Of a DNA stretch of 40,255 nucleotides, positions 1 to 40,255 are shown piece by piece. The DNA is taken from IMG/VR virus record IMGVR_UViG_3300028027_000108, positions 1-40,255 of that record; one strand, given 5' to 3'. Positions within the stretch are counted from its first letter, which is position 1. Each line of letters starts with the position of its first letter. The notes beneath the pieces are model-generated. The model searched no databases, was not told the origin of the DNA, and saw only the letters and a program-made list of their open reading frames with translations. The position numbers were made by a program, and so were the translations under genes. The DNA is from a virus.

Positions 1-32
1 GGAGCAGTTGCGTCTAATACTCTTTCTTCCAT
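1..32 (-). CDS. 5' fragment of an unidentified gene cut by the window edge
   Basis: A minus-strand ATG at 32 opens a frame (MEERVLDATA) that stays open to the window edge. It diverges from the plus-strand gene at 137, and a near-consensus minus-strand element (TAATCTTTG, one base too long for TAnnTTTG) lies around 64-74. Only ten codons are visible, so no function can be assigned. If the window were a closed circle, the frame would continue for about 28 codons and stop inside the terminator at 40151-40188, which argues against a long gene in that case. Confidence 0.3.
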   Translation of the reverse strand, partial: MEERVLDATA

Positions 33-81
33 AATGTTTATTGTATTAATGTTTTTTCTCTTGCAAAGATTATATTTATAT

Positions 82-110
82 TTGTTTATATAAAATTATA
101 GTTACCTTTG
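82..110 (+). promoter_or_regulatory. Bacteroidetes-type promoter for the left RHH gene
   Basis: TTG at 82-84, an 18-bp spacer and TACCTTTG at 103-110 fit the TTG/TAnnTTTG promoter of the Bacteroidetes primary sigma factor. Predicted transcription start is near 115, giving a leader of about 20 nt before the ATG at 137. Confidence 0.7.
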
Positions 111-136
111 TGTTTTACATATAGGTAAAACATTTA

Positions 137-379
137 ATGGATAAAACGATAGATATTAGGTTGTTAGAGAGAATTGCAAACCTCCCTAGTCAAAAACTAA
201 GTGAGCAATGCATCAAGGTTCTTAACAACTCTAAGAACGGAAGTTCCATAATAAATTTCAGGTGTACCCAACGTGAGGTGGTAGAGCTATTTGAGTTATG
301 CGCTCTTTTAGGTCTAGATAAGACCTCCATAATCAAAGGAAGTCTTACTAGATATAAAAATAATTTCTTGAAGGACTAG
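137..379 (+). CDS. ribbon-helix-helix DNA-binding protein
   Basis: An 80-aa protein. Its second half reads as a ribbon-helix-helix fold: a short beta strand with alternating side chains (INFRC, about residues 39-43), a first helix (TQREVVELFELCALLG), a turn and a second helix (KTSIIKGSLTRY). The N-terminal 35 residues are an extra helical segment. This is the layout of small phage and plasmid repressors that bind operators as dimers. It is the only plus-strand gene in the left 30 kb, has its own promoter, and converges on the head-tail adaptor gene with a 4-bp overlap of the 3' ends. It probably regulates transcription; the target is unknown. Confidence 0.6.
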   Translation: MDKTIDIRLLERIANLPSQKLSEQCIKVLNNSKNGSSIINFRCTQREVVELFELCALLGLDKTSIIKGSLTRYKNNFLKD

Positions 380-1071
380 AATACCCAATACCCACCTTGA
401 CCATATGTAGCCATGTGGTTGTTCATGTATCCTAGTAATTGTGCTTCCATAGCATCTGGTTGAGCCATTATTCCTTTGAACCAGCTCTTACCCTCCCTCC
501 ATCTTCGCTCCCATTTTTGACTCTTAGGGTCATTGTTTTTAAATAGCCATTCAGAACAAACGAATGCTAATAACGGTCTGTAAGCCAAGGCTGGTATCTT
601 TAGTTCTCCGTTTGCGTCTATGTTTGTTCCGATATAACTTATTTCACACATTGTCTGTGTAATAGCACTACCAAAGTACAAGTAACCATCAACTACCTGT
701 GCGGTAAAGTTAATAGCTAAATCTCCTTTATAGAATCCATTCGAGTTACCAATGGGAGAGGTTGTACCTAGTATAACCGTCCCATTGTCACTCTGATTCC
801 TTGTGTTATCTAATATTCTAACTGAATTTTTACCTACTAGTCTAACAAAACCTTTAGGTAACTTTGCTGAAAACGTATCAGGGTCTATATTTAATACAGC
901 AATACTTGGAATTAATGTGTATGCACTGCGTAAAGCTCCTATCCCCTCATTTACTTTATTTTCTAAGTAAAAGTCTTGGGTAGTAGTTGAAGTTAAGTCT
1001 AACTCCATCTTTACACCTGCTACTATATAATCCGCACTTATCGTGTCAAATAAACCTATCTCGTTATTCAT
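376..1071 (-). CDS. head-tail adaptor / connector protein
   Basis: A 231-aa protein at the end of the TerL-portal operon. The C-terminal third (PALAYRPLLAFVCSEWLF, then a basic ERRWREGKSWFKG helix) resembles the helical core of head-completion adaptor proteins that dock under the portal in podoviruses and crAss-like phages. The middle is beta-rich (about residues 75-150). The start is 12 bp from the upstream stop, so the two genes are co-transcribed. Position directly after the portal block supports a ring or adaptor role. The family call rests on position and residue pattern only. Confidence 0.55.
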   Translation of the reverse strand: MNNEIGLFDTISADYIVAGVKMELDLTSTTTQDFYLENKVNEGIGALRSAYTLIPSIAVLNIDPDTFSAKLPKGFVRLVGKNSVRILDNTRNQSDNGTVILGTTSPIGNSNGFYKGDLAINFTAQVVDGYLYFGSAITQTMCEISYIGTNIDANGELKIPALAYRPLLAFVCSEWLFKNNDPKSQKWERRWREGKSWFKGIMAQPDAMEAQLLGYMNNHMATYGQGGYWVF

Positions 1072-1083
1072 TATCTATTATTA

Positions 1084-2274
1084 TTAATTTGTTAGTTTGT
1101 ATTCTTTTGCTTTAGCCCAGTAATGAGTTTGTAAGCCATGCTTAACTACTATTTCTGTACTAGCCAATTGAGCCAACACGTCTGTAGTGGTAATCAACAC
1201 GTTATCTATTAAAGGAAATCTTCCTTTTTCTTTCTCTCCCATTACGTTCTTGCCTTCTTTTACTTGAGTTAACTTACGCTCAATTTCAGCAATGTGCTTT
1301 TCTTTTTCTTTGTCTTGCTCTGCTGCTGAGATAGCTGGAGTTATTTCGTTCTTATCCATTGACACCTTAGGTGCGCTTGGCAACTCAACATCTATACTAT
1401 CCTTAACATCTAATAAGTTCTTTAATAACCTATATGACTGAGGATGAGTAGTAAAGTAATTAACAACCTCATCGATAGTAACTCCTGCTAATTCCTTGTT
1501 AAAGGTGTAGTAGTTACCATCTTTTGTTATAATAGTCTTCTTGCTCTCATCTTTTAATAAGGTAGCTAGACCCATACTAATATAGATTCTAGTTTCGTTA
1601 TCTAACCAGCCTATTACTTCTCTGTACTTGTCTAAGTTAGCCTTTACGCTATTAATCATAGAGCTGAACAAAGCTTCTTTTGTAAAAGTTTCAATTCCTT
1701 GAACACCCCATAAGTAACAGAAGTTTAAATAAGTTTTAGTATCAAACTCGCTCCAGTAGTTAATCTTAGCACTTGCCTCGATAGCTAACTTCTCTAACTT
1801 AGTTCTTACACTTGTAATTTCAGTTGTATTAACTAATTCAAAAATAACTACGTCACTCTTGATATTAGTATTCTTATTCTCTCTTCCACCGTCTTTCCAA
1901 ATAACTTGTCTATGGCTCTTTAATAATTGAACTAAAGATTTATTATTCTTGTAGTTAACAACGCTCAATCTGTCTGCTGTAGGATTTTGCTCTAAGAATA
2001 ATAAATATTCGTCTGTAGCAACCTCCAAGTTGTACTCCCAGATGTACCTAGAACCTTTTTGGTCTGTTGGCATATTAGGGTAAAACGCAACAATTTCTCT
2101 TAAATGCTGTTCCTGTGGGAAGCCTAAAAAAGATTGGTATGTACCATCAACATTAGCTAGGTACTCATACATATTTTTTGAGTTGTTCATACTCATTAAC
2201 TTAATTTGAGGTGATGTCTCACATCTCTCAATTGTGCGAAGTTTGTAAACTTCAACGTGTGCTTTCTTATCCAT
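1084..2274 (-). CDS. unidentified virion-module protein, possible scaffold
   Basis: A 396-aa protein between portal and adaptor, the slot where phages usually encode scaffold, prohead protease or capsid. It is mostly alpha-helical and charged. Residues about 325-352 (AEQDKEKEKHIAEIERKLTQ) predict a short coiled coil, which suits a scaffold. I see no HK97-type capsid signature and no protease triad. If the genome is complete, this protein is one of the few candidates left for the major capsid protein, but nothing in its sequence favours that. Function unassigned. Confidence 0.5.
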   Translation of the reverse strand: MDKKAHVEVYKLRTIERCETSPQIKLMSMNNSKNMYEYLANVDGTYQSFLGFPQEQHLREIVAFYPNMPTDQKGSRYIWEYNLEVATDEYLLFLEQNPTADRLSVVNYKNNKSLVQLLKSHRQVIWKDGGRENKNTNIKSDVVIFELVNTTEITSVRTKLEKLAIEASAKINYWSEFDTKTYLNFCYLWGVQGIETFTKEALFSSMINSVKANLDKYREVIGWLDNETRIYISMGLATLLKDESKKTIITKDGNYYTFNKELAGVTIDEVVNYFTTHPQSYRLLKNLLDVKDSIDVELPSAPKVSMDKNEITPAISAAEQDKEKEKHIAEIERKLTQVKEGKNVMGEKEKGRFPLIDNVLITTTDVLAQLASTEIVVKHGLQTHYWAKAKEYKLTN

Positions 2275-2307
2275 TGTTTTTTTATTATTTGTGTGTTTTT
2301 ATTTTTT

Positions 2308-4437
2308 CTATTGTTGTGGTGGTTGTGCATTATTCATCTCATTCTGCAACATCATCTCCTCCTGCTTCGCATTGTTATTCATTGCTGAATTCTCTAAAGC
2401 AGTTTGTCCTTGTTGTGCAGCTATGTTCTGTTGAGCTTCTGCCTGCATTTGTGAGTTAGCCGCTGCTGCTTCTTGCTGTTGTCTAATAGCTGCATCTTCT
2501 CTTTGCTGTCTCTTACGCTTCTCGTTCTGTAAGTAGCTCTTCATGCCAGAAATAGTTTTAAGTTCTAATATATTTAAGAACTCTAACTTAGCATCAGGGT
2601 TAACGCCAGCCTCTTGTACTGCCATTCCTTGTAAGGTTACCTTAGCTTCTTGAGTTACAGTATTGTCAAAGTTTAGATACATCTTATAGTCACTATCGTA
2701 ACAGTCTTGAATCTCTTTATTAGTTAGCATCTCAGCCATAGTATCACCTACCATAACAGCTATATCTTCACCACCCTCGGCAGCTATCTTAATCCATAAG
2801 TCAGCAGCAAATTCTATATTGTTCTCAATCCACTTGGTTAAACTTCCGTACAACCACTGATTACCTGTATCGCTATTCTCTGCGTTACTATTTCTTTGTC
2901 CTTCTGATTGATATGAACCACTTCCTAGTCTTACGTTCTTAGGCATATTTAAAACATCTGCTATTGCATTGTCAAAGTATGCTACTTGATTTAAGAGTGA
3001 GTTGATATTAGGGTCTAGTGTTAAGTCCATTACCTCGATTAGAGGGTTCATTTTCTGGTCAGCATCAATTTCAGACCTGTTAGCTGCAATCACACCATTT
3101 TGTTTTAGCTGTGATAAAAACTCAGGACTTCTCATTCCCTCAGGAAGTTGAGCTGTGTCAATATATATTGCTTTGCCTATACTTCTAGCTACAGAGTTAA
3201 GCATCATAGTAATCAAACTATCTTTGATGTCCTGCATATCACTTACCATTCCAATTACACCTTGGTTTGCACCTAGAATTGTATTAGGAGTACAAGTAAT
3301 ATAGCTCAATCTCTTTCTTCTTTTGTCTCTCTTATCTAAAATAGAGTTAGGAACAATCTTTTGGTCTTTTAGATATTTGTTACCAATTAAGGTAGCCTCT
3401 CTTATACAAGATACAGGCACTTTGTCTACATAAGTAATTGATTGCCATTGTATTTTCTCTGCTACCCAAACTTTAGGCACACCATTATAGTTACTGTACC
3501 AGTTAAAGTTAACCCATCCTGTTACATAGGGAGCTTGACTTGTTCCGTCTCTTGCGATTCTTTCAAGGTCTTCAGCCTCTTCTTTAGTCAATTTCCATTT
3601 AGAAACAACGTCAGATACCGAGTATGGTTTAATTTGTCCAGCATAGTCATCGTCTCTGTGTTGGTCATCATTCTTGTTCATATCAACAACAGCGTACTCA
3701 GGTGGAACTAAGTCCATAAAAACCTTACCGTTTCTTTCTGTTATGAATGATGTTGCTCTTCCTCCGATAAAACAGTATTGAGCTCCTTTTATAAATTGGT
3801 CGTAGCACTCATTTGAGATGTAGAAACTCTTGCCAAACTTAACATAAGTCTTCTCACTTGCCTCTACGAAGTTTGTGTATAAAGCCTCTATATCTTGTTC
3901 GTCTGTAATATCTAAATCTGTTCCTGCCTCTACCTGAATGTTACCTAGTAATTGTTGTTGCTTTAAGAAGTTTCTACCATCCATCATGTATTTCATTACA
4001 TTCTTTTCTGTAGTCTTTCTGCTTAATGCATCACCAGCTATACAACCAGCCTGCATAATATCTGGAATAGGTTTAATTAAATATCCGAACTTACCTCTAA
4101 AGTAATTGAATAAGGCAATAATATCCTTACCTCTGTATAAAGGAATTTGAGTATTGTTGTTGTTTCCGTCCTTTGCTGTTAGCTCGTAAGAAGTTCCGTA
4201 CTGCCATCCAAAAACGTATCTAGCGTACTTTACATATTGTGGAACATATCTGTTCTGAAGACCGTAGAAAGGGTCTTGGTTAGGAAGTCCAATTAATTGA
4301 GGTGTTACTACCAATTGATTATACATAGAACAAACCCAACGAACATTCTGTTTCCAGTAATTTTCGTCATCCCACTTTTCGTTTTCAACTGTTTGTAAGG
4401 GTTGAACCGCAGGGTATGTATTAATATCTAATTGCAT
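2308..4437 (-). CDS. portal protein
   Basis: A 709-aa protein of the size of portals in crAss-like and related Bacteroidetes podophages. Portals form the dodecameric ring at the packaging vertex. Supporting features: position directly after TerL; a long mixed N-terminal region; a central helix-rich core with the stretch KAIYIDTAQLPEG; and a C-terminal tail of about 65 residues dominated by Q, A, N and E (REDAAIRQQQEAAAANSQ onward), similar to the Q-rich tails seen in crAss-like portals. A promoter lies just upstream, with the ATG 8 bp from the -7 box. The low-complexity tail predicts a helical barrel or disordered end. Confidence 0.75.
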   Translation of the reverse strand: MQLDINTYPAVQPLQTVENEKWDDENYWKQNVRWVCSMYNQLVVTPQLIGLPNQDPFYGLQNRYVPQYVKYARYVFGWQYGTSYELTAKDGNNNNTQIPLYRGKDIIALFNYFRGKFGYLIKPIPDIMQAGCIAGDALSRKTTEKNVMKYMMDGRNFLKQQQLLGNIQVEAGTDLDITDEQDIEALYTNFVEASEKTYVKFGKSFYISNECYDQFIKGAQYCFIGGRATSFITERNGKVFMDLVPPEYAVVDMNKNDDQHRDDDYAGQIKPYSVSDVVSKWKLTKEEAEDLERIARDGTSQAPYVTGWVNFNWYSNYNGVPKVWVAEKIQWQSITYVDKVPVSCIREATLIGNKYLKDQKIVPNSILDKRDKRRKRLSYITCTPNTILGANQGVIGMVSDMQDIKDSLITMMLNSVARSIGKAIYIDTAQLPEGMRSPEFLSQLKQNGVIAANRSEIDADQKMNPLIEVMDLTLDPNINSLLNQVAYFDNAIADVLNMPKNVRLGSGSYQSEGQRNSNAENSDTGNQWLYGSLTKWIENNIEFAADLWIKIAAEGGEDIAVMVGDTMAEMLTNKEIQDCYDSDYKMYLNFDNTVTQEAKVTLQGMAVQEAGVNPDAKLEFLNILELKTISGMKSYLQNEKRKRQQREDAAIRQQQEAAAANSQMQAEAQQNIAAQQGQTALENSAMNNNAKQEEMMLQNEMNNAQPPQQ

Positions 4438-4445
4438 ATATACTA

Positions 4446-4474
4446 CAAAATTAACATATTTAAATGAATTACAA
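4446..4474 (-). promoter_or_regulatory. promoter for the portal operon
   Basis: On the minus strand TTG (4474-4472), an 18-bp spacer and TAATTTTG (4453-4446). The portal ATG begins 8 bp downstream of the box, so the predicted leader is only a few nucleotides long. Confidence 0.6.
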
Positions 4475-4481
4475 AATTTTT

Positions 4482-6500
4482 TTAGGCTTCTATAGGTTTA
4501 CCGCTCTCTAGTTCGTACCAAATAGTTACGCCATTTTCTATTTTACTTAGTATAGTTGGTCTACTTATCTTCTTTTTGACTTCTTGCTGAGTCTCTGGGT
4601 CGAAGTTTCCACACGCCATGCATCCTACTCCGTAAGCATCACTTAAATCGGAGTTAGCTGAACCGTAGATTAGTAAGTCTTGAACTATTCTTAATGAATT
4701 GATTTGATGTCCGTACAGTCTTAAGTACTTATTCATTACAGAAGTTCTGTACACCTTATTGTTTCCATCGATATAAATTCCATAAGCATTACTAGACTTC
4801 TCTAATAACTTCTCTGTATTGTGTTTTATTAATTGACGAATCAATAATCTTTGCTGACCCTCGGTCTCAAATAAATCCGAAATGGTACTACCAGCACTTG
4901 CATTTCTCTCTGGGTAGGCTCTAAGACCTCCGAATTTATTGTAGTACATACATAGCCACAATGCAGCCTTTTCTACCATGGCTCTCTTGTCTGGACGTAT
5001 ACATATATTAGCAACGTCTATATATTGATTAGCTCCTGTTATTCTTTGTATTACTAAAGCGTACTTAGATTTAGCCTTTCCTTTTTCAGAACCGTCATTA
5101 TTCTTGTTTGTACTGTTAGTATCCGTACTTGTAGCATCTAGTCCTGCTCTGTATAAATGATGTTCTTGTGGATGCTCAAATATTTGTACAGCTAGCTCAT
5201 TTTCATCTTCTCCTTTAGCCATTGGCGTTACGTCAACTTCTTTTGTAGCTGAGTTCTTGAGAATCTTATACATTGGTTGAGGAGTTCCCTTGAGTTGCTT
5301 CTCTCTTTGTCTAAGTATCTCAATTACATCTATTTCTAATCCTCCGCCTCTATTCACATCAAAGATATCATCTATCTTCTCAGGAAACTGTCTCTTTAGC
5401 AAAGCCTTCTTTGAGTCGCTCGCTCCAGCACACATATTGGTAAAGAACTTCGTAGCTTCTTCTTCTTTAGGATTTCCGTACTCGTCAATAAAAGAAGGGT
5501 CAGATTTATAGTAAGGAATTAGCATCCTATATAATCCGCTCTTTGTCCTGCCGTTTAAATCTCTTTCAAAAGGATTGCTGTCGTACCATAGCTCTTTGCT
5601 GAAAGGGACTGCCTTGGCTGTGCCGTTTTCAACAGTTGATACTAGCCAAATCTTACCGATAATGTCTCTAGTTCCCTCGGTACACTGTGCTATTAGCGTT
5701 CCAAATAACTGTTCCATATCCATAAGTTCCTGACTAGCAAACTCATCTAAGAAAAACTCTGTTACTCTTTCCCCCTGTATACTTGTTATCTTACTGGGTA
5801 GTGCCTCTATCCTAGTAAAGTTACCGTCTTTAAATGTAACCTTGTCTGAACTTCTTTTAATAGTTTGATTCTGTTTAAAGAATATACTATCATTCTTGTA
5901 AGTGTGTTGGTAAATGTAAGGAAGTGAATTGTTTAATGATAAGAATGCATTTAATGTTCTTTGAAACAAAGCCTGAGCCTTATCATCTTTTGTAGCCTGT
6001 AGGAAGTAACTAGCCTTTGGTCTTAGTAAGCTATCGAATAACATTCGTGAAGGAATCATTTCTGACTTACCGTAACGCTTTTGTGTGTAGGCAACTAGTC
6101 CGTAACAGTTTTCATCCTTTTTGCAAAGGTCTTGCATTAGAGCCATTTGAGCGTGAGCCCATCTATAGTTGGGGTAGACTCCTCCTCCTAAGTCCCAGTG
6201 CTTTAAGAATCCGTAATGAGAACCAGTAAGATATACTAACTCTCCATTATTATAAAAATGATAACCGTTCTCTAGTCTAAATAATTCCTTTAACTGATAA
6301 TTCTGCTTTTCTTCAACAGTCATGTGACTAAAGTTTGGGTCTTTAGGTCTTTCCCATCTCTGTTGTTTCTTTGGTAAGTCTTTATTATATACAGGTTCAA
6401 ATGGTTCTGGACACTCGTAGAATAAGTTCTTTATATTCCCATTGTCGTCAGGCTCTCCACTTGTTCCAAATAACTCTATACTGTTATGCTTTTTTGCCAT
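4482..6500 (-). CDS. terL: terminase large subunit
   Basis: A 672-aa DNA-packaging motor, ATPase plus nuclease. The N-terminal region has the tryptophan/tyrosine-rich stretch ENGYHFYNNGELVYLTGSHY (about residues 77-96), a hallmark of crAss-like and related Bacteroidetes terminases. Walker A is TQKRYGKS (139-146), Walker B FFLDEFA (249-255) and the coupling motif STVENG (288-293). The nuclease domain starts at RAGLDATST (D455), with a second acidic site in YPERN (E531) and a third acid likely in SDLSDAYG near residue 640. The start overlaps the preceding small gene by 17 bp, typical of TerS-TerL pairs. Confidence 0.9.
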   Translation of the reverse strand: MAKKHNSIELFGTSGEPDDNGNIKNLFYECPEPFEPVYNKDLPKKQQRWERPKDPNFSHMTVEEKQNYQLKELFRLENGYHFYNNGELVYLTGSHYGFLKHWDLGGGVYPNYRWAHAQMALMQDLCKKDENCYGLVAYTQKRYGKSEMIPSRMLFDSLLRPKASYFLQATKDDKAQALFQRTLNAFLSLNNSLPYIYQHTYKNDSIFFKQNQTIKRSSDKVTFKDGNFTRIEALPSKITSIQGERVTEFFLDEFASQELMDMEQLFGTLIAQCTEGTRDIIGKIWLVSTVENGTAKAVPFSKELWYDSNPFERDLNGRTKSGLYRMLIPYYKSDPSFIDEYGNPKEEEATKFFTNMCAGASDSKKALLKRQFPEKIDDIFDVNRGGGLEIDVIEILRQREKQLKGTPQPMYKILKNSATKEVDVTPMAKGEDENELAVQIFEHPQEHHLYRAGLDATSTDTNSTNKNNDGSEKGKAKSKYALVIQRITGANQYIDVANICIRPDKRAMVEKAALWLCMYYNKFGGLRAYPERNASAGSTISDLFETEGQQRLLIRQLIKHNTEKLLEKSSNAYGIYIDGNNKVYRTSVMNKYLRLYGHQINSLRIVQDLLIYGSANSDLSDAYGVGCMACGNFDPETQQEVKKKISRPTILSKIENGVTIWYELESGKPIEA

Positions 6501-6876
6501 TAGCTTCTAAGTGTTTAGCTAAAATGTTTTCTGCCTCTCCTGCCTTAACTCTCTCTACTTCTGTTTTCTCGTCAGTAGTCATCTTGATGTATAGCTTTTC
6601 TAAGTCACTATCTAAGTCAGGAAGAAGTTTAATTATCTTCATTGCCGTCTCGGATTGTGCTCTTGCATCTTCATCTTCATTTTGAGCTCTGATAGTAAAT
6701 GGAGATTCATCTATCTCATCCTGCCAAGACTTTCTCTGTCTAAAGATGGTTAGATAGGTACTCAAGGAATGGCTCTTCTTGACTGTATCAAAAAGTTTAC
6801 TCCACTCCTTTATCTTAATTTGTAAGTCCATAGATAATTTGGACAGTTCTTTACTTTCCTTTTCTGTTAGTGCCAT
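6484..6876 (-). CDS. putative terminase small subunit
   Basis: A 130-aa, highly charged, all-helical protein whose 3' end overlaps terL by 17 bp. Size, helical character and translational coupling to terL fit a small terminase subunit, which recognises the packaging site and assembles as a ring. No clear helix-turn-helix is visible at the N-terminus, so the call is mainly positional. The 67 bp upstream show no promoter box; it is probably read through from the tail genes. Confidence 0.5.
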   Translation of the reverse strand: MALTEKESKELSKLSMDLQIKIKEWSKLFDTVKKSHSLSTYLTIFRQRKSWQDEIDESPFTIRAQNEDEDARAQSETAMKIIKLLPDLDSDLEKLYIKMTTDEKTEVERVKAGEAENILAKHLEANGKKA

Positions 6877-6943
6877 ATGTGTTTTTAATTATATTCATTT
6901 TCAGTTCTTCAGGCTAAAAATGATTTTTGTTAGTTATTAATTA

Positions 6944-7333
6944 TTATCCAGCTACTTGAAAATGTATTTTAAATGAGCCAGAAGGAGTAACTGATGCATT
7001 ATATACATAAAAAGTAATGGTAGTTCCTGATATAAAGTATCCTCCAAGCAATAGCACAGCAGGTTCAGCTGCATTTACTTTAATTGTTGGTACAATGTAA
7101 CTATTACTGTTTATTGTACTGTTTGTTAAATTATAATAAGTTACAGATGCGGCAGCAGCTGCAAATGTATATGTTACTATTCCGTTTAATTTATTCAGTG
7201 TAACAGATTGTGCCCCTGTAACTGTATTATTGGTATTTAATATAAAAGAGCTTAATTTATAAGTTACATAATTATTTATGTAATTCATTAAACTTGTAAT
7301 TATGTTTGTGCTTATCGGTGTTAGTAGTCCCAT
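6944..7333 (-). CDS. small beta-rich virion protein
   Basis: A 129-aa protein. After an N-terminal helix (about residues 5-28) it is almost entirely S/T/N/V-rich beta sequence, with an alanine run (FAAAAASVTYYNL) and a C-terminal TPSGSFKIHFQVAG strand. This suggests a fibre tip, decoration or tail-accessory domain rather than an enzyme. It overlaps the preceding 78-aa gene by 13 bp and is the last gene of the tail block before the terminase pair. No family recognised. Confidence 0.5.
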   Translation of the reverse strand: MGLLTPISTNIITSLMNYINNYVTYKLSSFILNTNNTVTGAQSVTLNKLNGIVTYTFAAAAASVTYYNLTNSTINSNSYIVPTIKVNAAEPAVLLLGGYFISGTTITFYVYNASVTPSGSFKIHFQVAG

Positions 7334-7557
7334 TTTTGTAGTAAGTAGTCTAAGTTAATATTCATGCTGTTATAATCTGTATTTCCATTCATTAAGTTGT
7401 CCTGAGTTTGAGTTGTTACAAAAGAATTGTAATTAACAAACTGAGAGCCCATTAGTGTTGTTCTGCCTTTCTTAAAGTCTGCAATATTAGAAATCTGCTT
7501 ATCAGATATCTTTTTACAGCTTCTTGTGAACATTGAATTGAAATTAGGTCTTAACAT
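7321..7557 (-). CDS. hypothetical protein in tail block
   Basis: A 78-aa protein with no recognisable domain. It is rich in N, S and T with a basic N-terminus (MLRPNFNSMFTRSCKK). It sits 11 bp after one tail protein and overlaps the next gene by 13 bp, so it is translated as part of the same unit. A structural accessory or a fibre chaperone are both possible; the sequence does not decide. Confidence 0.45.
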   Translation of the reverse strand: MLRPNFNSMFTRSCKKISDKQISNIADFKKGRTTLMGSQFVNYNSFVTTQTQDNLMNGNTDYNSMNINLDYLLQKWDY

Positions 7558-7568
7558 TTATTTATTTA

Positions 7569-8432
7569 TTATTTTAAGTTTTTGTTTTTAGTTCCTAAGT
7601 AGTTGACAATAATATCAAGTGATGATTGTACTGCGCTAAAGTCGTAGGCAATACTAGTCGCACTCTGTACATAAGGTAAAGAGTATAAAGTATTGGTTCT
7701 TATAAAGTTATCTTTAAAGTCTTCGCTTGCGTTTAGTGTACTATTTGATAAACTATTTACATAGCTTTGGTATATAACACTTGATGCTGCATTAGTCCAG
7801 AAGTCAAAAGAGTTTTCATCAAAGCTTCTTACTACTGTAGGTGTTCCTAAGAATGTAAAAGAGGTTGACTTAGTAAACACTTGACCTACATAATATTTCC
7901 CTCCTGCTACTGTAATAAAATCATTAGGTGTTCCTTTTACAATATAAGTTCCTGCTGCTATATTTGTTAACCCTCCTCCTGATGCACTTTCTGTCGTATA
8001 AATTTCGTAATTAACTGTTCTTGCCGAGTCTGCAAATGTTGTAGAGTTCTCGTTTAAATCAGAAGGGTAAAAATTATAATTAGTTATTGTGCTTGGTATT
8101 AGTGTATTGTATGTGCTGTAGTATCCTGTAGAGCTTACTAACAATCCTGAGGTTACTGGTATGGTGTAATTTGAGTGCGCTACAAATACGTCTCCTGAAT
8201 TATAGTTAACACCTTCCAATAGAAGAGTTCCTGTTATTACAAGGTATTCATTATTAGCTACCAAAGCTCCAACTATGCCAGAGTTTAACACACTGTTATA
8301 TGTAGAGAATAAAAACCTAACTGCCTTTACATCAGAAATACTAATTCCTAGTCCAGTGTAGTCAGTACTATCGTATATACCTAAGGTGGTATTTGTACTA
8401 TTGTCAGTTGAGATGATTATATCTGTTGCCAT
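7569..8432 (-). CDS. tail/appendage structural protein, paralogue of the 303-aa protein
   Basis: A 287-aa beta-rich protein. It contains a small repeated module with the pattern YLV-x-GT...Y-x-x-G-x-VF (GVNYNSGDVFVAHSNYTI, and GGKYYVGQVFTKSTSF). The stretch IPVTSGLLVSSTGYYS and the following YEIY segment align with LVPHTTGLVVAA...TTGYYN and YEVY in the 303-aa protein encoded at 10055-10966, so the two look like diverged duplicates. The C-terminal about 80 residues become helical (SSLDIIVNYLGTKN). The likely place is the tail knob or a fibre adaptor; exact role unknown. Confidence 0.5.
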   Translation of the reverse strand: MATDIIISTDNSTNTTLGIYDSTDYTGLGISISDVKAVRFLFSTYNSVLNSGIVGALVANNEYLVITGTLLLEGVNYNSGDVFVAHSNYTIPVTSGLLVSSTGYYSTYNTLIPSTITNYNFYPSDLNENSTTFADSARTVNYEIYTTESASGGGLTNIAAGTYIVKGTPNDFITVAGGKYYVGQVFTKSTSFTFLGTPTVVRSFDENSFDFWTNAASSVIYQSYVNSLSNSTLNASEDFKDNFIRTNTLYSLPYVQSATSIAYDFSAVQSSLDIIVNYLGTKNKNLK

Positions 8433-8434
8433 TA

Positions 8435-9739
8435 CTATCCAGTTGTTATTTTATTCATAATGTACCATCTGTTTGAACCACCATATTTAAGGGTTACACA
8501 ATTATATGCTAAGTTTAAACCTGTGTATGTTGCTGAACCATCTATTTCTTCAATACCTGCGTTAAATACTGATACTGTATTGTTTGTAGCACCTGCTATA
8601 TTTTTAATTATAAATTCATCGCCATTTGCTACTGTAGAAGTATCAGGTAATGTTATTGTTTTACTTGAGGCGTTTACTAAAATAGTTCCTTCTGTGATAG
8701 GTATTGAATAATCTGCCGTAACTGTCTTTATTTTAGAAGTTCTAACAATTAGGTCAGTAGCACTCATTGCTAAGTTACCACTAATAACTATTTCTTCTGT
8801 GCTTCCTGCACCTCCACTAATTCTTCCTAATAATCTTTTAGTTGCACTTATTGCCTGCATTTTAGCGTAAGTAACAACTCCAGCAGCTATTGTTAAAGCA
8901 CCACTTCCTGTAACATCGCCTGTATGAGTGGCATTAGTAACCTTTGCGGTGTTTGCAACTACTGTTGCGTTATTAGTTACTCTTACATCAGTATAATATA
9001 AATTACCACTTTCAGGTATTAAGGCAGTAGTAAGAGAAACAGCACCAGTTAAACTATTAACACTTGAAACACCTGCTGAAAATGTTGTCCAAGTTGCGTT
9101 ATTAGACCCATCTACTATTAAAGCTTTTCCTATATTTACAGTAACACCTGTATCTGTAAGAGCATTTATAGCGTTTTGTCTTGTAGATGCATTAGTTCCT
9201 CCCTTAGCAAAAGACAAAGGAGTAGTTGCTGCCAAAGTATTTACTTCTATGTTTGCTGGAACTACATCTAATTCAAAGTTTGGATTAGTAGGATTAATAC
9301 TAATTTTTGATGAGCCTGCGGTTATAGCTCCTTCTATAATTGCTGAACCTGCATTATTTGTTCTGATAATTCTATTTGCATTTATTGCAGACAATCCTGT
9401 ACCTCCTTTATTAAAAGGAACTACTGGTAAGTCTCCTGATACTAAGGCTCTCATTGTAGGTTTGCCTGAAGCTCCGTCTGGAGAGGCATATACAAGGTTA
9501 GCCGCCTTACTTATTCTTGAGAATGTTATTTCTGGTGTTGTAGTTGGATTAGATACGCTTGCACTAAATAATTCTGATGAAGTATCTGTATCTACTTTTG
9601 TAAAGTTCGTTACAGTCCCTCCACTGCTAGATGTACCTAATAAAGAATTAACAGCAGTCTCCACTATTAGATTATCACTATTGTAATCTGCTGTGGTTAA
9701 TGGTGTACCTGTGTTGGCTCTTGATAACTGTATTGACAT
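8435..9739 (-). CDS. tail fibre protein
   Basis: A 434-aa protein with standard phage tail-fibre features. LVYASPDGASGKPTMRALVS (about residues 82-101) and two copies of the F-x-KGGT motif, FNKGGTG (109-115) and FAKGGTN (177-183), mark trimeric fibre shafts. The C-terminal about 90 residues (SIPITEGTILVNASSKTITL onward, ending in GGSNRWYIM) form a compact beta domain of the type seen at fibre tips. It probably mediates host recognition. It starts a transcription unit with its own promoter about 27 bp upstream. Confidence 0.8.
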   Translation of the reverse strand: MSIQLSRANTGTPLTTADYNSDNLIVETAVNSLLGTSSSGGTVTNFTKVDTDTSSELFSASVSNPTTTPEITFSRISKAANLVYASPDGASGKPTMRALVSGDLPVVPFNKGGTGLSAINANRIIRTNNAGSAIIEGAITAGSSKISINPTNPNFELDVVPANIEVNTLAATTPLSFAKGGTNASTRQNAINALTDTGVTVNIGKALIVDGSNNATWTTFSAGVSSVNSLTGAVSLTTALIPESGNLYYTDVRVTNNATVVANTAKVTNATHTGDVTGSGALTIAAGVVTYAKMQAISATKRLLGRISGGAGSTEEIVISGNLAMSATDLIVRTSKIKTVTADYSIPITEGTILVNASSKTITLPDTSTVANGDEFIIKNIAGATNNTVSVFNAGIEEIDGSATYTGLNLAYNCVTLKYGGSNRWYIMNKITTG

Positions 9740-9765
9740 TTATTATTGTTATTATTATTCTATTG

Positions 9766-9796
9766 CAAAATTAGTCTTTTCCTTTGTAATTTACAA
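9766..9796 (-). promoter_or_regulatory. promoter for the tail fibre-terminase unit
   Basis: On the minus strand TTG (9796-9794), a 20-bp spacer and TAATTTTG (9773-9766). Predicted start is near 9760, with a leader of about 20 nt before the fibre ATG at 9739. Confidence 0.65.
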
Positions 9797-9800
9797 TAAT

Positions 9801-10055
9801 TTAAACTTGTGAATTATAGTAACCATTAAATAGTCCTTGAGTGAAAGAGGTGTAGTAGCTAACATCTTGTACTATGCTGTTCAACTCATTTCTTATTATT
9901 ATTCTCTGACTATCAGTCATTCCGACAAAATTATAGCTGTGAATAAGATTACTCAAGTATATAATAGTGCCATCGCTAACGTCAAATGGCAGTCCTAGTT
10001 GTGTACAACGAACCTGCTCTAATCTTAACTGATATATTATTTGATTGTAGTCCAT
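9801..10055 (-). CDS. hypothetical protein in tail block
   Basis: An 84-aa helical protein (MDYNQIIYQLRLEQVRCTQL... ending GLFNGYYNSQV) whose start codon overlaps the stop of the 303-aa structural gene. No family recognised. Position suggests a tail component or assembly factor. The 61 bp downstream hold the fibre promoter. Confidence 0.5.
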   Translation of the reverse strand: MDYNQIIYQLRLEQVRCTQLGLPFDVSDGTIIYLSNLIHSYNFVGMTDSQRIIIRNELNSIVQDVSYYTSFTQGLFNGYYNSQV

Positions 10056-10966
10056 TAATATATATTATTAGCTAAGTTATCAACCTCTTCCTGTAAACTT
10101 ACAATATTATTGTACGCCTGACCCAGACTTACTAAACCGATATTAGCAGCATTCTGCATAGTGTAGATGTTTGTAAAAATGGTGGCTATCTGATAGTTAT
10201 ACTCCCTGCCTTGAGGTTTAGGATTTAAAATATTTGATGTTTGTAATTCTACTAAACTAGTTTCTAGGTTGTAGATAGTTTGAAAATTACTTACTGCTCC
10301 ACTATTATAAGGTGCAACTCCGAAAGTTCCGCTTACTACGCCTACTGTTGAAGTTCCTGATGCTGTAAATACTTCTCCTTGTTTGTAGTTGCTTCCTAAA
10401 TAAGAAACAATTCCAGTTCCAGTAACTAAGTACTTAGTGCCTAATACTGTTGTGAATGCTACAGTATTTACAATTCCATAAACCTCGTACTGTAAGGTTA
10501 GTATGCTATCAGGAATAACTCCAAGTGTGGTGTAACCTAAGTCTTGCGTACTTAAATATAAAGGAGTTCCTAAAGCTGTTGGCAGCCATCTTGATGGAGT
10601 TATTAGCGGATTGTAATATCCTGTTGTCTCAAATGTATCGCCAGCTGCCACTACTAATCCTGTTGTGTGTGGCACAAGGTAGTTGCCTACAGCTATTGAC
10701 TTGCTATCATATGTTTTTGCCGTTCCGCTAGTTTTAATATATTGAGTGTAAGGAACTAAAGCAGCCCCAACACCTATTTCCGAGGGAACAATATTTACAT
10801 AGTTTCCTATTAGTAAATTTACACCTCCAACCTGTGCGTATGTTAGGTTCGGACTTCCGTATCCGTCAGTATTGTTTGTGGCGTAACCACCTGTAGTATC
10901 AGTAAAGTTAATTATTTCTCCGAAAGGGTCTACAATTTCTAGGTTATTTGTTGGTAAAAGGCTCAT
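10055..10966 (-). CDS. tail/appendage structural protein, paralogue of the 287-aa protein
   Basis: A 303-aa beta-rich protein with a helical C-terminus. Module TKYLVTGTG...NYKQGEVFTASGT (about residues 178-205) matches the pattern repeated in the 287-aa protein at 7569-8432, and LVPHTTGLVVAA plus TTGYYNPLITPS match its central stretch. The last about 60 residues are a helix (NIYTMQNAANIGLVSLGQAY) that could form a trimeric coiled coil. It starts 4 bp after a TATATTTG box, so the mRNA may be leaderless. Probably a tail or fibre-attachment protein. Confidence 0.5.
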   Translation of the reverse strand: MSLLPTNNLEIVDPFGEIINFTDTTGGYATNNTDGYGSPNLTYAQVGGVNLLIGNYVNIVPSEIGVGAALVPYTQYIKTSGTAKTYDSKSIAVGNYLVPHTTGLVVAAGDTFETTGYYNPLITPSRWLPTALGTPLYLSTQDLGYTTLGVIPDSILTLQYEVYGIVNTVAFTTVLGTKYLVTGTGIVSYLGSNYKQGEVFTASGTSTVGVVSGTFGVAPYNSGAVSNFQTIYNLETSLVELQTSNILNPKPQGREYNYQIATIFTNIYTMQNAANIGLVSLGQAYNNIVSLQEEVDNLANNIY

Positions 10967-10970
10967 AGTG

Positions 10971-10978
10971 CAAATATA
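10971..10978 (-). promoter_or_regulatory. -7 element with leaderless start geometry
   Basis: TATATTTG on the minus strand, followed by four bases (CACT) and then the ATG of the 303-aa gene. No TTG is visible at the usual distance upstream, so only the -7 element supports it. The same box-4nt-ATG geometry occurs at 30696-30708. Confidence 0.4.
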
Positions 10979-10984
10979 CGTTAA

Positions 10985-13900
10985 TTAATTTGTTGTTGGT
11001 TTTGCTGCTTCTTGTTGTTTTAATATTTTATTCACTGCACTAGATACCATGTCTACATATTCATCTGTAAGTTTTTCTGATGCTAAAAGTTTTCGAATTT
11101 CCCTAGACTTAGTTCCGCTTTGTTTAATTTTAGAAACAATAAACCTAGATATCTGACTAACGTCATTTTTCTTAATATCTTGTATTTCTTTTTTATATTC
11201 AGGAGTTACTTTAGCTCCTCTTTCTTCAGAAGCTTTTTCTTCTTTTTTTGCTTTTGACTCATCTTTCTTTTCACGATACTGATTTCTCATTTCTTTTTTT
11301 ATTCTTTCGTAAGACTCTATAGGTAAAGAAGATTTAGCTTCAGCTAGTTTTGATGCATCTGAAACAATAGAACTTACTTCTTTTTGAGCGTCTTCATTTG
11401 ACATCTCTTTAATATCTTCAAGTCTATCTATTAAAGTTTCGTACAAATATTTACCTCTTTCTTCTGCGTAACTAAAAAACTCATTATCAGTCATTGCTCT
11501 AAACTTGCCGCTTTCTATATCTATAATATTTGTTGTTTTTATGTTTGGTTTTGTTAAAAATATTTTTTTACTTGTCAGTGTTGCGGTTAAGTCCGTATCT
11601 TCAGATTTAGATGTAAACTTATCTGTGTCTGCAATAGACCTTTGACCCCATATATTAACTCTGTCGTTTAGCATATTTCTAGCAACAGGAATGTCTCTTA
11701 CTAACTCCGCAACTAAACTAGTTCCAACTTCTTTTTCTGGCACGTCAAACGCTCTTTGAACTTCCCTTGCTGACTGAGTGTATAGCGCAGGCAGAACAAA
11801 TCCCTTAACGGTTTTAAATATAGATTTCATTGCGTCATCTACAGCGTCTCCTGCTTCTGTTTCTGTAAGAGCCTTAAGGAATGAATTTATAGATACTAAA
11901 AAAGTACTGTCTAAAAATGTTCTTGATGCGCCAACAGCAGCGAAAGATATTCTATCTAAAAGGTTATCATCTGTATTTTCTTTTCTATACTTTTCATAAT
12001 CTTTTAGGTTTCCAATAAGACTAAACATTACTAATAAAGGACTGTACTGATATGAAATCCAATCGCCATATTTTTTGGTTTTTTTGTTGTAAACTCTAAA
12101 TGAATATGGTTGCCATCCCTCATTTTTAAGACCCTCATTTTTCTTGTATTTACCTGTAGCATTTGCTGTTATTTCTAGTAAAGGCTCATCATCGTCATCT
12201 CCTTTTAAAGTCAACATTAAAACAGCAGCCGACATAGCCAGTCCTACCGTAGCTTTTGTTACTATTTCTACTCTGTATTGGTCTTGCTGCATTTGTGACA
12301 TAGAATCCCACTCTGCTTTAGGTATTCCAAATGCAGAGCCTTGCCTAGCAGCTCTTATGTATCCCCAAGGAGTGTAGTTTATTCCCATGTTAGCTACGTT
12401 TGCAATTACATTTGTAAAAGGCACAACAAATCTAAATATTTTAGTAACACCATTAGTTTCTATTAACTGATTAACTCTCTTAGCTACAGCACCTAGCAAA
12501 CCAGAAGCAGGATGATTAAACGTGTTCCAAGATGCATAAGCATTACTTTCGTCCATTATTTCAGAGCCTCTGCTTTGTTGTACTAATTCAAATACTCTTC
12601 TTTTTTCGTTTGTTTTTATGTTCTTTATTTTTTTTGCTTTTTCAGAACTAGATATATTTTCAGTATTTACCGCATCTATCTCTAGCTGAGCCTCTTCAGA
12701 TGCTTTTAATTTTGCATCAGGAATAGTACTGTCATTTGCGTGTAGTATGTCAAGTGCTCTTTGTTTAATTTTAACACTAGGGTCTAATTTATTTTCATTG
12801 GCAGCCAACATTCTAGCCCACTGATAAGCTCTCATTTCTTTCTGAGTTTCAAACATAATAACATCGGATGCTACCATTAGTCTTCTTACATACTTTAAAT
12901 AATTAGCTGGGTTGTATTTGCCTCCTTTAAATGTTTTTAGTTCTAATGTAGAAGGAATTTCCACTCTTCCTCTGATTGGATTATAACCAGTTTTTAATGA
13001 ACTCCCTGCTTCTAGTATACCTCTATTTATTCCATTTATAATACCTCTAGCCATAAATACTCCTGTTCTAGGGTTTCTTATGGCAGATTCTCCGTAAGAG
13101 AACAATAATTGAGTTGCGTTAGCTATCACGTTAACTAGCTGAGTAGTAAATCCAGATAAAACATTTGCGTACCATATAGACGTTACAACATCCATTAATG
13201 GAATTCCTTTTATTTTAGCTTCGTATCCTAATAAGTCTTCAACTGCCTGTGCTCTTTTTATTCCTTCTGGAGATTCCTCTACTATTGAAGCTAGCCTTTC
13301 TATTTCTGATATTTCTTCTTGAGATAACTTAGCCCAACCCATTTTATCAGCATATGCTTCTACTAAGTCTTGTTCTTTGAATGCACCTAAATTAGTTAGC
13401 TTTAATAATTCTGATTCTAAGTTCTTTAGCTCAGGTTTCTTTCTTTCTTTAGGATTAAATACTGTGTCTAATATTTTCTTTTTCTTTTCTGTGGCTAGTC
13501 TGTCAAACTCTTCTTCTATAGCTTTTGCATATTCTTTAGCCTCATTTTCAGTCAGTTCAGTTTCTGCCATTATTTTTTCTACTAGAGTTCTTTTAGCAGA
13601 ATCTACTACTGTATAGTGTTCTATGGCTATTTTTGAAATAGATAAGCCTAAATCTTTAAGAGCCCCTTTTACACTTTTCTTAGCTTCTCTAGCCCTTCTG
13701 TCTTTGTTCTCCTGTAAGATAGTTGCTTCACTGTCTATTTCCGATGCAGGAATACCTAATTCTTTTGCTGCTTTCTTATAAAGGTCAGCTAAGTATGGTT
13801 TTACCTTATCTCCAAAGTCTTCTATAAGTGCCTCGCTAAATTCTTTAAACTTTCTTGAGCCAGCCTCTAAGTGATATACACCAATAGGAATTAATTGAAC

Positions 13901-14686
13901 AGGTATAGCTGCTGAAAAAGCTTTATTAGCAAGGGCTTTTTTCATCTCCTCGTACTTTGCTTTTGTAATAACCTTATTCTTAGTACCGTAGTCGGCATAG
14001 GTTCTTGCTGCCTTTTTTCTTTTTTCAGAAGGCTTGCCTCCTAGGTTTTCAACTGCCTCGTTTATAGCGTCTTCGTTGGCTTGTTTAAACTTTTCTTTTA
14101 TTTTAGTAAGCTTCTTATCTGCTTTCTCCCTTTTCTTGTTGATGTTGTTTATCATCTTCAACATCTTTCTTAGCTCTCCTTCAGCTGTAAGTGCAGGGAA
14201 CATAGCAAATGCTTGTATGCCTTGTCCAGCCTCTGTCGCAGCAACTACTAGTCTCTCTCTTAAATCATTAGCTTCGTCTAGTCTACCTTCTTTTGATAAT
14301 TTCTTAATTAAAATTTGAGCCATGGTAAACCTAACTCGTAGGTTCATTCCATTCTTCCAGTCATCAACAGCGTATACAGAAGCGTCTAAGCCAAGTTCAT
14401 CTATTAGATTCATTACTTCTTCTACGGTACTCTTATTAGATATCTCTTCGTAATTTATAGCACCTTCAGAAAGTTGTAGGGAAGGATTGTCCTTTAAGAA
14501 TTGTTTCGTTAAACTGCGCTCTTTCATCTTGCCTTTTGTTGGAGCAGGTGCATCTGTAGACAAAGTTATTTTTTTAGGAACAAAACTTCCGTCAGCTACT
14601 AGCTTATCGTACTCACCAGCTGCGAGCAATGCGAAGAATTCGGGTTCAGAATAACGTTTATTTTTGTAGGTGACAAAGCAAGCCAT
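10985..14686 (-). CDS. large internal virion / DNA ejection protein
   Basis: A 1233-aa protein. The N-terminus (MACFVTYKNKRYSEPEFFAL) resembles that of the 1338-aa virion protein and may be a shared virion-targeting segment. Residues about 150-460 are long charged helices. Hydrophobic, membrane-active stretches follow near 505-530 (NVLSGFTTQLVNVIANATQL) and 810-830 (VGLAMSAAVLMLTLKG); between them VVPFTNVIANVANMGINYTP resembles my recollection of the LPD38 region of 'large polyvalent' phage proteins. The C-terminal 250 residues are K/E-rich helices. The pattern suits a protein ejected with DNA that forms a channel through the host envelope. A homologue search would settle the LPD38 call. Confidence 0.65.
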   Translation of the reverse strand: MACFVTYKNKRYSEPEFFALLAAGEYDKLVADGSFVPKKITLSTDAPAPTKGKMKERSLTKQFLKDNPSLQLSEGAINYEEISNKSTVEEVMNLIDELGLDASVYAVDDWKNGMNLRVRFTMAQILIKKLSKEGRLDEANDLRERLVVAATEAGQGIQAFAMFPALTAEGELRKMLKMINNINKKREKADKKLTKIKEKFKQANEDAINEAVENLGGKPSEKRKKAARTYADYGTKNKVITKAKYEEMKKALANKAFSAAIPVQLIPIGVYHLEAGSRKFKEFSEALIEDFGDKVKPYLADLYKKAAKELGIPASEIDSEATILQENKDRRAREAKKSVKGALKDLGLSISKIAIEHYTVVDSAKRTLVEKIMAETELTENEAKEYAKAIEEEFDRLATEKKKKILDTVFNPKERKKPELKNLESELLKLTNLGAFKEQDLVEAYADKMGWAKLSQEEISEIERLASIVEESPEGIKRAQAVEDLLGYEAKIKGIPLMDVVTSIWYANVLSGFTTQLVNVIANATQLLFSYGESAIRNPRTGVFMARGIINGINRGILEAGSSLKTGYNPIRGRVEIPSTLELKTFKGGKYNPANYLKYVRRLMVASDVIMFETQKEMRAYQWARMLAANENKLDPSVKIKQRALDILHANDSTIPDAKLKASEEAQLEIDAVNTENISSSEKAKKIKNIKTNEKRRVFELVQQSRGSEIMDESNAYASWNTFNHPASGLLGAVAKRVNQLIETNGVTKIFRFVVPFTNVIANVANMGINYTPWGYIRAARQGSAFGIPKAEWDSMSQMQQDQYRVEIVTKATVGLAMSAAVLMLTLKGDDDDEPLLEITANATGKYKKNEGLKNEGWQPYSFRVYNKKTKKYGDWISYQYSPLLVMFSLIGNLKDYEKYRKENTDDNLLDRISFAAVGASRTFLDSTFLVSINSFLKALTETEAGDAVDDAMKSIFKTVKGFVLPALYTQSAREVQRAFDVPEKEVGTSLVAELVRDIPVARNMLNDRVNIWGQRSIADTDKFTSKSEDTDLTATLTSKKIFLTKPNIKTTNIIDIESGKFRAMTDNEFFSYAEERGKYLYETLIDRLEDIKEMSNEDAQKEVSSIVSDASKLAEAKSSLPIESYERIKKEMRNQYREKKDESKAKKEEKASEERGAKVTPEYKKEIQDIKKNDVSQISRFIVSKIKQSGTKSREIRKLLASEKLTDEYVDMVSSAVNKILKQQEAAKPTTN

Positions 14687-14712
14687 TTGTTTTTTTATTT
14701 TTTATAATTAGG

Positions 14713-14720
14713 CAAATTTA
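14713..14720 (-). promoter_or_regulatory. possible -7 element for the 1233-aa gene
   Basis: TAAATTTG on the minus strand, 26 bp upstream of the ATG at 14686. No TTG at 18-21 bp, only TTT. It would restart transcription after the structured region and the terminator-like hairpin upstream. Confidence 0.35.
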
Positions 14721-15055
14721 ATGAATTTATATTGAAATCTAAAGTTTTAATACAGCAGTAGCTATATGCGTGAAGGGGAGGGTTTCTTCAGGCATTGGTT
14801 TAGGACTTAAAAGTGGCAAACGCCCTAAACGATATCGGTAAAATAACAAATGGTACACTGCTAAGTACCTTGCGTATGCGGAACGCAGCCCCATCAAGTA
14901 TATCTCTTTCACTTCACGCCCAAGTTGTCAGCTAAACATTGCTTGGAATTTTTATGGGGCTATTATTTTTACATAGTTGTTTTTGTTTGTAGCATTTAAG
15001 TTGCCTAGCTATAAGATATACAATATCATACAATACCTTAGTTGATGGGCATAAA

Positions 15056-15086
15056 AAAACCCAGATAATGCGGATATCTAGGTTTT
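15056..15086 (-). terminator. hairpin terminator downstream of ferritin-like gene and tRNA-like sequence
   Basis: Arms AAAACC-C-AGATA and TATCT-A-GGTTTT around a 7-nt loop. On the minus strand the hairpin is followed by a run of T (about 15059-15053). It could end the ferritin transcript. Its loop (ATGCGGA) is complementary to 15153-15159, so it may instead be a structural hairpin of the candidate RNA. Confidence 0.5.
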
Positions 15087-15208
15087 CTTTATTGCCTATC
15101 TAAAGGCTATTATATTTTTAACGAGAAGAATATACAAATGAAAATCGTTGAATCCGCATTACAACATCACAAATTTAATACTAATCTTTGAAATAGCAAA
15201 TGATAAAA

Positions 15209-15280
15209 GTCATAGGGCATGGAATTGAACCACAATACTAATTATAAACTAGCGTAATTGCCTTTATACGACACCTTGAC
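15209..15280 (-). tRNA. tRNA-like sequence with UAU anticodon loop (degenerate)
   Basis: 72 nt on the minus strand with tRNA layout. Ends GTCAAGG and CCTATGAC pair in seven positions with one bulged A. D-arm CGTA/TACG has GG in its loop. The anticodon arm CTAG/TTAG carries the 7-nt loop TTTATAA, giving U33, anticodon UAU (Ile, AUA codons) and A37. The T-arm has the canonical GG-TTCAATT-CC core. Deviations: acceptor bulge, short variable region, weak anticodon stem, no encoded CCA. It may be a functional phage tRNA, a decayed one, or a tRNA-like domain of the adjacent structured region. The phage uses ATA codons often. Confidence 0.4.
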
Positions 15281-15289
15281 TTAATTTCT

Positions 15290-15784
15290 TTATTTATTCT
15301 CAAAGTACGAGTGTTCTGCTGTTAACTCTCCTGCCTTGTCTAAGTTTTCAAATACTGCACATAAGTCAGTGTAGAATATTATCGCATCATTTTGAATCTG
15401 TAAGTAACCAATTAACTTCTGATACGCTAACTGGTCTACGTTGAACAACTTCATACCTTGCTCTGCATATAACTTACTAACCTCAACCTCTTTAGCCAAA
15501 GCCATTTCTATTAGCTCATACAAGCTCTTACTCTTACATTTAGTTATTCCTATAGCAGGCACTGTGTAGTTATTACCCCTTCCAGAGATATAGTCAGCCC
15601 ATCCCATGAAGTGTTCTTTCTCTTCTATAGCTTCTTGATTAAAGTATTTCTGCGCCATCAAGAATCCTAATCTGTTAGCAGTGATAGCCAATTGATTATA
15701 GAAAGTTGACTGTTCTAATTCTATTTCAGCTAATGGAGCAATAATCTCCATAGCCTCGTCTGATAATTCGTAATATTTATTCAT
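15290..15784 (-). CDS. ferritin-like diiron protein
   Basis: A 164-aa protein that follows the four-helix plan of bacterial non-haem ferritins. E22 (in IELEQSTFY), E55 and H58 (IEEKEHF, the EExxH motif), E99 (AKEVEVSKLY) and Q131 (YLQIQND) sit where the ferroxidase ligands of FtnA lie, and ADYISGRG after helix B matches the ferritin loop. The third-iron-site glutamate of FtnA is replaced by A134. Length is that of a ferritin subunit (about 160-170). It would oxidise and store iron in a 24-mer cage, protect DNA from iron-driven oxidation, or have been recruited to the virion. It has its own promoter, with the ATG 8 bp from the -7 box, and is followed by the tRNA-like sequence. Confidence 0.82.
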   Translation of the reverse strand: MNKYYELSDEAMEIIAPLAEIELEQSTFYNQLAITANRLGFLMAQKYFNQEAIEEKEHFMGWADYISGRGNNYTVPAIGITKCKSKSLYELIEMALAKEVEVSKLYAEQGMKLFNVDQLAYQKLIGYLQIQNDAIIFYTDLCAVFENLDKAGELTAEHSYFENK

Positions 15785-15792
15785 ATTGTGTA

Positions 15793-15823
15793 CAAATTTA
15801 AGTTTTTATATTTACTCTACCAA
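15793..15823 (-). promoter_or_regulatory. promoter for the ferritin-like gene
   Basis: On the minus strand TTG (15823-15821), a 20-bp spacer and TAAATTTG (15800-15793). It lies partly inside the 3' end of the 1338-aa gene. The ATG at 15784 is 8 bp below the box, so the leader is nearly absent. No iron-responsive (Fur-like) palindrome is evident. Confidence 0.7.
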
Positions 15824-18800
15824 GAACAGTCTTCTGTTAACTCTACGTTAGCCATAAGTTGTTTCTTTAGCTCTTTAAAGTTTTGCATGATTTCAACTAT
15901 CTTAGGATTTAAATTAGGATTGCTTTTAGCTTCTTTTATTGCATTGTTTATTCTAATAGCATCACTAGTTGTTCCTTCTAGTATCTTTTTAAATGATTCT
16001 ATGTCCTTAGCGTTTGGAATAAATTCTGCTTGCTCTGTGGTTGCCGTAGGCGGCTCATTTTCAGTTGCTTTACCTTCAGGAGCTACAGATGGTTTCTTAG
16101 CTTTTTTAAGAATAGCATTTATTTCTTTGTTGGTATATCCTTGAGCAAGAGCATTCTTTCTAAATTCTTTTTCTTTATCAGTAACACTAAACTTAGCATA
16201 TGCCGACTCTTTTGAAAGATTGGCTAGATTATCACTTGTAATATCGCTAATCTGCTTGCCTCCTAATAATTCTTTTACAGCTGCATTTACAAATTGGTCT
16301 ATAGTTAAATCTTGAAATTCTTGAGAACCGATAGTAGGAAATCCAGCTATTTGTTTAACTACATCAAAAAGAAGATTCATCCAATCTTGAAAAGACTTTC
16401 TTTTTTGTACCTCGTTTACAAATAATTCTCCTTTATCACCAATTGCTCTAGCTAATGCTTCGTCAATAACGTAATCATTAATATCTTTAAAGTTTTCTGC
16501 TTTAGTATTTATTTCAAATTTTCCAGTAGCTTTGTTTTTTATTATTGCCTTATCGCCAAATAATTGCTTTATAATCTTTTGATAAGAAGGACTGTTGATA
16601 ATGTTTTGAGTATACTTCGTGTCTTTAACCAAATCTGCTCCTTTTTTATATAGCTCAGGTCTAGCATTTTTAGCCACAGCGTTCCATATATGACCAAATT
16701 CATGGATAGGAGTATTATTGTTAAGATACGTTGGATTTAAATAGACTCTTCCGTCCTTTACAACTCCATAAGATTTTCCACTTTTTGTAAATAACTTCTT
16801 TTCAATAAATCCTTCTTGTAACTTATTGTATTCAGAAATATTCATTTCTACAACTATACTAGGGAACGCCTTGCTAAGATGCTTTACAAGTTTTTCCTGT
16901 GCAGTTAATTTAGGGTTCTTATATATTTCAGTCAAAGCTTGCTGAGCCTTTTTTAACAATGTAATAAAAGTACCTCCGTTAATTTTCTGAGAGTATCTAG
17001 TTGCTTGAAATTCTTTATCTAATTTTACGCCAGCTTTTTTTAATTTAGCGTATAATAATTCTATTGTTTTAGCAGTAATTGCTTTCCCTTTAGCATCTAG
17101 AATAAGTGTTTTTTCTGTTCCGCTTCCTTCTTCTGCAATAAAATTACCTTCTAGATTTTGAGATATACTAATACGAGGGGTGTAACCTAATTCTTTTAGC
17201 TTAATCCAAATCTCTTCTTCTGTTTTAGCTTTTATAATATTGCCATCTTTATCTTTAATAGCAACTTTTACAATACCTTCTTTTGTCTTTACTTTCTCGT
17301 AAACAGTAATTATCTTATTTTTTTTCTTACCAGTTTTTTCAAATTCTAAACTTGCCTTATCTCCTTTTTTATTTTTTACTTCTTGTATTTGTGTTGTTGC
17401 TGATTTTATAAACACATCCATCATGTCTGGAGCTAAATTATGAAAAGAAGCTGTTGATTGAAATAAACCAATAGGAAACCCCTCTACTCCAAATGGGTAG
17501 TTCTTGTGCCTTTTTCTTGTTATGTCCTCAAATGGCGTAGAATCTGGGTCTATAGCTATTGCTAACATTGGTTGACCTGTAGTAATACCTTCCATTACAG
17601 GCTCTGCTATATTAGCTGCTACGCTTTCTACTGTTATGCCTTTGCTTTTAAGAAGAAATCCAACAGGGTTTTTATCTTCCTTAGATTCTGTTTTATCACT
17701 AGATAAAATTCCTTTATTTATTATATCGGTTTTAACTAATAATGGCATTTTAGAATTTTCGCCATGTAAAATATTTTCTAGTTCTAAAAATGATTTAGCT
17801 CCTTTTATTGAGTCAAGATAAATATCTTTATCTTCCCATGCAATTTTAGCTAATCTTTCTTTTACTTTTTTAAAGAAATCTTCTTTTTCTGCTGCCGATA
17901 ATGTCACGTCTATTAGTCTAAAAGCTTCACGAGCATATGCTTCGTTGCTTTTTATTCCGTCAGCACCCATTTTATATATAATAACTATTCCATATTCTTT
18001 TTTATCTGGGATAGCATCTTCTATTCTTTTCTTTTGTTCAGCTGTAAGTTTAAGACTTTTAAAGTAATGAGCCTTAAGCTCTTTACCTGTAATCTTACTT
18101 GCTTTGCCTGCTGCGTTAACCATTGCTGACGAAGCTCCTAATGCTACTCCAGCCCATCCCATAGCCTTCTTTCCTGCCTCTAGCGTTCCGTTTATTAAAT
18201 CCATTAAAGACTTGAATGGATATCCAATACCACCTTCTTCTCTAACTTTTTTATCAGCTATTTCACCAGTTTTAGTATCCATTACAGGAACTGTTCTTTC
18301 TCCTGTTGTTAGTGTATCAGACATACCAACACCTACGCTCTTACCAAATATAAACTCAAGAGGTATAGATAACTGTGCCATCATTTGAGCTTCTGGTCTT
18401 GTATCGTTCTCATCTACAACAATTTGTTGCATAGGAATTCCTTCTGGCAACTCGCTTTCAACATTAACTGTTTCTGATGTAGCAAATTCTGGGTTTGATA
18501 TAGCTTCTTCTACAATTTTCTTAACCTCATCTTGTTGGTCTTCAGCTAGGTTCTCATTTAATTCTACGCTAAATACTGGAGATTCATCATCTTCAGAAAT
18601 ATCCAAACCAGATTCTCTTGCTAAATCTTCTAGCTTCTTTTTTCTAGCTTCTTTTTCCTTAATCTTTTCAAGTGCCTTTTGTTCTTTGTCAGCAATCTTT
18701 TGAGCCTTATTCTTAGCCTTCTCTGCCTCCTTAATCTTCTCCTTGGCAGCCTTAGCCTTCTCCTTATTAAACTCTTTTAGTTTATCTTTATTCCATTTAT

Positions 18801-19833
18801 CTACAAGAGCCTGTTGAGCCTCGCTTTTACTGCCAACCTCGTCAGCTACTTGGTCTCCATCATTAGTCTCAGCACTCCAATTAACGTCTCCGTAATCATC
18901 TTTTATTTTAGATATTGTCCCTATTACCTCACCGCTAACATCGTCTATTAACTCTACAGTTACCGATGCTAAGTAAGTGTAAGAACGTCCGTTATCGCCT
19001 TCCTTTTCACCTTCTTCGTAGTCTACAGCGTTGTCCTTGGTGAATTTTTCGTGACTAGTGTCTGATACTGTTATAGGTTCGTATTGCTCTTCTTCCTCTT
19101 CAACCGCAGGTGTTTCAGTTACAGTTTCCTCTATTACAGGCATCTCTAATTTAGGAGCTTCTATTACAGGGGCTTGTTCCTTAACAGGCTCTTTTTGTTC
19201 CTTAACAGGTTTTTCTTCAGCTTTTACTGGAGGTGCGGCTTGTTCCTTAACTACAGGTGCTTGTTCCTTAACCTCAGCAATAGGTGCATTCTTTTCGTTA
19301 AACGAATCTTGAGCTTCTTTCTGAACAGAACTAGCAACTTTAGTAAAGTCCTTACCAAATTTAATTTGCCACTCACCATCTTTAAAGACCATGTTCTGAA
19401 TCATGCCTCTTGCAGACTTAGTAATTGAGGTATCGCCTTCTTTAGGGGTAACTTTTGTTGTCTTTTTAGCTCCTTCTTCTTTTGCTTCTATTGGTTTAAC
19501 TACTTCTTCTTCATATGTTTGAACATTTCTACCTGTTTTAATCTTTTCTCCGCCTGTGGTTTCGACAGGTTGGGTTTTGACAGGTTCTTGCCCTTCTCGC
19601 TGGTTACTTTGTAACCCTGTGATGTTTTCTTTATCATTTTGTTTATTATTTAATTGGTTTTCTATTGCATTTACAAAATCTATATTTGTATTATCCTCTT
19701 TTGCAGCAGCATAAGCCATAGCAAGAGTCTTAGGAGTATTCTCCGTCATTAATTTAGCTTTTAGTAACTCGCCTATTGCCTTGTTATCTAAAGACTTAAA
19801 TTTTTTTCCGTTTATTATATATATACAAGCCAT
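15817..19833 (-). CDS. large virion protein with zincin metallopeptidase domain
   Basis: A 1338-aa multidomain protein. The N-terminus (MACIYIINGKKFKSLDNKAI) resembles that of the 1233-aa protein. Residues about 185-260 are a P/V/K/E/T low-complexity linker with repeated VKEQ and APVV units. Residues about 345-410 are a long K/E/A helix. The middle (about 490-780) includes glycine/alanine and hydrophobic patches. A zincin motif HEFGH (H1044, E1045, H1048) is preceded by a strand (GRVYLNPTYL) as in gluzincins and metzincins. The C-terminus is helical. The layout fits the 'polyvalent' proteins that phages package and inject, here with a protease that may cut virion or host targets. Third zinc ligand not identified with certainty; E/D residues follow in DYVIDEALARAIGD. 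Confidence 0.65.
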   Translation of the reverse strand: MACIYIINGKKFKSLDNKAIGELLKAKLMTENTPKTLAMAYAAAKEDNTNIDFVNAIENQLNNKQNDKENITGLQSNQREGQEPVKTQPVETTGGEKIKTGRNVQTYEEEVVKPIEAKEEGAKKTTKVTPKEGDTSITKSARGMIQNMVFKDGEWQIKFGKDFTKVASSVQKEAQDSFNEKNAPIAEVKEQAPVVKEQAAPPVKAEEKPVKEQKEPVKEQAPVIEAPKLEMPVIEETVTETPAVEEEEEQYEPITVSDTSHEKFTKDNAVDYEEGEKEGDNGRSYTYLASVTVELIDDVSGEVIGTISKIKDDYGDVNWSAETNDGDQVADEVGSKSEAQQALVDKWNKDKLKEFNKEKAKAAKEKIKEAEKAKNKAQKIADKEQKALEKIKEKEARKKKLEDLARESGLDISEDDESPVFSVELNENLAEDQQDEVKKIVEEAISNPEFATSETVNVESELPEGIPMQQIVVDENDTRPEAQMMAQLSIPLEFIFGKSVGVGMSDTLTTGERTVPVMDTKTGEIADKKVREEGGIGYPFKSLMDLINGTLEAGKKAMGWAGVALGASSAMVNAAGKASKITGKELKAHYFKSLKLTAEQKKRIEDAIPDKKEYGIVIIYKMGADGIKSNEAYAREAFRLIDVTLSAAEKEDFFKKVKERLAKIAWEDKDIYLDSIKGAKSFLELENILHGENSKMPLLVKTDIINKGILSSDKTESKEDKNPVGFLLKSKGITVESVAANIAEPVMEGITTGQPMLAIAIDPDSTPFEDITRKRHKNYPFGVEGFPIGLFQSTASFHNLAPDMMDVFIKSATTQIQEVKNKKGDKASLEFEKTGKKKNKIITVYEKVKTKEGIVKVAIKDKDGNIIKAKTEEEIWIKLKELGYTPRISISQNLEGNFIAEEGSGTEKTLILDAKGKAITAKTIELLYAKLKKAGVKLDKEFQATRYSQKINGGTFITLLKKAQQALTEIYKNPKLTAQEKLVKHLSKAFPSIVVEMNISEYNKLQEGFIEKKLFTKSGKSYGVVKDGRVYLNPTYLNNNTPIHEFGHIWNAVAKNARPELYKKGADLVKDTKYTQNIINSPSYQKIIKQLFGDKAIIKNKATGKFEINTKAENFKDINDYVIDEALARAIGDKGELFVNEVQKRKSFQDWMNLLFDVVKQIAGFPTIGSQEFQDLTIDQFVNAAVKELLGGKQISDITSDNLANLSKESAYAKFSVTDKEKEFRKNALAQGYTNKEINAILKKAKKPSVAPEGKATENEPPTATTEQAEFIPNAKDIESFKKILEGTTSDAIRINNAIKEAKSNPNLNPKIVEIMQNFKELKKQLMANVELTEDCSW

Positions 19834-19841
19834 GGTTTAAT

Positions 19842-21068
19842 TTAGTGTGTTGTGCTGTTTCCGTATTTTAAACCTTCCATAAATTCTTTTCCTGTCATTA
19901 AACCTCTTGTATCCCACTTAGCAGGATTAAAGGCATCTTTTGTTGCTTGCCATTCCTTATCTTTTTTGTATTCTTCAGAGTTTTTATATTTCTGAACATT
20001 GTCAGCAATTTCTTTTACCTTTTTATATCTTTGAGTCATCTCTTCATTGTTTGCTTTCATTGTTAAAGACTGTTCGCTATTGGCTGTTTTTGGGTCAAAA
20101 TAAGAATCAAGATATACAGTATTAAATTCTGGAGTCATTCCTTCTGTAAAGTATCTTCCTTCTGTGTAATCTTTTTCCTCTTGCGGTGTAGGCATTCTTT
20201 CTGCATATTTAGGCTCTACTGTCATATTATAATAATTAACAATATCATTTCCTTTTACATAAGGAGTGCTCATGTAAGTTGCGTCTGGATGAATAATTCT
20301 TTGTTTTGCAAATGATTGATTAGTATCAAGGAACGTATTCTCATCATCCATCATAGAATATGTACCATCTTCATTTTTAGTTAACGGAACTCCTTTGCGT
20401 TTAGCCATGTCTAATATATTTTTTCCAGTCATCTCCCCAGATTTTAATCCAGCTGCATTTGGAGAATATCCACTTTTTTCTAAAAATGTTTTCAACTCCG
20501 CAAAGGTAGGGTCTGCTTTTAATTTTCCAGATGTTTCTTGAAACTTTCTATAATTTAATATTTGAGCCTCGGTAATTGGGGGAACGTAATCTTTATTAGG
20601 AACTTCTTTGACCCATTCTTTTGGATTACTCATTTTAAACCCTTGCTTTACATTCTCTGAAACAAATTTATATAAATCTTTTCCCTCTAGTTTGTTCATG
20701 TCTATATATCTTGTTGCGTCAGCATAACTTATCCTGTGCCCTAACTTCTTTTTAGCTTTAACAAACTCTTGCAATTCTTCATCGCTTTTAAACTCAACAG
20801 CATTTTTAATTTGTTTTTTTGCTTTTCCTTTGCTAAGAAGTAAGTCCTCAGGGTCAAAATCATCCTCAGAATATACGCTACCAAACTCAGCATATTGACT
20901 TGCTACTGGAAGAGATTCCACAAGTGAGTCAATACAGGTGTGACATTTTTCTTTTATCTTAGACTTCACCCAATTTCTTTTATTAGCAGGTATAATAACA
21001 TAATCTCCTTTTTTATTTTTAAGTATTAGTTCGTTATTTTCTGCTTCTACTGTTATATTCTTAAACAT
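19842..21068 (-). CDS. internal virion protein, unknown function
   Basis: A 408-aa protein between two giant virion proteins, overlapping the upstream gene's end by 8 bp. The N-terminal 70 residues contain ILKNKKGDYVIIPANKR and DSLVESLPVASQYAEFGSVY, a pattern I associate with a conserved segment of Bacteroidetes phage structural proteins. The rest is charged, mixed alpha/beta, with many TE/DP/YM turns and a final helix. No enzyme motif is seen. Co-translation with the zincin proteins suggests a partner in the same ejected complex. Confidence 0.5.
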   Translation of the reverse strand: MFKNITVEAENNELILKNKKGDYVIIPANKRNWVKSKIKEKCHTCIDSLVESLPVASQYAEFGSVYSEDDFDPEDLLLSKGKAKKQIKNAVEFKSDEELQEFVKAKKKLGHRISYADATRYIDMNKLEGKDLYKFVSENVKQGFKMSNPKEWVKEVPNKDYVPPITEAQILNYRKFQETSGKLKADPTFAELKTFLEKSGYSPNAAGLKSGEMTGKNILDMAKRKGVPLTKNEDGTYSMMDDENTFLDTNQSFAKQRIIHPDATYMSTPYVKGNDIVNYYNMTVEPKYAERMPTPQEEKDYTEGRYFTEGMTPEFNTVYLDSYFDPKTANSEQSLTMKANNEEMTQRYKKVKEIADNVQKYKNSEEYKKDKEWQATKDAFNPAKWDTRGLMTGKEFMEGLKYGNSTTH

Positions 21069-24000
21069 TGTTTTCGTCCTCCCTTTTTATTTTAACTAAA
21101 TTGTTTAACATCCACAATCTTTTTTTGTCGTCATCTTCTTTTTGTTTTTCAAAAATAGAATCATTCATGTAACCAAAACCTTGATTAATATCAGATATTT
21201 CTCTTAATTCCTTTTTTTCTTCTTCTGACATTTTTCTATAAGGTTTATCGCTAAGCTCATCGTATCTTTTGTTAAGCTTATCTTTAAATGCGTTATACTT
21301 TTCTTTGTCTATACTTTCTGTTTTAGGGTCGTATACACCGTTGTCATACAACAGCTTTCTAAATGCATTTGTTCTTGCTAAAACTTCCGTAGGTCTTTGC
21401 CAATAATCATCATTTGCTTTATTCTTAGCACCAATTCCAGTAGGGTCAGAGTCTGGATTTACTCCCATTTTATTGCCCATGTTATCTGCAAATGGGTAAG
21501 TGCCAGCCATTATGTTTTTTACTTTTTCTTCTGCGTAAGGCGTAATGTTTTCATCATTAACTCCTAAAGACCTGTGTGTCATCTCATGCAAAGGAACATT
21601 TGCACTTAACGGATACATACCGTAGTTAGTTGGGTCTAAGCCAACTGACTCAAAATCTAAACCAGAAGTAAAAGCATCTGAAGGAAGGAATATGTCTCCC
21701 TGTAAATTATCTTCATTATTTTTAGGGTCTATTGTTTCAGCTATAGCAGCTTTACCAAAAGGCAGTCTAGTTTTAACATAAGTCCCTGGTTTTCCGACTT
21801 CTCCAGTTTTTTTATTTATAGCAGTATTGTCGTATTTTGTCAATTGAAGCTGCTCTAATCTTTTACCTATGTTATCGTCTGTTGCCTTTTCGTCTCCACC
21901 AAATTGCTTTAAAAGCATTTCTCTGTACTTTGGACTTCTTATAAAGTCTGATAGAAAAGCCTCGTCCTGTTTAATTTTATTTGATTCTTTTTCAGAAAAT
22001 GTTGGAGCTATTCTTTTTTCTATAGGGTCTCCATCGCTAAACAATAATCCGTCTTTAGCATAAAAACTAGATTTGCCACTAAAAACATTTACACCGTCTT
22101 TCCCTATCTTTAAGTCAACACCACCTTGCTCGTGAGACTTGTACCCTTTTAAATCTTTTACTATTTCCCACTCACTGCCTCTATTAAAGCTATTTCCTCT
22201 TCCTCCGTATCTTAAGCATGGCTTTCCAGTAACGTCATCTTTGTATTCTATTTTGCCACTTTTAATTAATTGAGCTATTTCTTCTTTGTACAAAGAAAGT
22301 TTTAATTCGTCTTGCTTTTCTTTTGGCAAGCTTTTTATTTTCTCTTCTACATCACCAGATGCCTGTACCTCACCACTAACACCGCTAATTGGTGCAGCAG
22401 GGGTTTCAATTGCTGGTATAACTTCTTGTTCTGCATTTATTGTCTTTTCTATTTCTGCTGGCGTTACACCTGCTTCTTTTAATTTAGCCTCTCTTGCTGC
22501 CTTTACTTGCTCTTCAGTGTAATCACCATTAGGCAATCCTGTTTGTGCCTTAAAATCAACACCTTGATAAAACTTAGTGTTAGGTGCTGGTGTTTCTTCT
22601 GTAATTTCTTCCGATGCTTTTAGTTCAGCAGATGGTGCTATATCAGCTCTAGTGCTAGGAGTTTCTAATATTGCCTGAGCTTTATCGTTATTTTCTTTTA
22701 TTTTTTCCTTTATAGAACTGATAAACATATCGCTAATACCGCCAGTTTTAATTTGCAGCTCTAGTTCTTTGTTTTCTTCTATAAGGGGAACTAATTGAAT
22801 AGCCTTTTCTGGAGAAATGTCTTTAGGCATAACATTTTGAACAGCAGCGTATCTAATTATTTGCTTATAATTTTCATCTGCTTTTTGTTGTGTTATTTTT
22901 CCTGAAGCAACCAAATCAGAAAGTATTTGTCTAGTTTGAGTTATATTTTTAGCAGCAATAAATCTTGCTATATCTAATTCTTTCTTGGGCACACCTATCT
23001 TACTTAACCCTGTGCTTATTCCTGCCAAAGGAGCTGCTATAAGAATTGTTCTTAAATATTCGTTTGCAGTATTGCTTTTCTTTATGTCAAAAACATTTTT
23101 ACCTTGTTCTAGATTGTTAGCATATTGAGCACCAAGCTCTCCAAGTTTAACAATTAGTTCTTCAGCGTCCTCTTTCCCCATATTTTCCAATACAGTAACC
23201 ATTGCCTGCTTTCTAAACCACACAATTCCTTTCGTCTGAGCTAATACAGCATCTTTTAATAGCTTTTGTCTTATTGTTCTTGTAAATAGTTGAGCATCTG
23301 GCATTATTAACTCAGAAAAACCTTCTAATAAAGATAGCCCATTTACATATATTTCTTTTGAAACTCCTGTTAACCCAGCTTCGTCAGCTTCGTCTGTTCT
23401 GCCTTTTCTAGACATTAAATAAGCAGAGCCAACCATCATTGAAGTACTTGAACCTCCAGTAACAGCCATAACAGCAAGATTACCAACTTGTTGAAATGCT
23501 TCGTAAGGTATGTCAGCCCAATTTATGTCACCATTTTCTTTAATTGATTTAGCTTCTGGAGCTATAAAACCAGTAACCTTTTCAAGAGTGTTATAAAAAT
23601 CAGCTGCTTTATCTAAAGTAGTGTAAGTTAAACTAGTGCTATTACCTTTAACTCCTTCGTTAACAGAGTTTATTAAATCAATTCCTCCAGCTGCTAATGA
23701 AAATACTGCCTGTGGTATTGACTGAACAACTCCTACTATTTTACCAGAAAACTCACCTTTTTCATTAGATTCTTTTTGTAATCTATCTCTTTCTGCTTTA
23801 ATAAAAAATCCGCTGTTTATAGATTTGTAAGTTTTGTCTATATCAGCAACTTGCTTAGACAGACTTAAATACTCATTAACTAAAGGGTCATCTTTTTTGA
23901 GACCTTCAATACTTCCTGCAATTTGTTTGTACTTATTAAATAATGAATTATACCCTTCTACTGTTTTCTTGTATTCAGGGTCATTATTTAAGTTTCCAAT

Positions 24001-25161
24001 ATTATTATTTATTTCTTTTTGAACATTGTTATATTCATTTATGGCAGCGTTATACTTTAAAAACTCTGGGTCGTTTTCAATATTAGTTCTTTCTTGTTCT
24101 AAAGACTTAGCCCTAGAATATAATTGAGTATACTGTGCTGCATACTCTTGTGCTATAGTATTGTCTTCACTTGTAATAGATTTTATTTCATTGATTATTG
24201 CATTTAGCTCTCCATCTATTCCTGTTAAGGTATTAGTTATTTTTTCTTTATCGTATTTATTTAAAATATTAGAAAGTTCTTTTATTCTATCTACTAAATC
24301 TATATTTCCACTTTGCTTTAAAAAAGTATTTTGATAAAAGTTAAGTTCTGTTTGTTTCTTCTTTAAGTCGTCAGATACCTTATTTATATTAGTGTATAAA
24401 TCATTCTTTTGTTTAAGAATTTCACCAGCACCCATAGTTTCTAGCTCTGTAAGCTTTAAAATTCTAGAAGCTAATATATCTTTTTGAAATTTATCAAAAA
24501 CTTGAGATTTTTGATATTCAGATTGAACGTCTTTGTTATTGGCGTAAGCATTTAATCTTTGAGCTTCTTTTGGATTTACTTTTAACCAATCATTAAAATC
24601 TCTATTGTATATAGGATTGTTCTTCAGCATTATTTTAGATAGTGCTGGAAGACCATTTATACCTGATTCTATTATTTTATCCTCTTCACTTTTAACAGTC
24701 ATTGTAGGCTTTGCTGGAGTCTGAGGAAGCATACCAACTATTTCTGTTTTCTTTTGTTCTTGACCTAAAGGAGTTTTATCCCAAGCTAAGTCGTTAGCCT
24801 TCTTTAAAAAAGGATTTTCTTGCGGAACTTTTAAGGCAACAGGCTCTTTTACAAGTTTATCTACATTTGCCTGTAAAGGAGAATTCTTCATTACAGGATT
24901 TGTATTTGTGTTCTTCATGTCCGTTGAGAACGATGGAACAACAGGAGTTTTTGGATTTATTGAGCCGTAAAAATCATCAAAAGGCACATCTTTAGTAAAT
25001 GTTTCGTCCTTACTACTAATCCAAGAATGAATATCAGAAGCATAGTTTTTATCCTTCATAGACTCCTTGAATTTATCTAAACTAACTTCTTTTTGATAAG
25101 TTTTATCTAAAGTTCCTAGGTATTTATATATTTCGCTTGTGTAATCTGGTTCTTGTGGCAT
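21061..25161 (-). CDS. giant virion protein with second zincin domain
   Basis: A 1366-aa protein. The first 65 residues hold two copies of a helix motif 33 residues apart (I11/I44, D19/D52, T21/T54, K24/K57, V26/V59, D29/D62, F31/F64). Residues about 230-460 are long coiled-coil-like helices. About 520-740 contain alanine/glycine-rich, partly hydrophobic segments (QVGNLAVMAVTGGSSTSMM) that may contact membrane. Near 1005-1015 is SHEQGGVDL, a motif found in large Bacteroidetes phage virion proteins. A C-terminal metallopeptidase motif HEMTH (H1192, E1193, H1196) follows, with a downstream ...RPTEVLART segment that could give the third ligand. Probably an injected multifunctional protein. Confidence 0.65.
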   Translation of the reverse strand: MPQEPDYTSEIYKYLGTLDKTYQKEVSLDKFKESMKDKNYASDIHSWISSKDETFTKDVPFDDFYGSINPKTPVVPSFSTDMKNTNTNPVMKNSPLQANVDKLVKEPVALKVPQENPFLKKANDLAWDKTPLGQEQKKTEIVGMLPQTPAKPTMTVKSEEDKIIESGINGLPALSKIMLKNNPIYNRDFNDWLKVNPKEAQRLNAYANNKDVQSEYQKSQVFDKFQKDILASRILKLTELETMGAGEILKQKNDLYTNINKVSDDLKKKQTELNFYQNTFLKQSGNIDLVDRIKELSNILNKYDKEKITNTLTGIDGELNAIINEIKSITSEDNTIAQEYAAQYTQLYSRAKSLEQERTNIENDPEFLKYNAAINEYNNVQKEINNNIGNLNNDPEYKKTVEGYNSLFNKYKQIAGSIEGLKKDDPLVNEYLSLSKQVADIDKTYKSINSGFFIKAERDRLQKESNEKGEFSGKIVGVVQSIPQAVFSLAAGGIDLINSVNEGVKGNSTSLTYTTLDKAADFYNTLEKVTGFIAPEAKSIKENGDINWADIPYEAFQQVGNLAVMAVTGGSSTSMMVGSAYLMSRKGRTDEADEAGLTGVSKEIYVNGLSLLEGFSELIMPDAQLFTRTIRQKLLKDAVLAQTKGIVWFRKQAMVTVLENMGKEDAEELIVKLGELGAQYANNLEQGKNVFDIKKSNTANEYLRTILIAAPLAGISTGLSKIGVPKKELDIARFIAAKNITQTRQILSDLVASGKITQQKADENYKQIIRYAAVQNVMPKDISPEKAIQLVPLIEENKELELQIKTGGISDMFISSIKEKIKENNDKAQAILETPSTRADIAPSAELKASEEITEETPAPNTKFYQGVDFKAQTGLPNGDYTEEQVKAAREAKLKEAGVTPAEIEKTINAEQEVIPAIETPAAPISGVSGEVQASGDVEEKIKSLPKEKQDELKLSLYKEEIAQLIKSGKIEYKDDVTGKPCLRYGGRGNSFNRGSEWEIVKDLKGYKSHEQGGVDLKIGKDGVNVFSGKSSFYAKDGLLFSDGDPIEKRIAPTFSEKESNKIKQDEAFLSDFIRSPKYREMLLKQFGGDEKATDDNIGKRLEQLQLTKYDNTAINKKTGEVGKPGTYVKTRLPFGKAAIAETIDPKNNEDNLQGDIFLPSDAFTSGLDFESVGLDPTNYGMYPLSANVPLHEMTHRSLGVNDENITPYAEEKVKNIMAGTYPFADNMGNKMGVNPDSDPTGIGAKNKANDDYWQRPTEVLARTNAFRKLLYDNGVYDPKTESIDKEKYNAFKDKLNKRYDELSDKPYRKMSEEEKKELREISDINQGFGYMNDSIFEKQKEDDDKKRLWMLNNLVKIKREDENNV

Positions 25162-25173
25162 ATCCTAATATTT

Positions 25174-26514
25174 TTATTTTTTTGGTCTTGGTGCTCCACC
25201 TGATGAAGCTGGTTTTGGTTTAGGTGCTCCACCTGTATTCGCTGATGCTTTTACTGCTGGCTTGCCTTCCGACTTTAACGCCTTCCAAGTCTTATCATCT
25301 ATTTGCAATTCTCCATAAACAACAGAAAGCGGAACTTTTATTGATGCTGGGACATTTCTATGGTCATTAGTTTCCTCTTCATACGCTTCGTTTTCTGGCG
25401 TATCGTCAATATCGCCCAACCTCTTTCTCTTTCCTATAACAAGCCCTGTCTCATCGTCTAGCCTAATTACATAATTAACCTCTGTGAATTTTTTTACAGA
25501 ATCGTCTTTTGAGCCAACATTTAAATTATATACATCTGGCTTAGCTCCTTTTCTATTGTAGCGATATAAAACTCCGTCAGGATAATCTTTACTTTTTTCT
25601 GGATATAGTGAAACATTTTTACTTTCAAAACCTCCTCCACTAGTCGAATTAAAGGTATTGTTTATAACCACCCCTTTACTAGGTCTTATAATATCTTCTT
25701 TCTTACCCATCTTACCTAATTCTTGAGCATACACTTTTGTAGCAGCTGTAAATTCTGTTAATTTAGGGTCTTCTTTCATTGTCTTATCTATTTCTGCCTT
25801 GTAATCAGTTTTAAAGTTTTCGTAATTTACTTTATTCTTTAAATCTCTTTGAGCAGCACTTATTAATACTTCAGGTTTTACTGATGATTGCAAATAAGTT
25901 ATTCCATTTTTAACTATTTTAGTTTGATTCTTTACGTCATAATCACCTTCAGATATAACAGAAGCGGCTCTTTTCATCTCATCTTCTGTGTCAATTTTAG
26001 GAATTATTTTATCAGGAGACATATAATACACGTCTTCAAAATTAGGGTCTCTATAAACTCCAGTATTAGGGTCTTTTGATTTTTGTTCTAAGGTCGCAAC
26101 ATCACTCTTTTTAAAAGCTTCTAGAATATCATTTGGAACTAAAGTTTTATTTTTAGTAAAAAAATCATTTACCTCAGCTCTTTTTTGAGTAGCCTCTAAT
26201 TGTTTAGTTTTATAAAGGTCAAAATTATATTTTTCTTCTGGGTCTCTATACTTTTTGTTCATTATAACATCGGCATAGGCTTTTCTCATGTTGTTCCTAG
26301 CCAACTCATCAAACTTTCCAGTTGGATTTATCCTCTTAAGTAGCATCTCTTCTTCCTGAGCCTGTTTAGCTAATCTTTTTGCCTCGTCTCTCTTTTGAGT
26401 AGCATCCATTTCAAGCTCTTTGCCAGACGCTTTTGTTAATACGTTACCGCCAAAAGCAGCTCCGCCTCTATTTATTAAGCCTAAGCTCCCTGCGAGTCCT
26501 ATAGTATCTTCCAT
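25174..26514 (-). CDS. internal virion protein, unknown function
   Basis: A 446-aa protein. A glycine-rich N-terminus (IGLAGSLGLINRGGAAFGG) is followed by long charged helices (about residues 40-130 and 215-270), a beta-rich part (about 290-400) and a short P/K/G/A tail with repeated GGAPKPKP/GGAPRPKK units. It lies 2 bp after the pilot-like gene and 12 bp before the 1366-aa gene, so it is one translational block. Composition and place fit an ejection or internal core protein. No family recognised. Confidence 0.5.
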   Translation of the reverse strand: MEDTIGLAGSLGLINRGGAAFGGNVLTKASGKELEMDATQKRDEAKRLAKQAQEEEMLLKRINPTGKFDELARNNMRKAYADVIMNKKYRDPEEKYNFDLYKTKQLEATQKRAEVNDFFTKNKTLVPNDILEAFKKSDVATLEQKSKDPNTGVYRDPNFEDVYYMSPDKIIPKIDTEDEMKRAASVISEGDYDVKNQTKIVKNGITYLQSSVKPEVLISAAQRDLKNKVNYENFKTDYKAEIDKTMKEDPKLTEFTAATKVYAQELGKMGKKEDIIRPSKGVVINNTFNSTSGGGFESKNVSLYPEKSKDYPDGVLYRYNRKGAKPDVYNLNVGSKDDSVKKFTEVNYVIRLDDETGLVIGKRKRLGDIDDTPENEAYEEETNDHRNVPASIKVPLSVVYGELQIDDKTWKALKSEGKPAVKASANTGGAPKPKPASSGGAPRPKK

Positions 26515-26516
26515 TT

Positions 26517-27188
26517 TTATCCTGAATAAGGGTTTGAAACTCCATTTATATCGTCAGCGTACCTAGTCCATCTATTTAAATCTGGACTTTGAGCAGGAGC
26601 TTTTTTAGACATCATATCTTTATTCATACCGTAGCCCATTAAGTCTCCACCTAAATTATTTAGACTATTGCTAAACATAGCTTTATTAGTTTGAATAGCC
26701 TGACCTAAACCTTGCTCTTTCATTAATCTTCTTTGTAAAGCTGTTTGAGTGTTCATGTTAGCTAAACTTTGATATTGACCCATAGCACTTTGTTGTCTAC
26801 CCATAGCAGCGTTATAAGCACTTCTTCTTAAAGCAGCATCGTTACCGCTAAATTGATTTAAAGCGTTTATAGATTCAGCGTTACCCATACCGCCAATAGC
26901 TCTTGACAATTGACCGCCAGCCATGTTTTGAGCATTATAGTTTCTAGAAGCCATTATTTGAGCTAAGCGAGAGTTGTATCCTGCTGTTTCTGCTCCTGTA
27001 TATCCTTGTGGGTTAGCAACACCAGCAACTGCTTGTTGATAGAAACTATTTAATCTTGAGTTTGGTGTATATTGAGGAACTGGCTGTCTATCTAGTTCGG
27101 CAGCAGCTGCTTCTGCCTTATTCTTGTCTTGCCAAGAATTGTACATATTGTACGCTTGTAATCCTGCTCCTATAATTTGTGGTATCAT
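26517..27188 (-). CDS. pilot-like internal virion protein (DNA ejection)
   Basis: A 223-aa protein rich in G, A, N, Q and S. An N-terminal hydrophobic/amphipathic start (MIPQIIGAGLQAYNMYNSWQ) leads into A/Q/N-rich helices (MASRNYNAQNMAGGQLSRAI; MGRQQSAMGQYQSLANM). This is the composition of small internal ejection proteins such as T7 gp14 and of microvirus pilot proteins, which insert in the outer membrane at infection. It is the first virion gene after the terminator at 27244-27277 and has a TACATTTG box 33 bp upstream. Confidence 0.6.
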   Translation of the reverse strand: MIPQIIGAGLQAYNMYNSWQDKNKAEAAAAELDRQPVPQYTPNSRLNSFYQQAVAGVANPQGYTGAETAGYNSRLAQIMASRNYNAQNMAGGQLSRAIGGMGNAESINALNQFSGNDAALRRSAYNAAMGRQQSAMGQYQSLANMNTQTALQRRLMKEQGLGQAIQTNKAMFSNSLNNLGGDLMGYGMNKDMMSKKAPAQSPDLNRWTRYADDINGVSNPYSG

Positions 27189-27220
27189 AAAAATATTAGT
27201 TTAAATTATTTTTTCTATTG

Positions 27221-27228
27221 CAAATGTA
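27221..27228 (-). promoter_or_regulatory. -7 element opening the virion operon
   Basis: TACATTTG followed by GC on the minus strand, 33 bp before the ATG at 27188, giving a leader of roughly 27 nt. A TTG at the canonical 18-20 bp is lacking (the nearest are 10-14 bp away), which would suit activator-dependent late expression. It sits just past the terminator that closes the replication operon. Confidence 0.45.
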
Positions 27229-27239
27229 ATCATATATTC

Positions 27240-27317
27240 AAACAAAAAAAAGCCCAATATTACTACTGAGCTTTTTTCAATCACATGAAGAACTTGGACT
27301 AATCACATCCAACAATC
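27240..27317 (-). ncRNA. possible short RNA between promoter 27323-27351 and terminator 27244-27277
   Basis: A good promoter is followed within about 40 nt by a good terminator and no reading frame, so the product would be a terminated RNA of about 75 nt. It contains two copies of ATGTGATT 22 nt apart (plus-strand AATCACAT at 27279-27286 and 27301-27308). The copies could equally be a DNA operator. Confidence 0.3.
27244..27277 (-). terminator. rho-independent terminator of the replication operon
   Basis: Stem AAAAAAGC / GCTTTTTT, extended by CA/TG past a mismatch, with an about 10-nt loop. A run of T follows on the minus strand. The A-rich 5' arm makes it work in either direction. It separates the replication operon from the virion operon. 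Confidence 0.7.
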
Positions 27318-27322
27318 GAGTG

Positions 27323-27351
27323 CAAATATAGAAATATTTTTCTCATTTCAA
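27323..27351 (-). promoter_or_regulatory. promoter in the replication-virion junction
   Basis: On the minus strand TTG (27351-27349), an 18-bp spacer and TATATTTG (27330-27323), with the TTG inside the last codons of the 62-aa gene. It would start at about 27317, upstream of the terminator, so it either makes a short RNA or feeds the virion operon when the terminator is bypassed. Confidence 0.55.
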
Positions 27352-27536
27352 AAAAGTTTTTTAATAATTTTATTATTTCTGATTCCTTCCTCAAAAATCT
27401 CTCTACTTCTTGTATAAACTGTATCACCTATTTGAAATACGATACGAGGGTTAGCCCCATACCATATTTCAATAATTTTTATCCTCTCTCCCTTGTCCGT
27501 CTCATAAATTCCCTGTTTAAGTATTCTAATCTCCAT
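27348..27536 (-). CDS. hypothetical protein, last gene of replication operon
   Basis: A 62-aa basic, beta-strand-rich protein (RILKQGIYETDKGERIKIIE..., later GDTVYTRSREIFEEG), compatible with a small SH3-like or KOW-like barrel. No family recognised. Its ATG overlaps the stop of the preceding gene. It probably has an early role because it is transcribed with the helicase. Confidence 0.5.
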   Translation of the reverse strand: MEIRILKQGIYETDKGERIKIIEIWYGANPRIVFQIGDTVYTRSREIFEEGIRNNKIIKKLF

Positions 27537-27910
27537 TATCCTAAAGCTTTTTTAATCATATTGAAACCCATCTCGTGATTAACAAACTGGAAACACTCGT
27601 CTTCTAAGTTTTCAAGAATCTTATAAGTGAATTCTTGTTCCGCCTCTAAATGTTCTTCTTTGACTTCCTTGCTACCCTTAAAGGCAGTGTCGATAAATGT
27701 TAGTAAGTACTCTAAACTAATAAAAGCGTCCTTTAAAACCTTAACAGTCTTCTTATTGCTTATTCCAACCTCGTACTCCTTGATAAAATCTTTGTAGTGT
27801 TTGGCTGCGTTTAGTGTAGCGTGTAAGCCAACCATTGAAATCCTGATATTAGTCATAATCTTCTCTTTTTCCTCTTCGGGCATGACAGCCCATTGCGATT
27901 TTGTTATCAT
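27536..27910 (-). CDS. hypothetical helical protein in replication operon
   Basis: A 124-aa acidic, all-helical protein with no catalytic motif (helices about 12-45, 55-75 and 80-115). The start overlaps the stop of the 146-aa gene by 4 bp, so translation is coupled. It may be a binding protein acting with the DnaB helicase; this is inferred only from position. Confidence 0.5.
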   Translation of the reverse strand: MITKSQWAVMPEEEKEKIMTNIRISMVGLHATLNAAKHYKDFIKEYEVGISNKKTVKVLKDAFISLEYLLTFIDTAFKGSKEVKEEHLEAEQEFTYKILENLEDECFQFVNHEMGFNMIKKALG

Positions 27911-28347
27911 ATGTTTTTATTTACTAGTTTAAAGTTAACATTTTTACTTACTCTTTCCTCTAACACCTTAATGCACCTTTTCTGATTCTCTTCGTTCATA
28001 AAAGTTGTTATTTCTTCAGGAATAACTATCGATATTGGATACGCACCAGTCTTGGCATTTGGTTTAAACTTCTGATTTACTTTCTTTAACAAATACTCAA
28101 CGCATACCTCGTTTCTAAAGAAGTTCTTGTTAATATCTTCCAGCAAATGAGCCACATCTATCTTTGTTATCTCTGATAGCCTGTCTACTGATATTGACCA
28201 AGATGCAGCTTCTTCCTTAAATTCTTTTGGGGTCAATTCTTTTTGAATTCCCATCTTGCCATTCTCCTTCATTAGGAGACCAATGCAATACTCCTCACTT
28301 CTGTTCAATATGAACGAGCATTCTTTGTAATTTAGATTCTTTTTCAT
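27907..28347 (-). CDS. hypothetical protein in replication operon
   Basis: A 146-aa mixed alpha/beta protein (ECSFILNRSEEYCIGLLM at the start, PISIVIPEEITTF near 105). No motif recognised. It lies 43 bp downstream of dnaB across a T/A-rich stretch without a clear terminator, and overlaps the next gene by 4 bp. Confidence 0.5.
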   Translation of the reverse strand: MKKNLNYKECSFILNRSEEYCIGLLMKENGKMGIQKELTPKEFKEEAASWSISVDRLSEITKIDVAHLLEDINKNFFRNEVCVEYLLKKVNQKFKPNAKTGAYPISIVIPEEITTFMNEENQKRCIKVLEERVSKNVNFKLVNKNI

Positions 28348-28390
28348 GTGTTTTTTTTTTATAGATTATTTATTTTTTCTGTATTTTTTT

Positions 28391-29857
28391 TTAAAATGGT
28401 AATTGCGATTCGTCATCAAATGAATTTTCTATACTAGGTTTAATAATCCCTACGCTACGTTGCTCATCACTAACGTATTCGTAAGTTCCCCACTCTGTAA
28501 ACTTAAAGAACTCTCCTTGAAATTTTTCCTTAAATACATCTCCTACTGAACCATTTCTATGTTTAGCTATCAGTATTTCAATTAGTTGTGTGTAATTATC
28601 AGGACTAACATTATTGTCTTGTCCTTTACCATAATCAGGGTCTTGTTCGTAATCATAGTAATTGCTTGGTTTATAAAGGAAATAAATTAAATCTGCATCT
28701 TGCTCTAAGCTACCGCTCTCTCTTAAATCTGACATCATCGGTCTCTTATCACTTCTTTTTTCTAAGTCCCTACTTAACTGAGATAAAGCTATAACTGGTA
28801 TGTCAAAATCCTTTGCAAAAGCTTTTAAAGAACTACTTATCTGACTGATTTCCTGCTCTCTATTACCTTTTCCTTTTTCAACAGACTTCATCAACTGTAA
28901 ATAATCAATAATTATATAATCTAACTTTCCGTATCTCTTCTTAAACTTTTTTGCAACAGTTCTTATGTAATTTATATTTATAGATGAACTGTCGTAAATT
29001 TCAAACCCATACTCAGAAACCAAGTTTGCGCCATTATTTAGTCTTATTAAATCCTGCTCAGTTGCAGTACCTTTATTTCTAAAGAAATTACCACTAAAAT
29101 TTCCTGCGTCAGATAAAAGTCTTTGAACTATTTGTCTTTTGCTCATTTCTAAACTAAATACAATACCCTTTTTCTTTTGATTTTTCCATGCAGCTACTGC
29201 AATTTTTGCCGCCCTTGCTGTTTTCCCAACACTGGGTCTAGCTGCTAGTAATATTAAATCTGACTTTTGAGCACCTCCTGTGATATCGTTAATCCTTTTA
29301 TTTCCAAAGTCAATACCGCTAAGTTCCTTAGAATGGTCTTCGTCAAAACTATTTACAACTTCTATAACAGATTCTTTTATTTCTCCATTAACATTTCCTC
29401 CAATTCCGCTTGAACGTAATTCATATATCAGATTTTCAGCTCTATCTAGTAATTCAAAACTATCACAACTATCAGAATATGCTATTTTAGTTACATCACC
29501 GCAAATTCTTATTAATTCTCTTTGTAAATATTTTTCATAAACAAGTTTTGCATGATAATTAATATTTGCAGAAGATGAAACTTTATTTGTTAGAGAAGTT
29601 ACATAGTAAGCACCGCCAGCCATATCTATAGTTGAGTTCTTTTTAAGCTCCTTAGTAACAGTTAAAATATCTATAGGATGATTTCCGTTGTGCAAAGAAA
29701 TAATGGCATCGTATATGCATTTGTGCTTTGGGTCGTAAAAACAATCTCCATTTAAAATTGTAATTATATTGTCAATTGCATCTGATTCAATTAATATAGC
29801 TCCTAATATTGCGACTTCTAATTCTGTATTTTGAGGAGGTAAATATCCGTTATCCAT
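28391..29857 (-). CDS. dnaB: replicative DNA helicase, DnaB type
   Basis: A 488-aa protein with full DnaB architecture. The N-terminal domain (PPQNTELEVAILGAIL, residues 7-22, to about 150) is followed by a linker helix and the RecA-like motor. Walker A is ARPSVGKT (206-213), the H1a region VFSLEMSK (233-240), Walker B IIIDYLQLM (315-323), motif H3 ALSQLSR (357-363) and H4 SDLRESGSLEQDAD (376-389). It unwinds the replication fork ahead of polymerase. The upstream gene overlaps it by 8 bp and is a likely loader/initiator. No polymerase or primase is encoded nearby, so it probably recruits host enzymes. Confidence 0.95.
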   Translation of the reverse strand: MDNGYLPPQNTELEVAILGAILIESDAIDNIITILNGDCFYDPKHKCIYDAIISLHNGNHPIDILTVTKELKKNSTIDMAGGAYYVTSLTNKVSSSANINYHAKLVYEKYLQRELIRICGDVTKIAYSDSCDSFELLDRAENLIYELRSSGIGGNVNGEIKESVIEVVNSFDEDHSKELSGIDFGNKRINDITGGAQKSDLILLAARPSVGKTARAAKIAVAAWKNQKKKGIVFSLEMSKRQIVQRLLSDAGNFSGNFFRNKGTATEQDLIRLNNGANLVSEYGFEIYDSSSININYIRTVAKKFKKRYGKLDYIIIDYLQLMKSVEKGKGNREQEISQISSSLKAFAKDFDIPVIALSQLSRDLEKRSDKRPMMSDLRESGSLEQDADLIYFLYKPSNYYDYEQDPDYGKGQDNNVSPDNYTQLIEILIAKHRNGSVGDVFKEKFQGEFFKFTEWGTYEYVSDEQRSVGIIKPSIENSFDDESQLPF

Positions 29858-30542
29858 GTACTTTATATCTGTTTTTAGGTAATGTTTGTGTATTAATTGT
29901 TTGTTGAGCCGAACCGATGTTCTTAAATTCTTCTCTAGATTCCCAAGTTCTTATTGCACTAGTCCAATTTAAATATTTATTACCTTGTTCTGAGTAATTT
30001 AAAGCAGAATCATAATAATATCTAAGCTTTTCTTTTGTCCATTTTGGAAATGCCTCCTTAAATTTTATAGGGTCAAATATATCTGAATCTTGAAACTTAA
30101 TTTTTGCGCCCCCATCCTTCTTTTTTTCTTTTTTTAGGTTTTTAGGAACTTCTGTTGGAGATGGGAGTAAAGGTTCGCTAGAACCTAATATACTTTTATC
30201 TATTTCATTATCACTTACACTTACACTTACAGTTGAATTTCGTTGACGCTCGTTATCTTCCGTTGAACGCTCGTTGGATTTCGCTAACCTAGATTCAGCA
30301 CTTTTTTTACCAGCATCGCTTCTTTGACTACGCTCTTTATCCCATTTTATTAAATCCCTTTTAAGAGTTGCTTTTATCTGCTCAAATAAAGCATTTATAA
30401 TAAAATCTTCGCTCGAAGGATTCTCGTCATTTACATAAGAGAATATATGTTTAATTAATTTGCCTGCAACTTCATCTGGAAGTGCGTGGAACATTCCATG
30501 CCAATCAGAATATGCAATAAATGATTTTTTGTTCTCCGCCAT
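29850..30542 (-). CDS. DUF6291-like replication initiator / helicase loader
   Basis: A 230-aa protein. The N-terminus (FIAYSDWHGMFHALPDEVAG, residues 8-27) matches the pattern of DUF6291 proteins, found just upstream of dnaB in many Bacteroidetes phages. Residues about 75-140 are a disordered S/N/K/E/P-rich linker. The C-terminal 80 residues (FPKWTKEKLRYYYDSALNYS; LNWTSAIRTWE) resemble the short helical domain that follows in such replication proteins. Overlap with dnaB by 8 bp supports joint function at the origin, by analogy with DnaD/loader proteins. Expression is from the promoter at 30701-30730. Confidence 0.7.
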   Translation of the reverse strand: MAENKKSFIAYSDWHGMFHALPDEVAGKLIKHIFSYVNDENPSSEDFIINALFEQIKATLKRDLIKWDKERSQRSDAGKKSAESRLAKSNERSTEDNERQRNSTVSVSVSDNEIDKSILGSSEPLLPSPTEVPKNLKKEKKKDGGAKIKFQDSDIFDPIKFKEAFPKWTKEKLRYYYDSALNYSEQGNKYLNWTSAIRTWESREEFKNIGSAQQTINTQTLPKNRYKVHG

Positions 30543-30552
30543 GTTTTTTATT

Positions 30553-30696
30553 TTATTTAACCTTTACTAAAATAGTTTTCCCTAGCTTGATAAAATCTAA
30601 GGTTTTTCTTGAGATTGCTTGGTATACAGCTTGAACGCTTATACTCTTTTCCTTGGCGTATTCTAATACACTCTTATAATTTTCTATGTTTTCCAT
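30553..30696 (-). CDS. small helix-turn-helix (excisionase/MerR-like) protein
   Basis: A 47-aa protein. VLEYAKEKSISVQAVYQAIS (residues 10-29) is a helix-turn-helix of the excisionase/MerR-like winged type. The following TLDFIKLGKTILVK is the beta wing, where 'G-x-T-x-x-V' turns are usual. The ATG lies 4 bp below a perfect promoter, so the transcript is probably leaderless. It is the first gene of the replication operon, 10 bp before the DUF6291-like gene. Likely a regulator of the divergent early region or a recombination directionality factor for the serine recombinase; neither is proven. Confidence 0.7.
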   Translation of the reverse strand: MENIENYKSVLEYAKEKSISVQAVYQAISRKTLDFIKLGKTILVKVK

Positions 30697-30700
30697 GTCG

Positions 30701-30730
30701 CAAATGTAGTTTAGCATTTTAAACACGCAA
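30701..30730 (-). promoter_or_regulatory. early leftward promoter
   Basis: On the minus strand TTG (30730-30728), a 19-bp spacer and TACATTTG (30708-30701). The start codon of the 47-aa gene begins 4 bp below the box. It drives the replication operon and diverges from the promoter at 30813-30842. Confidence 0.75.
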
Positions 30731-30737
30731 GCTTTAT

Positions 30738-30812
30738 TTTTAATAATTAATGAAAATCAGCCAATTAAAATTAATAGTAAAATAATAATTTAAAATAATA
30801 ATAATAAATAAT
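30738..30812. other. AT-rich spacer between divergent early promoters, possible origin
   Basis: About 75 bp that is almost pure A and T, with repeated AATTAA and AATAAT units and only a handful of G/C (ATGAAAATCAGCC near 30751). It lies next to the replication initiator-like and helicase genes. This is the composition of a DNA-unwinding element, but no clear iterons are seen. Confidence 0.3.
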
Positions 30813-30842
30813 TTGTTTTTCTCATTTTATGAAATATATTTG
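30813..30842 (+). promoter_or_regulatory. early rightward promoter
   Basis: TTG (30813-30815), a 19-bp spacer and TATATTTG (30835-30842), a perfect match. Predicted start near 30848, leader about 16 nt before the ATG at 30864. It drives the whole right arm; no other strong promoter or terminator is seen until 38575. Confidence 0.75.
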
Positions 30843-30863
30843 CAAAATAAATTACAGAAAAAT

Positions 30864-31055
30864 ATGAAAGACTACATATTACGTTTTGAGTTTTACGGCA
30901 GAAAGATGAGTACTAAAGTTAGAGCTTATAATATAGAAGATGCCAAGAAACAAGTAAATGACAGACTTAATTATATTAGCGTAGAAGATATTACTAAATC
31001 TAATATTTTTGAAGATGATGTATTAGATAATATTAAAAACTTATTTGGATTATAA
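30864..31055 (+). CDS. small early protein, unknown function
   Basis: A 63-aa protein (starts MKDYILRFEFYGRKMSTKVR) predicted beta-beta-alpha with an acidic C-terminus. ATG 30864 is chosen because the promoter at 30813-30842 occupies the upstream in-frame extension. It is the first gene of the rightward early operon, a place often used for host-takeover proteins. The opening beta hairpin is vaguely like that of the 94-aa protein at 35881 (YEIRIRFLGRGC). Function unknown. Confidence 0.6.
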   Translation: MKDYILRFEFYGRKMSTKVRAYNIEDAKKQVNDRLNYISVEDITKSNIFEDDVLDNIKNLFGL

Positions 31056-31067
31056 TAAAAAACATAT

Positions 31068-32279
31068 ATGGCAAATAAATCAACATCACAATGGGCTTCT
31101 TACGATGATAATATCAAGAAGTTTTTAACTGAAAATGAGTCATTATCTGATATTCAGGTAGCTAGATTAGTTATAGGACAAGAAGACAAGTATCAAGTTG
31201 AGTTATTGAGGACTTATGTAAGAAGGAATAGAAAAAGAATACTGGATGTTTATGAAGGAGATTACGAAGTTTCCGATGCTGTAAATATAGCTAGTCAAGA
31301 TGTTCCTCACTATTGGGATAAAAGAAATAAAGACTTCTCAGTATTTGTAAAGAACCCTAATTATATAAAACCAGAGGAAGGTGAGGTAGATTTTAAGGAA
31401 ATAGATTTTCTATCAATATTCAAAGATAAGATAGAGCCTATTATATTAGAACCTTCACTCGATAGTCTTCATGGCTTTGACAGGTTTATTTATACTGATG
31501 TTCACGTTGGTATGTGTGTTAATAAGGATGGTTTTGCATTATACGAAGGCAAGTGGGATGAAGAAGAATTGAATATGAGACTTAAAATAGCTGTTGATTG
31601 GATATTAAACCACAAAAAGTTTAACACGCTGTATATCAGTGATTTAGGAGATTTTATGGACGGCTGGGACGGTATGACAATAAGAAGAGAGCATCACCTA
31701 CCGCAGAACATGGATAATCAAAAATCTTTTGATGTTGCTCTTAGATTTAAAATAAAAATGATAGATATTTTAATTCCTTATTACGATAAAATTGTTTGTA
31801 ATAATATTACCGATGATAATCATTCTGGAGCTTTTTCTTATATAGTTAACTCGGCATTTAAGACTTATATAGAGCTTAAATATCCTAATAACGTGATAAT
31901 TAATATACAGCGCAAATTTATGGACTACTATATTGTTATGGATAAGTTCTGTATAATTGAGTGTCATGGTAAGGATGGCGGAACTATGAAGTTTGGATTT
32001 AAACCACAGATTAACGACAAGATTATTAAGACTATTTCTCATTTTATTGACCAAAATTACTTATCTAAGAAAGGTGTTATTATAGAGTTTGATAAAGGAG
32101 ATAGTCACCAATTGTTGATAGATAAATCTTGTAGTACCAAGTTTCAATACCATAATTTTCCTAGCTTTGCTCCACCTAGTAACTGGGTTAAGACTAACTT
32201 CCAAAACAGTATGAGTGGTTTTACCTTTAGGAACTATTATATTAACGGACAAATTAGTAATCACGATTATATCTTTTAA
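31068..32279 (+). CDS. calcineurin-like metallophosphoesterase with N-terminal HTH region
   Basis: A 403-aa protein. Residues about 12-58 resemble a helix-turn-helix segment (SDIQVARLVIG...LLRTYVRRNRKRI). The phosphoesterase core follows: D-x-H at D144/H146 (YTDVHVGM), GDxxD at GDFMD (194-198), a DDNH motif (249-252) where GNHD/E is usual, and CHG (H300). These are metal ligands of the Mre11/SbcD and phage nuclease superfamily. It probably cleaves DNA or nucleotides in replication or host-DNA breakdown. The final GHxH motif is not clear. It is the largest gene of the early arm. Confidence 0.75.
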   Translation: MANKSTSQWASYDDNIKKFLTENESLSDIQVARLVIGQEDKYQVELLRTYVRRNRKRILDVYEGDYEVSDAVNIASQDVPHYWDKRNKDFSVFVKNPNYIKPEEGEVDFKEIDFLSIFKDKIEPIILEPSLDSLHGFDRFIYTDVHVGMCVNKDGFALYEGKWDEEELNMRLKIAVDWILNHKKFNTLYISDLGDFMDGWDGMTIRREHHLPQNMDNQKSFDVALRFKIKMIDILIPYYDKIVCNNITDDNHSGAFSYIVNSAFKTYIELKYPNNVIINIQRKFMDYYIVMDKFCIIECHGKDGGTMKFGFKPQINDKIIKTISHFIDQNYLSKKGVIIEFDKGDSHQLLIDKSCSTKFQYHNFPSFAPPSNWVKTNFQNSMSGFTFRNYYINGQISNHDYIF

Positions 32280-32281
32280 TT

Positions 32282-32647
32282 ATGACACGCAAAGAAACCA
32301 TATCAACCTTAAACTTTCAATACGAGCGCATCTGTACTGGTTACATTGACGAGTTTATAAAGAAGCAAAAAATTAATTTTGACTACAATATAGCACAGGA
32401 ATCTGGGAATATTGTAAAATATTTTGAGCATTATTACTTCAGAATCAGCGATATAGTGTACGACTTAACTAATAAATGCGCTAAAGGTTTGATTTACAGA
32501 TGGGAATCCTATAATACTAAGAACGATTGTCAGTGGAGTTACGAGCATTACTGCAAAAGGTTAAGAAAAAGGCACAAACAAGTAGAGAGTGTGGAAGTGC
32601 CTTGTCAGGTAACGCTAACTCACAATGGAATGGTAATAAGTAGATAA
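32282..32647 (+). CDS. hypothetical early protein
   Basis: A 121-aa protein rich in aromatic and basic residues (FEHYYFRISDIVYDLTNKCA; WSYEHYCKRLRKRHKQ), mostly helical. Similar small proteins with a YYFS-x-SDI-x-YD pattern occur in Bacteroidetes phages, by recollection only. It follows the phosphoesterase by 2 bp. Its basic C-terminus could bind nucleic acid. Confidence 0.55.
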   Translation: MTRKETISTLNFQYERICTGYIDEFIKKQKINFDYNIAQESGNIVKYFEHYYFRISDIVYDLTNKCAKGLIYRWESYNTKNDCQWSYEHYCKRLRKRHKQVESVEVPCQVTLTHNGMVISR

Positions 32648-32663
32648 AAAAAATATTAATCAC

Positions 32664-32849
32664 ATGGATAAAAAAACAACAAGCAGAGAAGAAGCACTCA
32701 AGAGAATCATATCGCAAGAAGAATATGATAGAGTAATGGAAAGCAATAGACAATGGGAATCAGATGAAATAGAGCGTAACTATAGAAGAATGTACGCAAA
32801 GTTGTTCTACGATAGTTTTCCATCAAACGAAATAGGAGATAAGTTATAA
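32664..32849 (+). CDS. hypothetical early protein
   Basis: A 61-aa charged helical protein (EEALKRIISQEEYDRVMESN...). Its stop codon overlaps the next start (TAATG). No family recognised. Gene size, spacing and codon use match the neighbours, which supports it as real. Confidence 0.5.
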   Translation: MDKKTTSREEALKRIISQEEYDRVMESNRQWESDEIERNYRRMYAKLFYDSFPSNEIGDKL

Positions 32850-33244
32850 TGGCAAAGAATAAATACCAAAGGTTTAAGATTGACTTCTTTGAGTTTAGCT
32901 TCCTCGTAGAAGCCTGTATTCCGCCAAGACCTATAGCAAGAGCAATGTTTTGGGATAAGGCGATAAACGAGTACTACCACGAGCTTACGACAGAAGAAAG
33001 AGCAAAGCTACACGAATGGGTAAATAGGAATCCTTCTATGCAACACGCTTTAGAGCATGATAATGAGGATGCTATTGAGTTCAACTTAAGATATGACCCT
33101 GATAATCAGTATGAAGTAAGAACTGAATTTGAGGGAAAACAAGAAACCGTACAAGCTTACAAAGATGGAGATAAGTATTATGTAGCAATTAACAAATGGA
33201 TTTCACCAGAGTTTATCAAGGAAGTAATAAAAATAGAAATATAA
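32849..33244 (+). CDS. hypothetical early protein
   Basis: A 131-aa protein. The first half is helical (RFKIDFFEFSFLVEACIPPR; TTEERAKLHEWVNRNPSM), the second half beta-rich (YEVRTEFEGKQETVQAYKDG). ATG and stop each share a base with the adjacent genes, so translation is coupled on both sides. No family recognised. Confidence 0.55.
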   Translation: MAKNKYQRFKIDFFEFSFLVEACIPPRPIARAMFWDKAINEYYHELTTEERAKLHEWVNRNPSMQHALEHDNEDAIEFNLRYDPDNQYEVRTEFEGKQETVQAYKDGDKYYVAINKWISPEFIKEVIKIEI

Positions 33245-33507
33245 TGGAAAATTTCCCACCGCCTTCATTTCACACAAGAAATATTACACAAAGTCAAGTA
33301 GATAAATATATTAAAAAAATGGAAAAAGGAAAATTAAAAATAACATTTGAGTCAAATGGTGCTGAATATAGTGCAACAATGAGCGACACAGTAGGACTAG
33401 AAGAAATATACAACGCAGTAAACGCAATGCTGATAGGTATGACTTTTCATCAAGAAACAATAAACAATTATATATTAGAATTAGCAGAGAGCATAGAAAC
33501 AAAATGA
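33244..33507 (+). CDS. hypothetical early protein
   Basis: An 87-aa protein starting MENFPPPSFHTRNITQ. ATG 33244 overlaps the preceding stop by one base and is preferred over longer in-frame starts inside the upstream gene. A beta hairpin (KLKITFESNGAEYSATMSD) is followed by a long helix. The fold could be a small binding protein. Unknown function. Confidence 0.55.
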   Translation: MENFPPPSFHTRNITQSQVDKYIKKMEKGKLKITFESNGAEYSATMSDTVGLEEIYNAVNAMLIGMTFHQETINNYILELAESIETK

Positions 33508-33647
33508 CAACATACACAAGAAAAGAAACAACAAAAGCAATTAAGGTAATGATGGAAGTTTTTCCAGAAATAGGAATAAAACCAAATGTTGAAAAATTAT
33601 TATGCCTACTATCAGCAAGAAGGTATTTTAAGAAATTAAATAAATAA
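33504..33647 (+). CDS. small hypothetical early protein
   Basis: A 47-aa basic helical protein (starts MTTYTRKETTKAIKVMMEVF, ends RRYFKKLNK). Its ATG overlaps the preceding stop (ATGA), the coupling used throughout this operon. The basic, helix-rich composition would suit nucleic-acid binding. No family recognised. Confidence 0.5.
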   Translation: MTTYTRKETTKAIKVMMEVFPEIGIKPNVEKLLCLLSARRYFKKLNK

Positions 33648-33655
33648 TAAATGTA

Positions 33656-33865
33656 ATGGTAAAGACAGCAGTATCACAGCTAATAGATTACATGAGAGTA
33701 AATAGGCACTTTATAGGTAAAGACTTAAAAACAGAGTTTCAGAGATTCTTGATAATAGAGAAGCAGGACTTAATAAACTCGTACGCACAGGGAACTTACG
33801 ATGAGGGAGGATTAAACACAGAAGAGGACTGTGAGAATTTTTTTAACGAAAACTTTATACAATAA
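33656..33865 (+). CDS. small early protein
   Basis: A 69-aa protein (MVKTAVSQLIDYMRVNRHFI..., then LIIEKQDLINSYAQGTYDEG...CENFFNENF). It follows the plan W/L-helix, '(E)KQ-x-I-x-x-A/SY', an acidic turn and '(Y/F)F/Y-x-x-x-F' shared with the genes at 33874, 36342 and 36596. I read it as a diverged member of a small-protein family common in Bacteroidetes phages; function unknown. Confidence 0.55.
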   Translation: MVKTAVSQLIDYMRVNRHFIGKDLKTEFQRFLIIEKQDLINSYAQGTYDEGGLNTEEDCENFFNENFIQ

Positions 33866-33873
33866 TAAATATT

Positions 33874-34077
33874 ATGAGCAGACAGACAGCAGTTGAATGG
33901 TTAGAGAAAGAATTTATTGCTTTACAAAATTATGGAGTAAATGAACTTGGATTATTTGCAAAAGCAAAAGAAATGGAAAAGCAACAAATTATTGATGCTT
34001 GTAATCAAATAGAAGTAATTGGATTAGACCATGAATTAGCTGGAGAGAAATACTACAACAAAACGTTTAAAGATTAA
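33874..34077 (+). CDS. small early protein, TAVEWLE family
   Basis: A 67-aa protein with a clear family pattern: TAVEWLEKEF at the N-terminus, AKEMEKQQIIDACNQ in the middle, and GEKYYNKTF at the C-terminus. Related small proteins are frequent and usually multicopy in Bacteroidetes phages. Its paralogues here are at 33656, 36342 and 36596. The acidic helical hairpin suggests a protein-binding role, but no function is known to me. Confidence 0.65.
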   Translation: MSRQTAVEWLEKEFIALQNYGVNELGLFAKAKEMEKQQIIDACNQIEVIGLDHELAGEKYYNKTFKD

Positions 34078-34080
34078 ATT

Positions 34081-34185
34081 ATGAAAGAGTTTTTAAATTT
34101 TATAGCAATATCAACACTTTTAGGAAGTATTGTAATGTTAATAATAACAATTATAGATTTAATTAAATTATTAAAAAATAAATAA
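34081..34185 (+). CDS. 34-aa single-pass membrane peptide
   Basis: MKEFLNFIAISTLLGSIVML begins a hydrophobic helix of about 22 residues, ending in a basic LLKNK tail. The frame is flanked 3 bp away by coupled genes on both sides. It is small for a holin and sits in the early operon, so a membrane-acting early function (for example exclusion or sensing) is as likely. Real but unassigned. Confidence 0.45.
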   Translation: MKEFLNFIAISTLLGSIVMLIITIIDLIKLLKNK

Positions 34186-34188
34186 ATT

Positions 34189-34356
34189 ATGAACAAAATA
34201 GAAAGAGCAATTTACGATATTAGGTTACAAATTAAAGGCATAGAACGCAATTTTTTAATATCAGAAACAGAACTTAAATGTTTAAAAAGACAACTTGAAA
34301 GTTTATTAATAATAGAAGAAGACGAATCAATACCTCACGAAACATTTAACAAATAA
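34189..34356 (+). CDS. small coiled-coil early protein
   Basis: A 55-aa protein: MNKIERAIYDIRLQIKGIER with heptad-like spacing, then LKCLKRQLESLLIIEEDE. It is a helical hairpin or short coiled coil. It lies 3 bp after the membrane peptide gene and 3 bp before the next gene. Function unknown. Confidence 0.5.
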   Translation: MNKIERAIYDIRLQIKGIERNFLISETELKCLKRQLESLLIIEEDESIPHETFNK

Positions 34357-34359
34357 ATT

Positions 34360-34578
34360 ATGATACCAAAAGAAAAAGCAATAGAATTGTATTATAAGTT
34401 TACTTGTTGTGCACCATTACATAGTGACAATATGGAATGTGCATTAATAGCAGTAGATGAAATTTTAAAATCAATACCTTGTATCCCATCACCAATACCT
34501 TGTGAAGATATAAATGATTGTATTATACAAGCAAGGGAATTTTGGCAAAAAGTTAAAAAAGAAATAAAATCATTATGA
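34360..34578 (+). CDS. small early protein, ALIAVDEIL family
   Basis: A 72-aa protein: KEKAIELYYKF, then CALIAVDEIL, then a loop with PCIPSPIPC, then AREFWQKVKKEIKSL. The same plan (KEKALEIFNE, CALITVNRII, EYWQEVRQELESM) recurs at 35658, so the two are paralogues. The family is widespread in small-gene clusters of Bacteroidetes phages. Four cysteines could bind metal. Function unknown. Confidence 0.6.
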   Translation: MIPKEKAIELYYKFTCCAPLHSDNMECALIAVDEILKSIPCIPSPIPCEDINDCIIQAREFWQKVKKEIKSL

Positions 34579-34790
34579 CACCAATATACTTTCAACCAAA
34601 AGGAATTAGAGCTCACGCTTGCGAGGTAGGTATGATTTCAGAAACAGACCCTAATTACATTTGGTACTTAGACGAGCCTTGCAAGATTCTGCTGAGTGAA
34701 GTTAAGATTATTGACAAGGAAAATGTATTTTACAATAAAAAAAGTAAAAGTCACGAAATAAATAAAAATTATGAAATTAGAAGTATTTAA
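34575..34790 (+). CDS. hypothetical early protein
   Basis: A 71-aa beta-rich protein (MTPIYFQPKGIRAHACEVGM; later CKILLSEVKIIDKENVF). It overlaps the preceding stop by 4 bp (ATGA) and the next gene by 20 bp. It is possibly a small barrel. No family recognised. Confidence 0.5.
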   Translation: MTPIYFQPKGIRAHACEVGMISETDPNYIWYLDEPCKILLSEVKIIDKENVFYNKKSKSHEINKNYEIRSI

Positions 34791-35145
34791 GGACATCCTT
34801 AGTAGGATAAGGAAGGCAGACGCAGTTGTTAACGTGCTGTACCCAATGGTAGATGTAACTGGCGTAACGGACGAGTATATCAATGTCATAGAGATGATGA
34901 TGAAGTGTTATTACGGAGAAGAGGGCGCAGAATGGATTTCTTCTTACCTATACGATTTAAGAGACCCTAAGAATGCGTGGGCTTGGGATAAGGATGGTAA
35001 TGAAATATTAAAAGACGAGGATGAGTTGTGGGCTTATTGCGAAGAACTGAAAATGAGCAAAAAGGAATACACTCCAGCACCTCTAATGACAGATGAACAG
35101 AGAGCAGAACTAATGGAGGAGATGAAGAAAGCATTCTTACAATAA
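34771..35145 (+). CDS. hypothetical early protein with YGEEGAEWI motif
   Basis: A 124-aa acidic helical protein. An 'E-M-x-x-x-YYGEEGAEWISSYL' stretch (about residues 41-58) is followed by an aspartate-rich loop and the C-terminal helix MTDEQRAELMEEMKK. I recall similar proteins in Flavobacteriia and marine Bacteroidetes phages with a 'GEEGxEWI' core. Function unknown. Its stop overlaps the start of the zinc peptidase gene. Confidence 0.55.
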   Translation: MKLEVFKDILSRIRKADAVVNVLYPMVDVTGVTDEYINVIEMMMKCYYGEEGAEWISSYLYDLRDPKNAWAWDKDGNEILKDEDELWAYCEELKMSKKEYTPAPLMTDEQRAELMEEMKKAFLQ

Positions 35146-35450
35146 TGATTATACCTTCCTCCTTCCAGCTTTTAGGTCAAACGATTGAGATTATTATTGA
35201 CAACGAATACTGTCATAAGAATAAGTGCTATGGGCAGTTTATATCATTTGAAAACAAGATAATTATAGCAAACAAATTTAAGAGTAAAAAAGTTTGGATA
35301 GATTATAAGGACGAAATAATTCAAGCTACATATTTCCATGAGGTTATACATGCGTTATTATTTTATGCAGATTCTAAAAGTTGGCTTGATGAAAAATTAG
35401 TAGATAAGTTAGGTAATTTACTTCATCAATATGAGATAAGTAAAAAATAG
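35145..35450 (+). CDS. small zinc metallopeptidase-like protein
   Basis: A 101-aa protein with a HEVIH zincin motif (H65, E66, H69) in a helix preceded by a beta strand (ENKIIIANKF), as in SprT- and ImmA-like minimal peptidases. A downstream acid (D76 or E82) could be the third ligand. By analogy with ImmA it could cleave a repressor, but no repressor substrate is adjacent. It is a minimal-length catalytic core. Confidence 0.65.
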   Translation: MIIPSSFQLLGQTIEIIIDNEYCHKNKCYGQFISFENKIIIANKFKSKKVWIDYKDEIIQATYFHEVIHALLFYADSKSWLDEKLVDKLGNLLHQYEISKK

Positions 35451-35472
35451 GAAATAATAAATAGATAAAATA

Positions 35473-35652
35473 ATGGAAAACAATAAAGAAAAAGATAAAG
35501 TAGAAGTAACTCGTTTTGAGGTTATTAACCACGCAGGCAATGATAGACCTATAGGTAGAATACTAACTATGTACAAAGAGATGGGAGACTTTCAGGAAGT
35601 AGAGGTTCAGTATCAGGATGGTGGTAGAACTATTAAAGTATTCTTGAGATAG
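35473..35652 (+). CDS. small hypothetical early protein
   Basis: A 59-aa protein starting MENNKEKDKVEVTRFEVINH, with three predicted strands (VEVTRFEVIN, RILTMYKEMG, TIKVFLR). It lies 22 bp after the peptidase gene and 5 bp before the next. A small beta-sheet protein of unknown role. Confidence 0.55.
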   Translation: MENNKEKDKVEVTRFEVINHAGNDRPIGRILTMYKEMGDFQEVEVQYQDGGRTIKVFLR

Positions 35653-35657
35653 TTATT

Positions 35658-35888
35658 ATGGTAGAAGCTAAAGAAAAAGCATTAGAAATATTTAACGAGC
35701 ATTATTTCTACTTGAGGTGTAATTTAATGCACGATGAAGATGCTAAAGAAGATGCAATAGTATGTGCTTTAATAACAGTAAATAGAATTATTGAAGCACT
35801 GTCTATAACACCATTTGGTAGTTTTGAAACTGAATACTGGCAAGAAGTTAGGCAAGAATTAGAAAGTATGCGTGACAAGAATGCGTGA
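35658..35888 (+). CDS. small early protein, ALIAVDEIL family paralogue
   Basis: A 76-aa protein with the same three-part plan as the gene at 34360: KEKALEIFNE, a helix with CALITVNRII, and a C-terminal EYWQEVRQELESM helix. Duplication within the same operon. Its end overlaps the next gene by 8 bp. Confidence 0.6.
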   Translation: MVEAKEKALEIFNEHYFYLRCNLMHDEDAKEDAIVCALITVNRIIEALSITPFGSFETEYWQEVRQELESMRDKNA

Positions 35889-36165
35889 CAAATTATTTAA
35901 ACAAACAAATAAAATGAGAGAAGAATTAGAAAAAAACAGACAAGATGAGCAACCTGTACCATCAACAATTGATTACAAGCCGTCAAACAAAGAAGCACTT
36001 CGTGAATATGAAATTAGAATTAGATTCTTAGGCAGAGGATGTCTTGTAGGAGTAGGATGTCAAGAAATTGCATTTGAATCAATAGAATCAGCTATACAAG
36101 AACTAAATGAGTATGTAAAAAATCCATACGAAACTCAAAAAAAGTGGAGAAAAATATTAGGTTAG
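35881..36165 (+). CDS. hypothetical early protein with conserved GCLVGVGC motif
   Basis: A 94-aa protein. The first 40 residues are a charged, partly disordered helix. The rest is a compact domain, YEIRIRFLGRGCLVGVGCQE then ESIESAIQELNEYVKNPYE, with two cysteines six residues apart. I recall similar domains in small-gene clusters of Bacteroidetes phages. ATG 35881 is preferred over an upstream GTG because it gives the 8-bp overlap with the previous gene. Confidence 0.55.
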   Translation: MRDKLFKQTNKMREELEKNRQDEQPVPSTIDYKPSNKEALREYEIRIRFLGRGCLVGVGCQEIAFESIESAIQELNEYVKNPYETQKKWRKILG

Positions 36166-36166
36166 T

Positions 36167-36349
36167 ATGTTTAATTACATAAAATACATTTGCAAGTTAA
36201 TAACAGGACTATCAATCATAATAGCATTAGACGTACTACTTAAAAAAGCAGACCCTTATGTAAGTGATTGGTGGTTCTACATTACTTTAGCAAGTTATCA
36301 AGGATATTGTTATTTAGAGTTTAATTTAAGAAATAAAGAAGATGAGTAA
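36167..36349 (+). CDS. small membrane protein
   Basis: A 60-aa protein with one clear transmembrane helix (LITGLSIIIALDVLL, about residues 12-26) and a second amphipathic, aromatic-rich segment (WWFYITLASYQGYCYL) that may also insert. The C-terminus is charged. A two-pass hairpin of this size could be a holin, but the gene is in the early operon and no endolysin adjoins it. Confidence 0.5.
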   Translation: MFNYIKYICKLITGLSIIIALDVLLKKADPYVSDWWFYITLASYQGYCYLEFNLRNKEDE

Positions 36350-36599
36350 TAGAAAACAAAATAGTATAATGTGGTTTATTGACCAAATGTATGAGCATGG
36401 TATTTTAGATGGTGCAGAACAATATTGTCATAATACTTTAAGACAACTGTATGAACAAGCAGAAAAAATACATGAGCAGGAGATAGTAACTGCTTATGCA
36501 TTTGGCCATAATGATGGTTGTCGTTATATGAATAATGATAAACAAGAATTTGAACATGGAGAAGGATATTATCAAGAAAATTTAATAAATAAACTATGA
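36342..36599 (+). CDS. small early protein, TAVEWLE family paralogue
   Basis: An 85-aa protein: NSIMWFIDQM at the start, then YEQAEKIHEQEIVTAYAFGH, and GEGYYQENLI at the end. This is the plan of the 33874 gene with a longer middle. Overlaps: 8 bp with the membrane protein gene, 4 bp with the next family member. Confidence 0.6.
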   Translation: MSNRKQNSIMWFIDQMYEHGILDGAEQYCHNTLRQLYEQAEKIHEQEIVTAYAFGHNDGCRYMNNDKQEFEHGEGYYQENLINKL

Positions 36600-36862
36600 C
36601 ATCAATAGATTGGTTGGTTGAACAACTAACAGAAGTGAAAAGAAAAAACTGGATAAATAATAAAATTCTAGCAATTAGTAAAAATTCATTAGCTAAACAA
36701 ACATTTGACGGAATTATTGAAGAGGCTAAAAAACTACATAGACAAGAACATAGTAAAACTTGGGATGAGGCTATGCGCAATTTAGATGTAAGAGGAGGAA
36801 ATATAGTTAGGGCTTGGGATGATTTTGATGAACATTATGAGAAAATGATTAATAATAAATAA
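36596..36862 (+). CDS. small early protein, TAVEWLE family paralogue
   Basis: An 88-aa protein: TSIDWLVEQL at the start, IIEEAKKLHRQEHSKTWDEA in the middle, and an altered C-terminus (DDFDEHYEKMI) in place of GE-x-YY. It directly follows the 36342 gene with a 4-bp overlap, which suggests tandem duplication and divergence. Confidence 0.6.
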   Translation: MTSIDWLVEQLTEVKRKNWINNKILAISKNSLAKQTFDGIIEEAKKLHRQEHSKTWDEAMRNLDVRGGNIVRAWDDFDEHYEKMINNK

Positions 36863-36866
36863 AAAT

Positions 36867-37505
36867 ATGAAAGGATATTTAAAGAAAACAGAAGAAGGTT
36901 GGTTTGTGGTATTTGACCAAAGAACTATGCAAGACCCAAGTGCAGAAGAAGGTATATTGCCATTACATCCAATTGATGTTAAAATGATAGATGAAGATAG
37001 TAAAGTATTTGACCATATTGAAGCAAGAATTAAAGCATATCCTAATGTTGAATTTGAGGTTAATATGTATGATGGCAAATCTCATATATCAAATGCTTGG
37101 AATGGTTATGCTAAACTTGTTGCCACTGATGAAAATGGTAAACCACTTACTTATTGGGGTGGGTTAAAGGACAGAACTTGTGACCATATTAATTGTAGAG
37201 AAGTATGCCCTGAATGCAAACCATATCATGTATCAGAAGATTGTGAAGAAGTAAAGAATTGGGATAATTTTGTAGAACAAAAGAATTTAGAATTATTAGC
37301 AGAAGAAGTATATGGTAAAGGAATTAAACCCGACTACGAAGAAGGATTTATAGATGGTTACAACAAAGCTAAAGAAACTTTATATACAGAAGAACAAATT
37401 AGAGAAGCAATAAAAATGGCATATGAATTTGGGCAAGCAGGTCATTTTATTGGAGAAGGAGATTTGTGTATAAAAGAAATTATTCAATCACTTAAAAAAG
37501 ATTAA
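36867..37505 (+). CDS. two-domain early protein, unknown function
   Basis: A 212-aa protein. The N-terminal domain (MKGYLKKTEEGWFVVF; LPLHPIDV; beta-rich, to about 110) is a small domain I recall from Bacteroidetes phages. A cysteine/histidine cluster follows (CDHINCREVCPECKPYHVSE, about residues 108-127) and could bind zinc. The C-terminal part carries EEGFIDGYNKAKE and YTEEQIREAIKMAYE, similar to the helix plan of the neighbouring small-protein families, so this may be a fusion. Function unknown. Confidence 0.6.
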   Translation: MKGYLKKTEEGWFVVFDQRTMQDPSAEEGILPLHPIDVKMIDEDSKVFDHIEARIKAYPNVEFEVNMYDGKSHISNAWNGYAKLVATDENGKPLTYWGGLKDRTCDHINCREVCPECKPYHVSEDCEEVKNWDNFVEQKNLELLAEEVYGKGIKPDYEEGFIDGYNKAKETLYTEEQIREAIKMAYEFGQAGHFIGEGDLCIKEIIQSLKKD

Positions 37506-37507
37506 TT

Positions 37508-37894
37508 ATGGAAATTAAAAATGGAGATGTATTTGATATAGGTCAAACAGTAAATGGTGTAAGTAAGTTTTTACGGTTTAATAATAAATGGTATTATTTT
37601 AATAAAGAAAATTTCTCATATTTACGTGAATATGAATATGACCAAGAAGATTTAACTCAAACCATTTTATTAAATGAATATGAAAATATAGAATTTGTAA
37701 AAAATATGAATATAGATATAGAACTAAATAAATTTTTAGAGGGAAACAAAGAAAGAGTACAAAAACTAATAGACAAAGATATATTTGACCAAGCTACTTT
37801 AGCAATGGAAGAATGGTATGGTAGTGGATGCGAAACTGAAATAGATGCTTATTTCAGAGGTGCAAAGTGGATGCAACAACAATTAAATAAATAA
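37508..37894 (+). CDS. hypothetical early protein
   Basis: A 128-aa protein. The N-terminal half is beta-rich with many aromatics (KFLRFNNKWYYFNKENFSYL). The C-terminal 50 residues (IFDQATLAMEEWYGSGCETE, then AYFRGAKWMQQQLNK) form a helical hairpin like those ending the TAVEWLE-type proteins. It lies 2 bp after the 212-aa gene. Function unknown. Confidence 0.55.
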   Translation: MEIKNGDVFDIGQTVNGVSKFLRFNNKWYYFNKENFSYLREYEYDQEDLTQTILLNEYENIEFVKNMNIDIELNKFLEGNKERVQKLIDKDIFDQATLAMEEWYGSGCETEIDAYFRGAKWMQQQLNK

Positions 37895-37895
37895 T

Positions 37896-37925
37896 GATAC
37901 GATAAGATACGCAAATATACGAATA
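37896..37925 (+). repeat. three 10-bp phased direct repeats
   Basis: GATACGATAA, GATACGCAAA and TATACGAATA lie end to end, placing ATACG on the same helical face every turn. It is in the gap before the 64-aa gene. The minus strand also contains a TATATTTG box here (37919-37912). Possible operator, iteron set or antisense promoter. Confidence 0.45.
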
Positions 37926-38119
37926 TGATGCTACAACTAAATCCAATGATACCAATATTTAGAGTATCAGATAATATGGAAGGTTTTGCGTTTCTCGTGA
38001 TTGATTACTCACAAGAACACGATTTACTATTTACCTGTGCTATGGATGATGGCAAGATATGGACGCTTAATAACAAGGAGATAAGAATGCCTAAGAATAT
38101 ATCTTTGGACAGAAAATAA
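37925..38119 (+). CDS. small conserved early protein
   Basis: A 64-aa protein (or 63 aa from the second ATG at 37928). The core LNPMIPIFRVSDNMEGFAFL then VIDYSQEHDLLFTCAMDDG and WTLNNKEIRMPKNIS is a compact beta domain that I recall as common in phages of several host groups. Function unknown. It follows the 10-bp repeats and precedes the nuclease-like gene by 6 bp. Confidence 0.65.
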   Translation: MMLQLNPMIPIFRVSDNMEGFAFLVIDYSQEHDLLFTCAMDDGKIWTLNNKEIRMPKNISLDRK

Positions 38120-38125
38120 AATAAT

Positions 38126-38485
38126 ATGAAGCACTCAAATTCATTTACACACGACTTAGCTTTTGGCGAAGAGGCAGAAGACTGGGTAAAGGGAATATTT
38201 ACTGGAGCATTTAAGGTAGAAGTTAAGAGCGATAGAATGGCTCATAAGACTGGCAACTTATTTATAGAAGTGTTTTCAAGAGGCAAGCCAAGCGGAATAT
38301 CTACCACCACCGCAGATATTTGGATATACAGAATAGAGGCGCATGGCACTGCTATTATAGTCCCAACAAAGATTATAAAGGAAGTGGTTAGGGAATGTTT
38401 TTTGAAAAACAACCAAAAATATACATTAGGAGGAGATAATAATACAAGCAAAGGAGTGTTAGTTCCAGTGATAAAGTTATTATAG
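38126..38485 (+). CDS. PD-(D/E)XK-like nuclease
   Basis: A 119-aa protein. GEEAEDWVKGIF (helix with E15-E18), VEVKSDR (E32-x-K34) and NLFIEVFSRGKPSGIST (E48, then a conserved R/G/K/P loop) give the usual order of acid, E-x-K and a downstream strand of PD-(D/E)XK nucleases. TTADIWIYR continues the core sheet. Likely a Holliday-junction or nicking endonuclease used in replication, packaging or host DNA degradation. It is the last gene of the long early operon. Confidence 0.65.
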   Translation: MKHSNSFTHDLAFGEEAEDWVKGIFTGAFKVEVKSDRMAHKTGNLFIEVFSRGKPSGISTTTADIWIYRIEAHGTAIIVPTKIIKEVVRECFLKNNQKYTLGGDNNTSKGVLVPVIKLL

Positions 38486-38492
38486 TATAAAT

Positions 38493-38507
38493 ATCAGTTT
38501 AAAACTG
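38493..38507. repeat. 15-bp palindrome
   Basis: TCAGTTT-A-AAACTGA, a perfect 7-bp inverted repeat around one base, in the gap after the nuclease gene. It could be an operator or a recombination core near the serine recombinase cassette. Confidence 0.45.
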
Positions 38508-38574
38508 ACACATAGAATATAAAACATAATAGGTATAGGCGCGCAATAACTTCCGATTTCAATAGAACGCACAA

Positions 38575-38608
38575 ATAGCCCTAGTATTAATTTGCTAGGG
38601 TTATTTTT
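38575..38608 (+). terminator. terminator of the early operon
   Basis: CCCTAG (38579-38584) pairs with CTAGGG (38595-38600) around a 10-nt A/T loop, followed by TTATTTTTATTT. It ends the rightward early transcript before the recombinase cassette. Confidence 0.7.
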
Positions 38609-38612
38609 ATTT

Positions 38613-38644
38613 AGTAAACTTTATTCTTGCTTATTTAGTTTACT
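38613..38644. promoter_or_regulatory. putative operator, inverted repeat around the -33 box
   Basis: AGTAAACT (38613-38620) and its exact reverse complement AGTTTACT (38637-38644), each preceded by TTT/ATTT, flank the TTG at 38627-38629. It suits binding by the RHH protein encoded immediately downstream. Confidence 0.45.
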
Positions 38645-38656
38645 TAATTATATTTG
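38627..38656 (+). promoter_or_regulatory. promoter of the recombinase cassette
   Basis: TTG (38627-38629), a 19-bp spacer and TATATTTG (38649-38656). Predicted start near 38662, about 20 nt before the ATG at 38682. Confidence 0.75.
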
Positions 38657-38681
38657 TACCATAATTATAATAATAAAACAT

Positions 38682-38822
38682 ATGGCAAGACCTTCAATGT
38701 ACAACGAGCCGACTAAAGTATTAGCGGAGAAAGTTCCAATTAGTCATTACGATAGGCTAAAACAAATAATTAGGGACGAACTTAAAAAATTACAAAAAAA
38801 AAACCAATTACTAAAAAAATAA
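38682..38822 (+). CDS. small ribbon-helix-helix-like regulator
   Basis: A 46-aa protein starting MARPSMYNEPTKVLAEKVPI. ARPSMYNEP is the N-terminal arm, TKVLAEKVPIS the strand, and HYDRLKQIIRDELKKLQ the helices of a minimal ribbon-helix-helix or arm-type DNA-binding protein. ATG 38682 is used because the promoter lies just upstream and covers longer in-frame starts. The operator-like inverted repeat at 38613-38644 suggests it controls its own cassette. Confidence 0.6.
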   Translation: MARPSMYNEPTKVLAEKVPISHYDRLKQIIRDELKKLQKKNQLLKK

Positions 38823-38826
38823 TATT

Positions 38827-39414
38827 ATGAATAGAAAAGTAAATAGAGGCTATTTTCAAACAGTAAACCCTTACATAGAAGCAACAACAAAAAGAATAAA
38901 AAGGTCTGAATTTGAAGAAATAATAGAAAAACCATTAATATTTGACAATGGAGACGTTATGTTTTATATTGGGAATAATTTATTTTGTTTAGATGGCGGA
39001 GGAGACGATGCTTTAGACTATAAAGAATTAGAGGGGGAATATATAGAGATAGTAATTGATAGCGTAATTATAAATAAAAAGATATCAAATGCTTTTAATG
39101 CTATTAAAGAATCTATTGCTGAAGACAATAAGAAATACGAACAATTACAAGAAGTAAAGAAAACTTATGTAATGCTTGATAATAAAAATGGATGTTACAA
39201 AATAGGAGTTTCAAATAATCCCACATACAGAGAAAGTACTTTACAAAGCGAGAAGCCTTATATCTCTTTAATAATGACCAAGGAAGATAATATTGAAAAA
39301 GAATTGCATAATAAATTTAACAATAAAAGAATAAGAGGGGAATGGTTTTCGTTAAGTCAAGAAGATTTAAACGACCTACTATTAACATACGGATTTTCCT
39401 TGATTAACAATTAA
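38827..39414 (+). CDS. GIY-YIG (T5orf172/Mug113-like) nuclease-domain protein
   Basis: A 195-aa protein. The C-terminal domain (about 112-190) reads YVMLDNKNGCYKIGVSNNP, then R134 in YRESTLQS, IEKELHNKF, and GEWFSLS. This is the T5orf172/Mug113 branch of the GIY-YIG superfamily, with KIG in place of YIG, catalytic-type R, and E/H in the helix. The N-terminal 100 residues are beta-rich and unrecognised. It may be a nuclease linked to mobility of the cassette, or part of regulation. It sits 4 bp after the RHH gene and 12 bp before the recombinase. Confidence 0.7.
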   Translation: MNRKVNRGYFQTVNPYIEATTKRIKRSEFEEIIEKPLIFDNGDVMFYIGNNLFCLDGGGDDALDYKELEGEYIEIVIDSVIINKKISNAFNAIKESIAEDNKKYEQLQEVKKTYVMLDNKNGCYKIGVSNNPTYRESTLQSEKPYISLIMTKEDNIEKELHNKFNNKRIRGEWFSLSQEDLNDLLLTYGFSLINN

Positions 39415-39426
39415 ATAGAACTGAAA

Positions 39427-40110
39427 ATGAGTATAACAATCAACAATTATGTAACATACTTCAGGGTATCAACAGACAAACAAGCCAACAGCGGACTAGG
39501 ACTAGAGGCACAAGAACAAATGGTATTACCAATCACAAACAAGGGAACAGTACTAGCAACCTTTACTGAAATTGAGTCAGGAAAAAAAGCTGATAGACCC
39601 AAGTTAAGAGAGGCAATAAACCTGTGCAAGGAGAAGAAGGCAATATTACTCGTAGCAAAGTTAGATAGGTTGTCTCGTAGCATAAGCTTCATAGCAAACT
39701 TGATGGATAGTAAGGTACAATTCAAGTGTGCTGATATGCCCGAGATGGACAACTTCTCAATCCACCTGTTCGGCTCTATGGCAGAAAGGGAGAGGGTGAT
39801 GATATCAGAGAGAACAGCAGCAGGACTAAACTCAATCAAGGTTCGTATACAGAAGAACGGATTCCACGTAACAAAGAACGGACGCATAATCAGCTCGCTA
39901 GGCAATCCTGAAATGCAAGACCCAAATAAAGCTAAAATACTAATGGCAGAGATAGCCAAGAAGAGAACTTACGTTAAGAAGTCAAACGTAGGTATAGAAC
40001 TAATCAAGGCATACTCCCAGAATAATGTTCCAAAGGCAGAGATACAAAGGAGGCTACTAGAGAACGGCATATCGCTATCTTTGAAGTCTATATACAAGTA
40101 TGCCGTATAG
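39427..40110 (+). CDS. serine recombinase, resolvase/invertase type
   Basis: A 227-aa protein. The catalytic domain has YFRVSTDKQ with nucleophile S15 and R13, the LxxLDRLSRS motif (R81, R84), and the long E helix starting AERERVMISERTAAGL (about 119-134). The C-terminal 35 residues (YSQNNVPKAEIQRRLLENGI then KSIYKYAV) are a helix-turn-helix as in Hin/gamma-delta resolvases. It lacks the large zinc-ribbon domain of serine integrases. It may integrate, invert or resolve phage DNA. It is transcribed with the RHH and GIY-YIG genes and followed by a strong terminator. Codon choice is noticeably less AT-rich than its neighbours. Confidence 0.85.
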   Translation: MSITINNYVTYFRVSTDKQANSGLGLEAQEQMVLPITNKGTVLATFTEIESGKKADRPKLREAINLCKEKKAILLVAKLDRLSRSISFIANLMDSKVQFKCADMPEMDNFSIHLFGSMAERERVMISERTAAGLNSIKVRIQKNGFHVTKNGRIISSLGNPEMQDPNKAKILMAEIAKKRTYVKKSNVGIELIKAYSQNNVPKAEIQRRLLENGISLSLKSIYKYAV

Positions 40111-40150
40111 TCGGATACTCCTCCTATTACAGCATACCCCCTTGAAAAGT

Positions 40151-40188
40151 ACCCCACCCCCTGACAACTAGGGCGGTGGGGTTTTTTT
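40151..40188 (+). terminator. strong terminator after the recombinase
   Basis: ACCCCACC (40151-40158) pairs with GGTGGGGT (40175-40182), extended by CCC/GGG past a bulged C, and followed by a T7 run. It is GC-rich against an AT-rich background. Confidence 0.85.
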
Positions 40189-40255
40189 GTGCGTGCAGGT
40201 GCGTGTATTCTTAGAAAGAGGGTATGGTGGTGAAAATGTGCTATAACCATTTTGT

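Follow-up and report, generated by a model that had tools for sequence, protein, structure and literature searches.

The gap at 14687-15289 of the window, a viral record 40,255 bases long, is read here as containing two distinct small RNA elements from a phage of Bacteroidota, a tRNA-like element and a probable small RNA gene, both on the minus strand like the flanking genes. Taken together with the roles proposed for both elements below, this reading is given about an even chance of being right. The window encodes a terminase, a portal and a DnaB-type helicase. The gap is 603 bp long and lies between minus-strand genes 15290-15784 and 10985-14686, so RNA of this operon should be read on the minus strand. 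It contains no open reading frame of at least 60 aa. A small coding gene was rejected because stops occur in every frame, and a 57-aa GTG frame at 14739-14912 had no Pfam match. The earlier note had described this gap as the only one above 300 bp; it is indeed free of genes, but under the chosen gene set a second gap, of 320 bp, separates divergent genes at 30543-30862 and holds a conserved promoter at 30812-30842. The same note had expected a large non-coding RNA in the gap. Non-coding RNA does appear to be present beside the tRNA-like sequence, but it is small (76 and ~113 nt), lies elsewhere in the gap and is on the minus strand. Neither element matches any Rfam family, no description of either was found in the open-licence literature, and little published was found on non-coding RNAs of Bacteroidota-infecting phages.

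The gene upstream of the gap encodes a ferritin-like protein. Its orthologues were found in eight viral contigs, a wider search gave the same eight, and none were found in the bacterial genomes searched. Four related contigs (L002-L005) carry the gene at 90-100% identity, L002 being identical to the window. In distant relatives a different terminator lies behind the ferritin-like gene (L067, 1975-2190; L069, 1984-2110; L070, 1975-2170), with a conserved loop (CATGCCTnTCA..CGATGCACACTT) and a changing stem; it is possibly a bound RNA motif. The features of the region are as follows.

15290-15784, minus strand: ferritin-like gene, 164 aa, among virion genes (Pfam Ferritin PF00210, E 1.4e-7).
15207-15282, minus strand: tRNA-like element, 76 nt (five versions, covariance model R2, sub-threshold Rfam tRNA match).
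15170-15200, minus strand: predicted promoter of the small RNA, TTTG-N19-TAAATTTG, at the same place and with the same 19-base spacing in L003 and L005.
15053-15165, minus strand: probable small RNA gene, ~113 nt (alignment A4, model R1, pair counts and folds).
15147-15165, minus strand: predicted 5' hairpin of the small RNA, GUUG-UAAUGCGGAUU-CAAC, whose loop strand 15152-15160 would pair with the terminator loop.
15094-15107, minus strand: small hairpin GCCU-UUAGAU-AGGC, invariant and so without covariation support.
15053-15086, minus strand: predicted intrinsic terminator, with a loop at 15067-15075 (AUCCGCAUU) that complements the loop of the 5' hairpin.
14740-14960, no strand: variable, GC-rich stretch at the heart of the region first reported, without counterpart in relatives.
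14713-14743, minus strand: probable promoter of gene 10985-14686, TTTA-N19-TAAATTTG, recognised by sequence and conserved in L005.

The window has five promoter sites of Bacteroidota type (TTTG, 17-21 bases, TAnnTTTG), where shuffled sequence would give 2.2; relatives also have these sites in front of genes. The plasmid relatives of the serine recombinase of the window come largely from Bacteroidota genera, e.g. Hymenobacter and Spirosoma. This promoter type and these plasmid relatives suggest that the host of the phage is probably a member of the Bacteroidota. At 81-140 of the window a promoter is followed by a short inverted repeat (TGTTTTACatataGGTAAAACA), kept in L126 and L130, which is likely an operator.

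The tRNA-like sequence that had been noticed next to the reported region is there; it scores 20.2 bits against Rfam tRNA, below the gathering score of 29. It combines a 6-bp outer helix (AAGUCA/UGACUU) and a bulged A with a short acceptor stem, in which a U is bulged out, and has D, anticodon and T arms. In the window and L002-L005 it is bounded by TTAAGTCAAGG and CCCTATGACTTTT and lies right behind the ferritin-like gene. It stays there even when nothing else of the gap is present, as in the close relative L004, in which it almost directly adjoins the gene homologous to 10985-14686, that gene starting ~38 bases past the element. The interior of the element differs strongly among the window and L005, L003, and L004, and all arms are still paired. 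Across five distinct versions, for which the arm layout was made by hand, 86 of 86 arm pairs were formed, compared with 65% when strands were swapped between versions. The outer helix never varies. Covariance model R2, built from three sequences, detected further copies, at a different genomic location, in three phage records that are more distant; these copies score 31.6-35.2 bits, and ordinary phage tRNAs ~20 bits under this model. The element is intercistronic in all records, and in L004 and the distant records it lies just before a start codon. The arms are predicted from five sequences, few for claims of structure. Just before the distant copies there is an odd second tRNA-like sequence with a long variable part (L115, 6913-7001; L114, ~8390-8500, minus strand).

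The element most likely derives from a phage tRNA, since its D-arm sequence is common to tRNA-Thr and tRNA-Asn genes of other phages. Like the products of phage tRNA genes it has a D arm, with GG in the D loop, and a T arm with the loop UUCRAUU (CUCAAUU in one sequence), all pairs of both arms being formed, and the window copy has an anticodon loop of 7 bases (UUUAUAA). Unlike them it has a short acceptor stem with a bulged U, an outer helix in place of the CCA end and, in L003 and L004, an anticodon-end loop of 4 (GAAA) and 6 bases, respectively. A 7-bp acceptor stem with a 7-base anticodon loop is thus not found across the window clade, whose acceptor stem consists of 3-5 bp, the bulged U and one G-C pair. 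The bulged U before the last acceptor pair is present in every copy, as are U.G and G.U as the first two T-stem pairs. In the distant copies CUACC/GGUAG closes UAYGAGA, without U33, and ARAGORN calls one of them tRNA-Ser. One alternative is that the element is simply a decaying tRNA gene, conserved through recent ancestry only; the window copy, with its 7-base loop, could read AUA through a UAU anticodon, its D arm is that of real phage tRNA genes, and phage tRNAs are common. We regard this as unlikely, because all arms remain paired despite the many changes in five versions, the short acceptor stem with its bulged U recurs in every copy, the anticodon ends of L003 and L004 are tetraloop-like, and ARAGORN found no tRNA in the whole window or in the L003 and L004 copies.

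The second element, the small RNA, is common to the window, L003 and L005. It is accessory, since L004 does without it. The conserved structure is enclosed by a promoter and a terminator of its own, as judged by sequence motifs. The -7 box of Flavobacterium psychrophilum promoters extends from -12 to -5 (PMC9723704). When the start is placed by this rule it falls at 15165, the first base of the 5' hairpin; the same is true of L003, and in L005 the two agree within one base. In the three-sequence alignment 98.1% of the cells in the proposed structure are paired, whereas slid versions reach no more than 46%. The loops of the 5' hairpin (AAUGCGGAU) and of the terminator complement each other over 9 bases. 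Both loops have other sequences in L005, which keeps seven of the nine loop-loop pairs, three of them by double compensation. The terminator stem shows three further double compensations, which any terminator would tend to show. Two stems of the small RNA are invariant, and all of the loop compensations come from L005. With three sequences, one of which holds all the loop changes, the evidence for a kissing loop may be called good but not overwhelming.

A target for the loop elsewhere in the phage was considered and rejected. The loop motif of the window and L003 has no match in the record outside the gap, and that of L005 has several 7-base matches elsewhere with no consistent place. For the window and L003 the loop sequence is therefore without an outside partner and would pair most simply with itself, within one molecule or between two. 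Other viruses that contain the 15-mer GCCTTTAGATAGGCA share nothing else, and this match was put down to chance.

The ~113-nt segment could instead be an attenuating leader of gene 10985-14686, in which pairing of the 5' strand to the terminator region would adjust how much transcription continues into this large virion gene. Promoter, structured leader, terminator and gene are all in line, and when a transcript of slightly smaller length is folded with nested pairs, its 5' strand binds the terminator loop and disrupts the terminator. However, this pairing involves the loop and not the stem, so the terminator can still form. In addition, gene 10985-14686 has its own promoter-like site at 14713-14743, which is also present in L005, an endonuclease-like gene follows the segment in L003 instead, and L004 has no such leader. 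For these reasons we do not favor an attenuator and consider it improbable.

The preferred reading is that of a stand-alone small RNA that has a promoter and a terminator of its own and in which the loops of the first and last hairpins complement each other. A kissing pairing, intramolecular or intermolecular, would lock or dimerise this RNA for a regulatory or structural task. Phi29 packaging RNA is a phage RNA of ~120 nt with two complementary loops, and packaging RNAs of this type form rings via loop pairing and bind the portal. The small RNA is predicted to be similar in size and to have two complementary loops as well, but it has no Rfam match, its loops are longer (7-9 bases), one of them is a terminator loop, and the window terminase is of another kind (672 aa, PHROG 6681). 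A bolder version, in which intermolecular loop pairing gives dimers or chains while virions are being made, and the neighbouring tRNA-like element, lacking an anticodon, punctuates the virion operon, is quite doubtful. If such a self-complementary two-loop RNA does exist, it would offer a small and readily testable example of a phage RNA that locks itself or self-assembles.

For both elements, structure, conservation, covariation and the promoter and terminator motifs are read from sequence; that the elements are transcribed and processed, that the loops kiss inside the cell, and what the elements do, we infer. The tRNA-like element is proposed to be an intercistronic processing or stability element. 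A tRNA-derived element of this kind would keep the acceptor-T and D-arm shape and need no anticodon loop. It may mark the end of the ferritin-like message, either through cutting by host RNase P or RNase Z or through protection of the 3' end. If host tRNA enzymes cut the element or protect the end, this would account for its position, for the retention of the tRNA body and for an anticodon loop that can be dispensed with. With its helix extended past the acceptor stem, however, the element differs from normal RNase P substrates. A tRNA shape without decoding is found in tRNA-like processing signals and 3' ends such as those of mascRNA, the tRNA domain of tmRNA and viral tRNA mimics. Likewise, the element is predicted to be a tRNA shape within or ending a longer transcript; unlike these it lacks a CCA end and a tag-coding region, belongs to a DNA phage operon, and is a candidate for processing. 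If the element does keep its fold while losing its anticodon loop, this would point to phages using the tRNA shape for purposes beyond decoding.

Alternatively, the element could be a decoy for host tRNA-handling factors or for tRNA-targeting defence proteins. The tRNA body is kept, and there are reports of phage tRNAs that escape defences which cut tRNAs (PMC10264068, PMC11555353). Copies without an anticodon loop would be of no use against anticodon nucleases, however, and the fixed intergenic place and invariant outer helix suggest action in cis. A decoy is therefore considered very unlikely, and an element that acts in processing or stability is preferred.

The remaining part of the gap, 14740-14960, was the core of the large RNA first proposed. 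Its GC content is 42.5%, compared with 33.5% for the window, which places it in the top 1.6% of 221-nt stretches. The reported GC enrichment thus applies to this stretch and not to the whole of 14700-15180, which at 33.5% equals the window value. The three pseudoknot-type helices named there are exact complements as strings. They were given as plus-strand strings, whereas the operon runs on the minus strand. Short helices are no commoner than chance: 21 helices of 6 or more bp were counted against 30.8 in dinucleotide shuffles, nine of 7 or more against 8.8, and six of 8 or more against 2.7 (P 0.08). The fold of 14750-15000 is unremarkable (z -0.8 on the plus and -1.9 on the minus strand). A 120-nt stretch at 14740 has z -3.4 on the minus strand, a value not beyond those of 80 coding windows (minimum -3.6). 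Folding is strongest in stretches around the terminator, from 15020 (z -4.7 on the minus and -5.2 on the plus strand).

GOLLD and ROOL are phage-encoded non-coding RNAs that often lie near tRNA genes and show intermolecular kissing loops in solved structures; they comprise hundreds of nucleotides and many domains, and many GOLLDs exceed 800 (PMC12286853). The gap shares with them a phage non-coding RNA beside a tRNA-like neighbour. It differs in that the RNA is ~113 nt, with another layout and no Rfam match, and in that the conserved elements are of 76 and ~113 nt and not of several hundred nt with a conserved 3' region. Homo-oligomeric cages are a further mark of the two families. The Rfam comparison suggested in the earlier note gave sub-threshold matches only, with none at the gathering score in the window, and neither GOLLD nor ROOL was among the hits up to E 5 in 14500-15500. 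One large ornate RNA of the GOLLD or ROOL kind across the gap has the phage location, the tRNA-like neighbour and the z of -3.4 at 14740-14859 in its favor, but it is largely refuted and highly improbable, given the lack of an Rfam match, helix counts at chance level, a strong terminator at 15053 that would separate 14740-14960 from the conserved elements, and the fact that the part with the pseudoknots is not conserved, being missing or unrelated in every relative.

Homologous gaps of related phages, which had also been proposed for comparison, hold no counterpart of 14740-14960. When ten related phage records were compared with the gap core, the sole strong match was the promoter-like stretch adjoining gene 10985-14686, and the rest were weak and short. 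A reading of 14750-14850 as a dispersed Bacteroidota repeat was rejected: its viral matches were chance ones inside genes, plasmid searches gave no matches, and phage searches gave only short, weak ones. At the homologous place L003 has an endonuclease-like gene, L005 has unrelated DNA and L004 has nothing. The stretch 14740-14960 is a variable site rather than a conserved RNA, and it looks like inserted DNA.
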